Shown in pieces: positions 1 through 64,000 of a DNA stretch of 64,000 nucleotides. A model generated the notes under the pieces. It searched no databases. It was not told the DNA's origin and saw only the letters and a list, made by a program, of their open reading frames with translations. Source of the DNA: Olleya sp. Bg11-27 (GTDB lineage Bacteria > Bacteroidota > Bacteroidia > Flavobacteriales > Flavobacteriaceae); NCBI RefSeq assembly GCF_002831645.1, contig NZ_CP025117.1, positions 186,001-250,000 on the forward strand. The letters run 5' to 3'. The translations under genes and the position numbers were made by a program. Each line of letters begins with the position of its first letter. The first letter of the stretch is position 1.

Positions 1-772
1 CTTGCCAATCTCCTAAAAAGTCTGCACCTACAGACACAATAGTCATTGCCTTAGAGAAATCATAATTAGCTAATCCTCTCTCACCATACATTGCTTGGTA
101 AGCATCTAATGCAGCCGACTCCGATACAGCATCATAAACCACGTGGTTTACATTACCATATTTCTCAGTAAATTCTGCAACTAACTTAGATGTTGATGGA
201 CTTGCATATGTTTGTGTCAATAGTACGATTTGCTTTCCTGAATCCTTCAAAGTCTCTAAAGACTGCGTCGTTTCAGAATTAAAATCAGACCAAGAAATAG
301 CTTTTCCACCTTTCTTAGGACCTTGTACTCTTGTGCTATCATATAAATCTAAAACCGAAGCATTAACTCTAGCATTTGCATGACCATTGGTAGCAGCTAG
401 TGTATTGTTTTCAATTTTAATTGGACGACCTTCACGAGTCTTTACTAAAACACTTGCAAAATCAAAACCATTAGCTATAGTTGTTGCATAATAATTAGCA
501 ACACCAGGAACAATTCTGTCTGGCTGTACTACGTAAGGAATTGATTTAACTACTGGTCCCTCGCACGCTGCTAATGATGCAGCAGCAGTACTAAAACCAA
601 CATACTTTAAGAAATCACGACGTGTTGTAGAAGAAGCCTCTAATGTATCCTTATCACCTAAGAACTCATCAGTAGGAATCTCTTGAACAAATTCGTTTTG
701 TTTTAGCGTCTCAACAATAGAACTATCTTTTAGCTCCTCAACACTTTTCCAGTATTTCTTGTTTGATGACAT
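1..772 (-). CDS. actB: Alternative complex III molybdopterin-like/iron-sulfur subunit ActB, N-terminal part (runs off the left edge)
   Basis: This is the N-terminal 257 codons of a longer protein whose 3' part lies outside the window. It starts at the ATG ending at 772. Residues 51-56 read RRDFLK, a twin-arginine motif, followed by a hydrophobic stretch ending in LAAC (Cys70). The sequence then follows the molybdopterin-oxidoreductase-like half of ActB (VQPDRIVPGVANYYATT, then KTREGRPIKIENN). In ActB of Bacteroidota this large periplasmic subunit of the quinol-oxidising alternative complex III carries Fe-S clusters, and the molybdopterin-like domain is thought to bind no cofactor. The gene lies 71 bp downstream of actA on the same strand, the usual act operon order. 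Identification from the fragment is firm; the cluster-binding part is not visible. Confidence 0.9.
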   Translation of the reverse strand, partial: MSSNKKYWKSVEELKDSSIVETLKQNEFVQEIPTDEFLGDKDTLEASSTTRRDFLKYVGFSTAAASLAACEGPVVKSIPYVVQPDRIVPGVANYYATTIANGFDFASVLVKTREGRPIKIENNTLAATNGHANARVNASVLDLYDSTRVQGPKKGGKAISWSDFNSETTQSLETLKDSGKQIVLLTQTYASPSTSKLVAEFTEKYGNVNHVVYDAVSESAALDAYQAMYGERGLANYDFSKAMTIVSVGADFLGDWQ

Positions 773-843
773 ATTATATAATTGAATTTATTTCTTTATT
801 ATTTATTTTAAACTTCACTATCTACTTTGATAACCTTAGTTAA

Positions 844-2148
844 CTAGTAATGACATTTACCACATTCTAACCCTCCCATTTGCGCAGCAGTAAGATTTTC
901 TACACCATACTTCTTAGACAATTGCTCATGAATTTTAGTATAATATGCGTTATCTTTTACCTTAACGTTAGTTTCTCTGTGACAGTTAATACACCAACCC
1001 ATTGTTAATGGTGCATGTTGATACATGATTTCCATCTCCTCTACAGGACCGTGACATGTTTGGCATTCTACACCACCTACAACAACGTGTTGTGAGTGAT
1101 TAAAATAAGCAAAGTCCGGCAATTTATGTATTTGAATCCATTTAACTGGACTCGTTTCTCCTGTATACTTTTGATCAGCATCATCCCAACCAACAGCATC
1201 ATAAAGCTTTTTAATTTCACCATTATAGTCAACACCAAACTCAGCTAAACCTTCCGCTTGTGTTTCTGGCGCTACTTCATAAATTGATTTATGACAATTC
1301 ATACACACATTTAAAGAAGGAATCCCTGAATGCTTACTTACTCTAGCTGAAGAGTGACAATATTTACAATCGATCCCATTATCACCTGCGTGAATTCTAT
1401 GAGAATAATGTATTGGTTGAATCGGCTCATACCCTTGATTAACCCCAATTTGCATTAAGAAACCGTATACAAAGTACGCACTAGCTAATAATAAACCAAT
1501 AGCTGTTATAAATACTAAAAATTGATTTTGAACAAACGCTTTCCAAATTGGTGTACGGCTTGAAGTTTCAGCTAGAGAAACCCCTTTAGCATCAGCAAAA
1601 CGACGCAAGGTTTTATTTACTAAAAACAAAGCCCCTGCCAATAATGCAAATAACACACCTAAAGCCCCTAAAATAATCTTGTTAGATATCCCACCTTCAG
1701 AAGAAGTATTTGCTGCCTGAACCGTCGGATCCCCTGGCGGAGGAGTCACAACTGTTATTTCTGTAGCAGTATATGCTAAAATATTATCTATATCCGTATT
1801 TGTTAACGTAGGAAAAGCACTCATGGCCGCACCATTAAACTCAGAATAAATCTTATTCGCATAAGCGTCTCCAGATTTAATAACTCCTGAACTATTCTTT
1901 ATCCAGTTATACAACCACTCTCTATCTAAACCTTCTGCATCTGCTAAACGAGACTCCACTTTTCGCAAAGCAGGACCTGTCATTTTTTTATCTAACTTAT
2001 GACATGCTATACAATTAGCATTAAATAAAGACTTACCTACTACTGCATCGCCTTCTTGAGCGAAAAGTGAGGTTGAAAATGTTAGTAAAAAAATTAAGCT
2101 TAAACGAAGATTGTTACGACTTAACTTACGGTGAATCACCTGTTTCAT
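844..2148 (-). CDS. actA: Alternative complex III multiheme cytochrome c subunit ActA with a fused monoheme domain
   Basis: This is the first gene of the act operon. From the chosen start the protein has 434 residues. An N-terminal signal segment (about residues 10-30) is followed by a class I-like cytochrome c domain with CIACH at 46-50, a membrane segment at about 157-178 and a second at about 208-233. A multiheme domain follows with CKYCH 261-265, CMNCH 282-286, CQTCH 362-366, CINCH 386-390 and CGKCH 429-433. That gives six CXXCH haem c sites: the five expected of ActA plus the extra one in the N-terminal domain. ActA passes electrons from quinol oxidation towards cytochrome oxidase on the periplasmic side. 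An in-frame ATG at 2193 adds 15 polar residues. I prefer 2148 because the signal peptide then begins at the N terminus. Confidence 0.9.
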   Translation of the reverse strand: MKQVIHRKLSRNNLRLSLIFLLTFSTSLFAQEGDAVVGKSLFNANCIACHKLDKKMTGPALRKVESRLADAEGLDREWLYNWIKNSSGVIKSGDAYANKIYSEFNGAAMSAFPTLTNTDIDNILAYTATEITVVTPPPGDPTVQAANTSSEGGISNKIILGALGVLFALLAGALFLVNKTLRRFADAKGVSLAETSSRTPIWKAFVQNQFLVFITAIGLLLASAYFVYGFLMQIGVNQGYEPIQPIHYSHRIHAGDNGIDCKYCHSSARVSKHSGIPSLNVCMNCHKSIYEVAPETQAEGLAEFGVDYNGEIKKLYDAVGWDDADQKYTGETSPVKWIQIHKLPDFAYFNHSQHVVVGGVECQTCHGPVEEMEIMYQHAPLTMGWCINCHRETNVKVKDNAYYTKIHEQLSKKYGVENLTAAQMGGLECGKCHY

Positions 2149-2229
2149 ATTATACATTGAATTTACTTCTAAACTTTGGCATGGTTTTTTCATCTATCAT
2201 TACAAAATACAGATAAAAAATACCTTGTA

Positions 2230-2260
2230 CAAAAGTAATACTTAAAGTCGATTTTAGAAA
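2230..2260 (-). promoter_or_regulatory. Predicted promoter of the act operon
   Basis: On the minus strand 2237-2230 reads TACTTTTG, an exact match to the Bacteroidota -7 element TAnnTTTG. Nineteen bases upstream (2260-2257) is TTTC, one base off the -33 element TTTG. Transcription would start near 2224, leaving a leader of about 75 nt to the preferred actA start at 2148. Confidence 0.55.
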
Positions 2261-2335
2261 TCTTAAAGAAGTCTTAATTGCTAATTTAGAGATATTCTAA
2301 ATAATAAAATAGGTGACTTTTTAGTTTAATACTTA

Positions 2336-2343
2336 TACATTTG
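2336..2343 (+). promoter_or_regulatory. Predicted -7 element for the SPOR-domain gene
   Basis: TACATTTG at 2336-2343 matches TAnnTTTG and lies 18 bp before the ATG at 2362, so the leader would be very short. No clear TTTG is present 19 bp further upstream, so the call rests on the -7 element alone. Confidence 0.4.
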
Positions 2344-2361
2344 CATCAAATAAGTTTATAA

Positions 2362-2760
2362 ATGAAGAAAACACAACTAAAAACCTTTTATCTAACTGCC
2401 TTAATTACAATTGGTTTTTCAACCATGGGTCACTCTCAACAAGGGACCGTAGTCGTAAACGAAGATCCTGCAATTGCCAATTTATTAAAGCTAAAAAAAG
2501 AGATAAATAGCAACGAAAAAAACAGTAATAGATATAAAATACAAATCTATTCTGGTCATTTAAGTCGAGCAGAAAGCATCAAATCCTCATTTAATGGATC
2601 AGTAGGCCAGTGGAATTCTCAATTAGTTTTTGAAGCCCCAAATTACAAAGTATGGGTTGGTAATTTCAGAAAAAGACTAGAAGCCGATCGTGCTTTAGTA
2701 GAAGTTCAAAAAAAGTTTGGAGACGCCTTTATTTTTAAACCTTTGAAAGAAAAAAACTAA
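2362..2760 (+). CDS. Secreted SPOR-domain protein
   Basis: This protein of 132 residues has a signal peptide at about residues 1-25 (MKKTQLKTFYLTALITIGFS, then a cut near GHSQ). A SPOR-type fold covers about residues 57-128, with the pattern YKIQIYSG...A...F...YKVWVGNFRKRLEADRAL...FKPL. SPOR domains bind denuded glycan strands of septal peptidoglycan, so the product probably acts in the periplasm on or near the cell wall. It is a single-domain protein without a catalytic module. It is transcribed alone, convergent with infB, and the two share the bidirectional hairpin at 2791-2810. Confidence 0.8.
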   Translation: MKKTQLKTFYLTALITIGFSTMGHSQQGTVVVNEDPAIANLLKLKKEINSNEKNSNRYKIQIYSGHLSRAESIKSSFNGSVGQWNSQLVFEAPNYKVWVGNFRKRLEADRALVEVQKKFGDAFIFKPLKEKN

Positions 2761-2790
2761 GCCATTACACTACTTATTAAACATAAAAAA

Positions 2791-2810
2791 AGCGATTCAA
2801 ATGAATCGCT
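2791..2810. terminator. Bidirectional intrinsic terminator between the SPOR gene and infB
   Basis: AGCGATTC and GAATCGCT form an 8-bp perfect stem around an AAAT loop. It is flanked by seven A on the left and seven T on the right, so it can terminate both convergent transcripts. Confidence 0.9.
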
Positions 2811-2835
2811 TTTTTTATGTTTAATAAATTAAGGT

Positions 2836-5658
2836 TTACTTCAGTTTTTTCTTAACCTCTACCTCATGGAATGCTTCAATAACATCACCGACATTAATGT
2901 CGTTATAGTTCTTGATTTGCATACCACAATCGTACCCCTTAGAAACTTCTTTAGCGTCGTCCTTGAATCGTTTTAACGACTCTAATACTCCTGTATAAGT
3001 TACTACACCATCTCTAATCAGACGGATTTGTGAGTTTCTGAATATCTTACCATTCATAACCATACAACCTGCAATAGTACCTACTTTAGACACTTTAAAC
3101 ATTTCTCTAATTTCTGCTGTACCTGTAATCTCTTCTTTCAACTCAGGAGATAACATCCCTTCCATAGCATCTTTAAGATCATTAATAGCATCATAAATAA
3201 TAGAATATGTTCTTATATCAACTTCTTCTCTATCTGCAATTGTACGCGCATTTCCAACAGGACGCACATTAAATCCAATGATTATTGCATCTGAAGCAGT
3301 TGCTAATAATACATCACTTTCTGTAATAGCTCCTACACCTTTATGAAGAATGTTAACCTGAATTTCTTCAGTAGATAACTTTTGGAATGAATCTGTTAAT
3401 GCTTCAACAGAACCATCCACATCTCCTTTAAGGATAATATTTAATTCTTTAAACGTTCCTAAAGCAATACGACGACCAATTTCAGCCAACGTTAATGTTT
3501 TAGTTGTTCTTACATCTTGTTCACGTTGTAATTGTGTACGCTTAGTAGCAATTTGCTTAGCTTCACGCTCATCAGCAAAGACATTAAACTTATCACCTGC
3601 CTGAGGTGCTCCGTCTAAACCTAATACAGATACTGGTGTTGATGGTCCAGCTTCCTGAACATCATGACCACGCTCATCTTGCATTGCTTTAACTTTACCA
3701 CTATTCTTACCTGCAAGAACATAATCTCCAACACGTAATGTACCCGCTTGTACTAATACTGTAGATACGTAACCTCTACCTTTATCTAAAAAGGCTTCTA
3801 CTACTGTTCCTATTGCTGGTTTATTAGGATTAGCTTTAAGCTCTAATAATTCTGCTTCAAGCAATACCTTTTCTAATAATTCTTTAACACCTGTACCTAC
3901 TTTTGCAGAAATATCATGAGACTGGATTTTTCCACCCCAATCTTCTACTAGTAAATTCATTTGTGCTAAACCTTCTTTAATCTTTTCTGGATTAGCGTGT
4001 GGTTTATCAATCTTGTTTATTGCAAACACTATTGGTACACCTGCTGCTTGTGCATGCGATATAGCTTCTTTAGTTTGAGGCATAATATCATCATCCGCTG
4101 CTGCTACAATAATAGCTATATCTGTTACTTGAGCACCACGTGCACGCATCGCTGTAAAGGCCTCGTGACCTGGTGTATCTAAAAATGCTATTTTTTGTCC
4201 ATTATCTAGCTCTACTCCATAAGCACCAATATGCTGTGTGATCCCTCCAGATTCTCCTGCAATAACATTTTCTTTACGTATGTAATCTAATAAAGATGTT
4301 TTACCATGATCAACGTGTCCCATTACTGTAACAATTGGAGCACGAGGTTTTAAATCTTCTGGTTTATCAATAACATCTTCAATCGACACTTCGATATCAG
4401 CTGTTACAAATTCTGTTTTATATCCAAATTCTTCTGCAACAATAGCAATAGTCTCAGCATCTAAACGCTGATTCATTGTTACCATCATACCTAAAGACAT
4501 ACAAGCAGAGATAATTTGTGTTACCGGAACATCCATCATCGTTGCTATTTCATTTGCCGTAACAAATTCAGTAACCTTAAGAATCTTACTTTCTGCAGCT
4601 TCTATTTGTTGATCAATTTCCGATTGCTCTCTATGTTGATCTCTTTTCTCTCTTCTATATTTAGCACCTTTACCTTTAGAAGATTTACCCTGTAATTTCT
4701 CTAAAGTTTCACGTACTTGTCTTTGTACTTCTTCTTCACTAGGCTCAGCTTTAACAACTGGTGTCGCTTTACGCCCACCTGGTCTTTTTCCTTTAAACCT
4801 ATCATTACCTCTTGAAGGACCAGAATTAGATCTGTTATTATCTCCAGGTTTAGAAATACGACGACGCTTTCTTTTGTTAGCGTTGTCATCCTTTTTAGGA
4901 TCTTCTTTCTTCTTCTTAGGTTTATTAAATTGAGATAAATCAATTTTTTCACCAGCTATTTTCGGACCAGAAAGTTTTGTGTATTTTGTCTTAAGCGTTT
5001 CTTCAACCGGTTCTTGAGGGGCAGCATCTTCTTTAGCAACTTCCTTTGCAGGAACAGCTTTAGTTTCTGTCTTAGCCTCCACTTTAATTTCGGTTTTTGC
5101 TTTCGGAGCATCGGTAGCTTTAGCACCTACTTTAGCCTTCTCTTCAGTTTTAGCTTTCGCTTCTACTTTGACTTCGACTTTAGGTGTTTCTTTTTCTACA
5201 GATACTTTTTCTGCTTTAACAACTTCTTTCTTAGACTCAGGAGTTTCTTCCACTTTCTTAGCAACTTTTTTACCAGTACCTAAATCTATCTTACCGACAG
5301 TTTTAGGACCAGAAAGCGCTTTAGAAGCTTTAATAACTTCTTCATCTTTTTTAAGCTGTGCTGCCTTGGCTGCCTTCGCAGCTTCTTCAGCTTTATGCTT
5401 AATCTCTAGTTCCTTTTCGCGTTTAACACGCAATACTTCTTTCTCCTTATTCTTTGCTTCATTAACCTCTTGTGATGCCATTTTCTTGTTAGCATCAGTT
5501 TGAAATTCATTTGAAAGAATACTGTAAGTTTCTTCTGAAATTTTGGTAGTCGGGCGCTTCTCAACCTCTACACCCTTAGAATCTAAAAATTCTACAGCGC
5601 GATCAAGAGAGATGTTAAGCTCACGTAATACCTTATTTAATCTTATTGTTTCAGCCAT
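2836..5658 (-). CDS. infB: Translation initiation factor IF-2
   Basis: This 940-residue GTPase delivers initiator fMet-tRNA to the 30S subunit and promotes subunit joining. It has an IF2_N domain at the start ([20 protein letters not shown]). A long low-complexity Lys/Glu/Ala region of about 250 residues and a basic RKRRRISK patch follow. A second IF2_N module comes next, then the G domain from about residue 440 with GHVDHGKT (G1), DTPGHEAF (G3) and NKID (G4), and then domains II-IV ending near [17 protein letters not shown]. It is the last gene of rimP-nusA-infB, 41 bp after nusA, and ends at the bidirectional terminator. The N-terminal linker is long but normal for Bacteroidota IF-2. Confidence 0.98.
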
Positions 5659-5699
5659 AAATTGCCTTTAACCTAATTTCTTTTTTTCTCAAATATATG

Positions 5700-6932
5700 C
5701 TAATCTTCGAATTCTTCCTTAAGAATTCTAATAACATCTAAAATAGTTTCTTCTTCTAAGTCAGTTCTTTTGACTAGATCTGCCACATCTTGCTCTAAAA
5801 TACTCTTAGCTGTATCTAGACCTGCTTTACTAAATTCTTTGATAACCCAATCTTCGATTTCATCAGAGAATTCTCTTAATTCAACATCTTCTTCAGCCCC
5901 TTCTCTTAACACATCAATTTCGTAACCTGTTAATTGACCAGCTAATCTAATATTGTGACCACCTCTACCAATCGCCTTACTTACCTCTTCAGGTTTTAAG
6001 ATCGCTTCTGCACGTTTGTTTTCTTCATCTATCTTGATTGAAGTCACTCTTGCAGGGCTTAATGCTCTTGTAATATATAATTGTAAGTTAGTCGTGTAAT
6101 TAATAACATCAATGTTTTCATTACCTAATTCTCTTACGATACCATGGATACGAGATCCCTTCATACCTACACAAGCTCCAACTGGATCAATTCTATCATC
6201 ATAAGAATCTACAGCTACTTTTGCTTTTTCACCTGGAATACGTACAATATTTTTAATAGTAATTAAACCATCAAATACTTCTGGAATTTCAGATTCAAAT
6301 AGTTTTTCTAAAAACTTAGGCGACGTACGAGACATTATTATTGTAGGCTTATTACCTTTAAGCTCAACACTATCAATAACACCTTTAACGTTATCTCCTT
6401 TTCTAAAAAAGTCAGATGGAATTTGCTTATCCTTTGGAAGGATAATCTCATTCCCTTCGTCATCTAACAAGATAACTGCTCTGTGACGTATATGGTGAAC
6501 TTCTGCCGTATATAAATCTCCAACAAGCTCTTGAAACTGCTTGAAAATATTTGAGTTATCGTGTTCGTGAATTTTAGAGATTAAATTTTGACGTAACGCT
6601 AAAATAGCACGACGACCTAAATCTATTAACTTAACTTCCTGTGACACATCCTCTCCTACTTCAAAATCCGGCTCAATCTTTCTTGCCGCACTTAACGATA
6701 TCTCTTGATTTGGTTCTTCAACCTCTCCATCCGCAACTACAACACGATTTCTCCAAATCTCTAAATCCCCTTTATCTGGGTTTATAATAATATCAAAATT
6801 ATCATCATCTCCAAATTTTTTCTTCAATGCATTTCTAAACACATCTTCCAAAATAGCCATTAAGGTGACACGATCAATAAACTTATCGTCCTTGAACTCT
6901 GAAAAAGATTCAATTAACGCTATATTCTCCAT
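5700..6932 (-). CDS. nusA: Transcription termination/antitermination factor NusA
   Basis: NusA (410 residues) binds RNA polymerase and nascent RNA and modulates pausing, termination and antitermination. Visible in order are the N-terminal polymerase-binding domain, an S1 domain (about residues 130-200), and KH domains with VGACVGMKGSRIHGIV and the AIGRGGHNIRLA turn. A short acidic C terminus follows. It lacks the C-terminal acidic repeat pair of the longer E. coli protein, as is usual outside the gamma-proteobacteria. It lies 13 bp after rimP and 41 bp before infB, so the three are co-transcribed. NusA is itself a candidate regulator of the hairpin in the operon leader. Confidence 0.97.
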   Translation of the reverse strand: MENIALIESFSEFKDDKFIDRVTLMAILEDVFRNALKKKFGDDDNFDIIINPDKGDLEIWRNRVVVADGEVEEPNQEISLSAARKIEPDFEVGEDVSQEVKLIDLGRRAILALRQNLISKIHEHDNSNIFKQFQELVGDLYTAEVHHIRHRAVILLDDEGNEIILPKDKQIPSDFFRKGDNVKGVIDSVELKGNKPTIIMSRTSPKFLEKLFESEIPEVFDGLITIKNIVRIPGEKAKVAVDSYDDRIDPVGACVGMKGSRIHGIVRELGNENIDVINYTTNLQLYITRALSPARVTSIKIDEENKRAEAILKPEEVSKAIGRGGHNIRLAGQLTGYEIDVLREGAEEDVELREFSDEIEDWVIKEFSKAGLDTAKSILEQDVADLVKRTDLEEETILDVIRILKEEFED

Positions 6933-6945
6933 AACTCTACTTGAA

Positions 6946-7407
6946 TTAAAATTTTATTATAACTTTTGCTTCTACAACATCTTTGTAGGCAATATTTTCT
7001 TTCTTATTAACGGTAACTTTACCTTTTCCAACAGGCTTTGGCTCTCTTGCTTTCCACTCTAAAGTAAAAGCATCGTCATTCACCTCTGTTAAGACACCTT
7101 CCATTTTTTGCGTTGCAGTTGTCACTTCTAATGTTCTACCAACATGTCTAGGGTATTGCCTAGGTAATGTTAGTGGAGCAGCAGCCCCTGCAGACATAAC
7201 TTCTAGAGCAAAATCATGTTCTTCTCTATCTATGTTATGCTCTATTGCACGGCTAATAAAAATGCAATCTTCAACTTTAACCCCATCGTCTCCATCAATA
7301 ATTATATTGATAGCATTATCTCCAGTCATGCTAAAATCTATTAAAAATAGATCTTGGCGCTCTGTTAGGGCGTCTTCTAATAAACTTTTTACTGTATTTA
7401 TAAACAT
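6946..7407 (-). CDS. rimP: Ribosome maturation factor RimP
   Basis: RimP (153 residues) is needed for maturation of the 30S subunit. The N-terminal alpha/beta domain is recognisable (FLIDFSMTGDNAINIIIDGD, then VEDCIFISRAIE, then FALEVMSAGAAAPLTLPRQY), and a C-terminal SH3-like barrel includes VGRTLEVTT. It is first in the rimP-nusA-infB operon. The start at 7407 follows a T-rich leader that holds the hairpin described below. Confidence 0.96.
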   Translation of the reverse strand: MFINTVKSLLEDALTERQDLFLIDFSMTGDNAINIIIDGDDGVKVEDCIFISRAIEHNIDREEHDFALEVMSAGAAAPLTLPRQYPRHVGRTLEVTTATQKMEGVLTEVNDDAFTLEWKAREPKPVGKGKVTVNKKENIAYKDVVEAKVIIKF

Positions 7408-7417
7408 TTTTAAGTAT

Positions 7418-7442
7418 AAAAAGAGGGGACTTTAGTCCCCTC
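7418..7442 (-). terminator. Terminator-like hairpin in the rimP leader (possible attenuator)
   Basis: On the minus strand GAGGGGACT and AGTCCCCTC form a 9-bp GC-rich stem with a 2-base spacer (7442-7423). Five T follow immediately (7422-7418), and the rimP ATG lies only 10 bp further on. The neighbouring gene (7569, plus strand) is divergent, so no upstream minus-strand transcript needs ending here. The hairpin therefore sits inside the leader transcribed from the promoter at 7470-7500. Confidence 0.7.
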
Positions 7443-7469
7443 AATTCCTGTTTTCCTCTTACAACGCTG

Positions 7470-7500
7470 CAAATATACATATTTTTATTGATTTTCATAA
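7470..7500 (-). promoter_or_regulatory. Predicted promoter of rimP-nusA-infB
   Basis: On the minus strand 7477-7470 reads TATATTTG, matching the Bacteroidota -7 element. Nineteen bases upstream is TTAT (7500-7497), a weak -33. Transcription would start near 7464, about 20 nt before the leader hairpin and about 57 nt before the rimP start. Confidence 0.6.
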
Positions 7501-7568
7501 CTTTTTAAAAGTCATTTTTTATTACTAACTTTATAAGGAGTTCTTTATTAACCAACTATAACGATAAT

Positions 7569-8393
7569 ATGAAAAAACTACTCGTACCAACAGACTTTTC
7601 TCCAGAAGCCGAAAACGCTGTAAAAGTTGCTGCTCAATTAGCACGGAAACATGATTGTGAAATCATCTTACTCCACATGTTAGAGTTGCCATTCTATAAT
7701 CTTGCTGACAACTCACCTCCAACAGAATTACCGGAAGCAGTCTTTTTTATGAAATTGGCACATAAAAAATTTGAAACTTTATTAGCCAAAGATTACTTAA
7801 GCGGATTAACAGTTCATGAAACTGTAGATTTTAACGAAATAGCGACAGGAATAGTCGAAACCTCCAATAAACACGATGTCGATTTAATCGTTATGGGATC
7901 TCATGGTCCTGAAGTTGTCAAAGAAATATTTATCGGCTCTAATACAGAAAAAGTAATCCGCACGTCAAGCACCCCAGTATTAGTCATAAAAAACGAACAC
8001 CTCCATTTTGACATCAAAGAATTCGTTTTTGCTTCCGACTTTAAAAATGACAATAAAGAAACCTACGTACAGGCAGTCAAATTAGCCAAACTACTTGGCG
8101 CTAAAATACATTTACTGAATGTAAATACGCCTAGTAATTTTTCTACAACCGCTGCTACAAAGGTTAGAATGTCCGAGTTTATAGGAAATAACACCTTTGA
8201 TAACTATACCGTAAACATATACAATGATGAAACCATAGAAAAAGGGATTCTTAATTTTTCAAGAATAGCGAATGCTGATTTAATCGGAATAAGTACACAT
8301 GGCCGACAAGGTATTGCTCACTTTTTTAATGGAAGCATAAGCGAAGATTTAGTACACCACGCAAAAAGACCCGTAATAACATTTAAAATATAG
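7569..8393 (+). CDS. Tandem universal stress protein (UspA family)
   Basis: This soluble protein of 274 residues has two UspA-like domains. The first half (residues 1-143) carries the classic start KKLLVPTDFSPEAENAVKVA and the ATP-binding-type stretch DLIVMGSHGPEVVKEIFIGS followed by TPVLVIKN. The second half is more diverged but keeps FVFASDF near residue 153 and DLIGISTHGRQGIAHFFNGS near residue 238. Tandem Usp proteins of this size are common in Bacteroidota. It is probably monocistronic, ending at the hairpin at 8417-8440, and divergent from rimP. The precise stress role cannot be read from sequence. Confidence 0.92.
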   Translation: MKKLLVPTDFSPEAENAVKVAAQLARKHDCEIILLHMLELPFYNLADNSPPTELPEAVFFMKLAHKKFETLLAKDYLSGLTVHETVDFNEIATGIVETSNKHDVDLIVMGSHGPEVVKEIFIGSNTEKVIRTSSTPVLVIKNEHLHFDIKEFVFASDFKNDNKETYVQAVKLAKLLGAKIHLLNVNTPSNFSTTAATKVRMSEFIGNNTFDNYTVNIYNDETIEKGILNFSRIANADLIGISTHGRQGIAHFFNGSISEDLVHHAKRPVITFKI

Positions 8394-8416
8394 AACCAAA
8401 ACATCTTAAAATAAAA

Positions 8417-8446
8417 AAGCTCCCTTTAAAAAGGAAGCTTTTTTTT
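8417..8446. terminator. Terminator between the Usp gene and tRNA-Gln
   Basis: AAGCTCCCTT and AAGGAAGCTT (8417-8440) pair with one mismatch around a short A-rich loop. T-rich sequence follows on the plus strand and A-rich sequence (T on the other strand) precedes it. It can end both the Usp mRNA and the convergent tRNA transcript. Confidence 0.8.
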
Positions 8447-8447
8447 G

Positions 8448-8520
8448 TTGGCCCACTAGGTCTCGAACCTAGACTCTTCAGTACCAAAAACTGACGTGTT
8501 ACCAGTTACACCATAGGCCA
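8448..8520 (-). tRNA. tRNA-Gln (anticodon TTG)
   Basis: The minus strand folds into a complete cloverleaf. The acceptor arm TGGCCTA pairs with TGGGCCA. The D arm is GTGT...ACAC. The anticodon stem TCAGT/ACTGA encloses the loop TTTTGGT, giving anticodon TTG. The T arm is CTAGG-TTCGAGA-CCTAG. CCA is not encoded. Confidence 0.96.
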
Positions 8521-8537
8521 ATCTTGTAATGCGAGTG

Positions 8538-8568
8538 CAAATTTAAGACAATTATTAACTTCCACAAA
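8538..8568 (-). promoter_or_regulatory. Promoter of tRNA-Gln
   Basis: On the minus strand TTTG (8568-8565), 19 bases and TAAATTTG (8545-8538) match the full Bacteroidota TTTG-N19-TAnnTTTG consensus. The -7 element ends 18 bp before the 5' end of the tRNA. Confidence 0.8.
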
Positions 8569-8671
8569 CTTTTTTTAAAAAAAAATCAAAAAAAAACTTA
8601 ACGTTACCTTAAAAACCACATCCGTTCCATAATAATTACTAAATTCGCATGACATAACAAACCGATATTTT

Positions 8672-11600
8672 ATGACGTCATTTAACTTTAAAAAATGGAA
8701 CACCATATTAGGGTGGTTCGCTTTTTTAATTGCACTTATCACTTACACACTTACAGTAGAACCAACAGTAAGTTATTGGGATGCTGGTGAATATATTTTA
8801 ACTTCTTCCAAATTGCAAGTGGGTCATCCACCTGGAGCGCCCCTATTTCAAATGTTAGGAGCAGTGTTTTCCGTCTTTGCTTTAGCCCCTACTCAAATCG
8901 GTTTTTTAATGAATATGATGAGTGCAGTGTCTAGTGCTTTTGCCATTCTATTTATGTTCTGGACTATTGTTTTATTATTAAAAAAAATAGTTGGTCAACC
9001 AGAAAAACTAGAAAATGGACAAAAAATAGCGATTTTAGGAAGTGCTTTTGTAGGAAGTTTAGCATTTGCCTTCACAGATTCGTTTTGGTTTAACGCTGTA
9101 GAAACTGAAGTTTATGCAATGGCGACTTTAATTATGACTATCATGTTCTATTTAGGGTTACGCTGGGAAGCAGATATGCATAAACCTAAAGGTAACCGTT
9201 GGTTAATACTTATTGCGTTTGTTGTTGGTTTATCTTTCGGAATCCACTTTATGGGATTATTAACCATTCCCGCTATTGGATTAATCTATTATTTTAAAAA
9301 CTACAAAACCATTACAGTTAAAAACTTCATTATTGCTAATGTCGCATCGGTTGCTGTTTTATTATTTGTATTTAAATTAATGTTCCCTAATGTTTTAAGA
9401 TATTTTAGTATTCTAGAATTGTTTTTTGTAAATCAGATTGGACTTCCTTTTAATTCAGGTTCTATTATTGCCGGTATTTTATTAGTTGCCGCCTTTTATT
9501 ACGGGTTAAAATACACACATACCCAAAAATTATATAATTACAACACCGGTATATTGTGCCTATTATTTGTATTAATAGGATCTTCTACCTGGTTAATGCT
9601 TCCTATTAGAGCTAATGCAAATGTTGTTATTAATGAAAACAACCCCTCAAGTGCAAGAGAGCTTTTAGCGTATTACAACTTGGAGCAATATCCAGAAACC
9701 CATTTATTTTATGGTCCATTATTTACAGATCAATATACTGGTCTAGATGAAAACGAGCCTTATGTAGATGATAAACCTAAATACGAAAAAGACGAAGCTG
9801 CTGGTAAATATATTATCGTTAACAACTACAAACGTGCTAAGCAAAATTACAACCATAAACAAGCCGCTTTTTTACCTCGAATGTGGAGTGGTGAGAATGC
9901 CGAAAACTATATGCTATTTACTGGGTTTTTAGACTTTAGTTTAAAATCAGAATATCAAGATGACAAACAGTTAGTAAAATCAATAATTGATTTTAAAAAC
10001 GATGTTGCCAAAGGCCTAATAGATTATGAAGATTACCATAATTTTTTAAAGCAATTTGGACAAGTCGTAAATATAGAAAAACCTTCTTTAGCTAGTAACA
10101 TTTCTTATTTGTTTGAATACCAACTAGGATACATGTACTGGCGTTATTTTATGTGGAACTTTTCAGGTCGTCAAGATGATCTACAAGGACGCTATGACCA
10201 ACACGGTAATTGGATTAGTGGTATACAAGCTATTGATGAATGGCATTTAGGTCAATCTCAAGACAACCTACCAAGTGACGTGTCGGAAAACAAAGGTCGT
10301 AACACTTATTACTTCTTCCCTTTAATTTTAGGACTGTTAGGTTTGTTTTTCTTATTTAATAAAGACAAAAAACTGTTTTGGGTCACCTTAGTCTTTTTCC
10401 TATTTACAGGATTAGCAATTCAAGTATATACTAATGTTAGACCATTTGAACCTAGAGAACGTGATTACTCCGTAGTAGGCTCCTTCTATGTCTTTGCATT
10501 ATGGATCGGATTAGGGGTTTACGCTATTTTTGATTTACTTAAAAAGTATGTTTCAAACAGTGTGCTCGCCCCAGCAGTTACATTAATATGCTTATTATTA
10601 GTCCCTACAATATTAGCCTCTCAAAACTGGGATGATCACGATAGATCTGGAAAGTATACTGCGTTAGCGATGGCGAAAAAATATTTAGATTCTTGTGATG
10701 AAAACGGAATACTATTTTCCATTGGAGACAACGACACCTTTGCTTTATGGTACGCTCAAGAAATTGAAAGCTATCGCACAGACGTTAGAGTTATCAACAC
10801 CAGTTTATTCCAAACCGACTGGTATATTGACCAAATGAAGCGCAAAGCTTATAAAAGTGATCCAATACCATCTGCTTTAACGCACGACAAATACAAGCAC
10901 GGCACAAGGGAGTACCTTATCAAGCGACTTAGATCTAGAGATACTTTAGATATTAGTACTTTCATGAATTTTATTACAAGTGAAGACCCTAAAACAAAAT
11001 TAAAGTATGCGTTGCAACAAGAAGGAGACGACCCTAGCAACTATCCAGAACAATACTTAAATTCTAATTATTTCCCTGTTGAAAATATTAGAGTTCCTGT
11101 AGACAAACAATCTGTATTAGCTAATGGCATTGTAAAAGCCAAGGATGCTGATCTTATCGAACCATATTTAGATGTTAAAATAACTGACAATGCTATTACC
11201 AAAAACAGGTTGTTAATGTTAGATATTGTCGCTAATAACAATTGGGAACGTCCAATCTACTTTACTGGTGGTGCTTTTGGCGATGATGATTACATCTGGA
11301 TGAAAGATTACCTGCAATTAGATGCTATGGTCTACAAATTAGTACCTATTAAAACGGCTGTTGCAAGAGCAAATCCATTTGACATGGGACGTTTAGACAC
11401 CGATTTTATGTACAATAAAGTCGTGAATTGGGATTGGGGTAATAGTGGTAGTGACCAAATCTACCATGATCCAGAAACGAGACGTAACTCCATTACTTAC
11501 AGAGGTAATTTAGCACGATTAGTAGAACAATTAATCAACGAAGAACAATTAGATAAAGCTGAAGAAATAGCAGATATAGCTATGGAAAACATGCCTGTTG

Positions 11601-11980
11601 ACAAATATGGCTTTTATACCTTATTAGAACCTTATATCAGTGCTTACTACGAGGTTAATAATCAAGACAAAGCTAGACAGTTATTTAAAGATGTTGCGTC
11701 CAAATATCAAGAAAGCTTAAAATACTATAGCACGCTAACAAGAGATAATCAAGATAATAACTTTACAGAAATCTTGACCGATATTGAACGTTACAAAGCA
11801 CTAGTGGATGTGTTAGTAGAATATGATAAAGGGTTTGCAAAAGAAGAATCGATGACCTTTACAAACTATCTAGAGTTATTTAAACAATACTATGACAATG
11901 AACCAGAAGTTGAAACGAATCCAATCCGTACAGACAAAGATTTATTACAACAACTAGACACGGTCTTAAAAAGCGAATAA
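8672..11980 (+). CDS. DUF2723 multi-pass membrane protein, likely glycosyltransferase (TMEM260-like), with C-terminal helical repeats
   Basis: This protein of 1102 residues opens with the hallmark DUF2723 block: a first membrane helix (about 12-28), then VEPTVSYWDAGEYILTSS and VGHPPGAPLFQM. Many hydrophobic helices follow up to about residue 330 and again at about 540-660. A soluble region then carries FSIGDNDTFALWYAQEIE, and a C-terminal TPR-like region covers about 945-1060. DUF2723 proteins are GT-C type; human TMEM260 transfers mannose to proteins. The bacterial substrate is not known to me, so protein or envelope-glycan mannosylation is inference. The stop is followed after one base by the deacetylase start, so the two are translationally linked. 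Confidence 0.85.
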   Translation: MTSFNFKKWNTILGWFAFLIALITYTLTVEPTVSYWDAGEYILTSSKLQVGHPPGAPLFQMLGAVFSVFALAPTQIGFLMNMMSAVSSAFAILFMFWTIVLLLKKIVGQPEKLENGQKIAILGSAFVGSLAFAFTDSFWFNAVETEVYAMATLIMTIMFYLGLRWEADMHKPKGNRWLILIAFVVGLSFGIHFMGLLTIPAIGLIYYFKNYKTITVKNFIIANVASVAVLLFVFKLMFPNVLRYFSILELFFVNQIGLPFNSGSIIAGILLVAAFYYGLKYTHTQKLYNYNTGILCLLFVLIGSSTWLMLPIRANANVVINENNPSSARELLAYYNLEQYPETHLFYGPLFTDQYTGLDENEPYVDDKPKYEKDEAAGKYIIVNNYKRAKQNYNHKQAAFLPRMWSGENAENYMLFTGFLDFSLKSEYQDDKQLVKSIIDFKNDVAKGLIDYEDYHNFLKQFGQVVNIEKPSLASNISYLFEYQLGYMYWRYFMWNFSGRQDDLQGRYDQHGNWISGIQAIDEWHLGQSQDNLPSDVSENKGRNTYYFFPLILGLLGLFFLFNKDKKLFWVTLVFFLFTGLAIQVYTNVRPFEPRERDYSVVGSFYVFALWIGLGVYAIFDLLKKYVSNSVLAPAVTLICLLLVPTILASQNWDDHDRSGKYTALAMAKKYLDSCDENGILFSIGDNDTFALWYAQEIESYRTDVRVINTSLFQTDWYIDQMKRKAYKSDPIPSALTHDKYKHGTREYLIKRLRSRDTLDISTFMNFITSEDPKTKLKYALQQEGDDPSNYPEQYLNSNYFPVENIRVPVDKQSVLANGIVKAKDADLIEPYLDVKITDNAITKNRLLMLDIVANNNWERPIYFTGGAFGDDDYIWMKDYLQLDAMVYKLVPIKTAVARANPFDMGRLDTDFMYNKVVNWDWGNSGSDQIYHDPETRRNSITYRGNLARLVEQLINEEQLDKAEEIADIAMENMPVDKYGFYTLLEPYISAYYEVNNQDKARQLFKDVASKYQESLKYYSTLTRDNQDNNFTEILTDIERYKALVDVLVEYDKGFAKEESMTFTNYLELFKQYYDNEPEVETNPIRTDKDLLQQLDTVLKSE

Positions 11981-11981
11981 A

Positions 11982-12608
11982 ATGCCTGTTTTTCCAGCAA
12001 AAACACCAAAATTAATCCAGCTCCTTTTCCCAAAATACATTTGGAAAAAGGAGTCTTTGGATAAAACCATTTACTTAACTTTTGATGACGGTCCAACACC
12101 AGAAATCACACAATGGACTTTAAACACATTAAAACAGTACAATGCTAAAGCAACCTTTTTTTGTATTGGCGATAATGTTAAGAAATTCCCTGATATATTT
12201 AACGCCGTAGTAGAAGCTGGTCATGTTGTCGGTAACCACACCTTTAATCACCTTTTAGGTTGGCGCACCAATACTGAGCAATACGTTGCTAATGCAGAAA
12301 AAGCACAAGACGTTATTGCTTCTAAAAGCAAAAAACTATTTAGACCACCATTTGGTAAAATAAAAGGTAGCCAAGCTAAAATATTGCTTAAAAGAGGGTA
12401 TAAAATTGTAATGTGGAGTGTATTGTCTTACGACTGGGAAGTTAAGGTCTCACAAGAAAAATGCTTAAAAAATGTAATTAGCCATGCCACCTCAGGAAGT
12501 ATTGTGGTGTTTCATGACAGTATAAAAGCATCAAAAAACATGCAATATACCTTACCTAAAGTTTTAGAATATTACAGCAAAAAGGGCTATCAATTTAAAT
12601 CCCTTTAA
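11982..12608 (+). CDS. Polysaccharide deacetylase (NodB-fold) family protein
   Basis: This 208-residue protein belongs to carbohydrate esterase family 4. The catalytic/metal motif TFDDGPTPE begins near residue 30, and the zinc-binding HxxxH appears as HTFNH. FRPPFGK and a late VVFHDS motif complete the NodB set. It would remove N-acetyl groups from a cell-surface or cell-wall glycan. No clear signal peptide or membrane anchor is visible, which fits a cytoplasmic-side or unusual substrate. The gene starts one base after the DUF2723 gene, indicating an envelope-glycan operon. Its stop overlaps by 4 bp the stop of the convergent thioredoxin-fold gene. Confidence 0.88.
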   Translation: MPVFPAKTPKLIQLLFPKYIWKKESLDKTIYLTFDDGPTPEITQWTLNTLKQYNAKATFFCIGDNVKKFPDIFNAVVEAGHVVGNHTFNHLLGWRTNTEQYVANAEKAQDVIASKSKKLFRPPFGKIKGSQAKILLKRGYKIVMWSVLSYDWEVKVSQEKCLKNVISHATSGSIVVFHDSIKASKNMQYTLPKVLEYYSKKGYQFKSL

Positions 12609-12901
12609 ACAAACTTCTGAACGATGCCAATTAAGGTATTAGCGTCTTGCTCTCCGCTTTGGCGCCATTTCATTTCACCATTTTTATAAATAATTAAGGT
12701 TGGTAAACCTTTGACGCGCAATGCCTCGGATAGCTCTTGATTTTTCTCAACATCTATCTTAATTACTTTTGCTTTGTCACCAAGCGCTGCTGCTACATCA
12801 CGTAGCACTGCATGCATGGCTTTAGACGGTTCATTCCATTCTGTAAAAAAATCTAACAGTACAGGTATTTCGACATCTATTAATTCTCCAAATTTTGACA
12901 T
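12605..12901 (-). CDS. Thioredoxin-fold protein lacking both active-site cysteines
   Basis: This small protein of 98 residues has the complete thioredoxin layout: VLLDFFTEW at 14-22, KVIKIDVEKN at 45-54 and the cis-proline strand GLPTLIIYKNG around Pro67. Where thioredoxin has W-C-G-P-C-K, it reads W-N-E-P-S-K (residues 22-27), and no cysteine occurs anywhere in the protein. It therefore cannot do dithiol-disulfide exchange; a chaperone-like or binding role is more likely. My recollection is that similar cysteine-free relatives exist in other flavobacteria, so this may be a stable subfamily rather than decay. Alone on its strand, it overlaps the deacetylase stop. Confidence 0.88.
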   Translation of the reverse strand: MSKFGELIDVEIPVLLDFFTEWNEPSKAMHAVLRDVAAALGDKAKVIKIDVEKNQELSEALRVKGLPTLIIYKNGEMKWRQSGEQDANTLIGIVQKFV

Positions 12902-12953
12902 TTGATATCAGTTTAGTTTAAACTATTTACTAAAATATAACTTTTAGATTAAA

Positions 12954-14189
12954 TTAAGCTATTTGCTCACTTTTTTTAAGTTCGATGATTGTTATTTCTG
13001 GCCAAATCCCTAAACGTCCGGGATAAGCTAAATAGCCAAATCCTCTGTTAACGTTAATATATTGTCCTTTTTCTTTATAGATTCCTGCCCAATGTTTGTA
13101 ACGCCATTTAATGGGACTCCATTTAATCCATCCCGGGATTTCTATGCCAAACTGCATACCGTGCGTATGCCCACTTAAGGTTAAGTGATAATGGCAATCA
13201 TGTGCTATTACTTTTTCATCCCAATGCGATGGATCATGAGACATTAATATCTTAAAATCGTTAGTATCAATAGCAGACGACGCTTCATCTAAATCTCCTG
13301 ACTTTTTAAAACCACCTTTACCCCAATTTTCAACACCAATCAAAGCCAAACGCGCACCCTCTTTTTCGATATATCGACTTTCATTTAATAAGATATCAAA
13401 TCCCATATCCTTTTGGATAGCTATCAATTCCTTTAAATTATCCTTTTTTTCCTGTACGGACTCCCATTCTACATAATCGCCATAATCATGATTTCCTAAG
13501 ACAGAAAACACACCATCTTTAGCAGACAATTTAGAAAAGGTCTCTTTCCAGTCATACATTTCTGAAGCTTTATTATTAACTAAATCACCAGTAAACAAAA
13601 TCACATCTCCTTTTTGCTCATTAACCAAATCGACTGCGTAATTTATTTTTTCTTTATTATCAAAACTTCCCGCATGTATATCACTAATATGTGTCAATCG
13701 ATAGCCGTCAAACGCATCAGGCAAATCATCAAAATGCAATGTATATTTCAAAACCTTATAATTATAACGGCCTTTATACATTCCGTAAAGCAAACCAGAA
13801 AATGGTATGGCTGCCAACCCTAAAGCCACTTGACTAATAAACTTACGTCTTGATGGTATAGTAAAAGTCTCTCTTGTAATAAAAAACCGATCATACAACC
13901 CAATAAAACCACGAATAATATCCTCCCCAATTAACAGCGGAACAATCACCAAGTTTAAAGATAAATAGGCTAACATAAATCCAATAGCATAACCACGTCC
14001 TCCAGAGATAACACGCCCTACGGCAGGCGAAGAAAATTGATATATTACATTTGAAGCTACTAAAAAAGCAATAGCAAAAAACAGGTAATGCATCCATGGT
14101 GACTTAAACACTGTTTTTATAGCTTGATAGCCGTAAACAGTAAACACTACATATATAATGGCGATAATAACAAAACGAATCATAATCAA
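12954..14189 (-). CDS. Membrane-anchored calcineurin-like metallophosphoesterase
   Basis: This protein has 411 residues. The N-terminal third (about 1-150) has four or so hydrophobic helices. The catalytic domain starts near residue 160 and holds the metal-binding series: SDIHAG, TGDLVN, LGNHDYGDY, and the late SGHTHGMQFG. This is the YaeI/YkuE-type layout with a membrane-spanning N terminus, and family members hydrolyse phosphodiester or lipid-linked phosphates. The protein ends with an NRGFGYLAYPGRL segment typical of this branch. No substrate can be assigned. It stands alone between the thioredoxin-fold gene and a divergent transporter gene. Confidence 0.88.
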   Translation of the reverse strand: MIMIRFVIIAIIYVVFTVYGYQAIKTVFKSPWMHYLFFAIAFLVASNVIYQFSSPAVGRVISGGRGYAIGFMLAYLSLNLVIVPLLIGEDIIRGFIGLYDRFFITRETFTIPSRRKFISQVALGLAAIPFSGLLYGMYKGRYNYKVLKYTLHFDDLPDAFDGYRLTHISDIHAGSFDNKEKINYAVDLVNEQKGDVILFTGDLVNNKASEMYDWKETFSKLSAKDGVFSVLGNHDYGDYVEWESVQEKKDNLKELIAIQKDMGFDILLNESRYIEKEGARLALIGVENWGKGGFKKSGDLDEASSAIDTNDFKILMSHDPSHWDEKVIAHDCHYHLTLSGHTHGMQFGIEIPGWIKWSPIKWRYKHWAGIYKEKGQYINVNRGFGYLAYPGRLGIWPEITIIELKKSEQIA

Positions 14190-14357
14190 ATTTAGTCTTC
14201 AAAATTAACCCTTTAAAAACTTAAATATCTTATTATATTGTTAAACGTTAAACCGCTAAAAACAATCTATTTACTGTAATGTCATGATAAATCGATTTTA
14301 CTTTTTGCCCTCCAGAAAACATTTATAACTATATTTAGCCTTATAAAAACTAACTAA

Positions 14358-16031
14358 ATGAATAACCAAAATAACAAATCCGCATTAACCACTTTAGTAA
14401 CGGTCTTCTTTTTCTGGGGATTTATAGCGGCTTCAAACGGGGTCTTTATTCCGTTTTGCAAAACTTATTTTAACATTGATCAATTTCAATCTCAATTAGT
14501 AGATTTTGCTTTTTTTGGAGCGTATTATATTGGCGCCTTATTGTTGTTTATTATATCCAATGCTTTGAAAAAAGACATCCTTAATAATTGGGGATATAAA
14601 AATGGTATTATTTATGGGTTACTGTTATCAGCCATTGGTGCTTTTGTAATGTATCCATCAACGTCTGGAGCGGAGCAAGGACAAACTGCCGTGTTTTACT
14701 TAATTTTAATAGCCTTATTTATTGTTGGCTTAGGATTTTCGCTACAGCAAACTGCAGCCAATCCATTCGTAATTGCTTTAGGTGATCCAAAAACAGGATC
14801 GCACAGACTTAATTTAGCAGGAGGAATCAACTCTTTAGGGACTACAATAGGACCGATAGTCGTCAGCTTTATCATTTTTGGCTCTACCCATTGGTCGACT
14901 CAAGAGTTAGCCCAAAAAATCAATGATAACGAAATAACACTAATCACAATACAAATGCTGTATTTAGGTGTCGGTTTTTTATTTTTATTAGCTGCGGCCC
15001 TATTTCATTTTTCAAAAAAGTTACCTGCTTTAAAATCAAACACTGCTTTTGAGCCTGCTAATAAAGCTAAAAACTTACTAATAGTGTTAACCATAATGAT
15101 CATGGGTTGTTTTGGATACATTTTTAGCACTTATACAGGCCGAGAAACAGCGTCAGAAAGTTTAGAACATACAAGATTAACGTTGTTAATCATAGCATTA
15201 GCTGCTGTGGTAGGCTGTTTGATATTTGCCTATTCAAGTTCGTCAAAAAAACCTGAAGGCTGGGGCGCCATGAAGTATCCACAACTAGTATTGGGGATGT
15301 TGGCTATTTTTACTTACGTAGGTGTAGAAGTAACCGTTGGAAGTAATTTAGGCGAACTTTTAAAACGTGCTGTTGGCGATACTAACCTCAACACGTTAGG
15401 CTTACCAACATTAAACGATGCACAAATCGCCCCTTTTATATCATTATATTGGGGAGGATTAATGATTGGGCGTTGGGTAGGTGCTATTACTGTTTTTAAT
15501 CCAAGTAGCGGTTTAAAAAAATGGTTACTGATTATTGTTCCTTATGTGGCTTTAGTTGTTGTGCTTTCGGCAAACAGAATTGCAGGAACTGTATTTTCTA
15601 CTAACGAAATATTATTTTTCTCCATCTGTATCGCTATACAAATCGGAGGTTTCTTTTTCGCTAAAGACAATCCTGTTAAGACTTTAAAAATATTTAGCCT
15701 ATTAGGTGTTTTAGCAATGATTATTGGCCTAATCAGCTCTGGTAACGTCGCTTTATTTGCTTTTTTATCTGGTGGCTTATTTTGCTCAATCATGTGGCCT
15801 TGTATATTTACATTAAGTATTGCAGGTCTAGGAAAATACACCTCACAAGGATCTGCCTTTTTAATCATGATGATTTTAGGAGGCGCAATTATACCGCCCT
15901 TACAAGGTAAATTAGCGGATGTTTTTGGTATCCAACAGTCTTATATTGTTGCTGTTTTATGCTTTAGTTACTTATTATTTTATGTGTTTAAAGCAAAATC
16001 TGTTTTAGATAAACAAGGTGTGACGTATTAA
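14358..16031 (+). CDS. FucP-like sugar:proton symporter (MFS, glucose/galactose/fucose type)
   Basis: This membrane protein of 557 residues starts with the FucP-type signature [20 protein letters not shown], then [18 protein letters not shown] and [15 protein letters not shown]-like sequence ([19 protein letters not shown]). Another conserved block, [16 protein letters not shown], is in the second half, and [20 protein letters not shown] is near the end. FucP relatives are about 430 residues. The extra hundred or so residues lie in the middle (about 230-310) and contain two more hydrophobic helices. The substrate is a hexose or deoxyhexose by family. It is monocistronic and not in the starch locus. 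Confidence 0.88.
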
Positions 16032-16046
16032 TGGAATATTACTTTT

Positions 16047-16060
16047 AGGTCATTTAACCC
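16047..16060 (+). promoter_or_regulatory. Candidate operator, copy 1 of a shared 14-bp motif
   Basis: AGGTCATTTAACCC lies about 100 bp before the start of the gene at 16163. It shares 11 of 14 positions with motif copies at 21066-21079 and 23875-23888, which lie upstream of two nearby secreted-protein units. The 21066 copy is a perfect inverted repeat (AGGTTA-TT-TAACCT), as expected for a dimeric regulator. Confidence 0.5.
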
Positions 16061-16162
16061 TAAAAAATAGGTGTATTACTTTTTAAAGTTTCGCAACATA
16101 ATTGTTTCTTTGCCGAAGCATATTAATAATCAATTACTTACACCTTTAAACAAACCAAATTT

Positions 16163-16828
16163 ATGATTTCAACAATTTTACTAGCTATTACCATTATAGC
16201 GTTTGCCATTTATGTCTATAAAAACCCTCCCAGTCGTGTTTCGATACCTCAAAATACAACGGTGACACCAAATACAACTGTCTCGACTAACATATGTATG
16301 GATTACTCTGATGAAACAATAAATACACTAGAAATAGACTTAATTAGAAATATGGTTGATGGCTACAAAAACAATCAACTTGCCCATATAAATGCAGCTG
16401 AAAAATTTAGCGACGCGCGTTCTATATGGTTTGATTTAGAAACATTAAAGAAATTTATTTATCACATAGAATATGAAACATTAAAGATAGACAATAGTAT
16501 AAGTTCTAAAAACTTAGGCCTTCGCATCTATTATTCACGTTATCCTGAGGAATCATGGAGTGAATACAATGATTTAAACGCTGTTCCAACAGCCTACGCA
16601 AAACATCATACACTTATTGCTATGCCAACCCATAGAAGAGAAAACACATCTACAAACTTAGATTTTAATCCTCTGGACACAGACACCTTTGGAGAAGGAA
16701 TACCTTTAAACTATACCGGACCAACTGCTTCTTTAGCTTTAACACAAGATAGACAAAGCCAAATAACTGGAGCACAAAATCATGGTGGATTATACCCTCC
16801 TGGACTACCAGATGGATTAGCATTTTAA
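16163..16828 (+). CDS. Unknown single-pass membrane protein, first gene of a two-component operon
   Basis: I do not recognise this family. The protein has 221 residues. Residues 2-19 form one hydrophobic helix (MISTILLAITIIAFAIYVYK), followed by a Thr/Pro/Val-rich linker and then a polar domain. Recognisable stretches in that domain are EIDLIRNMVDGYKNNQ, SIWFDLETLKKFIYHIE and LGLRIYYSRYPEE. The C terminus (about 190-221) is Gly/Pro-rich. It begins an operon with a multi-pass membrane protein 5 bp downstream, then a histidine kinase and response regulator. An accessory or sensory role for that pair is inferred from position only. Confidence 0.75.
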   Translation: MISTILLAITIIAFAIYVYKNPPSRVSIPQNTTVTPNTTVSTNICMDYSDETINTLEIDLIRNMVDGYKNNQLAHINAAEKFSDARSIWFDLETLKKFIYHIEYETLKIDNSISSKNLGLRIYYSRYPEESWSEYNDLNAVPTAYAKHHTLIAMPTHRRENTSTNLDFNPLDTDTFGEGIPLNYTGPTASLALTQDRQSQITGAQNHGGLYPPGLPDGLAF

Positions 16829-16833
16829 TTAAA

Positions 16834-17487
16834 ATGAATATGATCCAAGAAATATTAAGAAACAATATTATTTTTATAGAATTATTGTGCGCCATTTTCG
16901 CTATTTTAAATTATAACAAATTTAAAGACTCTTCTTGGAAATATTTTGTTTACTACGTCGTTTTCATCTTTATTTTTGAATTCACAGGTATTTACATTCT
17001 AGCTGACTACATTAATATAAAAGGACTTTATTACGAATATCTTGTGATTCCTTTTCAATTCATTTTCTTTTTTTGGCTTTATGCCATAAACTCTTTGAAG
17101 AACACAAAACTTTTTAGAATACTGTTAAGTCTTTATTTAATAATATTTACATTAACACACTATTTTGAAATTGAAAAAACACGAATAATTAATGAAGTCA
17201 GCTATTCTGTTGGATGTCTATTCCTTTTAGTATTAATACTATTAGAATTCATCAAACAAATAAAATCTGATCATATTTTGAATTTTAAAAAAGACACCAT
17301 GTTTTTCGTTAATTTAGGTGTTTCGCTTTTCTATATTGGCACTTTACCCTTCTTTGCTTTTGATGGTTTTGCTGTCGAAAACATGAAGATTCTTTGGGCA
17401 AACTATTGGACACTATTTCTAATTTTAAATTATGTCTTATACTCTATATTTATAATAGCTTTTATATGGACGAAACCAAATACATAA
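16834..17487 (+). CDS. Unknown multi-pass membrane protein, possible sensor partner of the histidine kinase
   Basis: This protein of 217 residues is almost wholly hydrophobic, with about seven predicted membrane helices (roughly 8-25, 33-55, 62-85, 92-110, 123-142, 152-172 and 184-212). It has no recognised domain. It starts 5 bp after the gene at 16163, and its 3' end overlaps the start of the histidine kinase by 22 bp, so expression of the two is coupled. The kinase has only one membrane helix and no sensor domain, so this 7-helix protein is a natural candidate for the signal-receiving part. That is inference from gene order. Confidence 0.75.
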   Translation: MNMIQEILRNNIIFIELLCAIFAILNYNKFKDSSWKYFVYYVVFIFIFEFTGIYILADYINIKGLYYEYLVIPFQFIFFFWLYAINSLKNTKLFRILLSLYLIIFTLTHYFEIEKTRIINEVSYSVGCLFLLVLILLEFIKQIKSDHILNFKKDTMFFVNLGVSLFYIGTLPFFAFDGFAVENMKILWANYWTLFLILNYVLYSIFIIAFIWTKPNT

Positions 17488-18245
17488 TTATCCTAATCAT
17501 TTTCAATTTAATTTTTATTGCCTTTATAGGAGCAATAATTATCTTCATAAGAGAATACCGAATAAAAAAGAAAGCACACCAAAAGGAGCTAGAATTTGTT
17601 GATATATGTCATAAACAAGAACTTCTAGAAACGCAAGTAGAAATACAAATGCAAACCATGCAGCATATTGGTCGAGAGATACACGACAATATTGGTCAAA
17701 AACTAACCCTAGCGAGTTTATACACGCAACAATTGGCTTTCGAGAACAAAGCGCCGCAGGTTAACAAAAGTATTAAAAACATAGGGGACATTATAAACGA
17801 ATCGCTTTCAGAACTAAGATTGCTTTCCAAATCGTTAACCGATAATTCTATTGAACTTCATTCCATTTCTGAATTAATAGAAAATGAATGCAAAAAAATT
17901 AATGCATTAAAAAAATGTGTTGTTCACTTCTCAAAGGATTCAAAAACTAAAATTGAATCCTATCAAATTAAAAGTATTATATTTAGAATAACACAGGAGT
18001 TTTTACAAAACAGCATTAAACATGCCAACTGTAAAAACATCTTTGTTTTATTAAAAGACATTGACAATACATTGGTTTTAACTCTAAAAGACGACGGGAA
18101 AGGTTTTAATGTTAACACATTGGATGCTGGCGGTATTGGTTTAAAAAATATGAAAAAGAGAACCGAATTAATAGGTGGTCTCTTTAAATTAGAGAGCCTG
18201 GATCAAAAAGGAACAACACTAACTATAGAACTCCCTCTTACATGA
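17466..18245 (+). CDS. Sensor histidine kinase, HisKA_3 (NarL-partner) type
   Basis: This 259-residue kinase has one N-terminal membrane helix (about residues 6-28) and then a short coiled-coil linker. The phosphoacceptor segment is GREIHDNIGQKL, with His73. The C-terminal HATPase domain has the N box (FLQNSIKHANCKN) and G boxes (DDGKGFNV and GGIGLKNMKKRTELIGG). This DHp type pairs with LuxR/NarL response regulators, and one follows with a 4-bp overlap. No extracellular sensor domain is present, so the signal probably comes through another membrane protein. I chose the start at 17466; a longer in-frame reading from 17394 has no supporting feature. Confidence 0.92.
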   Translation: MDETKYIIILIIFNLIFIAFIGAIIIFIREYRIKKKAHQKELEFVDICHKQELLETQVEIQMQTMQHIGREIHDNIGQKLTLASLYTQQLAFENKAPQVNKSIKNIGDIINESLSELRLLSKSLTDNSIELHSISELIENECKKINALKKCVVHFSKDSKTKIESYQIKSIIFRITQEFLQNSIKHANCKNIFVLLKDIDNTLVLTLKDDGKGFNVNTLDAGGIGLKNMKKRTELIGGLFKLESLDQKGTTLTIELPLT

Positions 18246-18886
18246 AACGTAGTATTGTAATTATAGACGACCATATTTTAATAGCAAATGCATTAAGTAG
18301 TATTATTTCTAATTTTAGCCAATTTGAAGTATTATATGTTTGCGAAAACGGTCAAGATTTTCAAGACAAACTTCAAAAAAAGAATACAGTACCAGATCTT
18401 GTTCTACTAGATATTAGCATGCCGATTATGGATGGTTTTGATACTGCTAAATGGATCAAGGCAACGCACCCTGATATTTTAATAATGGCGTTAAGTATGC
18501 AAGATGATGATGACAGCTTAATTAAAATGATAAAAAATGGAGCTAAAGGTTATATGCTTAAAAACGTACACCCTACTGAACTTGAAAAAGCCTTAAATAC
18601 TATTGTTGACAAAGGCCATTACTTTCCAGAATGGGCAGCAAGCAAATTGTTTACAAGCATTAGTGAAGATACCATTGATGCCAAATTAAAAATTAAAATA
18701 TCCGATCGCGAGACTGAGTTTCTTAAATACACTATTACTGAAATGACCTATAAACAGATTTCAGAAAAAATGTATTGCAGCCCGAGAACGGTTGAAAATT
18801 ATAGAGATAGTCTATTTGAAAAATTAGAACTTAAAACTAGAGTCGGCTTAGCGGTATATGCCCTTAAAAATGGATATACAGAATGA
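18242..18886 (+). CDS. LuxR/NarL-family response regulator
   Basis: This protein of 214 residues has a receiver domain (about 1-120) with acidic pair Asp9-Asp10, phosphoacceptor Asp57 in LVLLDISMP and the conserved Lys in GYMLKN. A helix-turn-helix of the GerE type occupies about 148-214 (ISDRETEFLKYTITEMTYKQ, then CSPRTVENYRDSLFEKL). It overlaps the kinase gene by 4 bp. A 14-bp inverted-repeat motif lies upstream of this operon and of the two units at 19-24 kb, making this regulator the best candidate for binding it. That link is inference. Confidence 0.93.
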   Translation: MKRSIVIIDDHILIANALSSIISNFSQFEVLYVCENGQDFQDKLQKKNTVPDLVLLDISMPIMDGFDTAKWIKATHPDILIMALSMQDDDDSLIKMIKNGAKGYMLKNVHPTELEKALNTIVDKGHYFPEWAASKLFTSISEDTIDAKLKIKISDRETEFLKYTITEMTYKQISEKMYCSPRTVENYRDSLFEKLELKTRVGLAVYALKNGYTE

Positions 18887-19216
18887 CAATACGCACACTT
18901 TATCAATTAGCATTCTAAATTGTTTGTATTCTGTTCATATTTCAACATAGAATAAAATTTATTGCTTTCCTTTTTTTTATTTGAATACAGCATTATTCAA
19001 TCTCTTATCAATTCATTTACAACGTAATTGATATTATTTATCATTTAAACAAGCCTTAAAATCATTTCTTACAACTCCTATTCTAACGCAAATTCACACA
19101 TAACTAGAACGTTGTAATCACATCTTTTTGCTACTGATTGAAGTTAAAAACATTACTTTTTAGACTGCAATTATTTGATGTAATCACCAGACTTACAAAC
19201 CATATTAAAGACAAAA
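18887..19216. other. Intergenic stretch without a recognisable gene
   Basis: About 330 bp of AT-rich sequence lie between the response regulator and the convergent gene's terminator. I see no open frame with coding character, no RNA fold of a known type and no tandem repeat. Confidence 0.6.
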
Positions 19217-19244
19217 GCCCATCTAAATTGTGATTTAGATGGGC
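19217..19244 (-). terminator. Terminator of the propeller-like gene
   Basis: GCCCATCTAAAT and ATTTAGATGGGC form a perfect 12-bp stem with a 4-base loop. On the minus strand the stem is followed by TTTTG, consistent with ending the gene that stops at 19268. Confidence 0.8.
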
Positions 19245-19267
19245 ATTACTATTGAAGTATTACATAT

Positions 19268-20929
19268 CTAATCTTCCGTGATCTCTAAAGGAAATTCTAC
19301 TTTACCATTAGTCTTTACAGATTCTAAGCTAATACTATCAAAGCAATACTCTACTTCTAAAATATAATTACCAGCAGTATCATTTGCTCTATTAATCATA
19401 GCAAACTCTCTAGTTTGACAAGAGCAAGGCTCTAAACAATCTAAATTTACAAATCGATCTGGAACAATATGAATTTTATCTAAAGGATGAATATCTGGCG
19501 TCAATGTCACTTTTGTAATTCTTAATCCGTTGTACTTAATATCTTTAAATGTATTACACACTGTAAGATAAAACACTTCGGTATCATGCTCTTCTATTTG
19601 ATCATTTATTCCATCTCCCCAATGAAAAGAAAAACAAGGTTTAAAATCGACTCCATTTGTTATTGCATTTAATTTACAATGCTCCATAAATGGGTCTGGA
19701 CAATTTTGATCACTCTTAATTGTATTATACTTTGTTTTTGCTCTCTCAATAAGTTCTTCGTTTTGCGATTCTGCCTCATCATTACATCCTGTACACCCAC
19801 AACCACAATCATCATCTGGACATGGATTTGAAATAAGGTTTGGCAACCCTAAATATCCGAGAGTCCCTTTCTGTAAAGTAATATAATCAATATCTACAGT
19901 GCAGCCAAGACCGACAATATTTGGTTTTAAAATAGCGCCCAAAGAATTTTCGTTATCCTTTACAATATAAATTTTACCATCAGGCCCCAATTGTAATGCT
20001 CCGATAGCATATCTCTCTTCTTTATTCTTAAACGCACCAACCTCTATTGACACCGGAGAATTACTTGTTAAATCCACCTGAAAAACACGACCTTCCCTTC
20101 TTCCAGAAACGAGATTAGCATAGTATAACAAGTTATTATCTGGAGAAAACTCAACACCGTACACTGTTGTATTATCTGAAGTTGTGATTGGAATATCAAT
20201 ATTAACTACTCCCACTATATCTATAACACCAGTAGCAGGATCAAAATCATAAACTAACACGTTCCCTTTTTTACCATTAGCCAATGCCAACTTAGTACCA
20301 TTAGGACTTCCTTTTAAATATCCGATTTCAACTATTTTCTGATTCATAGGCAAATCATACTCATGGATCACACCTGAAGCAGTAATTTTTAAAATCCTAA
20401 AAACTCCTGATCCCTCACTTGTTGATACTATTCCTTTTTGCAACACAGTAATTAACCAAAAATCTTTACAATTACTATGCTGTACTGCCGTTATTTTTTC
20501 GCACGGAGAAAACCCGGTAGTACTAGGTAGTGTCATAAGATTTGATAAAGGCGTAAAACTCCAAGTTGATGAAGATAAATCAATTAAAACACCATTTAAA
20601 TGATTAAATGGCCCTGAAGCATTTGACGAACCATCCATCGTAAAAACATAATACTCATTATTACTTCCTGGATTAGGAACAATAATTGCTGATTGTGTTG
20701 ATGAAAAATCACCTTGTAACCCGGTCATTTTAACTGTATGGGTATTATCCCAAACTGACATTCCATCTGTATAAAATAAAAGATTTCCATTGTCATCTGA
20801 AATTGATGCACATCCTTCTTTTGCGGATCCAACCGAACCTATTGCGGTAGCTACAGAAGTTGGTGGGTTTGTAGAAAAGTCTAAGCCTGCTTTATTTCCA
20901 AAAGCCCAATTTTGATTAATTTTTGACAT
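19268..20929 (-). CDS. Beta-propeller-like protein of the 'NQNW-FG' type, without a signal peptide
   Basis: This 553-residue protein begins NQNWAFGNKAGLDFS and continues with EGCASISDDNGNLLFYTDG, STQSAIIVPNPGSNNEYYVF and ANGKKGNVLVYDFDPATG. This repeated-strand pattern opens many large T9SS-secreted flavobacterial proteins. Here it starts at residue 4 with no signal peptide, and there is no C-terminal sorting domain. After the propeller (about residue 370) comes a Cys-rich linker, CPDDDCGCGCTGC. The C-terminal domain (about 410-553) is unknown to me and has several more cysteines. Its upstream region resembles that of the S74/C10 operon next door. Function is unknown; a cytoplasmic or non-classically exported location is implied. 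Confidence 0.75.
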   Translation of the reverse strand: MSKINQNWAFGNKAGLDFSTNPPTSVATAIGSVGSAKEGCASISDDNGNLLFYTDGMSVWDNTHTVKMTGLQGDFSSTQSAIIVPNPGSNNEYYVFTMDGSSNASGPFNHLNGVLIDLSSSTWSFTPLSNLMTLPSTTGFSPCEKITAVQHSNCKDFWLITVLQKGIVSTSEGSGVFRILKITASGVIHEYDLPMNQKIVEIGYLKGSPNGTKLALANGKKGNVLVYDFDPATGVIDIVGVVNIDIPITTSDNTTVYGVEFSPDNNLLYYANLVSGRREGRVFQVDLTSNSPVSIEVGAFKNKEERYAIGALQLGPDGKIYIVKDNENSLGAILKPNIVGLGCTVDIDYITLQKGTLGYLGLPNLISNPCPDDDCGCGCTGCNDEAESQNEELIERAKTKYNTIKSDQNCPDPFMEHCKLNAITNGVDFKPCFSFHWGDGINDQIEEHDTEVFYLTVCNTFKDIKYNGLRITKVTLTPDIHPLDKIHIVPDRFVNLDCLEPCSCQTREFAMINRANDTAGNYILEVEYCFDSISLESVKTNGKVEFPLEITED

Positions 20930-20945
20930 AATTATAGTTATAATC

Positions 20946-21079
20946 CTACTCTATATTACAGTTTTCGGTTCCCTGTCTATTATGAGACAAATTTCGGAAC
21001 ATACTGGTTTCAAATCACAGAGCATAACACCCTAATTATCAGTATAAATTAACCTATATTTCTTTAGGTTATTTAACCT
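20946..21079 (-). promoter_or_regulatory. Upstream control region of the propeller-like gene, sharing blocks with the S74 gene
   Basis: Written on the plus strand, three blocks occur in the same order as upstream of the gene at 23705. CTACT...CAGTTTTCG is at 20946-20967, CATAACACCC at 21023-21032 and AGGTTATTTAACCT at 21066-21079. The last is a perfect 6+2+6 inverted repeat. No TAnnTTTG element is evident near the start, so a different sigma factor or an activator is possible. Confidence 0.55.
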
Positions 21080-21105
21080 GTATTGTAATTGTTAAGAGCA
21101 AAAAA

Positions 21106-21131
21106 AATACTCACCAATTTTGATGAGTATT
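21106..21131 (-). terminator. Terminator of the S74-C10 operon
   Basis: AATACTCA and TGAGTATT form an 8-bp stem. On the minus strand it is followed by eight T. It lies 33 bp past the protease stop codon. Confidence 0.75.
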
Positions 21132-21163
21132 TTCTATTTTGAATGATGATGTTTATTGTTATA

Positions 21164-22660
21164 TTAATTGGGTCCGTTACAATCTTCTATACTCACATGT
21201 AATTGCGCACCCAAATCCACTATTGTTCCTGCGTTTAAGGTGACTGTATTTCCTCCTATAAAAAAGGCTTCAGAACCGCTATTAAGTTGCACAGAGTTCC
21301 CTGCTCCTGCAACCGTCAAATCTATTAATGCTTGCTCTACAGTTACAGTACCATTTACATAAGTATTAGTAGGCACTTGATAATAAGTTGGTAAATCACA
21401 ATTAGGTCTAATATTTGTAGCACAATTTTGAGAATTAGCATAAGTTGTATTTAGATACTCACTATTAGCATCGGTAGTAAAAATATAATAAAACCCATCG
21501 GAATTCCCTCCAAAACCAAGGCTAGCAAAAAAGTAATTATCACACTCATACCCGGTATACAAAAAGCAATGACCACCACCGTTATTATAACCTGCAGCTA
21601 ATACTGGTCTTTCATTATCCAAAGAGTTTCTTAGTCTACTTTTAAATAGTGTGGCAGAACTAGTGGTTACATAATCCGTACTTGGATTCCACACATAGTC
21701 AAAATGATCCACTAAATCTTGTGCCCAATTAGCACTACTTCCATAAGTCCCTCCAGAGTACCAATTCATTCTCGCTGCTACTCCTAAATTAAAAGTTAAG
21801 AAACCTACTTCATTTCTTTCGTCGGAACACACATCTGTATAATATAACCAATCGTTAGAAGAGCTATTTCCAAATCCATCAGCAGGACCTTGACGTTGTA
21901 AGGCATATGGCATACGATCGTAATCAAAAGCTTGAGTTGCAAAATCAGAACTAACCGTTTGTCCCACAGCACTACCAATAGCCATAGTGTGTGTACCAGT
22001 GCCAACTCCCACAAAAGGGTGTCTAAAAAAAGCACATATCTGACTCAATGCAGTTGGAACACAAGTCCCACCAATACCATCATTAAAATTAGAGGCATTT
22101 GGGGCTAACGGAGCTAATGGCGTAACACAATTATAAATATTTGTCCATCCAGCCCATCTTGAAGTACCGTATTGCTCCAATAAAGAAGGGTACAATGTAC
22201 TTTGACCAGAACAATCTGCAATACTAGATGTCGTTAAAATTGTATTCCATTGCTCAGAGGCTAATTCCATTGCTACTCCTGTAGCGTTATGAATATTAAT
22301 AGCTTCATTATAGGCCTTTAAAAAATGCTGAGCGCCATCAATTCGGCGATCACTGTTAAAAATAGATTTATCGTTGTAAGCTAACACTGGAATGACAAGG
22401 TTAGTTGCTGGTACTATCGCAAAGCCCCCTTCTTTAAAATTGAAGACGTATAACGTTAGTGATTTACCTACTTTTACTTCAACATTTGTAAACGAAGCCG
22501 TTTTATCGACTGTTTTATCGTAACCTTTAGCATTCATCCAATTTTCAGCTACCTTACTTGCAACTTCAAAAGACACAAAACCTGAACTTGTATTTTGCGC
22601 CGGCATCAAATGAGTTCCTAAACAACAAAAAAAGAGTATATTAATAATTTTAGTTTTCAT
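21164..22660 (-). CDS. Secreted C10-family (streptopain-like) cysteine protease
   Basis: The protein has 498 residues from the start at 22660, which gives a signal peptide (about 1-21, cut near MPAQN). A Spi-type propeptide follows (FVSFEVASKVAENWMNAKGY), then the catalytic domain. Cys200 lies in GGTCVPTALSQICAFFRHP and His364 in GGGHCFLYTGYECDNYFF, the C10 dyad region. The C terminus (about 440-498) is a short beta module with FIGGNTVTLNAGTIVDLGAQ and no obvious T9SS sorting domain. An upstream in-frame ATG at 22741 would overlap the preceding gene and hide the signal peptide, so it is rejected. The start is 7 bp after the S74 gene stop, so the two are one operon. Confidence 0.88.
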   Translation of the reverse strand: MKTKIINILFFCCLGTHLMPAQNTSSGFVSFEVASKVAENWMNAKGYDKTVDKTASFTNVEVKVGKSLTLYVFNFKEGGFAIVPATNLVIPVLAYNDKSIFNSDRRIDGAQHFLKAYNEAINIHNATGVAMELASEQWNTILTTSSIADCSGQSTLYPSLLEQYGTSRWAGWTNIYNCVTPLAPLAPNASNFNDGIGGTCVPTALSQICAFFRHPFVGVGTGTHTMAIGSAVGQTVSSDFATQAFDYDRMPYALQRQGPADGFGNSSSNDWLYYTDVCSDERNEVGFLTFNLGVAARMNWYSGGTYGSSANWAQDLVDHFDYVWNPSTDYVTTSSATLFKSRLRNSLDNERPVLAAGYNNGGGHCFLYTGYECDNYFFASLGFGGNSDGFYYIFTTDANSEYLNTTYANSQNCATNIRPNCDLPTYYQVPTNTYVNGTVTVEQALIDLTVAGAGNSVQLNSGSEAFFIGGNTVTLNAGTIVDLGAQLHVSIEDCNGPN

Positions 22661-22667
22661 ATCTATT

Positions 22668-23705
22668 TTATTTAGAAATAACAAAACGTCTAGTCTTAAG
22701 CACTTTCCCTTCCACAACCATACTATATAGGTATATTCCATTTTGCAATTTTTCTGACGAAATCTCTAAAACTTGATCTAATCCAACCTTTAATGCAATT
22801 GTGTTAAGTGCTTTACCTTGCAAATCACTAATCATTAAAATTCCGTCTCCATAAGATTCTGGTAAAGAATATTTAATCTTTGCTGTATCTGCAAAAGGGT
22901 TTGGTATATTCTGAGATAAACTAACACTTATATTTTCTTCAATAAAAGCACCCTCTTTTTGCTTTTCTAGTACTTCATTTAAAACTGTTAATTGTTCTTC
23001 TAAAGCCTTAATTTGCGATTGTTGTTCTTTCATCGCTTCAACTAATAACGCAGTAATCGTATGATACTCTAACGATTTATAACCACTAGATGTAGTATTA
23101 ACAACCTCTGGGACAACCGCTTCAACGTCTTGAGCAATAAAACCTAATTGTTTTCCGTTTGGTAAACCTGAAGTAATATCAACCTGCTCATCCCCTTCTT
23201 TTATTAGCACCCCTTTTTTCCAGCTAAAATTAACACCCTGTAACTTCAGGACTTTATCCAAACTACCTTCTAATTTTGTTATATTTTCCTTTAAGTTTCT
23301 ATCGGAAAAATACCCTCCTCCTGCTAAGCTAGCATAACCATACACGTTTAAAGCTCCGAAAACAGATACTTTTCTAGATGACGCATCACTATGACTATAT
23401 CCTGGAAATAAGATCATTTCATGAGCTCCATTATCAGCAATAAGATGGTTGATTCCGCTAAGATTATTAGAAGTAAACCGTATTTGTCCTCCCCAACCAG
23501 CATTAGTATTATTCAAATTCATAATTTCTAATCGACTTTTTACACTTGTCGAACCATTTACCGAAAGCTTTGTAGTAGCATAAGGAAAAGATGAATTACC
23601 ACCTCCAACTATTGTATTTCCGTTTTGTAATACTTGCAATTGAGCAGTTGCAGTTGTTACCATTGTCAAGCTTATTGCAATGGCTAAAATTGTTATTAGT
23701 TTCAT
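22668..23705 (-). CDS. Secreted protein with S74 intramolecular-chaperone domain and T9SS sorting domain
   Basis: This protein of 345 residues has a signal peptide at 1-21. A beta-rich N-terminal part follows to about residue 130. The Peptidase_S74 domain starts at SDRNLKENI (Ser134, Asp135, Lys139) and continues through GFIAQDVEAVVPEVV. A coiled coil covers about 218-250. The end is a type A T9SS domain (IPNPFADTAKIKYSLPE, then KVLKTRRFVISK). S74 domains fold trimeric beta-helix fibres in phage tail spikes and can release themselves by cleavage at the Ser. Here the order places the S74 domain before an outer-surface sorting tag. It is co-transcribed with the C10 protease. Confidence 0.85.
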   Translation of the reverse strand: MKLITILAIAISLTMVTTATAQLQVLQNGNTIVGGGNSSFPYATTKLSVNGSTSVKSRLEIMNLNNTNAGWGGQIRFTSNNLSGINHLIADNGAHEMILFPGYSHSDASSRKVSVFGALNVYGYASLAGGGYFSDRNLKENITKLEGSLDKVLKLQGVNFSWKKGVLIKEGDEQVDITSGLPNGKQLGFIAQDVEAVVPEVVNTTSSGYKSLEYHTITALLVEAMKEQQSQIKALEEQLTVLNEVLEKQKEGAFIEENISVSLSQNIPNPFADTAKIKYSLPESYGDGILMISDLQGKALNTIALKVGLDQVLEISSEKLQNGIYLYSMVVEGKVLKTRRFVISK

Positions 23706-23726
23706 AATTATTTGGTTTTTTGTTGT

Positions 23727-23888
23727 CTACTATATTATACAGTATTCGACGTCTCTGTTTTTAAATTATTGATTAATAGTACATTTCGAAATACAGCACA
23801 AATCTCTAAAAACCAACAACATAACACCCCAGTCGTTCCACGTTAAAAACCAAAAAATTAAACCCTTAATTTTCAGGTCATTTAACGC
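23727..23888 (-). promoter_or_regulatory. Upstream control region of the S74-C10 operon
   Basis: Plus-strand blocks shared with the region at 20946-21079 are CTACT...CAGTATTCG at 23727-23748, an ATTTCGAAA stretch near 23784, CATAACACCC at 23820-23829 and AGGTCATTTAACGC at 23875-23888. Order and approximate spacing are the same. The element closest to the gene reads TGTATAATATAG in the gene's direction rather than TAnnTTTG. Confidence 0.55.
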
Positions 23889-24239
23889 TAAGACAATTCT
23901 ATTTTTTATAATCCGTATTTATTTTCTAACAGCAACCAATATTTAGAACTAACCAACATTACAATCATTTTCTATGACACCCAGATTCGATTATCTTACT
24001 TATTGTTCATTTTTTTTAAAACTAAAATCTACATAAATAGATCGTATTCGCTTAGAATTTATAATAGCTATAGTTCTCTATATATTTTTTATAACTTTCT
24101 TAAAAATGAAGTTCTTTAGTTTTTAAAGAAATTGTAATTTGCAGATTGCAATTTCAATGAGACTTTTTTCATATTTAGAATTAAAGACTCTTCGACTGCG
24201 CTTAGAGTGACATCACCTTTCTAATTAAAAACAATTACA
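23889..24239. other. Intergenic stretch upstream of polA, with a short dispersed repeat
   Basis: About 350 AT-rich bp contain no gene that I can support. GAAATTGTAATTTGC and GCAATTTC around 24128-24155 can form a hairpin. At 24187-24212 lies ACTCTTCGACTGCGCTTAGA plus GTGACA, a relative of the repeat at 44261-44285. The polA promoter must lie here, but no exact TAnnTTTG is visible close to the gene. Confidence 0.55.
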
Positions 24240-27095
24240 ATGTCAGATAACAAACGTGTATTTCTAGTAGATGCTTTTGCCTTAATTTTTCGTGGCTATT
24301 ATGCCTTTATAAAAAACCCAAGAATCAATTCTAAAGGCGTCGATACGTCTGCGGTTATGGGATTTATGAATTCACTTTTAGACGTCATTAAACGCGAAAG
24401 ACCAGATCATTTAGCCGTTTGTTTTGATAAAGGAGGAAGTGCGGACAGAGTCGAAATGTTTGAAGCATACAAAGCCAATCGTGACGAAACACCGGAAGCC
24501 ATAAAAATTGCAGTCCCTATTATCCAAGAGATTTTAAAAGCCATGCATATTCCTATTATGGTAAAAGCAGGTTTTGAAGCCGATGATGTTATTGGTACGC
24601 TAGCAAAACAAGCCGAAAAAGAAGGTTACCAAACCTTTATGGTCACACCAGATAAGGATTTTGCACAATTAGTAAGCGAAAACATTTTTATGTATCGCCC
24701 AATGTTTGGTGGCGGATATGAAACTTGGGGAATCCCAGAAGTACAGAAAAAGTTTGAAGTTACAGATCCATTACAAGTTATTGACTTTTTAGGAATGATG
24801 GGAGATGCCAGTGATAACATTCCGGGTTTACCAGGGGTTGGAGAAAAAACAGCCAAAAAGTTTTTAGCTGCTTATGGTAGTATGGAAAATCTTTTAGACA
24901 ACACACACGAGCTAAAAGGTAAAATGAAAGAAAAGATTGAAGCCAATAAAGAGCTAGGCTTACTATCTAAAAAACTGGCGACTATTATGCTAGATGTACC
25001 GGTGACTTTTAATGCTAAGGATTTTGAATTAGACCAACCCGACATCCCGAAAGTAGTTGAGATTTTTCAAGAGTTAGAATTTAGAAGACTAATAGATAAT
25101 TTTACAAAAACATTTACTTCCGGAGCAGAAGCAACAGCTATTGCAAACGGCGAACCTTCAGAGAAAAAGACACCAAAAGTCACACCTAAAGAAGCAGAAA
25201 GTGCTGGAGCAGGTCAATTCAATTTGTTTGGAGGCGACCCAAGTTCCGCGACAGCGACAACAACAGACGATAGCTTTGCACGCAAAACAGCCGCAACCAA
25301 CAGCCACTTCTACCAAAGCGTCGCACCAGGAATGGCAACCACATTATTTATTAAAAACTTAATGAGCCAAACGTCTGTGTGTTTTGATACCGAAACCACA
25401 GGTTTAAACCCATTAATAGCAGAATTGGTTGGGATTGCATTTTCATGGGAAACCGGTAAAGGCTTTTACCTACCGTTTCCTGAGGACCAAACGGAAGCGC
25501 AAGCCATAATCGAAACGTTACGACCATTTTTTGAAGACCAAACCATTCAGAAAACAGGACAGAATTTAAAATACGATATTAAAGTATTAGCCAAATACAA
25601 CCTGCAAGTTAGAGGACCATTATTTGACACTATGTTAGCGCATTATTTAATTAATCCAGACATGCGTCACAATATGGATATTTTGGCTGAAACGTACTTA
25701 AACTATACGCCAATTTCTATCACAGAATTGATTGGTAAAAAAGGAAAGAATCAACTCTCAATGCGCGATGTTCCGTTGGAGAAACAAACAGAATATGCGG
25801 TTGAAGATTCTGATATTACTTTACAATTAAAAGAACATTTTGAAAAAGAATTAGGAGAAGCTAACACCAAAAAGTTATTCACAGATATTGAAGTACCATT
25901 ACTACGCGTATTAGCTGCAATGGAACTGGAAGGTATTAATCTGGATGTAGACTTTTTAAACAGTTTGTCTGAAGATTTAAACAAAGACATAGACACATTA
26001 GTTGCAAAAATTTACGAAGTCGCTGGCGAAGAATTTAATATTGCCTCTCCAAAGCAATTAGGAGTCATCCTTTTCGAAAAATTAAAACTGGTAGACAAAC
26101 CTAAAAAGACCAAAACTGGTCAATATAAAACGGGAGAAGATATCTTATCTGCTTTAGCAAAAGAGCACGAGATTATTAGAAACATCTTAGAATATCGTGG
26201 GTTAGCAAAACTAAAAAGCACGTATGTGGATGCCTTACCACTTCAGGTGGAAGAAGCAACAGGTCGTGTACACACAGACTATATGCAAACCGTTGCTGCT
26301 ACAGGACGTTTAAGTAGTAACAACCCTAACTTACAAAATATCCCGATACGTACAGAACGTGGACGTCAAGTGCGTAAAGCCTTTATACCACGTAATGACG
26401 ACTACATTTTATTAGCTGCCGATTATAGCCAAATAGAACTGCGTATTATTGCTGCGTTAAGTGAAGAGGAGACCATGATTGAAGCCTTTAAAAACGGAGA
26501 AGATATTCACGCCTCTACCGCCTCTAAAGTTTTTAATGTGCCTTTAGAAGAAGTGACCAGAGACCAACGTAGTAACGCCAAAACCGTAAACTTCGGGATT
26601 GTGTATGGTGTGTCTGCTTTTGGATTAAGTAACCAAACCGATTTATCGCGTGGTGAAGCCAAAGAGCTTATTGACACCTATTACGAAACCTACCCAAAGC
26701 TTAAAAAATACATGAGCGCTCAAGTCGAGTTTGCGCGTGATAATGGGTATGTAAAAACCGTTTTAGATCGTAGACGTTATCTAAAAGATATTAATAGCGC
26801 TAACGCTATTGTGCGTGGTGCTGCGGAGCGTAATGCGGTTAATGCACCAATACAAGGTAGTGCTGCAGATATTATTAAAATTGCCATGATTAACATCTAT
26901 AACAAACTAGAAGCTGGTAATTATAAAACCAAAATGCTATTACAAGTACATGATGAATTGGTTTTTGATGTCTTTAAACCTGAATTAGAGGAAATGAAAA
27001 CATTAATTAAAACCGAAATGGAACAAGCCTTTAAAATGGAAGTGCCTTTGGATGTGGAATTGGATACTGGTTTGAATTGGTTGGAGGCGCATTAA
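24240..27095 (+). CDS. polA: DNA polymerase I
   Basis: This 951-residue replication and repair polymerase has three domains. The 5'-3' exonuclease/flap domain covers about 1-300 (VFLVDAFALIFRGYYAF; VTPDKDFAQLV; GLPGVGEKTAKKFL). A low-complexity linker spans about 300-350. The 3'-5' exonuclease has an intact CFDTETTGLNPL, so proofreading is probably active. The polymerase domain carries DYSQIELRI, RSNAKTVNFGIVYGVS and the catalytic VHDELVFDV. It ends in GLNWLEAH. It is monocistronic. Its last 40 bp recur in degenerate form at about 27551-27590 on the far side of a small insertion. Confidence 0.98.
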   Translation: MSDNKRVFLVDAFALIFRGYYAFIKNPRINSKGVDTSAVMGFMNSLLDVIKRERPDHLAVCFDKGGSADRVEMFEAYKANRDETPEAIKIAVPIIQEILKAMHIPIMVKAGFEADDVIGTLAKQAEKEGYQTFMVTPDKDFAQLVSENIFMYRPMFGGGYETWGIPEVQKKFEVTDPLQVIDFLGMMGDASDNIPGLPGVGEKTAKKFLAAYGSMENLLDNTHELKGKMKEKIEANKELGLLSKKLATIMLDVPVTFNAKDFELDQPDIPKVVEIFQELEFRRLIDNFTKTFTSGAEATAIANGEPSEKKTPKVTPKEAESAGAGQFNLFGGDPSSATATTTDDSFARKTAATNSHFYQSVAPGMATTLFIKNLMSQTSVCFDTETTGLNPLIAELVGIAFSWETGKGFYLPFPEDQTEAQAIIETLRPFFEDQTIQKTGQNLKYDIKVLAKYNLQVRGPLFDTMLAHYLINPDMRHNMDILAETYLNYTPISITELIGKKGKNQLSMRDVPLEKQTEYAVEDSDITLQLKEHFEKELGEANTKKLFTDIEVPLLRVLAAMELEGINLDVDFLNSLSEDLNKDIDTLVAKIYEVAGEEFNIASPKQLGVILFEKLKLVDKPKKTKTGQYKTGEDILSALAKEHEIIRNILEYRGLAKLKSTYVDALPLQVEEATGRVHTDYMQTVAATGRLSSNNPNLQNIPIRTERGRQVRKAFIPRNDDYILLAADYSQIELRIIAALSEEETMIEAFKNGEDIHASTASKVFNVPLEEVTRDQRSNAKTVNFGIVYGVSAFGLSNQTDLSRGEAKELIDTYYETYPKLKKYMSAQVEFARDNGYVKTVLDRRRYLKDINSANAIVRGAAERNAVNAPIQGSAADIIKIAMINIYNKLEAGNYKTKMLLQVHDELVFDVFKPELEEMKTLIKTEMEQAFKMEVPLDVELDTGLNWLEAH

Positions 27096-27106
27096 TTTAA
27101 TAGTTT

Positions 27107-27192
27107 GGGCGTTACCCGAAAAAGGGTCAGGCTATACGTTGCAAGTCCTCGTTCGTGCCTCACTGTGGGCTTTCCACTACTATCCTTAACGC
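27107..27192. repeat. Structured intergenic repeat with inverted ends, directly after polA
   Basis: The element begins GGGCGTTACCCG and ends CCTTAACGC, so GCGTTA and TAACGC are inverted at its ends. The interior holds GTCAGGCTATACGTTGCAAG and GGGCTTTCCACTACTATCC. The right part resembles CCACTACTACCGCTTAC in the element at 62386-62500, so both look like members of one dispersed family. The orientation does not fit an integron attC site. Confidence 0.6.
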
Positions 27193-27200
27193 AAATAAAT

Positions 27201-27452
27201 ATGATGAATAATTTTGAAACTATAAACACAGAATATTTAAGAGCATCTCGAACAATAGAAACTGTAATAGTTTCAAATGAAAATTCAAGCACACTTTTCT
27301 TTATTTATAATTATGAAGGGATTTCATTTAGAGTGTTTAAAACTCATATTGATTTGATACATTTTTTTTTAAATAAATCAGAAGGTATTATTCATTTTGA
27401 TAATGAGAATGCAGTTGATGATTTTCTAGCTCAAGTAAAATTAGCAGCATAA
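27201..27452 (+). CDS. Small unknown protein in the polA-distal island
   Basis: This protein of 83 residues matches no family I recognise. It is soluble and acidic, with NTEYLRASRTIETVIVSNEN followed by a beta-strand-like FFIYNYEGISFRVFK and a C-terminal helix DNENAVDDFLAQVKLA. The start at 27201 was chosen because upstream codons run into the structured repeat. It lies between that repeat and the Nudix fragment, inside the segment bounded by the polA 3' end and its degenerate copy, so it was probably gained with the island. Confidence 0.5.
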   Translation: MMNNFETINTEYLRASRTIETVIVSNENSSTLFFIYNYEGISFRVFKTHIDLIHFFLNKSEGIIHFDNENAVDDFLAQVKLAA

Positions 27453-27455
27453 AAT

Positions 27456-27575
27456 ATGAAAACAATCCCTGTTACTTGTGCTATCATTCAATTTGGAGAC
27501 AAAACTTTAGCTGTCCAAAGAAGTAAAACAATGAAATTACCATTGAAATGGGAATTTGATATTGGTTTGAATTGA
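27456..27575 (+). pseudogene. Nudix hydrolase fragment joined to a degenerate copy of the polA 3' end
   Basis: The frame opens MKTIPVTCAIIQFGDKTLAV and QRSKTMKLPLKWEF, the N terminus of an 8-oxo-dGTP diphosphatase-type Nudix protein. It breaks off just before the Nudix box, where PGGK should follow. From GGAATTTGATATTGGTTTGA at 27551 onwards the DNA instead follows the end of polA, with 33 of 40 positions identical to 27056-27095, and a TGA in place of the Trp codon. The ORF of 39 codons cannot be functional. The junction falls on a shared TGGAAT/GGGAAT-like stretch, suggesting recombination at short homology. Confidence 0.8.
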
Positions 27576-27606
27576 ATGGAAACTCATTAAAATTATAAAT
27601 TATAAA

Positions 27607-27668
27607 TTTGATTAACAAATAAAAACAACTATATTTGGACAAAAATTGTCTAAAACTAATTTGTCTAA
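27607..27668 (+). promoter_or_regulatory. Promoter and controller-protein operators of the restriction-modification operon
   Basis: TTTG at 27607-27610, exactly 19 bp, then TATATTTG at 27630-27637 is a perfect Bacteroidota promoter. Three related 8-bp half-sites overlap or follow it. TTGGACAA (27635-27642) is inverted relative to TTGTCTAA (27646-27653), and a second TTGTCTAA (27661-27668) runs into the start codon of the HTH gene. A dimeric controller bound here would cover the transcription start. Confidence 0.75.
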
Positions 27669-27976
27669 TGAAAACTTTAGGAGAAACACTCAAAGAAGCA
27701 AGAGATAGAATTAATTTAATTCTACGAAAAGTATCCGCAGAAGTTGATATTGATCAATCGCTTATAAGCAAGTTTGAGAAAAACGAACGAAAACCTACAA
27801 AAGAGCAATTGATAAGACTTGCTGATTTTTACAATCTTTCTCATAAAGATTTAATTATAAGTTGGTATTCAGATAAAATAGCGGAAGATTTGAAATATAC
27901 AGAATCAACTACAGAAATTTTAAAAGTGGCAGAAGAAAAAATTAACTATTACAAAACTCAAGATAATGGCAAATAA
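27668..27976 (+). CDS. XRE-family controller (C) protein of the restriction-modification system
   Basis: This 102-residue HTH protein starts MKTLGETLKEARDRINLILR, and the recognition helix region is IDQSLISKFEKNERKPTKEQ. The C-terminal 40 residues are helical and could dimerise. I chose the start at 27668 over an in-frame ATG at 27635, because the latter falls inside the promoter -7 element. It overlaps the methyltransferase by 11 bp. By analogy with C proteins of type II systems it should bind the half-sites at 27635-27668 and time methylase and nuclease expression. Confidence 0.85.
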   Translation: MKTLGETLKEARDRINLILRKVSAEVDIDQSLISKFEKNERKPTKEQLIRLADFYNLSHKDLIISWYSDKIAEDLKYTESTTEILKVAEEKINYYKTQDNGK

Positions 27977-29204
27977 GAAAATAAGAGTAGCAGAATTATT
28001 TGCTGGAGTTGGTGGATTTAGACTTGGACTTGAGAAAAGTGATTTTGAAATTGTGTGGAGCAACCAATGGGAACCTTCAACTAAAAAGCAACATGCTTCA
28101 GAGGTTTATGAAGCACGTTTTGGAAAAGAAAACCATTCAAACGAAGATATAAACCAAGTTGTAACAAGAGATGTTGAAGAAATACCTGATCATGATTTAT
28201 TGGTTGGAGGATTCCCTTGTCAAGATTATTCTGTTGCAACAACGTTACATAATTCTAAAGGATTAAAAGGAAAAAAAGGAGTCCTTTGGTGGTCAATTCA
28301 TAGCATTTTAGAGAATAAAAAGAATAAACCAAAATATCTGTTTTTAGAAAATGTTGATAGACTTTTAAAATCTCCCGCAAATCAAAGAGGACGTGATTTT
28401 GCTGTAATGCTTCAAAGTTTAAATGATTTAGGCTATGCTGTAGAATGGCGAGTTATTAATGCAGCTGAATACGGAATGCCACAAAGACGAAGAAGGGTAT
28501 TCTTTATTGGTTATCATAAGTCGACAGATATATACAAAAGACTTATAAAGTCTAGTAAAACAGATTGGTTAACAGAGGAAGGAACTATAGCGAAAGCTTT
28601 TCCTGTAGCAAAAAACATTAAAATTCAAGAAGTTGAATTAAAAGGGAATTTAGTTGAAATAACTAACGAGTTTAATAAAGACGGTAAATTATCCCCTTTT
28701 CATAATACAGGAATGTTAGTTAAAGGAATAGTCTATACTGCCAAGACTACACCTAATTATGATGGACCAAAAATAGTACTTGGAAACGTACTACAGAATG
28801 GAGAAGTTACTCCTGACTTTTTTATAGATGAAAAGGATAAACCCAAATGGGAATATTTAAAAGGAGCAAAGAAAGAAAAACGTAAAACTAAAGAAGGTTT
28901 TGAATATAATTATAGTGAAGGTGGGATGATTTATCCTGATTCACTAGATAACGCATCTAGAACTATTATTACAGGAGAAGGAGGAAAATCTCCCTCAAGA
29001 TTTAAACATGTAGTCTCAACAAGTAGAGGTTTAAGAAGATTAACACCTATTGAGTTAGAAAGACTAAATATGTTTCCTAAAAATCACACGAAATTGGATG
29101 GGATTACAGATGCAAAAAGAGCATTTTTTATGGGTAATGCCTTAGTTGTAGGAGTTATTGAAAGAATTGGAAAACAACTTTTTAAAAAAATCACAAATGG
29201 ATAA
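27966..29204 (+). CDS. DNA (cytosine-5-)-methyltransferase, type II
   Basis: This 412-residue enzyme has the C5-methylase motifs in order: AELFAGVGGFRLGLE (motif I, residues 9-23), GGFPCQDYS with catalytic Cys85 (motif IV), LENVDRLL (motif VI, about 127-134), QRRRRVFFIGY (motif VIII, 173-183) and a late RGLRRLTPIELERLNMFP with the FMGNALVVGV (motifs IX-X). The target-recognition region (about 200-330) gives no specificity by eye. It lies between the controller and endonuclease genes with overlapping ends at both junctions, a compact type II operon. The island position next to gene remnants suggests horizontal gain. Confidence 0.95.
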   Translation: MANKKIRVAELFAGVGGFRLGLEKSDFEIVWSNQWEPSTKKQHASEVYEARFGKENHSNEDINQVVTRDVEEIPDHDLLVGGFPCQDYSVATTLHNSKGLKGKKGVLWWSIHSILENKKNKPKYLFLENVDRLLKSPANQRGRDFAVMLQSLNDLGYAVEWRVINAAEYGMPQRRRRVFFIGYHKSTDIYKRLIKSSKTDWLTEEGTIAKAFPVAKNIKIQEVELKGNLVEITNEFNKDGKLSPFHNTGMLVKGIVYTAKTTPNYDGPKIVLGNVLQNGEVTPDFFIDEKDKPKWEYLKGAKKEKRKTKEGFEYNYSEGGMIYPDSLDNASRTIITGEGGKSPSRFKHVVSTSRGLRRLTPIELERLNMFPKNHTKLDGITDAKRAFFMGNALVVGVIERIGKQLFKKITNG

Positions 29205-30135
29205 AAGAAAGAATAGAGTTCAACCAATTAGACTATCTCCAAAATTCTTTCCTTTGGATATACATAAGTCAATGTTCATCAATGATTTAATGATTTCTAT
29301 TCCTCAATATTACGCCCAATCATGGGAAAAAACAGTTTTGGAGTCTCATAATCCAAATAATAAATCATGGCAAATTGATATAACTTATGAATCGCCAAGA
29401 GAATTAGGAAAAGTAAAAAATAAATTTACAGGAAATTTATCTTTGTTTTTTGCAACAGGCAGAAGCCAAACAAGTAGTTATAGATTGAAATGGGATAATG
29501 AATTTGCAATTCAATTAGCAAAAGATTACCCCAAAAGTTTTGTGAGATCCTTAGAGTTCCACATTGGAGACGAATATTACAAGGAACAAAGGTTCACAGA
29601 ATATGATATAGGAGGATTTAAAGAACAATTACAGGTAAAGATTGTTTGGAAAAATAACATTCCAGAAATCAATATTAAAGAATTTTTCAGAGTAAGAGAG
29701 GAATCTCAAGGTTTTCCGAAAGTTTTCAATGAACTTAGCTCATATTTAATAACTGACTATTTACTTAGTTCTGAAGATGAAATATTAAGAAGAATTCAGG
29801 TTAGTGATTGGAAATTAAGAAAAAACATTTCTAAAGAAGTAAATGAAAATAACATTTACATTTTACTAAATAGAGAACTAAAGCAAGTCTATTTTGGCGA
29901 AACCAAAAAATCTTTATCACAACGATATCCACAAACACAAAAACATCATTCTTTTGACGAATGGACTGAATACTGTATAATACAATTACCTCCAGAGACT
30001 TCTGAACACACCAGACTACTAGTTGAACGTATTTTAATTGCTGCGGGATCAAAACTTTTTCCCAACATTCTTTACATCGACAAACCTGTTCTGGACATAC
30101 AAAACGGCTTAATTCTTAAAAACAGAAAAAAATAA
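29197..30135 (+). CDS. GIY-YIG-family restriction endonuclease
   Basis: This protein of 312 residues begins 8 bp inside the methylase 3' end (ATGGATAA overlap). An N-terminal region of about 215 residues is unknown and may recognise DNA. Residues 219-290 read as a GIY-YIG nuclease: IYILLN (Tyr221), VYFGET (Tyr232), SLSQRY (Arg243), then HTRLLVERILIAA with the metal-binding Glu277 and Asn290. Few restriction enzymes use this fold; the Eco29kI/Cfr42I and Hpy188I groups are known. Pairing with a C5 methylase fits the Eco29kI side, but this protein is longer. Cleavage specificity is unknown. Confidence 0.85.
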   Translation: MDKRKNRVQPIRLSPKFFPLDIHKSMFINDLMISIPQYYAQSWEKTVLESHNPNNKSWQIDITYESPRELGKVKNKFTGNLSLFFATGRSQTSSYRLKWDNEFAIQLAKDYPKSFVRSLEFHIGDEYYKEQRFTEYDIGGFKEQLQVKIVWKNNIPEINIKEFFRVREESQGFPKVFNELSSYLITDYLLSSEDEILRRIQVSDWKLRKNISKEVNENNIYILLNRELKQVYFGETKKSLSQRYPQTQKHHSFDEWTEYCIIQLPPETSEHTRLLVERILIAAGSKLFPNILYIDKPVLDIQNGLILKNRKK

Positions 30136-30240
30136 AAATATTTTAAGTTAGATTATGATTTCCATATTTAAGATAATATTCTAGTTGAAAAGTTTGCAAT
30201 TCATAAATCCATATAATTTCAGGAAATAAAAAACCTGCGG

Positions 30241-30486
30241 TTATTGGTTCTCTAAAATTTGTCTACTCATAATTTCAATAGCTTCATTTCTACCTAAAAT
30301 ATTATCCATTTCACTTATAGAATCTTCATCTCTATAAATACCATTTCGATCATTCCAACATAACCAATCAATTAACTCCAATCGAGACCAAGTATTCAAT
30401 TCGAGTTGTAGTTCTTTATTCTTTAATTCCATTATTTGGTAATATGGATGTCTTAGTTTTTCTGTTTCACTTATAGATGTATACAT
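30241..30486 (-). CDS. Small unknown acidic protein
   Basis: This protein has 81 residues from the start at 30486 and is not recognised. It is helical and charged, with ELQLELNTWSRLELIDWLCW, then DRNGIYRDEDSISEMDNILG and a C-terminal EAIEIMSRQILE. A longer reading from 30552 would add a hydrophobic leader rich in rare features and is less likely. It lies convergent with the endonuclease and may be part of the island cargo. Confidence 0.5.
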   Translation of the reverse strand: MYTSISETEKLRHPYYQIMELKNKELQLELNTWSRLELIDWLCWNDRNGIYRDEDSISEMDNILGRNEAIEIMSRQILENQ

Positions 30487-30584
30487 AACTTTATTTAAAT
30501 GTAATTTGTCACATAAATATAACAAAATTAAACACAAAAACCTATTAATCAATTAGTTGTATTTCTTTTTTTGATTTTATTTCA

Positions 30585-30755
30585 ATGAGAGAAAAAGCAA
30601 AAAATCAATTTGGCAATAGCCTAGGCTATGTATTTATTGGAGAAGGTGATATAAAAGATTATTATGGCTCCAAACCAATGAGTATCAATTGGAAGCTAAG
30701 CGAACCTATGCCTAATTATTTATGGAAAGATGCTGCCAAACTCTCTGTTGGTTAA
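30585..30755 (+). pseudogene. C-terminal fragment of a larger gene, possibly a DUF3427-type helicase
   Basis: The frame encodes 56 residues: NSLGYVFIGEGDIKDYYGSK, then PMSINWKLSEPMPNYLWKDA and a terminal KLSVG. The pattern (a small beta unit, GSKPMSI-W-L-EPMP) is like the extreme C terminus I associate with DUF3427 helicase-nuclease proteins. No body of such a gene lies upstream. I read this as the 3' remnant left when the island was rearranged; the family call is tentative. Confidence 0.45.
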
Positions 30756-30761
30756 ATTTTA

Positions 30762-31565
30762 TTATTTCTTACCCCTAAAATACTCCATACACTTAATTGC
30801 AGGATTTGTTTTTCGGTTTTTAAAACTATGCGCAAAACTGCTTACTATTAAAATAATAGCAGCAACTAGCGCTGCATAAGCAACAGTACTATTAGCATCG
30901 TTATTGGCTACATAAATAGCAATTAAAGCCCACGCGCCTACAAGTGCAAACTCGCGCATGTTTCGTTTCCAGGTCACTGTTATATTTATTACAGTAGCTA
31001 TTACTATTAATAAAACGGTCCAAAATGTAGGAGACAATCCAAAACCGTCCCAATTATATTTTACTAAAACAGCAGACACGTTAGCAATACTAGCTACGGT
31101 AATCCAACCACTATAAATTACAAAAGGCCACCATAAAAATACAATTACAGAAATTGGAGCATCAAATAGTTCCATTTTATTTTTAAGCACTATTTGTAAT
31201 AACGAGAGTAGTATAATAAAGATAAATATTGAGGATAGTAAGGTGTAACCGTAAATCCAAGTGACAATCCAAGCACAATTAGCAATACAGGACACTAAAA
31301 ACCACCAACCTGTTATTAAAATAAAAGCGTCGTCTCTAACCTTTACAAACAAACTACGTCCTTGATAGACTATAAACCCAGTTAAAAACAGATAGATTAA
31401 TCCCCATATTGAAAACGCATAACCTGCTGGCGTAAATAATGTATTATAGTCTTTAGAGATTTCGCCAATGGTTGTGTTATTTAATAAACCTGTGTTAGAT
31501 AAATAGTTCATTACAATTACACAAACAAATGCAACTCCGTTAATTATTTGTAGTCGTTTTTTCAT
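30762..31565 (-). CDS. TspO/MBR-family membrane protein
   Basis: This membrane protein of 267 residues has about eight hydrophobic helices and is rich in Trp. The family motif region is visible in TPAGYAFSIWGLIYLFLTGF near residues 45-65, and a later FLWWPFVIYSGWITVASIAN matches the Trp-rich helices. It is the longer bacterial branch of the tryptophan-rich sensory protein family, which binds tetrapyrroles or related small molecules. It is monocistronic. The substrate cannot be inferred from the neighbours. Confidence 0.85.
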   Translation of the reverse strand: MKKRLQIINGVAFVCVIVMNYLSNTGLLNNTTIGEISKDYNTLFTPAGYAFSIWGLIYLFLTGFIVYQGRSLFVKVRDDAFILITGWWFLVSCIANCAWIVTWIYGYTLLSSIFIFIILLSLLQIVLKNKMELFDAPISVIVFLWWPFVIYSGWITVASIANVSAVLVKYNWDGFGLSPTFWTVLLIVIATVINITVTWKRNMREFALVGAWALIAIYVANNDANSTVAYAALVAAIILIVSSFAHSFKNRKTNPAIKCMEYFRGKK

Positions 31566-31646
31566 GGTATATTAATCTATATTGGTTTTGTGTATGCTTA
31601 CTCTCTATAGGTTAAAGATATGAATTATTTAAGGATGGTTTTATAA

Positions 31647-31766
31647 ACACCGCTAAAGTACCAAAAGGAACAACTATAACCTCAACAGTATTTGTGCGCA
31701 TTTTATTGGCACATAAAATAGGTGTGATGGGACTATTACAGGTTATGCTGTAGGATGCTTTTAAGG
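31647..31766. repeat. Decayed copy of the inverted-end repeat unit
   Basis: ACACCGCTAAAGTACC at 31647 and GGAACAACTATAACCTCAAC after it follow the left end of the neighbouring array units, but the GC palindrome is destroyed. Spacing to the first intact unit is 120 bp instead of 174. It looks like an old outer member of the array. Nothing else is visible between 31566 and 31646. Confidence 0.6.
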
Positions 31767-32430
31767 ACACCCCTAAAGTCCCCTCTAGGGGACAACCATT
31801 ACATCAAAAGTTATAGCGCTAATATAATTGGGAGACATAAAATATATAACGAAGTTTAACACGTATCACTCCGGCAGAATGTCCCCTTGAGGGGACCGCA
31901 GGGGTGTTCACACTCTGCTATCTCAGGCCCCTCTTTAAGGACACCCCTAAAGTCCCCTCTAGGGGACAACCACCACATCAATAGTTTTGGTGCTAATATA
32001 ATTGGTAGACATAAAATGTATAACGACGTTTAGCACGCATCCCTCCGGCAGAATGCCCCCTAGAGGGGACCGCAGGGGTGTTTTACTCAGGTATGTCAGG
32101 AACGCTATTTAAGGACACCCCTAAAGTCTCCTCTAGGGGACAACCATCAAATCAATAGTTTTGGTGCTAATATAATTGGTAGACATAAAATGTATAACGA
32201 AGTTTAGAACGCATCCCTCCGGCAGAATGTCCCCTTGAGGGGACCGCAGGGATGTTTTACTCAGGTATGTAAGGAACGCTATTTAAGGACACCCCTAAAG
32301 TCCCCTCTAGGGGACAACCATCGAATCAACAGTTTTGGTGCTACTTTAGTTTGATAAGTATAAAGTTTATGAAGAAGCCTAACACGCAACACTCCGCAAC
32401 AATGTCCCCTTGAGGGGACCGCAGGGGTGT
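31767..32430. repeat. Array of four inverted-end repeat units (left of the DUF559 gene)
   Basis: Units are 31767-31907, 31941-32081, 32115-32255 and 32289-32430. Starts are exactly 174 bp apart, and each unit is 141-142 bp long with a 33-bp spacer. Each begins ACACCCCTAAAG followed by a GTCCCC-TCTA-GGGGAC hairpin. Each ends with a GTCCCC-TTGA-GGGGAC-type hairpin, CGC and AGGGGTGT. The two ends are therefore long imperfect inverted repeats that themselves contain palindromes. The interior (about 85 bp) is AT-rich with AGTTTTGGTGCTAATATAAT. No coding frame is evident. Confidence 0.92.
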
Positions 32431-32461
32431 TCACCCAGCTTTAGTCAGGGCTGATTTTCAG

Positions 32462-32827
32462 TCACGCACTCAACTCCCTAACTTTTTCTTCAATAACCAA
32501 CAACACACTAAACATGTTTTTCTTTACTTCTTCATTAGTAAACCTTAAAAAAGTGACACCATACGCCTCTAATTCGCCTTGTCTTTTAGCATCGTACAAT
32601 ACTTTATGATCATGACTAGAGCCATCGATCTCGATAACTAAACCAATTTCGTGACAATAAAAATCTGTTATATAATTCAACATCGGTACCTGTCTATGAA
32701 ACTGAACACCATAAGCGCGTTGTTTTATATTTTGCCAAAGTAAGACTTCGGTTAATGTGCTATTTTTTCGTAATTGTCTTGCAAACAATTTTAAGTCTGA
32801 ACGATATGGGATAATCTTATTTCTCAT
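32462..32827 (-). CDS. DUF559 endonuclease-like protein (Vsr-related fold) inside the repeat array
   Basis: This protein of 121 residues has the family layout: KLFARQLRKNSTLTEVLLWQ (Glu27), FHRQVPMLNYITDFYC (Asp55) and LVIEIDGSSHD (Glu66, Asp68, His72). YGVTFLRFTNEEVKKN comes near the end. These residues match a PD-(D/E)XK/Vsr-type nuclease core. Four repeat units lie on its left and two on its right, only 31 bp and 109 bp away. DUF559 proteins are widespread in Bacteroidota, and their role is not established. A role in spreading or processing the flanking hairpin repeats is a hypothesis from this arrangement. Confidence 0.88.
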   Translation of the reverse strand: MRNKIIPYRSDLKLFARQLRKNSTLTEVLLWQNIKQRAYGVQFHRQVPMLNYITDFYCHEIGLVIEIDGSSHDHKVLYDAKRQGELEAYGVTFLRFTNEEVKKNMFSVLLVIEEKVRELSA

Positions 32828-32936
32828 TGTGTAGAATACTTAAAGTAATTATGGGCTCCGGACATACTTTTGAAGCTTATTTAACTATGAACTAACGAGT
32901 TAAATATATAACATTATTTGGAGATGTGTTTTACGG

Positions 32937-33250
32937 ACACCCCTAAAGTCCCCTCGAGGGGACAACCATCGAATCAACAGTTTTGACGCTAGTTAAATTG
33001 GTAAACATAAAATACAGGGTAACTCTTAACACGCAACACTCCGCAACAATGTCCCCTCGAGGGGACCGCAGGGGTGTTCACCCAGCTATGTCAGGAACGC
33101 TATTTAAGGACACCCCTAAAGTCCCCTCGAGGGGACAACCATTACCTCAACAGTTTTGACGCTAGTTAAATTGGTGAACATAAAATACAGGGTAACTCTT
33201 AACACGCAACCCTCCGGCAGAATGTCCCCTCGAGAGGACCGCAGGGGTGT
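32937..33250. repeat. Array of two inverted-end repeat units (right of the DUF559 gene)
   Basis: Units are 32937-33077 and 33110-33250 (141 bp each, starts 173 bp apart). The left-end hairpin is a perfect GTCCCCTCGAGGGGAC in both. The interior differs from units 1-3 of the left array (AGTTTTGACGCTAGTTAAAT, CAGGGTAACTCTTAACACGC). The unit at 32289 next to the gene shares CATCGAATCAACAGTTTTG and ACACTCCGCAACAATGTCCC with the unit at 32937. Between 32828 and 32936 I see nothing else. Confidence 0.92.
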
Positions 33251-33308
33251 TCACGCTCAGCTATGTCAGACCCACTCAGAAGAACCACTAAGATATTCAA
33301 CAAAAAAA

Positions 33309-33328
33309 AACCACTAATATTAGTGGTT
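33309..33328. terminator. Terminator downstream of the YgiQ gene
   Basis: AACCACTAAT and ATTAGTGGTT form a perfect 20-bp palindrome, with A-runs on the left and T-runs on the right. It lies 24 bp past the stop of the minus-strand gene. Confidence 0.85.
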
Positions 33329-33352
33329 TTTTTGTTTATAACTAGTCGATTT

Positions 33353-35314
33353 TTAACGACGTTTCTTTTTAGACTTAAATTGAGCCTTATCTTTTCGTTG
33401 ATTAAAAGGAACCGCATCATTAAACGTGTTTTTAGCATCTCCTTTAGGTGCGTTTTTACGCCATTTTTCCGCTTTCTCTGGTAGTAACACTTTTAGTAAA
33501 TCTTGACGCCCTAATTTGTTTAGGGTCTTTTTGATCCACGCTTTATTTTCATCTTTATACCAGAAGAAAAAACGGTGTTGCTCGTCTTTCTCTTTACGCG
33601 TAATTGGTGTATTTACTTTTTTAAGTGTGTATGGATGGTAACCACTGTAATAAATTACGGTAGCAACAGTCATAGGCGTCGGTGTAAACCCTTGCACTTG
33701 CTCTAACTGAAATCCTAAATCCTTAGTTTCGGCAGCTAAGTTTGCCATATCTTCTACCTCACACGCTGGGTGATTAGATATAAAATACGGAATCAACTGT
33801 AGTTTTAAACCTTTAGCGATATTAATCTTATCAAAACGCTCTTTAAACTTATGAAAGTATTTAAACGATGGTTTACGCATCAGTTTTAATACAGGATCAC
33901 TAGTATGCTCTGGCGCCACTTTAAGTCGACCAGAAACGTGCTTAGTCATCACCTCTTCCGTATAAGCATCAAGCTCTTTAGGATCGGCATTTTTATTAAA
34001 TTCTGGCACCAACATATCGTGTCGTATTCCAGAACCTATAAATGATTTTTTTACTTTTGGATGCTTATCTACCGCTTGATACAAATCCGTTAACGGTTTA
34101 TGTGACGTATCTAAATTACTACATATTACTGGCGAAATACAACTAGGTGCCACACACTTGTCGCAAATAGACTGTACTTTACCCTTCATTTGATACATAT
34201 TAGCACTTGGTCCTCCAATATCACTTAAATACCCTTTAAAATCAGGCATATTAGCAACGGTATCTACTTCTTTTAAAATAGATTCCTGACTACGGGATGC
34301 AATAAATTTTCCTTGGTGTGCTGATATGGTACAAAAGCTACAACCACCAAAACATCCTCTGTGAATGTTGATTGAAAACTTAATCATTTCAAACGCAGGA
34401 ATTGGTCCACGCTTATTATATTTTGGATGTGGTAATCTTGTGTATGGCAAATCAAAAGACGCATCAATCTCCTTTTCCGTCATGGTTGGATAAGGTGGAT
34501 TAATCATTAAGGTCTTCTCTCCTACTTTCTGAAAAATTCGTCTAGCAGCCAATTTATTGGACTCTTGCTCTATAACTTTAAAGTTAGAAGCATACTGTTT
34601 TTTATCACTTAAACATACTTCATGTGATGAGATCTCGATATCTTCCCAATTTGCATTTTTAGGAATACTGTCTCCTTTATCTAAAAGAACTGCAGTTTGT
34701 AATACTGTATTAATACTATTAAAAGGCACCCCTTTTTCAAGTAAACGCACCACTTCACGTAAGGGTTGTTCTCCCATACCGTAAACCAACATGTCTGCTT
34801 TTGAAGTTTCTAAAATAGAAGGCATTAATTGATCACTCCAATAATCGTAATGCGTTACACGACGCAAAGACGCTTCAATACCACCTATTAAAACAGGTGT
34901 ATCTGGCCACTTATCTTTTAAAATTTTAGAATATACTGATGTTGCGTAATCTGGTCTAAACCCAATATCTCCATTTGGAGTATACGCATCTTTATCACGT
35001 TTCTTTTTATTAGCGTTATAATTACTAATCATTGGATCCATACAACCACCTGTAACACCAAAAAATAATTTAGGCTTCCCCATTTTAACAAAATCCTGAA
35101 GATTATCGTTAACATTTGGTTGCGGAACAATGGCTACACGTAAGCCAAAACTTTCTAACATGCGCCCAATTACCGCTGGACCAAACGTTGGATGATCGAC
35201 ATAAGCATCCCCACTAAAAAGGATAACATCTAGTGCTTCCCATCCGCGTATTTTCACCTCTTTGTTTGTGGTAGGTAACCAATCTGAAAGTTTTAATTCT
35301 TGCATAGTCTGCAA
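33353..35314 (-). CDS. YgiQ-family radical SAM protein
   Basis: This protein of 653 residues has an N-terminal region that is YgiQ-specific (LPTTNKEVKIRGWEALDVIL, then FGVTGGCMDPMISNYNANKK). The radical SAM cluster motif is RGCFGGCSFC, with Cys321, Cys325 and Cys328. It continues with ISAHQGKFIASRSQESI, GHPACEVEDM-like sequence (ISNHPACEVEDMA) and QVQGFTPTPMTVATVIYYSG. The C terminus is very basic. The reaction of YgiQ proteins is not settled. It appears as a single gene between the repeat array and the starch locus, and the start could also be the second Met (MQELKL). Confidence 0.93.
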   Translation of the reverse strand: MQTMQELKLSDWLPTTNKEVKIRGWEALDVILFSGDAYVDHPTFGPAVIGRMLESFGLRVAIVPQPNVNDNLQDFVKMGKPKLFFGVTGGCMDPMISNYNANKKKRDKDAYTPNGDIGFRPDYATSVYSKILKDKWPDTPVLIGGIEASLRRVTHYDYWSDQLMPSILETSKADMLVYGMGEQPLREVVRLLEKGVPFNSINTVLQTAVLLDKGDSIPKNANWEDIEISSHEVCLSDKKQYASNFKVIEQESNKLAARRIFQKVGEKTLMINPPYPTMTEKEIDASFDLPYTRLPHPKYNKRGPIPAFEMIKFSINIHRGCFGGCSFCTISAHQGKFIASRSQESILKEVDTVANMPDFKGYLSDIGGPSANMYQMKGKVQSICDKCVAPSCISPVICSNLDTSHKPLTDLYQAVDKHPKVKKSFIGSGIRHDMLVPEFNKNADPKELDAYTEEVMTKHVSGRLKVAPEHTSDPVLKLMRKPSFKYFHKFKERFDKINIAKGLKLQLIPYFISNHPACEVEDMANLAAETKDLGFQLEQVQGFTPTPMTVATVIYYSGYHPYTLKKVNTPITRKEKDEQHRFFFWYKDENKAWIKKTLNKLGRQDLLKVLLPEKAEKWRKNAPKGDAKNTFNDAVPFNQRKDKAQFKSKKKRR

Positions 35315-35472
35315 AAATAGTCAAAAAAAGACTCTTAAACACTATTGTAAAAGGGTTTAGCATATTTTTTAATATAAATAATGCCCTTCTAATCTAACAG
35401 GTAACACTACTGACCCTCAACTAGTTTAAACAAACACCCTTTATTTAATCCATTAATTAAGGTCTATAAAAC

Positions 35473-35502
35473 AGAAAAGTTGGCACGACGTCCAACTTTT
35501 CT
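35473..35502 (-). terminator. Terminator at the end of the minus-strand starch operon
   Basis: AGAAAAGTTGG and CCAACTTTTCT form an 11-bp stem with an 8-base loop. On the minus strand it is followed by GTTTTAT. It lies 19 bp past the last amylase stop. Confidence 0.7.
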
Positions 35503-35520
35503 AACACACTACTAATTCTG

Positions 35521-36945
35521 TTAATTCTGCTTTACAAAGACTTTGTATTCATTAGCAGCCAATGGAATAGCATCTCCTTTTAACACGACCGTTTGATTGG
35601 TCATAAAATCAAGATATTGCCCTTTTTGTGGCAGATTTGCGTTTACACTTGCTTTAGACACATTAGCAATAAAAACAACCTCATCACCTCCATTTGTTCT
35701 TGAAAAAGACAAGATAGCTGTTCCGTTATCAATCGGTGTATATTTTGCTGGTGCTTTTCCTCCGTACAATGCTTTATTACTTTGTTTTAGCGTTGCTAAT
35801 TTTTCTAATAATGCCCATGTGTTTCCTTTGGTATGTGGGAAACTATCTTTTTCAAAGAATAATAACCTGTGATCTAAATCAAACTCTTGTCCCGAATAAA
35901 TTAATGGCATTCCTGGCGTTAAAAAACTTAAGGTTGTCATCATTTCTGAAGCCTCTCCCATACGTTCTTTTACAGTACCATTCCATGAGTTTTCATCATG
36001 ATTGGTTACAAAATTCATTAAAATATCATTGGTTGCATAACGCTCAGCATCTGTTTTCATCACAGTATACCATTCTGACACATCACTGTCTCCTTTTGCA
36101 ATATGGTTCATGGCATGATGTCTATCCCATCCATATCCCATATCAAATAAACCGTCTTCTAACAATTCTGGCTTCCAAGCTTCAGCTAGCATAAAAATGT
36201 CTTTTTTAGCGCGTAATTCAGGAATAGCTTGTTGCCAAAAATTGGTTGGCACAGAACCTGCCACATCACATCTAAAACCATCAACACCTTCTTCTGTCAA
36301 CCAATAGCTCATATCTTTAATCATTGCCTTACGCATCTCTTGATTGTCGTAATTTAAATCTGCAACATCCGTCCAATCCGTATCCAAAGGATGTACTACT
36401 TCTCCTTTATCATTTTGTGTGTAAAATTCTGGATTAGTCTTTAACCAGGTATGATCCCAACCTGTATGATTAGGCACCCAATCCAAAATTACATAAATCC
36501 CGTTATCATGAGCAGTCGTTAATAATGTTCTAAAATCTTCAATCGTTCCAAATTCCGGATTGATTTTAGTAAAATCAGATACTGCATAATAACTTCCTAA
36601 ATATTTATCTTGTTCTGCTTCTGGAAACTCAGATGCAAACTTACTATCCGCTCCTCCAGTTGCTTTACGTTTTGTTTCCGAAATAGGAAAAATGGGCATT
36701 AACCAAATCACTTTTACACCTATTTGTTTTAACTGCGGAATGTCCTTTGTGAATTGTTCAAAGGTCCCTTCTGGGGAATATTGTCTGATATTAGCTTCAT
36801 AAATAACAGCAGTTTCTAAAACTGAATCCGATATGGATTTAAGTACTACTTTTTCTTCTGAAACTGCTTTTGTTTCAGTTTGTTTTTGTTCTTCTTTACA
36901 TGCAAAAACAGTAAGGATTGCTAAGGATAAAATTATTTTTTTCAT
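35521..36945 (-). CDS. GH13 alpha-amylase-family lipoprotein
   Basis: This protein of 474 residues has a lipoprotein signal ending LTVFAC (Cys16), so it is membrane-anchored. The GH13 barrel covers about 45-400: WLMPIFPI, VILDWVPNHTGWDH, GVDGFRCDVAG (nucleophile Asp), DIFMLAEAWKPE (acid/base Glu) and NFVTNHDENSWNG (third acid). A short C-terminal beta domain follows. It probably cleaves maltodextrins in the periplasm or at the surface. It is the last gene of the minus-strand arm, 5 bp after the GH97 gene. Confidence 0.92.
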   Translation of the reverse strand: MKKIILSLAILTVFACKEEQKQTETKAVSEEKVVLKSISDSVLETAVIYEANIRQYSPEGTFEQFTKDIPQLKQIGVKVIWLMPIFPISETKRKATGGADSKFASEFPEAEQDKYLGSYYAVSDFTKINPEFGTIEDFRTLLTTAHDNGIYVILDWVPNHTGWDHTWLKTNPEFYTQNDKGEVVHPLDTDWTDVADLNYDNQEMRKAMIKDMSYWLTEEGVDGFRCDVAGSVPTNFWQQAIPELRAKKDIFMLAEAWKPELLEDGLFDMGYGWDRHHAMNHIAKGDSDVSEWYTVMKTDAERYATNDILMNFVTNHDENSWNGTVKERMGEASEMMTTLSFLTPGMPLIYSGQEFDLDHRLLFFEKDSFPHTKGNTWALLEKLATLKQSNKALYGGKAPAKYTPIDNGTAILSFSRTNGGDEVVFIANVSKASVNANLPQKGQYLDFMTNQTVVLKGDAIPLAANEYKVFVKQN

Positions 36946-36950
36946 GCTAA

Positions 36951-39071
36951 TTATTTTTTTATAATACTTATTGCGACACCACCACCTTCAGCTAAATTTA
37001 AAGTAAGTGTCTCGTTTTTCTTTAAGGTTATTGTTTCTATTTCTAAATCCAATGGATTATCATTCCAATGTGCATTTTTTCCGTCTTTATAAATGATTGC
37101 TGTATACTCTTGATTATCGTCTAAAAAGTCAAACTTAACTTCTAAACTGCGTTTATTTTCATCGGTAATACTTCCTAAAAACCAGTTACCTGTTTTTCGT
37201 TCTTTTCTAGCGATAGTTACATAGTCACCTACTACCCCATTTAATACTTTAGTAGCACTCCAATCTACACCAACATCTTTTATAAACTGTAATGGTTTTG
37301 GGTTAGCCTCATAATGCTCTACTAAATCGGCAGCCATTTGTACTGGACTATAAATAACAACGTATAATGCTAGTTGCTGTGCTAAAGTGGTATTAACCTG
37401 ATTGTCTTTTTTATACTCATCAAACTTAATATTGAAAATTCCTGGAGTAAAATCCACTGGACCAGACAACATTCTAGTAAATGCAACTATAGATAAATGC
37501 TCTGGAGGATTACCTCCATCACTTGACCAAGCGTTAAACTCCTGACCTCTTAATCCTTCGCGAGAAATCGTATTTGGATACGTTCTACGTAAACCTGTTG
37601 CTTTTATTGGTTCGTGAGCATTAATTGCCACTTGGTATTTAGCTGCCTTTTCAACAGTATTATTATAATGTTTTACCATATACTGACCATGATGGTATTC
37701 TCCTTTTGGCAAAATTCTTCCAACATAGCCTGTTTTTACTGTATGAATACCTAAACTTTGCATGAGTGCGAATGCTGCATCTTGTTGCTTCGTATATGTT
37801 GCTGTTGCTGCAGACGTTTCGTGATGCATAATAATATCTACTCCTTTTTCTTTTCCGTAACGCACCACTTCTTTTAAATCGTAATCTGGGTAAGGAGTAA
37901 CAAAATCAAAAACACCTTCTCTATCTTCAAAACCTATCCAATGTTCCCAACCAGTATTCCAACCTTCAACTAACACACCTTTAATATTATTTTTTGCTGA
38001 AAAATCTATAAACCGTTTTACATTTTCTGTAGTTGCACCATGCTTACCATGCGCTTTTCCTGTATCTATCCAATTCCCTCCATCATCACGTGTCATACCG
38101 TAATCCCAAGTCGATTTCCCTAAATGCATTTCCCACCAAACTCCTGTATATTTCATAGGTTGAAACCAAGACATATCTCCTAATTTATTAGGCTCGTTCA
38201 AATTGACAATAAGTTTAGATTCGATTAATTCTGGTGCATCTTTCGCGATTTGAATCGTTCGCCAAGGTGTATTAAAAGGCAAACCACGCTTTACTTTATA
38301 TACTGTGTTTTTAGAACCTACTAAATTACTAGTTAAACTAAAATTATCAGTATCTACTTTTAATGTCATTCCTGAATAATCGACCAAAGCAGCTTCGTGA
38401 AAACTTAAATGTGTACCATCTGCTCCAACCATAGTTACAGGTGTATTTACTGCATTTTCTGGTATGTACGTTTGTGCCAAATTACTATGATTAGCATATT
38501 TTAAAGCATTAACTTCAGATAACTTTGTTGTGTTATATAAATGCTCGTAAATATCCCAATCACCAGGAATCCAAAATGTTTTATAATCTTCAGTTAAATT
38601 AAATTGGGTATTCTCGTTTGTTATTAAAGCTTCATCCCAATTGTCTTGTTTTGGGAATTCGTATCTAAACCCTAAACCATCGTCATAAGCCTTAAATACG
38701 ATATTCACTTTACGTTTTAAGTCTGTTTTTTCTTGTAATTCTAGTTTTAACACGTTGTAATTGTTAACTACAGTTTCTTGTTCTCCCCAAACCATATCCC
38801 AAGTTTGGTTTGTTGAAGTTACAGAAGAATTAATCAATTGTAAATTTTTACTTAATGACGTTGTATTACTAAAATCGAAACCTAAATACGAGGTATCTAC
38901 AACTGTTTTATTATTGAAAAACACTTGATAGTATGCTTGTCCTTCTGCATTAAGATTAAACGCAATTTTTATATTATCACTAGGAGAACTTACTTCTGTT
39001 ATTATTTCTTTTTTAGAAGTACAGGACGCTAAAAACAAACTCAACACTAGTATTATTAATAGTTTTTTCAT
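36951..39071 (-). CDS. GH97 alpha-glucosidase lipoprotein (SusB-like)
   Basis: This protein of 706 residues has a lipoprotein signal ending FLASC (Cys17). It has the GH97 three-part layout: an N-terminal beta-sandwich (about 25-290) with GLGFRYEFP, the TIM barrel (about 300-600) and a C-terminal beta domain. Conserved barrel segments are VLVEGWNTGWEHW, DIIMHHETSAAT, INAHEPIKATGLRRTYPN and REGLRGQEFNAWS. Glu rather than Asp in the AHEP region suggests the inverting, SusB-type branch acting on alpha-glucosides, rather than the retaining galactosidase branch. It would release glucose from the ends of imported oligosaccharides in the periplasm. It lies 2 bp after the upstream GH13 gene. Confidence 0.92.
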   Translation of the reverse strand: MKKLLIILVLSLFLASCTSKKEIITEVSSPSDNIKIAFNLNAEGQAYYQVFFNNKTVVDTSYLGFDFSNTTSLSKNLQLINSSVTSTNQTWDMVWGEQETVVNNYNVLKLELQEKTDLKRKVNIVFKAYDDGLGFRYEFPKQDNWDEALITNENTQFNLTEDYKTFWIPGDWDIYEHLYNTTKLSEVNALKYANHSNLAQTYIPENAVNTPVTMVGADGTHLSFHEAALVDYSGMTLKVDTDNFSLTSNLVGSKNTVYKVKRGLPFNTPWRTIQIAKDAPELIESKLIVNLNEPNKLGDMSWFQPMKYTGVWWEMHLGKSTWDYGMTRDDGGNWIDTGKAHGKHGATTENVKRFIDFSAKNNIKGVLVEGWNTGWEHWIGFEDREGVFDFVTPYPDYDLKEVVRYGKEKGVDIIMHHETSAATATYTKQQDAAFALMQSLGIHTVKTGYVGRILPKGEYHHGQYMVKHYNNTVEKAAKYQVAINAHEPIKATGLRRTYPNTISREGLRGQEFNAWSSDGGNPPEHLSIVAFTRMLSGPVDFTPGIFNIKFDEYKKDNQVNTTLAQQLALYVVIYSPVQMAADLVEHYEANPKPLQFIKDVGVDWSATKVLNGVVGDYVTIARKERKTGNWFLGSITDENKRSLEVKFDFLDDNQEYTAIIYKDGKNAHWNDNPLDLEIETITLKKNETLTLNLAEGGGVAISIIKK

Positions 39072-39073
39072 AA

Positions 39074-40750
39074 TTAAAATTTCTGTTTTTCTATTAAAAT
39101 AATGTTTGCATCTGTTGCAATTGTAACCGTTCCATTTTTAACTTCTAATGTTTGTCCCGAATAAAAATCTTTAACTGTTGTTCCGTTTTCAAACACAGAA
39201 GACACCGTAATAGTTTGTTTTCCTTTAGGTAAGTCTAAACCAATAACAACGTCATCTTTATACTCCCCTTTACTATAACTTCTACTAAAAAGGTAAGGCG
39301 TCTCGCTTATCATCTTATGTTGTCCTGCTCCTACTGCTGGATGATTACGTCTAAATTGACCTAGTTTTTGCCAATGGATTAATAAGTCCTGTTTTTGAGA
39401 TAATTCTTCCCAATTCATGTTACTTCTTAACGTTGCATCTCCTACAGTACCTTCCACAGTTAAATCTCTTGCAGACTCATCTCCATAATAGATTTGAGCA
39501 GTTCCTGGAGACAATAATAAACGGGTAGCAGTTTCGAATGCCTTTTCTCTATTAGCATCAAAAGGTTGCCCATCGTCATGAGAGGTTAAATAATTTAAAA
39601 TACCATAATTTTTTAAGTCATTATTTAAAATACTATCGTAGGTCTTAAACTGCTCTTCATACGTTTGTTGCGCCGCATTCCATTTAAATTCAAAATTGAT
39701 TAAGCTATTAAATGCTTTGTCAAAATAGTTGATTTTTTTATCTCCAAAATCAAAAGCAGTTCCTGCCGAAATTCCGTAATTATAAACTTCTCCGACCATA
39801 TAAAAGTCAGTATCATCTAATACCTTATCAGGGTTGTTCTGCTTAAATTCCGCGAAAGCGTTATCACAAATCGACTTAAACTCTTGCCAAACATAAGCTT
39901 CGGTATGTTTTACGGTATCTACCCTGTAACCATCAATTCCAAAATCAGTGATATAATCGCTTAACCATTTCATGATATAAAAACGAGGTGCGCGAGGATA
40001 ACCCGTTGCCTTAAAAAACGCATCTAACTCTGCGACCTCTTGCTCATAACGCCCTTCTGCTTTCCACTTTTTGACTAATTCAGGTGGTAAAGCGACAGCC
40101 TCATTGCTTTCTGTTTTTATATCTGGAAGATTCTCAACTAACGTACATGTTACTGTATTATCGTAATTTTTATAGTCACATTGTGGTCCCGTTCTTACCC
40201 AATCACTTGGCCAAACAGGATCTTGTTCTGTAACTGGACCTGTGTGATTAATTACTGCATCTAGCAACACCCGAATACCTTTTTTATGCGCCGCATCTAC
40301 TAAATTTTTAAGGTCTGCTTTGTTTCCTAGATTGGCATCAATAGTAGTCCAATCTTTAGTCCAATACCCATGATATCCATACGTGTTTCCTGTTCCTTCA
40401 TTGGTTGCACCGTGAATTTGCTCCACAATTGGAGACATCCAAATCGCATTAACCCCTAAATCGGTAAAATAACCCGCTTCAATCTTTTGGGTAATCCCTT
40501 TTAAATCGCCACCTTCAAAACCACGTAAAACGCCTGTTTCTTTTGTACGTCCGTAGCTAATATCGTTGGTTTTATCGCCATTATTAAAACGATCCGTTAA
40601 CAGAAAATATAAGTTTGCTGCTTCCCAAACAAAAGGTGTTTCCATAGTCTTTGGTTTTTGATTTTCGGCTAAGTCTTGCGCTTCTTTTTTCTTAGTTTTA
40701 CAACTGAAAATAAGCATTGTAATTGCTAATAAAAGTATCCCTTTTCTCAT
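39074..40750 (-). CDS. GH13 alpha-amylase-family lipoprotein
   Basis: This protein of 558 residues has a lipoprotein signal ending MLIFSC (Cys17). GH13 motifs include YFLLTDRFNNGD at the start of the barrel, GVNAIWMSPI, VLLDAVINHTG, IDGYRVDTVKHTE (nucleophile), DFYMVGEVYNYG (acid/base) and NYLTSHDDGQPF. A Cys-bearing insertion around 190-220 (PQCDYKNYDNTVTCTLVEN) may hold a disulfide and is not found in the other amylases of this locus. A C-terminal beta domain with VVIGLDLPKGKQTITV follows. It is co-transcribed, 7 bp after the esterase-GH31 gene and 2 bp before GH97. Confidence 0.92.
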   Translation of the reverse strand: MRKGILLLAITMLIFSCKTKKKEAQDLAENQKPKTMETPFVWEAANLYFLLTDRFNNGDKTNDISYGRTKETGVLRGFEGGDLKGITQKIEAGYFTDLGVNAIWMSPIVEQIHGATNEGTGNTYGYHGYWTKDWTTIDANLGNKADLKNLVDAAHKKGIRVLLDAVINHTGPVTEQDPVWPSDWVRTGPQCDYKNYDNTVTCTLVENLPDIKTESNEAVALPPELVKKWKAEGRYEQEVAELDAFFKATGYPRAPRFYIMKWLSDYITDFGIDGYRVDTVKHTEAYVWQEFKSICDNAFAEFKQNNPDKVLDDTDFYMVGEVYNYGISAGTAFDFGDKKINYFDKAFNSLINFEFKWNAAQQTYEEQFKTYDSILNNDLKNYGILNYLTSHDDGQPFDANREKAFETATRLLLSPGTAQIYYGDESARDLTVEGTVGDATLRSNMNWEELSQKQDLLIHWQKLGQFRRNHPAVGAGQHKMISETPYLFSRSYSKGEYKDDVVIGLDLPKGKQTITVSSVFENGTTVKDFYSGQTLEVKNGTVTIATDANIILIEKQKF

Positions 40751-40757
40751 ATTATAC

Positions 40758-43700
40758 TTAATATTTTATTTGTGTTTTGATGGCTGATGAAGGATTCCAT
40801 TGCACATCAAAACTTAAAATCTTACTAATTTGGTTATAATTGAAATCTAATTTTTTATTGTCTGTTTTTATACGCTTCGGGTCCGATGGAAAATTATGAA
40901 TCACCACCTTTATTTTTTTGCTTGTTGTTGCGTAATTAGAACCAACCTCAGCGTCAAACTGAAGCTCTAGCGCTTTTTTAGTGGTTTTAGAATGAAACTC
41001 TAAAATCTCATATTTCCCTTTTTCAAAAGCATTTTTAGTAGCTCCGTCATCATTATAAAGTGTACGCTTACTTTCTGAAACCGATGCATCAAAATAGTAA
41101 TGTAAGTCCAATGTGTTTCCGTTATACTCCGCTGTACTTTGCATTGGTTTTGCGGTCGGAATAAAAGCACCACCACGAACGTATGTCGGAATGTTATTTT
41201 CTTCCGTTTTCACGGAAAGTGCTTGTCCTCCGTTTACCTTTTTGTCCGTGTAAAAATCAAACCAATTACTGTTTTTAGGAAAGTAAACTTCTGTTTCCGT
41301 TTGATTAGGATTTACAATTGGTGTCACTAAAAAGTCATTCCCCCAAAGGTATGTTGAAGCCTTAGTTTTCAACTTCTCATTGTCTTCTTCTTCAAAAAAT
41401 AAGGCACGCATTAAAGGTGCTCCAGTTTGGTTGTTTTCAAACACCAAGTTATAATTATATGGTAATAATTTATAACGTAATTCGATAGCCTGTTTCGCTA
41501 AGGCTTTAGCTTTATCACTTCTAAACACAGGTTCTGCTGGCACATCTTCTTGTGCATGCGGTCTATAAATAGGTTGAAAAACACCATACTGTAACCAACG
41601 TGCGTATAACTCGTCATCCAAATTAGCGCCTGCAAAACCTCCTAAATCACTATGCATATACGCCAATCCTTGCAGCCCCATTTGTAATGCGATTTCTGGT
41701 TGCGATTGTAATCCGCCCCATGTACGATTAACATCTCCCGACCAAGGAATCATTCCAAAACGTTGCGAACCCGAACTTCCTGCACGCATCAAAATAAATG
41801 GTCTTGTATTTGGCGCATTCTTACTATACATCTCTTGCACTAATTCTGCCCAATTATGACCATAAATATTATGAACTTCGTCTGCTGTTCCTGTGGCGTG
41901 TTGTAATCCTTTAGGATGCACTTCTGGCTCTCCTAAATCGCCCCAAACACCAGAAACACCTAAATCCGATAAGTCTTTATAGATGTTTTGAAACCATTGT
42001 TTGCCTTTTGGGTTATAAATATCTATCAGTCCTGTATTACCAAAATAAAAATCGAATGTAAATGGGTTTCCAAGCGTATCTTTTGCTAAAACATCTTCTT
42101 TAACTGCTTCCTCCCAACGTTTAGATGTGGTTAATACAAACGGCTCTGTTACCAATACCGTTTTTACGTTATTATCCTGCAGTCCTTTTATCATCTGTTT
42201 TGGATTAGGAAATGAATCGCGATCAAATGCTAAATTTCCCATTGTTCCTTGGACGGTTTTTCCAAACCAAAAAATGTCAATAATTATGGCATCTAACGGA
42301 ATCTTCTCGTCTCTAAACTTCTGAACCGTTGCTTCGACTTCTTGTTGCGAATGATAGCCAAAGCGACTAGAAAAATTACCCAAAGCCCATCGCGGTGGCA
42401 TCGGTTGTCTTCCTGTTAATTGCGTGTAGTTTTTTGTTAGATCTAACCAAGAATCGCCAACCACAATTTGATAGGTTTTTCTACCTGAAATGGTTTCGTA
42501 AGTCAGTGTATTATCTTTTTTAGAATCTAAATCTAAAAAGCCAATGGGCGCATTATCAAAATGAATTAAATACTTGTTTGAAGACACCACAATTGGCATC
42601 GTGTAATTCATTAATTCACTACGGTCTTCATAACCATAATGCGCTTTGTTGTATAACTCTAATCGGTTTCCTCTTCGGTTCATGCCTAACGCTCTTGCGC
42701 CTCCGCCGTATAAAACTTCGTCTGGTTTTAAGCTGAAACTAATGGTTTCAAAGTCATCCGTTTTTTGGTAGCCATTTTTTTCTGAAGTTACTTCCTTTCC
42801 ATTATACCAATACCCAATATAAAAAGGTGCCTTGGTTATTTTTACAGTTACCCCTTTAGATTGTAATATTATTTCTGCATCATTTTCATTATAATTGATA
42901 TCCGAAAAAGCCTCTTTTAAAACAACCGCATGTGATGGTTTTAATTTCTGATTATCTGCTGTAGGAACAAATGTTGTTTCTGTAATTTCTGGCGAATAAA
43001 ACTGAATATTATAAATACCATCAGAAACAGTAACCTCTAATTGATTGTTTTTAAAACCTGCACTTACAAATTCTCGTTTTTCAATTGTGTCTTCAAATAA
43101 CCATGTAATTGCTTCTGCAAAGTTATTTCGCCATAAGGCTTCATTATGCTTGCCTTCAGGAACCACTTTGGATTGTATGTTATCCTCTGCAAAACCATTG
43201 TCTTGTAAAACAGTAATCATGTCCTCCATGTCTATTACTGTTTGGCTAATCTCATTATATGCTGTATTATCACCTTCTTTTCCACCTGCTAAGAAATAGA
43301 ATTTGGTATCTTTAAGATTAGCATGTGTTTTTGAAAAGGCAGTTACGGATTCTGGAGCAAACCAATAGGAAGGTGAGTAGACACCAGCCTTACCAAAAAT
43401 TTCAGGATATTTTAAAGCTGCATAATGCGAAATTAAACCACCCATAGAGCTTCCAAAAACAGCAGTGTTATTCCTATCTTTTTTAGTGTCGAAATTAGCA
43501 TCAATGTATGGTTTTAATGTATTCACAATAAAATCTACATACGCTTCTCCTTCCCCTCCACCATATTTACTATTTACCCAAGGGGAATATTCGTCAAGAC
43601 GTTTTGAGTCCCCGTGATCTATACCAACAACGATTAGTTTTAGGTTTTTGTCTTTAAATAATTTATCTAAGGTTTCGTCGACATTCCATTCGCCATAACC

Positions 43701-44243
43701 CGATGTTTTAGCATCAAATAAGTTTTGACCATCGTGCATATAAACTACAGGATAATCTTGTTTGGAACTATTATAATCTGGAGGTAAATAGATCCATACA
43801 CGACGTTTTCTATTAAGTTGTGGGATATTAAAAGTTTCTGAAATAATAGAAACATTTTTTGACGCTGTAGACACCGTTTTGACATCAAATAGGTTAATCC
43901 AGCCTTCAATCTTAACGTTTAAAGTATCCTTGGTTGTCTTGAATTTATAAACACGGTTATCTAATGCCAAACCAGCATTTGTACTCTCGGCAGATTTCCA
44001 AGACCCTTGTGTGAATTTGAAATTGATTTGCCCTTCAGTCTTTGGAAGTGTTATCGAATACTTTCCATTTTCCTGAACTAATTGATATTCTTTTTTACCA
44101 CCAGACCAGCCTTCAAAATCGCCAGAAATAAAAATTGTTGCTTCTTTTGGTGTATCTTTTGGAAGTTCTTCAATAATTATTGTGACTTGTGCTGATGCTA
44201 TTTGAAATAGCAAAAAAGATAATATGTATAATAAATTTTTCAT
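40758..44243 (-). CDS. Two-enzyme fusion: esterase-like alpha/beta hydrolase plus GH31 alpha-glucosidase
   Basis: This protein of 1161 residues has a signal peptide at 1-18. Residues 20-115 form a starch-binding or carbohydrate-module-like beta domain (IFISGDFEGWSGGKKEY). Residues about 135-390 are an esterase D-type hydrolase with YPVVYMHDGQNLFD, nucleophile Ser266 in GSSMGG and a candidate His366. Residues about 400-1161 are a full GH31: PMPPRWALGNFSSRFGYHS, IPLDAIIIDIFWFG, then GVWGDLGEPEVHP with the nucleophile Asp near 765, and RPFILMRAGSSGSQRFGMIP. GH31 enzymes remove terminal alpha-glucose. What ester the first half cleaves is unknown. The frame is continuous with no sign of an assembly break. 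Confidence 0.9.
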   Translation of the reverse strand: MKNLLYILSFLLFQIASAQVTIIIEELPKDTPKEATIFISGDFEGWSGGKKEYQLVQENGKYSITLPKTEGQINFKFTQGSWKSAESTNAGLALDNRVYKFKTTKDTLNVKIEGWINLFDVKTVSTASKNVSIISETFNIPQLNRKRRVWIYLPPDYNSSKQDYPVVYMHDGQNLFDAKTSGYGEWNVDETLDKLFKDKNLKLIVVGIDHGDSKRLDEYSPWVNSKYGGGEGEAYVDFIVNTLKPYIDANFDTKKDRNNTAVFGSSMGGLISHYAALKYPEIFGKAGVYSPSYWFAPESVTAFSKTHANLKDTKFYFLAGGKEGDNTAYNEISQTVIDMEDMITVLQDNGFAEDNIQSKVVPEGKHNEALWRNNFAEAITWLFEDTIEKREFVSAGFKNNQLEVTVSDGIYNIQFYSPEITETTFVPTADNQKLKPSHAVVLKEAFSDINYNENDAEIILQSKGVTVKITKAPFYIGYWYNGKEVTSEKNGYQKTDDFETISFSLKPDEVLYGGGARALGMNRRGNRLELYNKAHYGYEDRSELMNYTMPIVVSSNKYLIHFDNAPIGFLDLDSKKDNTLTYETISGRKTYQIVVGDSWLDLTKNYTQLTGRQPMPPRWALGNFSSRFGYHSQQEVEATVQKFRDEKIPLDAIIIDIFWFGKTVQGTMGNLAFDRDSFPNPKQMIKGLQDNNVKTVLVTEPFVLTTSKRWEEAVKEDVLAKDTLGNPFTFDFYFGNTGLIDIYNPKGKQWFQNIYKDLSDLGVSGVWGDLGEPEVHPKGLQHATGTADEVHNIYGHNWAELVQEMYSKNAPNTRPFILMRAGSSGSQRFGMIPWSGDVNRTWGGLQSQPEIALQMGLQGLAYMHSDLGGFAGANLDDELYARWLQYGVFQPIYRPHAQEDVPAEPVFRSDKAKALAKQAIELRYKLLPYNYNLVFENNQTGAPLMRALFFEEEDNEKLKTKASTYLWGNDFLVTPIVNPNQTETEVYFPKNSNWFDFYTDKKVNGGQALSVKTEENNIPTYVRGGAFIPTAKPMQSTAEYNGNTLDLHYYFDASVSESKRTLYNDDGATKNAFEKGKYEILEFHSKTTKKALELQFDAEVGSNYATTSKKIKVVIHNFPSDPKRIKTDNKKLDFNYNQISKILSFDVQWNPSSAIKTQIKY

Positions 44244-44260
44244 TATTTGAGTTTATGAAA

Positions 44261-44285
44261 CACTTCGACTGCGCTCAGTGTGACA
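44261..44285. repeat. Short dispersed repeat inside the starch operon
   Basis: CACTTCGACTGCGCTCAGTG plus TGACA lies in the 47-bp gap between two operon genes. It nearly matches 24187-24212 (TTCGACTGCGCT core, then GTGACA). CACT and AGTG at the ends allow a small hairpin. Elements with this core are frequent between flavobacterial genes. Confidence 0.6.
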
Positions 44286-44290
44286 GCGGT

Positions 44291-46210
44291 TTATAATTTA
44301 GTGGTTAATAACAGACTTCCTCTTTCGTTTAAGATAATTTTATCTTGCCACTTGAAAGTTTCACCAGAAATTATATTTTTTAATGTCTTACCATGTAATC
44401 CTACTTCTTCAAACCGTTTTAAATCGATGGTCATTGGTGTTTCATTCTTATTAATGATTACAACAACGGTTTCCTCTTTAATACTTCTGAATAAAACATA
44501 CGTGCCCATAAATGGCGCAAAGTGCATGGTTTTCCCATCGTGAATAGCAGCACTTGTTTTTCTGTAATTCAATACTTTTTTAAGGAATGACTGCATGTCT
44601 TTTTGCGCATCTGTCAACCCTTCACCTGAAAATGCATTAACAGTATCACCTTCCCATCCTCCTGGGAAATCAGTACGAATCAAACCATGGTCTCCAGGTT
44701 TTGCAAAGTCGTCCATTAGTATTTCTGTACCATAATATAATTGCGGAATTCTAGGTAAGCTAAGCAAATAACTCAATGCCATTTTCGTGTTTGGCACATC
44801 CCCTTTTAATTGTGTAAAAATGCGACTCATATCATGATTATCCGGAAATATCATAATATCTTCTGGAGAGGCATATGCAAAATCGTTTGCTAAGCCTTCA
44901 TATATTTTAACCAAACCTTTATCCCAAGATTCTTCTTGATTTAAAGCCTCCACAATATTGTTTTGCATTGCAAAATCCATGGTTGACCTTAAATTAGATT
45001 GGTAACCGTCTTTATTCTCATGCCCTTTTTGCCAATACCCAATTAGTAATGGGTTATAACTCCATTCCTCTCCTACAATACTAAAATTAGGATACTCGTC
45101 CATGATAGCTCCAGCCCAATCCGACATAAAAATTTTGTCTGGATAAGGATAAGTATCTTGTCTGATTCCGCTTACTTGTAAGGTTTCAATCCACCAAATA
45201 CTATTCTGAATTATATAGTTAGCCATAAACGGATTACGCTGATTTAAATCTGGCATTCTTGCGCTAAACCAACCTTCAGTCATTTCGGTCTTATCACGAT
45301 TTGAAGCATACAAATCTTGATTACTTGTACGTCTGTGATTAGAATTAGCTAATGGTTGTTTCGTTTCAAAATTAGATTGCTGATTAACCCAATCTTTAAA
45401 CGGTAAATCTTGCATCCACCAATGTTGGCTTCCACAATGGTTTGCGACTTGATCAATGATTAAACCAATACCTTTTTCTTTAGCTTTTGCAGCTAATTCT
45501 TGATACTCTTCTAGAGTTCCAAAACGAGGATCTACTTGATAAAAATCCGTCATTGCGTAGCCATGATATGACGATTCGGGCATATCATTAGTTAACAATG
45601 GACACGACCAAATTTGGGTAAACCCCATCTCCTGAATATAATCCAAATGATTTATGATCCCTTTTATATCACCACCATGTCTACCATAATCGTCTGCTCT
45701 GTTTATGGTTTTCTCGTTTAAATTGACATCTATATCATTAGAAGTATCTCCATTTGCAAAACGATCAGGCGTTATTAGATAAATAGCATCACTACTATCA
45801 AATCCTTGTATATCCGCAGCCTCGCTTTCCCTATCTTTTAATTGGTAGGTTTGTACAAGTTGCGTTCCGTTTTTAAAATCGAAATAAATATTAAACTGTC
45901 CTGCTTTGGCATGCTCCGCTATAGACAATCCTAAAAACAAATAATTAGGACTATCTGCCTTATGAGCTTTATCAATAGAAACACCTGGATACTTTATGCT
46001 TGCTTTTGCTTCAGAAATATTAGGATGTTTGACTAATAACTGGAGTTGTTGATTTTTAAAACCAACCCACCAATTAGGAGGTTCAATCCTTTCTATGTCA
46101 TTTTTAACTTCGGTTACAACCTCAGAAACTTTAGCGTTGCCAACCTTTTCTTTACATGAAAAACTAACACTAATTAAAACGATTAATGCTATGTGTATTA
46201 ATTTTGTCAT
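44291..46210 (-). CDS. GH13 neopullulanase/cyclomaltodextrinase-like lipoprotein (SusA-like)
   Basis: This protein of 639 residues has a lipoprotein signal ending SVSFSC (Cys19). An N-terminal beta domain (about 40-135) with RIEPPNWWVGFKNQQLQLLV is typical of cyclomaltodextrinases and neopullulanases. The barrel shows AIYLITPDRFANGDTSND, GLIIDQVANHCG, SGIRQDTYPYPD (nucleophile Asp), SIVGEEWSYNP (acid/base Glu) and MIFPDNHDMSRIF. A C-terminal domain follows. It would cut pullulan-type or cyclic and linear maltooligosaccharides in the periplasm. It follows GH65 by 19 bp and precedes the fusion gene by 47 bp that hold a short repeat. Confidence 0.92.
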   Translation of the reverse strand: MTKLIHIALIVLISVSFSCKEKVGNAKVSEVVTEVKNDIERIEPPNWWVGFKNQQLQLLVKHPNISEAKASIKYPGVSIDKAHKADSPNYLFLGLSIAEHAKAGQFNIYFDFKNGTQLVQTYQLKDRESEAADIQGFDSSDAIYLITPDRFANGDTSNDIDVNLNEKTINRADDYGRHGGDIKGIINHLDYIQEMGFTQIWSCPLLTNDMPESSYHGYAMTDFYQVDPRFGTLEEYQELAAKAKEKGIGLIIDQVANHCGSQHWWMQDLPFKDWVNQQSNFETKQPLANSNHRRTSNQDLYASNRDKTEMTEGWFSARMPDLNQRNPFMANYIIQNSIWWIETLQVSGIRQDTYPYPDKIFMSDWAGAIMDEYPNFSIVGEEWSYNPLLIGYWQKGHENKDGYQSNLRSTMDFAMQNNIVEALNQEESWDKGLVKIYEGLANDFAYASPEDIMIFPDNHDMSRIFTQLKGDVPNTKMALSYLLSLPRIPQLYYGTEILMDDFAKPGDHGLIRTDFPGGWEGDTVNAFSGEGLTDAQKDMQSFLKKVLNYRKTSAAIHDGKTMHFAPFMGTYVLFRSIKEETVVVIINKNETPMTIDLKRFEEVGLHGKTLKNIISGETFKWQDKIILNERGSLLLTTKL

Positions 46211-46229
46211 CTTAATTAGTGTCTTTAGT

Positions 46230-48536
46230 TTATGCTTTCACCAAGTTATTTGGCGAAACAGTCAAGGGATTATTATTTACTATTATGTTCAAATCTGTGT
46301 TACCTTCTAACTCGAAAGTAGTTTCTGATTGTGACACATTTACTTTTAATATTTGGTCTCTAAAATTGACTTTAAATGAATACGCATCCCATTCTTTAGG
46401 AATACGAGGTTCAAAATTTAGCATATCATTTTTAATACGCATCCCGCCATAACCTTCGACAATACTCATCCAAGTACCTGCCATACTAGTAATATGCAAG
46501 CCTTCTTCCACCTCTTTATTATAATCGTCTAAATCTAAACGAGAGGTACGTAAATAGAACGTGTATGCTTGATCCATTTGATCTAACTTCGCTGCCTGAA
46601 TACTATGCACACAAGGTGACAACGAGCTTTCATGCACGGTAAATGGTTCGTAAAAATCAAAATGACGTTTCAATTCTTCAGTAGAAAATTGGTCTTCAAA
46701 AAAGTAAAACCCTTGTAACACATCAGCTTGTTTGATGTAAGGCGAACGTAAAATCCTATCCCAACTCCACTTCTGATTTATTGGTCGGTCTACTTTTGGT
46801 AAATCCGCTACAGTAATTAATTCTTTATCTAAAAAGCCATCTTGTTGTAAATACACTTGATGTTTTTCAGAATATGGGAAATACATATTATCTGCAACTT
46901 TTTCCCAAGCATGTAACTCTTCGTGAGTAATTTTTGTTTTGCCCGTAATACGTAAATAATCGTCGTGATGTCCTTCTTTGACTTTCTCTATATTTTCTAA
47001 CGCATAATCAATACACCATTTAGCTAAATAGTTAGTGTAAAAATTATTATTAATGTTGTTTTCATATTCGTTGGGACCAGTAACACCTAAAATAACGTAT
47101 TGGTTTTTATCTGTTGAAAACGTAGCACGTTGGTGCCAGAATCTTGCTATTCCGATAAGGACTTCTAATCCCATTTCTGGAATATAACTGTAATCCCCTG
47201 TATAACGATAGTAATTAAAAATAGCAAACGCGATAGCTCCGTTTCTATGGATTTCCTCAAAGGTAATTTCCCATTCGTTATGGCACTCTTCACCATTCAT
47301 GGTTACCATTGGGTATAATGCTGCTCCGTTTTTAAAACCTAACTTTTCGGCATTTTCAATCGCTTTTTCTAAGTGATTATATCTGTATTTTAATAAGTTA
47401 CGCGCGACGTTTTGATCCTTGGTAGCCATATAAAACGGAATACAATACGCTTCCGTATCCCAATAAGTACTTCCACCATATTTTTCTCCTGTAAATCCTT
47501 TTGGACCAATATTTAGACTAGAATCTTTACCTAAATAGGTTTGATTTAATTGAAAAATATTAAAACGAATCCCTTGTTGTGCTTTTACATCTCCATCAAT
47601 AGTGATATCTGACATTTTCCAAATAGCATCCCAAGCTTGCTTTTGCACTTCTAAAAGCTGTGCAAACCCTTTTTCTGAGGCTGTAAGTAAAGCTGTTTTT
47701 GCTGCTGAAACTAATTCCGTTTTATCGTGATTACGATCTACAGTATAACCTCCAAACTTAACAACATTTGCTGTTTGTCCTTTTGCAACCGAAAGACTAT
47801 AAGTAAATGTAATCGCATTTTCCTGTTGGTAAACTTCAGGATTTTGCTCTTGTTTTTTGTTCTCTAAATACACCGAAGCCTGCATAAACGTACAAGTATG
47901 AAAACCTGTTTTCATGGTTTTTGCTTCAATAAAAGCCTTATCATTTTCTGTAGTCACTTTTAAAGTATCCCAAAATTGGTCATCCCAATTGGTATCTTCA
48001 TTAGTAATTCCTGAATCTAAATACGGTTGAAATTTAATAGTAGCGTCTCCATTTAAAGGTGTTACTTGGTAATTAATTGCACCAACCTCATCTAAATCTA
48101 AACTTAAAAAACGTGTTGTTTTAACCTCTACCTCTAATTTATTTGGAAGCGTTGCTGTAAACGTTCTAGACAACCAACCTTCTTTCATGTTAAGCTCTCT
48201 TCTAAAATTAGTGATTGCAACACAGGTATTTAAATCTAACTGTTCGCCATTAATTTCTACATTAATACCAATCCAATTTGGTGCATTTAGCACTTTTGCA
48301 AAATATTCTGGATAACCATTTTTCCACCAACCCACTCTGGTTTTGTCTGGGTAATAAACCCCTGCAATGTAACTCCCTTGAAAGGTTGGACCGGAGTACT
48401 GTTCTTCAAAATTAGCACGTTGTCCCATGGCGCCATTTCCGATACTAAATAAACTTTCTGAAGATTTTACGCGATCTGCATCAAAACCTTCTTCAATTAT
48501 AGACCAATTGTCTGGTTGTATATAATCTTGATTCAT
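46230..48536 (-). CDS. GH65 maltose phosphorylase
   Basis: This cytoplasmic enzyme of 768 residues has no signal peptide. It has the N-terminal beta-sandwich (about 1-270), then the alpha/alpha barrel with GGSTYWDTEAYCIPFY and the catalytic segment NGEECHNEWEITFEEIHRNG, with GVTGPNEYENNINNNFYTNY between and QADVLQGFYFFEDQFS late. It splits maltose with phosphate into glucose and beta-glucose-1-phosphate. The neighbouring beta-phosphoglucomutase gene supports maltose phosphorylase over trehalose or kojibiose phosphorylase only in part, since those also make the beta anomer. The starch context makes maltose the best call. Confidence 0.9.
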   Translation of the reverse strand: MNQDYIQPDNWSIIEEGFDADRVKSSESLFSIGNGAMGQRANFEEQYSGPTFQGSYIAGVYYPDKTRVGWWKNGYPEYFAKVLNAPNWIGINVEINGEQLDLNTCVAITNFRRELNMKEGWLSRTFTATLPNKLEVEVKTTRFLSLDLDEVGAINYQVTPLNGDATIKFQPYLDSGITNEDTNWDDQFWDTLKVTTENDKAFIEAKTMKTGFHTCTFMQASVYLENKKQEQNPEVYQQENAITFTYSLSVAKGQTANVVKFGGYTVDRNHDKTELVSAAKTALLTASEKGFAQLLEVQKQAWDAIWKMSDITIDGDVKAQQGIRFNIFQLNQTYLGKDSSLNIGPKGFTGEKYGGSTYWDTEAYCIPFYMATKDQNVARNLLKYRYNHLEKAIENAEKLGFKNGAALYPMVTMNGEECHNEWEITFEEIHRNGAIAFAIFNYYRYTGDYSYIPEMGLEVLIGIARFWHQRATFSTDKNQYVILGVTGPNEYENNINNNFYTNYLAKWCIDYALENIEKVKEGHHDDYLRITGKTKITHEELHAWEKVADNMYFPYSEKHQVYLQQDGFLDKELITVADLPKVDRPINQKWSWDRILRSPYIKQADVLQGFYFFEDQFSTEELKRHFDFYEPFTVHESSLSPCVHSIQAAKLDQMDQAYTFYLRTSRLDLDDYNKEVEEGLHITSMAGTWMSIVEGYGGMRIKNDMLNFEPRIPKEWDAYSFKVNFRDQILKVNVSQSETTFELEGNTDLNIIVNNNPLTVSPNNLVKA

Positions 48537-48550
48537 TTTTTATGTTTATT

Positions 48551-48618
48551 TATCATTGCGAAACGTAAAATGAAGCGATACTCCTTTTGTGAGATTCCTT
48601 CACTATGTTCGGAATGAC
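48551..48618. repeat. Dispersed intergenic repeat between pgmB and the GH65 gene
   Basis: The gap holds TCATTGCGAAACGTAAAATG and GAGATTCCTTCACTATGTTC followed by GGAATGACG. GATTCCTTC and the downstream GGAATGAC can pair. This sequence type recurs between genes in many flavobacteria and here lies within an operon, so it may act as an RNA hairpin. Confidence 0.55.
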
Positions 48619-48624
48619 GTTATT

Positions 48625-49281
48625 TTATCTATTTATTAATTCTTCTATAAAGCTATTTTCTATTTCAGTAAAATTCGAAAAGATATAGTCAGCCTCATGT
48701 AATACGTTTCTTTCTCCAATACCAATAGATATCATGTTAGCACTATTAGCTGCTTGAACACCAGCTACTGAATCTTCAAACACGATACAATCTTCTGGTT
48801 TCATATTTAAATGCTGTGCTGCTATTAAAAACACCTCTGGATCTGGTTTTGCTTTGCTAACATCGTTACCATCCACAATAGCATCAAACTTAGAAAGCAA
48901 GTTGACTTTTTCTAAAATTGGGCGTGCATTTTTACTAGCAGAACCCAACGAAATTGGTTGTTTTTGAGCTATTAAATACGCTAATATTTTTGGTACATCA
49001 GGTAAGACTTCTTCATCAGTCATTTTATCTATGAAGCTTAAATACTCTTCATTTTTTTTACCCATTAATGAGGCAAACAGTTCTTCTGAAATGGTTTTAT
49101 TTCCCCATTCCAATATTTTCTCTAATGATTTTACGCGGCTAACACCTTTAAGTTGCTCGTTTTGCTCGTGTGTAAAGTCAATACCTATACTTTTCGCAAG
49201 GTTTTGCCAAGCCAAAAAGTGGTATTTTGCAGTGTCTACGATGACACCGTCTAAATCGAATATGAATCCTTTTTTATTCAT
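48625..49281 (-). CDS. pgmB: Beta-phosphoglucomutase
   Basis: This HAD-superfamily enzyme of 218 residues has the catalytic FDLDGVIVDTAKYH (Asp9, Asp11). The cap domain contains LKGVSRVKSLEKIL, a beta-phosphoglucomutase signature. LGSASKNARPILEK and the late VFEDSVAGVQAANSANMISI complete the HAD motifs. It converts beta-glucose-1-phosphate from the GH65 phosphorylase into glucose-6-phosphate in the cytoplasm. The gene begins 3 bp after the transporter gene, tying import to phosphorolysis. Confidence 0.95.
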   Translation of the reverse strand: MNKKGFIFDLDGVIVDTAKYHFLAWQNLAKSIGIDFTHEQNEQLKGVSRVKSLEKILEWGNKTISEELFASLMGKKNEEYLSFIDKMTDEEVLPDVPKILAYLIAQKQPISLGSASKNARPILEKVNLLSKFDAIVDGNDVSKAKPDPEVFLIAAQHLNMKPEDCIVFEDSVAGVQAANSANMISIGIGERNVLHEADYIFSNFTEIENSFIEELINR

Positions 49282-49284
49282 CTT

Positions 49285-50658
49285 TTAAATTTCTTCTGCT
49301 TGGTACGTAATTGCGTTTTTGTTGGTAATTAATAAGTTGCAAAGTCCTGCAATTATTAAGCTAATTCCTGCAACAGTCATTGCATTTATAGCATCATCAC
49401 CTAATAGTCCTGAGATATAATTAATACCTCCAAGTGCTGCGATAATTTGCGGAATAACAATAAACATATTGAAAATCCCCATAAACATTCCCATTTTTTT
49501 AGGGTCTACAGAACTTGATAACATAGCGTAAGGCATAGATAAAATACTACCCCAAGCAAACCCGATTAATGCAAAGCACCATTTTAAGTTGTCAGGAGAT
49601 GTGTAATTCATCAATACAAAACCAAGACCTCCTAAGATTAGAGATGCCATGTGGACATATTTTCGGTTAATCTTTTTTCTAGAGGTATAAAACACTAATA
49701 ATAAAGCAAATGCCATAGAAGATAATCCATAAACCCCCATTGCAGATCCTATTGCATTTGACGATTCTTGAAAGGCAGTATTTACAACATTAAAAGCTTC
49801 GGCTTGAGCCGGAATAGTCATGTCATAAGCCGTTTCTATAGGAGCTGGTGTTTTAAATACATGTTCTGTTAGTGCCGGATTTGCCATACTCCACATGGTA
49901 AAAAATGCAAACCATGAGAAAAACTGGATTAAGCCAAGTTTTTTCATTGTTAGTGGCATGTTTCCAATATTATTTAGAATGTCTGGAATGAATTGGTTTT
50001 TCTTTGCTTTTTCTTTTTTGAAAGCTTCCATATCCTCTGGCGGATATTCTGTAGTTGTAAACACCGTGTAAAGGATACTTCCTAAAAACACAAAAGCACC
50101 TATTGCAAATGATAATTTGACAGACATGGGTAAGACCCCTGAGTCCGCAGAATTACTTATCCCAAAATAGGAAACTATCTCTGGTAAACTACTAGCAATC
50201 CATGTTCCTATTCCAATAATTAAAGCTTGCATTACAAACCCGTAAGAGCGTTGAGACTCTGGCAATTTATCCGCTACTAAAGCCCGAAAAGGCTCCATTG
50301 AGATATTAATAGAAGCATCTAGAATCCACAAAAGACCTGCTGCCACCCACAATATAGGAGAGTAAGGCATAAAAAATAAAGCCATAGTACTAAGTACCGC
50401 TCCAATTAAAAAATAAGGTTTTCTTCGTCCCCACCTTTCGCTCCAAGTACGATCACTCATATAACCAATAATAGGCTGAACAAGCAGACCGGTTAAAGGT
50501 GCAGCAATCCAAAGCATAGGGATCTCATCAGGAGCAGCTCCTAATGTTTGAAATATTCTTGTCATTGAAGTGCCTTGCAAGGCAAAACCAAATTGAATTC
50601 CTAAGAAACCGAAACTCATGTTCCAGATTTCAAAAAAACCAAGTGTGCGTTTTTTCAT
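49285..50658 (-). CDS. MFS maltose/oligosaccharide transporter (SLC45/GPH-like)
   Basis: This inner-membrane protein of 457 residues has about 12 helices. The start GFFEIWNMSFGFLGIQFGFALQ-type sequence (IWNMSFGFLGIQFGFALQGT) and QPIIGYMSDRTWSERWGRRK mark the sucrose/maltose-carrying MFS branch common in Bacteroidota starch loci. WGSILSMPYAMLSSSVDPKK occurs in the second half. It would bring maltose or short maltodextrins from the periplasm to the cytoplasm for GH65. It is the first gene of the minus-strand operon after the LacI-type regulator, separated from it by 132 bp, so it could have its own promoter. Confidence 0.92.
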   Translation of the reverse strand: MKKRTLGFFEIWNMSFGFLGIQFGFALQGTSMTRIFQTLGAAPDEIPMLWIAAPLTGLLVQPIIGYMSDRTWSERWGRRKPYFLIGAVLSTMALFFMPYSPILWVAAGLLWILDASINISMEPFRALVADKLPESQRSYGFVMQALIIGIGTWIASSLPEIVSYFGISNSADSGVLPMSVKLSFAIGAFVFLGSILYTVFTTTEYPPEDMEAFKKEKAKKNQFIPDILNNIGNMPLTMKKLGLIQFFSWFAFFTMWSMANPALTEHVFKTPAPIETAYDMTIPAQAEAFNVVNTAFQESSNAIGSAMGVYGLSSMAFALLLVFYTSRKKINRKYVHMASLILGGLGFVLMNYTSPDNLKWCFALIGFAWGSILSMPYAMLSSSVDPKKMGMFMGIFNMFIVIPQIIAALGGINYISGLLGDDAINAMTVAGISLIIAGLCNLLITNKNAITYQAEEI

Positions 50659-50790
50659 AATAGTATTTTATTAGTTGATACTATTTGATAAGCGAAAAAA
50701 CCTATCAAAACTATATTACCTGAGAAGTAAAAATATAAGTTTTGAATGCTGTAAAGATATAAAAGTTTTTAAATGACCAAGGTTATTTTT

Positions 50791-51831
50791 TTATTTTGTT
50801 GAATTCCGTTCTATCAATTCTGTTTCAATAACTACGGTTTCATAGATATCTTCTTCGTCTTCTCTTTCTAAATTATTGATCAATAATTCTGCTGCTTTTT
50901 CACCTATTTTCTGACCATGTTGACTTACGGTAGTTAACGATGGAACCGCGTGTTTAGACAATACACCGTCTGTAAATCCAATAATTTGAATATCATCTGG
51001 TATTTTTAAACCAAGTTTTCTAGCCACCTTCATTGCTGTAATCGCATACAGTTCATTTACTGCAAATATGCCATCTAATTTTTTATTGTTTTTAAATAAA
51101 ATTTCAATCTCTTTTTCAAGAGAATCTAAATGATCTTCGGATAATAATTGATCATCAACCTTTAAAATCAAGCTTGCTTTTGGATTTATCTTATGGTCTT
51201 CTAACGCTGATAAATACCCTTGCGTTCTTAATTTCCCTACACTAACATAATCTTTAGTTGTAACAATAGCAATATTTTCACACCCCGTATCAATCAGTTT
51301 ATTAACTGCTTTTTTAGCTCCTAAAATATCATCTACAATCACTTTATCGCAATTAATCTCGTTAACTACTCTATCAAACATAACTATTGGCATCCCTTGA
51401 TTAATAGTTTCAGTAAAATGATGATAATCTTGCTGTTGCAAAGTCTCTTTGGCTATTGATAATATAAATCCATCGATACTCCCATTAGCCAACATTTCCA
51501 TGTTAATGACTTCTTTAGAAAAAGACTCATTTGATAACCCAACAATAACATTATAGCCACGTTTATTAGCCACAGCCTCAATACCACTAATCACCTTAGA
51601 GAAAAAATGATGCACTATTTCTGGAATGATTATACCTATCGTTTTCGTCTTTCTGTTTTTTAAACTAAGTGCAATATTATTAGGCCTATAGTTATAAAAC
51701 TTAGCAAAAGCTTGAATCTTTTGACGTGTGTCTTCGCTAATTTCTATACTGTTTCTTAAGGCTTTGGAGACTGTAGATATAGAGACATCTAACTCTCTAG
51801 CGATCTGTTTAAGGGTTATTTTCTTTTTCAT
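50791..51831 (-). CDS. LacI-family transcriptional regulator of the starch locus
   Basis: This protein of 346 residues has an N-terminal HTH (ITLKQIARELDVSISTVSKA), hinge helix (RPNNIALSLKNRKTKTIGII) and a periplasmic-binding-like effector domain (DGFILSIAKE, VNELYAITAMKVARKLGLKI, TTVSQHGQKIGEKAAELLIN). It is divergent from susC and heads the minus-strand arm. A perfect LacI-type palindrome at 51977-51992 lies in the divergent intergenic region. It could repress both arms or activate susC; the operator sits about 110 bp before the susC start. The inducer is probably maltose or a maltodextrin by context. Confidence 0.93.
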   Translation of the reverse strand: MKKKITLKQIARELDVSISTVSKALRNSIEISEDTRQKIQAFAKFYNYRPNNIALSLKNRKTKTIGIIIPEIVHHFFSKVISGIEAVANKRGYNVIVGLSNESFSKEVINMEMLANGSIDGFILSIAKETLQQQDYHHFTETINQGMPIVMFDRVVNEINCDKVIVDDILGAKKAVNKLIDTGCENIAIVTTKDYVSVGKLRTQGYLSALEDHKINPKASLILKVDDQLLSEDHLDSLEKEIEILFKNNKKLDGIFAVNELYAITAMKVARKLGLKIPDDIQIIGFTDGVLSKHAVPSLTTVSQHGQKIGEKAAELLINNLEREDEEDIYETVVIETELIERNSTK

Positions 51832-51868
51832 AAGTTATATAAAGGTAAACAGCGTGTTTAAGATTTGA

Positions 51869-51876
51869 CAAATATA
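51869..51876 (-). promoter_or_regulatory. Predicted -7 element for the LacI-type gene
   Basis: On the minus strand 51876-51869 reads TATATTTG, matching TAnnTTTG, 37 bp before the regulator start. The -33 position reads TAAA, so only the -7 element is well conserved. Confidence 0.5.
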
Positions 51877-51976
51877 AGACGTTAAACTTATTGGTTTTAA
51901 CCGAAACACCATCAAAAAATGATGATTATTCATAAATCAGAGTCTTATTTTCGTAAAAACACAAAAACTTGTTAAC

Positions 51977-51992
51977 ACGAAAACGTTTTCGT
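51977..51992. promoter_or_regulatory. LacI-family operator
   Basis: ACGAAAACGTTTTCGT is a perfect 16-bp palindrome with the central CG step typical of LacI/PurR/CcpA-type sites. It lies between the divergent regulator gene and susC. A weaker -7-like TACATTTA at 52065-52072 precedes susC. The site is therefore well upstream of susC and upstream of the regulator's own promoter. Confidence 0.85.
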
Positions 51993-52099
51993 TGCCCGTT
52001 CTGCAAGACCCTCTCAAAATTTAACGTAAAATTTACATAGCTTTATCCTCGAGAAGTAGAAATATACATTTATAATTTAAACTAATTTAATACTATTGT

Positions 52100-55039
52100 A
52101 TGAAAACAATTTTAAAAAGGCTTCTACTAGCTTTACTGTTTATACCAACTGTTATATTTGCCCAAAGCAAAGTTACAGGAATGGTAACTGAGCAAGCTAC
52201 AGCCTTACCCATACCAGCGGTTAATGTTATTGTAAAAAACACGAGCAGAGGCGCATCTACCGATTTTGATGGTAAATACTCGCTTGCAGTAAATAGTGGA
52301 GATGTATTAGTCTATTCTTACGTTGGCTATACCACTCAAGAAATAACCTACACTGGACAGTCCACTATTAATGTCGTTTTAATTGACGACGCTTCACTTT
52401 TAGATGAAATTGTGGTTATCGGATATGGAGGCGTTAAAAAAGAAGATTTAACTGGCTCTGTAGATTTAGTAACAGAAAAAGATTTTAATGATGGTCCAAT
52501 AGTATCTGCACAACAACTTATATCTGGTAAAATTGCTGGTGTTAATGTAAGTTCTGGTGGAGGAGCTCCTGGAGAAGGACAAAACATTACCATTCGTGGA
52601 GTTGGTTCTTTATCTTTAAATAGTTCTCCTTTATATGTTATTGATGGATTTCCTATTGACAACGGAGGTGTTGGTGGTACTAGAAACCCATTAAACCTTC
52701 TAAATCCGAGTGACATAGAAAGTATCACAGTCTTAAAAGATGCATCGGCGACTTCAATTTACGGGTCTCGAGGTGCTAATGGTGTTATTATTGTAACGAC
52801 TAAAAAAGGAAAAAATAAAGACTTTGAATTTAATTTAAGTGCTAAAACAACAGTTTACAGTCCTGTAGATTATGTTGATGTTTTATCTGCTGATGAATTT
52901 AGAAGTGTCGTCCCATTAGATTCTAATGCAGATGCTACAAGTATTGCCTTATTAGGAAATGCAAATACAGATTGGCAAGATGAAATTTACCAAACGGCTT
53001 TTGGTAAAGATTATGGATTTAGCGCATTAGGTAGTGCTTTTGGCGTTCCATTAAGAGCATCTTTAGGTTATTCTGATCATGATGGGGTACTATTAGGTGA
53101 TAATTTTGAACGTTTAAATGCCTCTTTAAGTCTTTCTCCTACTTTTTTAGATGAAAGTTTGAAGATTCAAATAAATGCAAAAGGAAGTTATACCGAAAAT
53201 CAATTTGCAAACAGAGGTGCCATAGGATCTGCAACATCTTTTGACCCAACACAATCTCCTTACGATGCAAACTCTCCATATGCTGGTTATTTTGCGTGGA
53301 TAGATCAAAGCACTGGACAACAAGCCAATTTGGCAACAACAAACCCACTTGCGCTTCTAAACTTAGTAGATGATACTGCAGAAGTTAGACGTCTTTTAGG
53401 AAATTTTAAAGCCGACTATACTTTACCCTTCTTTAAAGACATTACCGTTACCGTTAATGTTGGTTTAGACAAATCTAATAGTCATGGAAGAAACAGTACG
53501 TCACAGTTTATTCCTACTTCAGACCCGACATGGAATGGTTCTTTCTCTAATTACACACAAGAAGCAACTAACAAATTGTTTGATGCCTACGTTACATACA
53601 ACAAAACTTTTAAGGAAAACCATAATGTTACAGCAGTTGCCGGACACTCTTACCAATCTTTCGAGTATGATAACTTTAGCTACAATAGCGAAAAAGAAGA
53701 AGATGGATTAGAATATGAATTTGTAGACAAATCTAAAAATGTTTTATTATCTTATTTTGGAAGGTTAAATTATAATTTTGACAGTCGTTATTTACTAACG
53801 GCTACACTTAGAGCAGATGCCTCTTCTAAACTTAACCCAGAAGACCGTTGGGGGTATTTCCCATCACTTGCTGCCGCTTGGAATATCAGTAATGAAAATT
53901 TCATGGAAAATTCTTTCTTTGATGATCTAAAAGTTAGAGCTGGTTATGGAGAAGTTGGTAACGTCAATGGTTTAGGTGATTATTTATTCCTAACGCGTTA
54001 TACTGCAAGTACGGATAGTGCTGGTTATCAATTTGGGTATAACAACGGTTCCCCTTCATTCTATCAAACGTATAGACCTGAAGCGATCAACACTAATCTA
54101 AAATGGGAAATTGGTCGTACATTAAACCTTGGTTTAGACTTTAGTATTCTAGACCGTAGAATTACAGGTTTATTTAATGCCTACTTAAGAAAAACACAAG
54201 ACTTAATTGCAACATCAACAGTAGATCCTTTTACTAATTTCTCAAACACTATTCAAGCGAATCTTGGTGATATGGAAAATAAAGGTATTGAAATTGGTTT
54301 AAATGTTATCCCTGTGCAAAATGATAACTTTACATGGTCCTTTAACTACAATGTTGCTTTTAACGAAAACACAGTTACAAGCTTACCTGGAGATCAACCA
54401 ATCGGAGGGATTTCTACTGGTATCGGGACTAACGTTCAAGTACATAGAGAAGGAGAAACACCTTTTAGCTACTTAGTTTACAAGCAACTTTACAACACTA
54501 ATGGAAGCCCTATTGAAGGTGCTTATGCCGATTTAAATGGTGATAATGTAATTAATGATGCCGATAAATACCTATACAAAGATGCTTTAGCTGATGTAAC
54601 AATGGGCTTTAATACAAATCTAAATTATAAAAACTGGGACTTAGCAGTTATATCAAGAGCAAGTATTGGAAACTATGTGTATAACGATGTGGCTTCTTCA
54701 AAAGGAGCACTAAACAATGTCGTTCCAACAACAAATAATTACTTAAGTAATTTGAGTTCAGATTATCTAAATACAGGTTTCTTAAACACAACAGAAACCA
54801 ACGCTTTAAGTGATCACTATGTTGAAGATGGGTCTTTTTTCAAAATAGACAATATTACTATTGGTTATAACGCTAAAGATATATTAAAAGACATCGATGC
54901 TAGATTCTATGGCTCTTTACAAAACGTGGCTACTTTTACTAATTACGATGGAATTGATCCTGAAATTGGTGGTGGTATAGATAACAACTTTTACCCTAGA
55001 CCACGTTCGCTTGTTTTAGGTGTTAATATTGATTTTTAA
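52100..55039 (+). CDS. SusC/RagA-type TonB-dependent outer-membrane transporter
   Basis: This protein of 979 residues has a signal peptide at about 1-21. A carboxypeptidase-regulatory-like domain follows (about 23-100: VTGMVTEQATALPIPAVNVI, then GKYSLAVNSGD). A TonB-box-like DEIVVIGYG and the plug come next (QQLISGKIAGVNVSSGGGAP, VLKDASATSIYGSRGANGVI). The barrel runs to the C terminus and ends LVLGVNIDF. With SusD it imports alpha-glucan oligosaccharides across the outer membrane using TonB energy. It is the first gene of the plus-strand arm, 12 bp before susD, and likely controlled by the LacI-type regulator. Confidence 0.96.
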   Translation: MKTILKRLLLALLFIPTVIFAQSKVTGMVTEQATALPIPAVNVIVKNTSRGASTDFDGKYSLAVNSGDVLVYSYVGYTTQEITYTGQSTINVVLIDDASLLDEIVVIGYGGVKKEDLTGSVDLVTEKDFNDGPIVSAQQLISGKIAGVNVSSGGGAPGEGQNITIRGVGSLSLNSSPLYVIDGFPIDNGGVGGTRNPLNLLNPSDIESITVLKDASATSIYGSRGANGVIIVTTKKGKNKDFEFNLSAKTTVYSPVDYVDVLSADEFRSVVPLDSNADATSIALLGNANTDWQDEIYQTAFGKDYGFSALGSAFGVPLRASLGYSDHDGVLLGDNFERLNASLSLSPTFLDESLKIQINAKGSYTENQFANRGAIGSATSFDPTQSPYDANSPYAGYFAWIDQSTGQQANLATTNPLALLNLVDDTAEVRRLLGNFKADYTLPFFKDITVTVNVGLDKSNSHGRNSTSQFIPTSDPTWNGSFSNYTQEATNKLFDAYVTYNKTFKENHNVTAVAGHSYQSFEYDNFSYNSEKEEDGLEYEFVDKSKNVLLSYFGRLNYNFDSRYLLTATLRADASSKLNPEDRWGYFPSLAAAWNISNENFMENSFFDDLKVRAGYGEVGNVNGLGDYLFLTRYTASTDSAGYQFGYNNGSPSFYQTYRPEAINTNLKWEIGRTLNLGLDFSILDRRITGLFNAYLRKTQDLIATSTVDPFTNFSNTIQANLGDMENKGIEIGLNVIPVQNDNFTWSFNYNVAFNENTVTSLPGDQPIGGISTGIGTNVQVHREGETPFSYLVYKQLYNTNGSPIEGAYADLNGDNVINDADKYLYKDALADVTMGFNTNLNYKNWDLAVISRASIGNYVYNDVASSKGALNNVVPTTNNYLSNLSSDYLNTGFLNTTETNALSDHYVEDGSFFKIDNITIGYNAKDILKDIDARFYGSLQNVATFTNYDGIDPEIGGGIDNNFYPRPRSLVLGVNIDF

Positions 55040-55051
55040 AAAAAACAACAT

Positions 55052-56626
55052 ATGAAAAATTTATTTAAACAATTCAATTATGCCTTAGCATTGCTTTTAT
55101 TAGTATCTGCTTGTCATGATGATTTAGATCAATCACCTATTGATCCTGATAGTTTTACTGAAGAAGATGTGTTTGCAAATCCAAACGAAGCCAAAGGTGC
55201 ACTAGCCAAAGTTTATGCTAGTTTAGCGCTAACTGGTCAAGAAGGACCTTCCGGACAACCAGATATCGCTAATATTGATGAAGGGTTTTCACAATATTCT
55301 AGAATGCTTTTTAATCTAAACGAATTAACTACAGATAATGCTGTAATTGCATGGGGAGATGCTGGACTACAAGATTTACATGGTATGTACTGGACGGCAA
55401 GTAATGACTTTACAGATGCGATGTATAATCGACTAGCGCAAACGGTCTCTTTTTCTAATTCTTTTATAGGAAACGCTGCTAACTTGAGTGACGCAGCTGT
55501 TACTCAATATATAGCAGAGGCTAGATTTATTAGAGCTTTTGCCTATTACAACTTAATGGACTTATACGGTAATGTTCCCTTAGTAACAGAGATCGCAACA
55601 ACACTTCCTAGTCAAAACTCTAGAGAAGAAGTCTTTACTTTTGTAGAAACAGAATTATTAGAAATCCAAAACCAATTAGCAACTAGTGGCTCTAATGAAT
55701 ACGGTCGAGTAGACCAAGTCGCAGCATGGGCACTACTATCTAAACTATATTTAAATGCAGAAGTATGGATTGGTCAACCGCTTTATAACGACGCTGTAAC
55801 ATACGCTAACAATGCAATAACATCAACATATAGTATTAATACTGTAGATGCTAATGGTAACGGTTCTGCTTATGACGAATTATTTCTAGCTGACAATAAT
55901 GTTAATGGTGCACAAAACGAATTTATTTTCACCTTAAATTTTGACGGTATAAATAGCCAAACTTATGGGGGTACAACGTTTTTAGTACATGCCGCTATTG
56001 GAGGTGATATGGATCCTAACGAGTTTGGAGTTAACGGAGGCTGGGGAGGTCTTAGAACCACTAGTGCTTTAGTTAACAAAATGGGAACTGGAGACTCAAG
56101 AGCCCTGTTTTATTCCGCTGGTCAAAATTTAGAAATTACAGACATGACAACATTTACTGATGGCTATGCTGTGACTAAATTTAAAAACCTTAAATCTGAT
56201 GGTACACAAGGTTCTGATACTGCTGGAGATTTTGTTGACACCGATTTACCTTTAATTAGATTATCTGAAATCTATTTAAATTACGCAGAAGCAACATTAA
56301 GAGGTGGTAGCGGAAGCACATCAATTGCTTTAGACCTTATCAATGAATTAAGAGAAAGAGCATACGGAGACACCTCTGGTAATATTTCGTCAGGAGATCT
56401 AACATTAGATTTTATTTTAGATGAAAGAGCCAGAGAATTATATTGGGAAGGACAACGTCGTACAGATCTAGTAAGATATAATTATTTTACAACTAGCGCG
56501 TATTTATGGCCTTTTAAAGGAGACGCCGCTTTAGGTAGCTCTGTATCTAATTTCCGTAATGTATTTCCAATTCCAACTAATACTATTTTATCTAATCCTA
56601 ACCTACAACAAAACACTGGTTACTAA
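55052..56626 (+). CDS. SusD/RagB-type surface glycan-binding lipoprotein
   Basis: This protein of 524 residues has a lipoprotein signal ending LLLVSAC (Cys21), followed by HDDLDQSPIDPDSFTEEDVF. The helical TPR-like core shows AEARFIRAFAYYNLMDLYGN and VPLVTEIATTLPSQNSREEV. The C-terminal SusD domain has LPLIRLSEIYLNYAEA and DFILDERARELYWEGQRRTD. It forms the lid over the SusC channel and binds alpha-glucan at the cell surface. It is co-transcribed with susC and with the SusE-like gene 15 bp downstream. Confidence 0.96.
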   Translation: MKNLFKQFNYALALLLLVSACHDDLDQSPIDPDSFTEEDVFANPNEAKGALAKVYASLALTGQEGPSGQPDIANIDEGFSQYSRMLFNLNELTTDNAVIAWGDAGLQDLHGMYWTASNDFTDAMYNRLAQTVSFSNSFIGNAANLSDAAVTQYIAEARFIRAFAYYNLMDLYGNVPLVTEIATTLPSQNSREEVFTFVETELLEIQNQLATSGSNEYGRVDQVAAWALLSKLYLNAEVWIGQPLYNDAVTYANNAITSTYSINTVDANGNGSAYDELFLADNNVNGAQNEFIFTLNFDGINSQTYGGTTFLVHAAIGGDMDPNEFGVNGGWGGLRTTSALVNKMGTGDSRALFYSAGQNLEITDMTTFTDGYAVTKFKNLKSDGTQGSDTAGDFVDTDLPLIRLSEIYLNYAEATLRGGSGSTSIALDLINELRERAYGDTSGNISSGDLTLDFILDERARELYWEGQRRTDLVRYNYFTTSAYLWPFKGDAALGSSVSNFRNVFPIPTNTILSNPNLQQNTGY

Positions 56627-56641
56627 TTAAAAAAAATAACA

Positions 56642-57727
56642 ATGAAAAATTTAAAAATCTTATTTATAGCAGCTATTTCTTTAGTTAGCTTTAACTCGTG
56701 TGATGAAGAAGATGATAATATTTTTGAAATACAGTCATCTGAATCTACAGCAGCAATTATTAATTTACCAACGTCTGGAACTGGACTTGTTTTAGATATT
56801 TCAAATCCAACAGGTACAGCAACAACTATCGTATGGGAAGATGCTACCTATAATATTCCAACAGTAATTAATAACACAATACAACTTGCAATCGCTGGAA
56901 CAAATTTTGAAACGCCTTTTGACGTCGTAACAACAACAAACAATTATTTAGCTTGGACTAATGAAGAATTAAACGGTATCGCTGTTGGTCTATTAGGTTT
57001 AACTCCTTTTACATCTGCTGATGTAGATATGCATATTAAATCTTCTATTGGAGATAATGATTCAGAAGCTGTTTACTCAGAGATGGTAACTGTATCTATA
57101 ACCCCATATACTACAGAAGCTCCAAAACTTGGTATACCAGGGAATCACCAAGGTTGGGACCCCGCTTCCGCTCCTAGTCTATTTGCTTCTGCTTACGGAG
57201 AAACAGATTACGAAGGTTATGTTTGGCTTGATGGGCAACATAAATTTATCGCTACTAATGACGAAGGGGATTACGCGTGGGGAAATACCGATTGGGGGGA
57301 TGCCTCTGGAACAGACGGTTCTTATACACAAGTTTTAATAGAAGATGGCGAAGGTAATATTGCTCCTCCTAATGGTGCTGGGTATTACTTTGTACAAGCA
57401 AATACAGATGCTGATGTATTAGAGTATTCTGAAACATTACACAACTGGGCTGTCATTGGTTCTGCAACAGGCTCTTGGGATAATGATACAGATATGACTT
57501 ACGATAGCGCAACTTCAACTTGGACGATCACTATGGACTTAACAGCCGAAGAAATTAAATTTAGATCTAATGATACTTGGGATTGGAATTATGGAGATGA
57601 TGAAGGTGATGGTACCTTAGAACTAAGCTCTGGTACAAACATTTCAGTACCATCGGCAGGAAACTATACTATTGTTTTAGATTTTAGCACACCAAGGCAT
57701 TACACGTATAGTTTAACATTAAACTAA
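56642..57727 (+). CDS. SusE-like surface starch-binding lipoprotein
   Basis: This protein of 361 residues has a lipoprotein signal ending VSFNSC (Cys20), followed by an acidic DEEDDN. The SusE N-terminal beta domain spans about 30-150. Two carbohydrate-binding modules follow: one at about 160-260 starting KLGIPGNHQGWDPASAPSLF with Trp-rich repeats, the other at about 265-361 containing WAVIGSATGSWDNDTDMTYD and WTITMDLTAEEIKFRSND. These hold starch at the cell surface. The acidic residues after the lipid Cys fit a surface-export signal. It is followed by a strong terminator before the amylase gene. Confidence 0.92.
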   Translation: MKNLKILFIAAISLVSFNSCDEEDDNIFEIQSSESTAAIINLPTSGTGLVLDISNPTGTATTIVWEDATYNIPTVINNTIQLAIAGTNFETPFDVVTTTNNYLAWTNEELNGIAVGLLGLTPFTSADVDMHIKSSIGDNDSEAVYSEMVTVSITPYTTEAPKLGIPGNHQGWDPASAPSLFASAYGETDYEGYVWLDGQHKFIATNDEGDYAWGNTDWGDASGTDGSYTQVLIEDGEGNIAPPNGAGYYFVQANTDADVLEYSETLHNWAVIGSATGSWDNDTDMTYDSATSTWTITMDLTAEEIKFRSNDTWDWNYGDDEGDGTLELSSGTNISVPSAGNYTIVLDFSTPRHYTYSLTLN

Positions 57728-57738
57728 TACTTTTTTTT

Positions 57739-57766
57739 AAAGGCTTTGACTATGTTCAAAGCCTTT
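57739..57766 (+). terminator. Terminator after susC-susD-susE-like genes
   Basis: AAAGGCTTTGA and TCAAAGCCTTT form an 11-bp stem with a 6-base loop, followed by seven or more T. It lies 12 bp past the SusE-like stop and 29 bp before the amylase start, so the amylase is expressed by read-through or its own promoter. Confidence 0.85.
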
Positions 57767-57794
57767 TTTTTATTCCATTTTAAATTCTTTCAAA

Positions 57795-60680
57795 ATGAAA
57801 AAACACTACTTTTTAATAGCACTACTTTTTTCTTTATTTGCCAAAGCGCAAGTAAATATAGCTCCGTTTCCTTTTAATGTAGATGAAAGCATTACCATTA
57901 CTGTTGATATTAATTCTACAGCCACAGATTGCAATGGTTTTAATACTCCTACTACAGTTTACTTACATTCAGGAATTGGTGACGACACTAATGCTTTTGG
58001 TTACAATGCTGTCGGCAACTGGGGACAAGACGATGGTGTTGGCGCAATGACAGATAACAACAATGGGACTTGGAGTATTACCATTGTTCCAGAAACTTAC
58101 TATTCTTTAACGTCAGCACAAGCATCTTCAGCTACAAAATTAGGCATGGTTTTTAGAAATGAAGATGGAAGTCAAGAGCTTAAAGATAATGGTTGCTCAG
58201 ACTTTATATATAATGTAGGTTCCTTTCAAGTTAATTTAACAACACCTTCAGAAAACAGTGTTACACAATTAAATAACGGAAGTGATTTAAGCATCGCAGC
58301 GACTAACACAAACGGAAATGCCAATTATTCATTAAGTGCTAACGGCAGTGTTTTAAATAGTTTAAACGCTATCACAAACTATGCCTTTACACACACTAAC
58401 ATTACCGAAAACCAGTACTACACCCTAACAGTTACACAAGGCTTAGAAACCGTTGTAAAAGAATTTTCTGTACTAATAAGCGCCACACCTATAACAGAAG
58501 CTTTACCTAATGGTATGGACAATGGAATAAACTACAATACTTCAGATAACACTAAAGCAACTCTTGTTTTAGAAGCTCCTAATAAAGATTATATATATGT
58601 AGCTGGTAGTTTTAATAATTACCAACCCACCAATGCGGATCTAATGAAAAAAGATCCAACTTCAGGTATCTTTTGGTTGGAACTTACCAATTTAACGCCT
58701 AATCAAATCGAAACTTACCAATACTGGGTTAACGATGCTAATCCTATTACTAACTCTCCGCAATTAGTTAAAACTGCGGATCCTTATTCAACATTAGTAC
58801 TTTCTCCTTTTGATGATGCATATATCCCAACAACAACCTATCCAAACCTACCAACATACCCAGCTGGACAAGAGCGTGAAGTCACTGTATTAGAAACTGG
58901 ACAAATAGCATATCCTTGGGTTGTTACTGACTTTAACAAACCTAAAAAAGAAGACCTCGTTATCTATGAAGTATTAATTAGAGATTTTGATGCCGATAGA
59001 AACTTTCAAGACTTAATTGATAAAATAGCGTATTTTAAAAACTTAAATGTAAATGCAATCCAATTAATGCCAATCATGGAATTTGAAGGTAATGAAAGTT
59101 GGGGATACAATACATCATTTCATCTAGCTTTAGATAAATTTTACGGTACAGAAACTAAACTAAAAGAATTTATAGATCTATGTCACCAAAATGATATCGC
59201 TGTAATTTTAGACGTTGCTTTAAACCATGCTTTTGGTAGAAACCCTATGAACAGAATGTGGATGACTGATGCCGATGGTGATGGTTGGGGAGAACCAAGT
59301 ACTGAAAATCCTTATTTTAATACAACTGCTAGGCATAGCTATAGTGTTGGTTCTGATTTTAATCACCAATCTTTATTAACTCAACATTATGTAGAACGTG
59401 TTGTTAAACATTGGGTTGAAGAATTTAAAATTGATGGTCTACGCTGGGATTTAACTAAAGGGTTTACACAAAATGCCCAAGGAAGTGACTCACAAACTAA
59501 TGCTTATCAAGCAGATCGTGTTGCCATTTTAAAAGACTATGCAGACTATTCTTGGTCTTTAGACCCAACACATTATGTTATTTTTGAACACTTGGGGTTT
59601 GGTGGTAGTGCGCAAGAAGAAACAGAATGGGCAAATTACAGACTTACAGATAGCGACCCTAAAGGTATTATGCTTTGGGGAAAACTAACCAATCCGTATA
59701 ACCAATTAACAATGGGCTATAATTCTGATAATAACTTTAACGGAATGGGACATGTTAGTAGAGGTTTTGACGCCCCTAGGCTAGTTGGATACGCAGAAAG
59801 TCATGACGAAGAGCGCTTAATGTATAAAAATTTGCAATATGGTAATGCTTCAAACCCGTCACATGATGTCACAGACTTAAACACTGCCATCTCCAGAATG
59901 TCCGCTTTAGGCGCAGTAAGCTTAACTATTCCTGGTCCAAAAATGATATGGCATTTTGCAGAATTAGGTATGGAAAATTCGATATTCACTTGTAATAACG
60001 GGACTGTAAATGATACCAATGGTACAGATGGCGATTGTAAGTTAGACACAAAACCTCAACCACAATGGGCAGATAATTGGGAAGCAGATGCTATTAGAAG
60101 TCAAGTCTATAGTGATTGGTCTAGACTAAATGAGCTTAAAATAAACGAACCTGTTTTTGAAGGAGATTACACGATTACCTCTGGAAGTTTAACCCCGAGA
60201 ATAGACATTTTTGACACTTCAATTGCAAGTACACAATTAGGACATGTTATTGTCTTAGCTAATTTTGATGTGGTTTCGCAAACAGTTAACACCAGTTTTC
60301 CTACATCAGGTACTTGGTACGATTTAATGGATGACACGGGAAGCACTACAATGCAGTCCACAGTAGCCACTATGACCATTCCTGCTGGCGAATTTAGAAT
60401 TTATGGTAATGCTGTGCCACAAACTTTAAGCACAGAAGACTTCCAGTTATCGGACAGCTTTAAACTTTATCCTAACCCATCAAAGACAACCTTCTCCGTG
60501 ACTATTTCTGCACGCAAGGTACAAGTCATAGCTGTTTCAGGAAAAGTAATAAAATCTTATACTGGTACATTTGAAGCTGGTCATAAATTTAATGTCGAAA
60601 ATTTAGCCAAAGGACTATATTTAGTTAAAACAGAAAATAATAAAGGTCAGATTAAAACGACCAAGCTGATTAAATCTTAA
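57795..60680 (+). CDS. T9SS-secreted GH13 alpha-amylase
   Basis: This protein of 961 residues has a signal peptide at about 1-19. Two N-terminal beta domains follow; the second (about 250-330) is of E-set/CBM48 type with YIYVAGSFNNYQPTNADLMK. The GH13 barrel covers about 390-760: DLVIYEVLIRDFD, NAIQLMPIMEFEGNESWGYN, AVILDVALNHAFGRNP, IDGLRWDLTKGFT (nucleophile Asp), HYVIFEHLGFGG (acid/base Glu) and YAESHDEERLMYKN. The protein ends in a type A T9SS sorting domain, from FKLYPNPSKTTF to TTKLIKS. It is the enzyme of this locus meant for the outer surface or medium, making oligosaccharides for SusC/D. Confidence 0.95.
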   Translation: MKKHYFLIALLFSLFAKAQVNIAPFPFNVDESITITVDINSTATDCNGFNTPTTVYLHSGIGDDTNAFGYNAVGNWGQDDGVGAMTDNNNGTWSITIVPETYYSLTSAQASSATKLGMVFRNEDGSQELKDNGCSDFIYNVGSFQVNLTTPSENSVTQLNNGSDLSIAATNTNGNANYSLSANGSVLNSLNAITNYAFTHTNITENQYYTLTVTQGLETVVKEFSVLISATPITEALPNGMDNGINYNTSDNTKATLVLEAPNKDYIYVAGSFNNYQPTNADLMKKDPTSGIFWLELTNLTPNQIETYQYWVNDANPITNSPQLVKTADPYSTLVLSPFDDAYIPTTTYPNLPTYPAGQEREVTVLETGQIAYPWVVTDFNKPKKEDLVIYEVLIRDFDADRNFQDLIDKIAYFKNLNVNAIQLMPIMEFEGNESWGYNTSFHLALDKFYGTETKLKEFIDLCHQNDIAVILDVALNHAFGRNPMNRMWMTDADGDGWGEPSTENPYFNTTARHSYSVGSDFNHQSLLTQHYVERVVKHWVEEFKIDGLRWDLTKGFTQNAQGSDSQTNAYQADRVAILKDYADYSWSLDPTHYVIFEHLGFGGSAQEETEWANYRLTDSDPKGIMLWGKLTNPYNQLTMGYNSDNNFNGMGHVSRGFDAPRLVGYAESHDEERLMYKNLQYGNASNPSHDVTDLNTAISRMSALGAVSLTIPGPKMIWHFAELGMENSIFTCNNGTVNDTNGTDGDCKLDTKPQPQWADNWEADAIRSQVYSDWSRLNELKINEPVFEGDYTITSGSLTPRIDIFDTSIASTQLGHVIVLANFDVVSQTVNTSFPTSGTWYDLMDDTGSTTMQSTVATMTIPAGEFRIYGNAVPQTLSTEDFQLSDSFKLYPNPSKTTFSVTISARKVQVIAVSGKVIKSYTGTFEAGHKFNVENLAKGLYLVKTENNKGQIKTTKLIKS

Positions 60681-60702
60681 ATATTTAATCATTTTTAGTA
60701 TA

Positions 60703-60733
60703 AAAATCTTCAGTTTAATCTACTGAAGATTTT
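60703..60733 (+). terminator. Terminator of the secreted amylase gene
   Basis: AAAATCTTCAGT and ACTGAAGATTTT form a 12-bp stem, followed by T4 and more. It lies 22 bp past the stop codon. Confidence 0.85.
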
Positions 60734-60760
60734 TTTTGTTTTCGCTATTAAGCATAAAAA

Positions 60761-60787
60761 AAGCCTCTCTATTAAGAGAAGCTTTTT
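60761..60787 (-). terminator. Terminator of tRNA-Leu
   Basis: AAGCCTCTCT and AGAGAAGCTT pair with one mismatch around ATTA. On the minus strand a T-run follows. It lies directly downstream of the tRNA on that strand. Confidence 0.75.
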
Positions 60788-60793
60788 TCTTTG

Positions 60794-60875
60794 TACAGGC
60801 GGGGAGACTCGAACTCCCACACCTCGCGGCACTAGATCCTAAGTCTAGCGTGTCTACCAATTCCACCACGCCTGC
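60794..60875 (-). tRNA. tRNA-Leu (anticodon TAG)
   Basis: The minus strand gives a class II tRNA. The acceptor is GCAGGCG with CGCCTGT. The anticodon stem CTAGA/TCTAG encloses the loop CTTAGGA, giving anticodon TAG. There is a long variable arm (TGCCGCGAGGTG) and a T arm GGGAG-TTCGAGT-CTCCC. CCA is not encoded. Confidence 0.96.
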
Positions 60876-60900
60876 AACTTATACCCGCAATTTCGGATTG

Positions 60901-60931
60901 CAAATATAACAAATAGTTTGAATATTCATAA
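60901..60931 (-). promoter_or_regulatory. Predicted promoter of tRNA-Leu
   Basis: On the minus strand 60908-60901 reads TATATTTG. Nineteen bases upstream is TTAT (60931-60928), a weak -33 of the same form as at rimP. The -7 element lies 25 bp before the tRNA 5' end. Confidence 0.6.
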
Positions 60932-60989
60932 CAACCTTAAAAGAAATTATTATCCTTTTTGTATTTTTACATAAATTCAATCTATTTTC

Positions 60990-62378
60990 ATGAAAAATAT
61001 AAAGTCTTACGTCCAAGAAAACAAGCAACGTTTTCTTGACGAATTAATAGAATTACTTAAGATTCCGTCAATAAGCGCAGACTCCGCCTATAAAGCAGAC
61101 ACCATAAACACTGCAGACGTTGTTGCAAAAAGCTTGAAAGATGCTGGATGTGATGTTGTAGAAATTTGCGAAACAGAAGGGTATCCAATTATTTACGCAC
61201 ATAAAATAATTGATAAAAACCTACCAACAGTACTAGTTTACGGTCATTACGACGTACAACCACCAGATCCATTAAATTTATGGACGTCTCCGCCATTCGA
61301 GCCCGTTATTAAAACAACAGACCTACATCCTGAAGGTGCTATTTTTGCGCGTGGTGCTTGTGATGACAAAGGGCAAATGTACATGCACGTAAAGGCAATG
61401 GAGTTTATGACTAAAAACGACACTTTACCTTGTAACGTCAAATTTATGATAGAAGGTGAAGAAGAAGTTGGAAGTGTTAACTTGGCTAAATTTGTAAAAC
61501 AAAACCAAGAGAAACTTTCCAATGATGTGATCCTAATTAGTGATACGGGTATGATCGCTCAAGACACACCATCAATCACCACAGGGTTACGTGGTTTAAG
61601 TTATGTTGAGGTAGAAGTTACAGGACCAAACAGAGACTTACACTCAGGTTTATATGGTGGTGCAGTAGCAAACCCTATAAACATATTAACCAAAATGATT
61701 GCCTCATTACATGATGATGACAACCATATTACTATTCCTGGTTTTTATGATAATGTCGAAGAATTATCTTTAGACGAGCGTGCACAAATGGCAAAAGCAC
61801 CATTTTCATTAGACAAATACAAAGCAGCTTTAGATATTGATGCTGTATACGGTGAAGCTGGTTATACAACTAACGAGCGTAACAGTATCAGACCAACACT
61901 AGACGTTAACGGTATTTGGGGTGGTTACACTGGCGAAGGTGCAAAAACAGTAATTGCAAGTCAAGCTTTTGCAAAAATCTCAATGCGTTTAGTACCAAAT
62001 CAAGATTGGGAGGCTATCACAACATTATTCAAAAACCATTTTGAAAGTATCGCACCAAATGGCGTTAAAGTAAAAGTAACACCGCATCACGGTGGACAAG
62101 GTTACGTAACACCAATTGACAGCGTAGGGTATCAGGCAGCCAGCAAGGCTTACCAAGAAACCTTTGGAAAAACACCAATACCACAACGTAGTGGAGGAAG
62201 TATTCCAATAGTTGCTTTATTCGAACAAGAATTAAAAAGCAAAACTATTTTAATGGGCTTTGGTTTAGACAGCGATGCAATCCACAGTCCAAACGAACAT
62301 TTTGGAGTATGGAACTACTTAAAAGGAATCGAAACTATTCCGTATTTTTACAAGTATTTTACAGAAATGTATAAATAA
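60990..62378 (+). CDS. M20-family metallopeptidase (dipeptidase)
   Basis: This cytoplasmic peptidase of 462 residues has the two-zinc motifs in order: VLVYGHYDVQPPDP (His86, Asp88), ARGACDDKGQM (Asp125), MIEGEEEVGS (Glu157-Glu158) and a late DAIHSPNEHFG His. The inserted dimerisation domain contains DLHSGLYGGAVANP and GLRGLSYVEVEVTG. Family members of this length act as dipeptidases that finish peptide breakdown in the cytoplasm. It is probably monocistronic, as a large hairpin repeat separates it from the next gene. Confidence 0.93.
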   Translation: MKNIKSYVQENKQRFLDELIELLKIPSISADSAYKADTINTADVVAKSLKDAGCDVVEICETEGYPIIYAHKIIDKNLPTVLVYGHYDVQPPDPLNLWTSPPFEPVIKTTDLHPEGAIFARGACDDKGQMYMHVKAMEFMTKNDTLPCNVKFMIEGEEEVGSVNLAKFVKQNQEKLSNDVILISDTGMIAQDTPSITTGLRGLSYVEVEVTGPNRDLHSGLYGGAVANPINILTKMIASLHDDDNHITIPGFYDNVEELSLDERAQMAKAPFSLDKYKAALDIDAVYGEAGYTTNERNSIRPTLDVNGIWGGYTGEGAKTVIASQAFAKISMRLVPNQDWEAITTLFKNHFESIAPNGVKVKVTPHHGGQGYVTPIDSVGYQAASKAYQETFGKTPIPQRSGGSIPIVALFEQELKSKTILMGFGLDSDAIHSPNEHFGVWNYLKGIETIPYFYKYFTEMYK

Positions 62379-62385
62379 TTATTAG

Positions 62386-62500
62386 GGTGTCTCCACCTTT
62401 TGCTTTTTAGTAGCAAAAGGTGGTCACGTCATCCGCTATATCTTTATTTTGCCATATATGGCAGCAAAATAAAGGATGCCACTACTACCGCTTACACAAA
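62386..62500. repeat. Structured intergenic repeat with two hairpins
   Basis: CCACCTTTTGCT (62393-62404) pairs with AGCAAAAGGTGG (62412-62423). CTTTATTTTGC (62442-62452) pairs with GCAAAATAAAG (62464-62474) around a CATATATG-type loop. Between and after them are GTCATCCGCTATAT and GGATGCCACTACTACCGC. The tail resembles the end of the element at 27107-27192, so the two appear to belong to one family. Confidence 0.65.
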
Positions 62501-62510
62501 ACCAATCAAG

Positions 62511-63374
62511 ATGAAAGACCAACATTTAAAGCGCGTTTTAGAACTCACCTTTGCCACACTACTCATTAGCACTTCTGGTAGTTTAGGACGCTACATAGAT
62601 ATGCCTGCTCCCGTTACCATTTGGTTTAGAAGTGGACTAGCGATGTTAATTCTTTTAGCTTACTGTAAGTATAAAAAAATAAAACTTAAAATTGAATCCA
62701 AAAAAGATTTAGGCGCTTTTGTGCTAAGCGCACTATTTATGGCTTCGCATTGGATAACCTATTTTATAGCCTTGCAGCTCTCAAGTGTTGCTATTGGTAT
62801 GCTAGCTTTATTTACCTATCCAATAATGACTGCTTTTTTAGAACCCTTGTTTTCCAAAACAAAATTCGATTACATGCATCTGTTGTTAGGTGCAATGGTC
62901 ATATTAGGGATTTATATCTTGTCACCAGAATTAGATTTTCAAAGTGATTCCGTAAAAGGGATTATGTTTGGTCTACTCTCGGCTTTCTGCTATGCACTAC
63001 GTATTTTAATCCTCAAACAATACGTTACTTCTTATCATGGAAGTAGTTTAATGTTTTTCCAACTATTAATTATTACTATTGTATTAGCACCAGCATTGTT
63101 TTTTCTAGAGACTACAAATATTACGACTCAGTTTCCATATGTTATCATTCTAGCAGTAGTAACTACAGCTATTGGACACACTTTATTTGTTCAAAGTCTG
63201 AATCATTTTAAAGTTAGTACCGCCAGTATTATTGGAAGTACACAACCTATTTTTGGAATTATAATCGCTTTTTTCTTTTTAAACGAAATCCCCAATTGGA
63301 ATACATTTTTTGGAGGTATGCTAATCCTATCTACAGTTGTAATAGAGAGTTTACGGTCTAGAAAAACTGCTTAA
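62511..63374 (+). CDS. EamA/DMT-superfamily transporter
   Basis: This membrane protein of 287 residues has ten predicted helices in two EamA repeats. The first contains APVTIWFRSGLAMLILLAYC and LQLSSVAIGMLALFTYPIMT. The second contains MFGLLSAFCYALRILILKQY and LNHFKVSTASIIGSTQPIFG. The start at 62511 was chosen because the longer frame from 62400 translates the repeat hairpins into an implausible polar leader. DMT carriers export or import small metabolites such as amino acids; the substrate is unknown. No operon partner is seen. Confidence 0.88.
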   Translation: MKDQHLKRVLELTFATLLISTSGSLGRYIDMPAPVTIWFRSGLAMLILLAYCKYKKIKLKIESKKDLGAFVLSALFMASHWITYFIALQLSSVAIGMLALFTYPIMTAFLEPLFSKTKFDYMHLLLGAMVILGIYILSPELDFQSDSVKGIMFGLLSAFCYALRILILKQYVTSYHGSSLMFFQLLIITIVLAPALFFLETTNITTQFPYVIILAVVTTAIGHTLFVQSLNHFKVSTASIIGSTQPIFGIIIAFFFLNEIPNWNTFFGGMLILSTVVIESLRSRKTA

Positions 63375-63377
63375 CGA

Positions 63378-64000
63378 TTATTCTTTAATTAACTTTTGAT
63401 TACTCTTTTGTCCATCAACTTCTAAAAGAACAAAATAAACACCATGACTTAACTCTGACAACTCCAGTTGAGTCGCTCTTTCTTTAAGCGTTTGTGTTAG
63501 TACTACTTGACCATTGATAGTAACAATACTTACTTCGGCTTGATCAAACGGAGTCAACTCAACCGTTAAAACACTTTTTACTGGATTTGGAAAGAATTTA
63601 AAATCACCCGTATTAAAACTTGAGATATTTAACGTATTTACAGAAAAACAAGAACTAACTTCCATACAACTCCCGTTAGTAATTTCGACTTTATAATTAC
63701 CATTTACCGTTGGAGAATAACTCTGGTTAGTAGCACCAAAAATAACTGTTTCTGTATCACAATCAATCCATTGATACGTTGCTAGAGTTTCATTTGCAAG
63801 CAATGTCCCTGCATTTTGAGTAATCCTATTATCAACAGCTACAAGGCCTCCTTTAGTCACCATATACCCCGTAATTAGCTTAGTCAGTTGTAGATAATAT
63901 GGAAAATTCAAAGTACTATAACGGTCGTTAGAACTGTGATAAAAAGGAGTTTCATCATTTGTTTCCCAAGATTCACCTACTAAAACAGCGCTATACCCTT
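63378..64000 (-). CDS. M28-type metallopeptidase with T9SS sorting domain, C-terminal part (runs off the right edge)
   Basis: The frame is open from 63378 through the window edge, so only the last 207 codons are seen. The upstream part reads VGESWETNDETPFYHSSNDR, YSTLNFPYYLQLTKLITGYM, which is the end of an M28 zinc aminopeptidase domain (the HSSND His is the late metal ligand). An Ig-like/PKD-type beta domain with ATYQWIDCDTETVIFGATNQ follows. A type A T9SS sorting domain ends the protein (FKFFPNPVKSVLTVEL, then KSNQKLIKE). It is therefore a secreted peptidase. A TTG or ATG start inside the window is not needed. Confidence 0.88.
   Translation of the reverse strand, partial: GYSAVLVGESWETNDETPFYHSSNDRYSTLNFPYYLQLTKLITGYMVTKGGLVAVDNRITQNAGTLLANETLATYQWIDCDTETVIFGATNQSYSPTVNGNYKVEITNGSCMEVSSCFSVNTLNISSFNTGDFKFFPNPVKSVLTVELTPFDQAEVSIVTINGQVVLTQTLKERATQLELSELSHGVYFVLLEVDGQKSNQKLIKE

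Follow-up and report, generated by a model that had tools for sequence, protein, structure and literature searches.

The closest described counterpart of the locus analysed here is the REPtron, in which a RAYT (TnpA-REP) gene is associated with REP, BIME and REPIN repeats and, in the portions of the two reports that describe it, the gene is mostly stationary (PMC8266576, PMC6006769). A second counterpart is the EDxHD/Vsr-like homing endonucleases such as I-Bth0305I, and in an excerpt of one report a DUF559 gene is assigned to the EDxHD homing family (PMC9403480). A third comprises the palindromic elements of Rickettsia together with intragenic CGTC/GTAG repeats, palindromes that are open in frame inside proteins; CGTC repeats apparently have no dedicated transposase, according to an excerpt of the relevant report (PMC3733652). 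MITEs, finally, are short non-coding units with inverted ends that are present in some relatives and absent from others. Segments carrying transposase or DUF559 genes are named as recombination hot spots in Legionella in part of a further report (PMC12308824), and no report of an association between DUF559 genes and palindromes was found in the open-licence PubMed Central literature, a scope that does not include preprints.

The locus lies in a 64,000-nt stretch of the Olleya sp. Bg11-27 genome (hereafter the window). Its nuclease gene (32462..32827, minus strand) is a standalone DUF559 gene of 121 aa, assigned from alignments, a structural model and a match to PF04480 (E 2.7e-31; 108.1 bits against a cut-off of 20.6). 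The conserved positions E27, D55, E66, D68 and H72 are all there in the alignments. An AlphaFold2 model of the protein (pLDDT 89.4) has as its best Foldseek match 3hrl, an endonuclease-like protein of Neisseria that is matched by sequence as well (E 1.7e-15), followed by PvuRts1I and then by the homing endonuclease I-Bth0305I (3r3p_B; prob 1.00, TMq 0.56, E 3.7e-3), with a weaker match to Vsr (prob 0.90, E 0.22). As modelled, the fold and active site are related to those of the EDxHD homing endonucleases. A Pfam scan of the gene returned DUF559 and MTES_1575 only, and no HUH motif was seen by eye.

The gene sits inside an array of six plus-strand units, each of which runs from tag to hairpin, through filler, to an inverted hairpin and tag, with the outer tags ACACCCCT and AGGGGTGT. 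Units 1 (31767..31907), 2 (31941..32081), 3 (32115..32255; right tag AGGGATGT) and 4 (32289..32430, adjoining the gene) lie on the left, and units 5 (32937..33077, adjoining the gene) and 6 (33110..33250) on the right. All are 141 bp long except unit 4, at 142 bp, and their starts are spaced by 174, 174, 174, 648 (spanning the gene) and 173 bp; the Tandem Repeats Finder scores for the array, 962 and 589, are far above chance. The initial annotation, made from the sequence before this analysis, had given the same units, starts and 174/173-bp periods around the gene. It had also placed a GTCCCC-n4-GGGGAC hairpin next to each unit end, which holds as a general statement, with departures in unit 2 (TGCCCCCT), unit 3 (AGGGATGT and GTCTCC) and unit 6 (GAGAGGAC). 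When unit 5 is folded as single-stranded DNA, its two hairpins have energies of -5.7 and -5.4 kcal/mol, with z-scores of -2.3 and -0.8. The decayed seventh unit that it reported (family D4; 31647..31740 on the plus strand, the right limit being approximate) is real, with a recognizable left end, ACACCGCTAAAGTACC, and an eroded right half, and it was found too in the congeners G003 (by eye) and G005 (by BLAST). C/G-run palindromes common to both flanks lie within 200 bp of the DUF559 gene.

The array is bounded by two minus-strand genes that serve as syntenic anchors. A radical SAM gene (33353..35314), presumably of the ygiQ type, is the same neighbour in G003, G005, G101 and G002, and a membrane protein gene on the opposite side (30762..31565), which we take to be TspO/MBR-like, is conserved in G003 and G005. 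Vsr endonucleases cut T:G mismatches, and their genes are linked to that of a cytosine methyltransferase; in the window a C5 cytosine methyltransferase gene (PF00145) at 27966-29204 is 3.3 kb from the DUF559 gene and not adjacent to it. It is overlapped by an open reading frame at 29158-30135 that has no Pfam hit and looks GIY-YIG-like by eye, and the two (27966-30135) likely form a restriction-modification pair. A defence system was considered for the locus and set aside, PADLOC having returned weak partial hits only.

So far as the available portions of the REPtron reports go, the organization resembles that of a REPtron: one small nuclease gene lies between its palindromic repeats, the repeats are paired in inverted orientation across a linker of variable length and are often arranged in tandem, solo copies occur elsewhere, and the gene is mostly stationary. 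Inverted pairs in tandem are present in the window, with the tag ACACCCCT/AGGGGTGT where REPtrons have GTAG. The enzyme, however, is a DUF559 protein of the PD-(D/E)XK fold, and the lack, by eye, of an HUH motif sets the locus apart from REPtrons, whose nuclease is an HUH enzyme with a catalytic tyrosine; in other DUF559 members, moreover, the gene itself moves and enters reading frames. The repeats set it apart from EDxHD homing endonucleases. DUF559 elements share with these a related fold, insertion into conserved genes and empty alleles in relatives, but they carry palindromes at both ends, occupy several unrelated host genes, and have gene-free solo repeats and tandem arrays. No nameable known kind joins a REPtron-like organization with an EDxHD-like enzyme. 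Unlike MITEs, the units have ends that are themselves hairpins, no target-site duplication was found, and no DDE transposase is implicated. The sequences also differ from those of Rickettsia and CGTC repeats, and the window units have no CGTC tag. A role of DUF559 in CGTC repeats was considered and dropped: CGTCATTCCC, which we take to be the CGTC-type repeat motif, was absent from 3.3 kb around a Neisseria DUF559 gene, a region with one CGTCAT.

Evidence on the history of the locus came from relatives of the window genome (G000), which is a single contig of 4.31 Mb with two DUF559 genes. Two congeners have the gene and array beside ygiQ: in G003 the gene has 2 units on either side, and in G005 the order is 4 units, gene, 2 units. 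In G101, from another genus, the gene next to ygiQ is surrounded by units of ~150 bp and ~82 bp (by eye), and its DUF559 domain is 89% identical to that of the window. In a tree of 16 units from three genomes, with 7 of 13 inner branches open, window units 4, 5 and 6 fall together with units 2 and 4 of G003 (support 88/86); window units 1-3 fall with units 1 and 3 of that genome (support 95/92). Because the units group with G003 units across positions, the two unit lineages look older than the split between G000 and G003. The initial annotation had observed that units 4 and 5 share variants that units 1-3 lack, which is borne out by eye for ATCGAATCAACAG and AACACTCCGCAACAATG, and had proposed that the gene either inserted into one unit or spread together with a unit. 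Neither proposal, as worded, finds support at this locus: the gene is at the same site in G000, G003, G005 and G101, the unit lineages look as if they predate the split, and the sequence comparisons make the locus look vertically inherited, with a changing number of units and a few solo copies elsewhere. The differing unit number among species and the grouping of units across positions fit local amplification of the array. How gene and units first met is unreadable from the window locus.

Solo copies of the unit ends provide a second line of evidence. A search of G000 allowing up to 3 mismatches gave 21 places. Ten fall beyond the array, of which seven were inspected or aligned; the tally is two clear solo copies and one partial. 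Near 3350500 the palindrome is identical to the unit end at 27/27 bases, at 1303892 it matches over 26 nt (92%), and at 3347600 there is a partial match over 28 nt (89%). The copy near 3350500 is a unit of ~72 bp between two genes; the whole spacer is missing in G005 and G002, and G101 has different DNA there. At 1303892, G000 has an intact palindrome, G003 and G001 have a decayed one, and G005 has only a diverged stretch; G009, G008 and G002 have none at this site. Four solo hairpins viewed in G101 have the same or almost the same tag. Solo units are thus polymorphic among relatives, with empty sites. The initial annotation had suggested comparing strains for empty sites and copy-number changes; unit number does vary, and the solo site is empty in some relatives, but no module insertion polymorphism was seen for the window gene at its own locus in the relatives compared. 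Insertion polymorphism is found for a solo unit in the window family and for the module in other family members, so the suggestion that the nuclease module spreads holds for the latter and not for the window member. A second short repeat beside a solo unit (L025, ~4832-4889) recurs in G101, G007, G006 and G005 and belongs to another repeat family of the window's genus. In G005, two DUF559 genes ~1 kb apart (L061; G005:C1:3303507 and 3304489), each 37.5% identical to the window protein, are probably a tandem duplication.

These observations bear on the strongest alternative for the window itself, namely that its array is old, owes its persistence to tandem duplication beside a nuclease that has been domesticated, and is now immobile. 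The gene and array occupy the same place in two genera, there are only two clear solo copies, and palindrome hits in relatives are few, as this model would expect. With up to 2 mismatches, matches to the palindrome number 8 in G000, 5 in G003 and 5 in G005, all three with an intact gene; among seven congeners without an intact gene there are none in six and 1 in one, and the other 50 of the 60 genomes searched have 2 in all. Against immobility, however, the reading frame is intact in G000, G003, G005 and G101, and the conserved residues were confirmed in G000 and G101. In G002, where a frame change breaks the gene, only a short unit-end relic of the array remains, and the solo unit near 3350500 is missing from three relatives. 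We regard a purely immobile array as unlikely, while noting that it concerns the window only.

A partnership like that of REP/RAYT systems, in which a Vsr-like nuclease takes the role of the Y1 transposase, was put forward in the initial annotation by analogy and is supported well beyond the window. Sixty standalone DUF559 genes of the same order were examined with up to 8 kb per side, a selection that favours strong hits, using a strict palindrome definition (C- or G-run arm of at least 7, loop of at most 12) chosen after 40 of the 60 loci had been viewed. A palindrome lay within 200 bp in 42/60 loci, at a density of 3.63/kb, which fell to 1.01/kb at 200-400 bp and to 0.06-0.12/kb beyond 600 bp. 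For an independent set, the best 80 of 566 candidates were taken, with named loci and the definition fixed beforehand; removal of 3 duplicates of the first set and 20 genes in open frames of at least 240 codons left 57. Here 31/57 loci had a palindrome within 200 bp, at 2.46/kb compared with 0.04-0.06/kb beyond 1 kb. The proposed link between copies and DUF559 genes thus held in both sets. The independent set is mostly Bacteroidota, with palindromes also in Acinetobacter, Rhodopseudomonas, Microbulbifer, cyanobacteria and one Chloroflexota bacterium. No strict palindrome was found within 600 bp at 18/60 loci of the first set and 22/57 of the independent set, and several of the 18 show longer imperfect hairpins.

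Further comparisons concern both flanks and other nucleases. At least three 10-mers common to the left and right flank were found in 81 of 106 two-flank loci, the remaining 25 falling below that number, compared with 14% of permuted pairs and 60/382 control window pairs. Tandem arrays (period of at least 60) occur within 800 bp of the gene in 22 of 118 loci, the window counted, at 0.165/kb compared with 0.013/kb at distance. Genes for GxxExxY nucleases in relatives, by contrast, had a palindrome within 400 bp in 0/29 cases (30 were fetched, and L181 was cut short), and these nucleases were set aside as further members. The association is with DUF559 genes specifically, and it is broad. Phages were also considered and set aside, with 3 records. 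A C- or G-run lies within 14 nt of 88/158 of the nearest palindromes and 22/72 of the distant ones; since no orientation is preferred, a common tag-outward anatomy was dropped and is claimed for the window's family alone. Two further arrays were noted along the way: four copies of CCCCTCTTTAGGAAAGAGGGG spaced by ~192 bp (G199:C10:16603-17198), and a tandem-repeated segment of ~280 bp downstream of a Neisseria DUF559 gene (L407) with palindromes CTCTCTCCC/GGGAGAGAG and CCCTCCCCC/GGGGAGGG.

At the level of whole genomes, CCCCTC-N2-10-GAGGGG was counted in a 296-genome sample of the order, and genomes with a strong DUF559 hit (E <1e-15) were compared with those having none or a weak one. The comparison covers three large families, leaves out 96 other genomes and is uncorrected for relatedness; the palindrome of the window itself does not conform to this pattern, and G000 scores 0. 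Within these bounds, mean counts were 4.1 (35 genomes with strong DUF559) against 0.7 (38 genomes; p 6e-6) in the first family, 11.0 (41 genomes) against 4.7 (30 genomes; p 2e-4) in the second, and 5.8 (12 genomes) against 1.0 (44 genomes; p 5e-7) in the third. Several genomes without DUF559 have many palindromes, chiefly in family f5 (18 in G107, 17 in G117). Co-variation of nuclease and palindrome is weak overall (Mantel rho 0.11, p 0.004). Palindrome 7-mers in common rise from 0.06-0.07 at <55% protein identity to 0.18 at 55-70% and 0.39 at >70%, a rise that simple shared ancestry may explain in part. In ten within-genome paralogue pairs the palindromes mostly differ. These sequence comparisons lend weak general support to cognate specificity.

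Elsewhere in the family, movement of the nuclease module itself is seen. Where a DUF559 domain lies in an open frame of ~1000-1300 codons, it is mostly an insertion in an unrelated protein: MetH, LeuRS, IleRS, a RecB-like helicase, HsdR and a ligase-associated DEXH helicase (eight representatives were named by NCBIfam, three of them also by Pfam, and the others were grouped by BLASTP). Pfam scans of three interrupted proteins gave no intein model; for the remaining hosts the comparison was with NCBIfam at E up to 1e-10. A strict palindrome lies within 200 bp of the domain in 20 of 40 long-frame loci (L168 and L232 being one locus), 9 more have just a shorter C5/G5 or CCTCC/GGAGG hairpin, and the DFxC...ExDGxxH core is kept in 38/40. 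In five Pedobacter loci DUF559 is fused to the start of HisF, and none of these has a strict palindrome within 200 bp of the domain. Among frames of 250-410 codons, some (L223, L249, L258) probably represent standalone genes that happen to lie in an open frame. Fused DUF559 domains had been intended as a negative control (1/20; in the independent set, 0/20 long frames). This control was dropped because long frames are mostly in-frame insertions, and the two counts are not used as evidence since their distances were taken from frame ends. The LeuRS frame of L242 has, besides its DUF559 module, a second stretch, TPSPLERAGGEA, with the look of an in-frame solo palindrome.

Empty sites were found for two of these hosts within one genus. 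Of 26 genomes, two have an interrupted helicase gene (the query G161 and also G360) and 15 have flanks that abut; the other nine were not scorable. MetH is interrupted in 3 of the 24 genomes with a match, the query included (G211, the query, G367 and G373), with abutting flanks in 20 and a one-sided match in 1. G360 has an interrupted helicase and an empty MetH, and G367 and G373 have the opposite state. The modules, of ~425-500 bp, replace 12-76 bp of host DNA in variable linkers, and no target-site duplication is evident at the MetH and helicase insertions. G358 and G371 were scored as empty for the helicase, yet palindrome-like remnants are visible by eye at the same linker. In the MetH proteins of L161 and L252 the module is at two positions, each of which is empty in the other. 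In a tree of 151 DUF559 domains (105 columns, 49 of 148 inner branches open, bootstrap not settled), helicase-borne domains and the DEXH-helicase element lie among LeuRS-borne ones, and one LeuRS-borne element lies with IleRS- and MetH-borne ones, on starred branches in each case; LeuRS needs 5 changes, of which at least 4 are forced. The module has thus moved between unrelated genes.

Insertion into conserved genes raises the possibility of a strict homing endonuclease gene, whose product would cleave empty alleles at one long and unique target, with the palindromes as repair scars or hot spots. I-Bth0305I (3r3p, prob 1.00) is among the closest well-known folds, the family assignment in PMC9403480 points the same way as far as that excerpt goes, and insertion sites in conserved genes recur (MetH, LeuRS). 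A strict homing gene would not, however, be expected in the pattern just described, with one nuclease clade in unrelated genes and at several positions within one gene. Solo palindromes lie at unrelated places, no long common target is obvious by eye at the empty MetH and helicase sites, and homing alone leaves the tandem arrays unexplained. Strict homing is therefore improbable as an account of the family.

A further case comes from E. coli. The gene ycjD, between sapF and fabI, is a DUF559 gene, in K-12 likewise, and C/G-rich repeats lie downstream of it (by eye). One of these folds to a bulged hairpin (z -2.7) and another does so weakly (z -1.0), and no strict palindrome was found beside ycjD, the hairpins being imperfect. 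The repeat beside ycjD and fabI is, we assume, box C, first described near envM/fabI. As in the window, a DUF559 gene is beside a C/G-rich hairpin repeat found at many places in the genome; unlike the window, the hairpins are imperfect and on the downstream side only, and a 174-bp array is absent. The gene is found in 3365 of 5426 genomes, and the repeat occupies a median of 14 places per genome having any. In 60 records taken across the ranking, the median is 16 places for the 37 that carry a full-length copy and 3 for the other 23; full coverage is a proxy for the presence of ycjD (K-12 was checked directly), and lineage is uncorrected. In two E. coli strains without ycjD at this site, sapF is followed by another gene cluster, which encodes an MFS transporter, an outer membrane efflux protein and an RND pump. 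The records L399/L404 and L405/L406 show two alternative contents of one sapF-side locus.

Nucleases of the PD-(D/E)XK fold cut DNA but do not rejoin it. TnpA-REP both cleaves and rejoins REP strands, as described in the available parts of its reports (PMC8266576, PMC6006769), so that DUF559 could be a passenger, with RAYT/TnpA-REP or another transposase mobilizing the palindromes; the persistence of palindromes in some genomes without DUF559 is consistent with such a model. Yet DUF559 is the gene found repeatedly between palindromes, across phyla, and its presence tracks palindrome number, in E. coli by proxy. The in-frame inserts of 425-500 bp hold little beyond DUF559, with the catalytic core kept in 38/40 long frames. 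A passenger role is accordingly even less probable than strict homing. Least probable of all is that DUF559 is a Vsr-type mismatch repair nuclease beside which the palindromes are just fragile sites or ordinary hairpins such as terminators and mRNA ends: the Foldseek likeness to Vsr and the Caulobacter DUF559 protein VsrA, which causes SOS induction without the ScmA methyltransferase and is proposed, in the excerpt available, as a mismatch-repair enzyme (PMC12907096), speak for it, but terminators are not shared by both sides of a gene, do not form tandem arrays or solo copies, and do not enter reading frames with the gene, as these palindromes do.

The reading we favour, with reasonable though far from complete confidence, is that the window holds the resident copy of a REPtron-like mobile element, made of a DUF559 nuclease and its own palindromes, the units of which have been tandemly amplified. 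The nuclease of such an element, of the PD-(D/E)XK fold and near the Vsr and EDxHD homing nucleases, would recognize and bind its cognate hairpin repeat and cut or nick DNA. Cutting would drive copying, with host repair and recombination completing the transfer of the repeat, or of repeat-gene-repeat, to new places. In one clade, palindrome and gene are open in a single frame, so that the module survives in the linkers of housekeeping proteins. In the window, the module would have lain next to ygiQ since before the two genera split, unequal recombination would probably have expanded its hairpin pairs into the tandem array, and a few solo copies would have gone elsewhere in the genome.

The novelty of this locus rests on the family-wide reading and not on the window alone. 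That broader proposal, for which we see the case as finely balanced and a shade short of even, is that DUF559 genes with cognate palindromes are a major undescribed class of mobile element, extending from Bacteroidota to Proteobacteria, Cyanobacteria and Chloroflexota, that spreads without a transposase via structure-directed hairpin cutting and host repair. Such a class would explain orphan palindromes, for example those beside ycjD, and in-frame entry into aminoacyl-tRNA synthetases, MetH and DNA-repair helicases. If true, it would give a role to a small protein family of as yet unassigned function that is found across bacteria, including as ycjD in E. coli K-12, and a mobilizer to orphan palindromic repeats. 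It also suggests that palindromes of one family may be partnered by an enzyme from an unrelated class, and entry in frame into LeuRS, IleRS and MetH would be a natural experiment on how proteins tolerate inserted domains.
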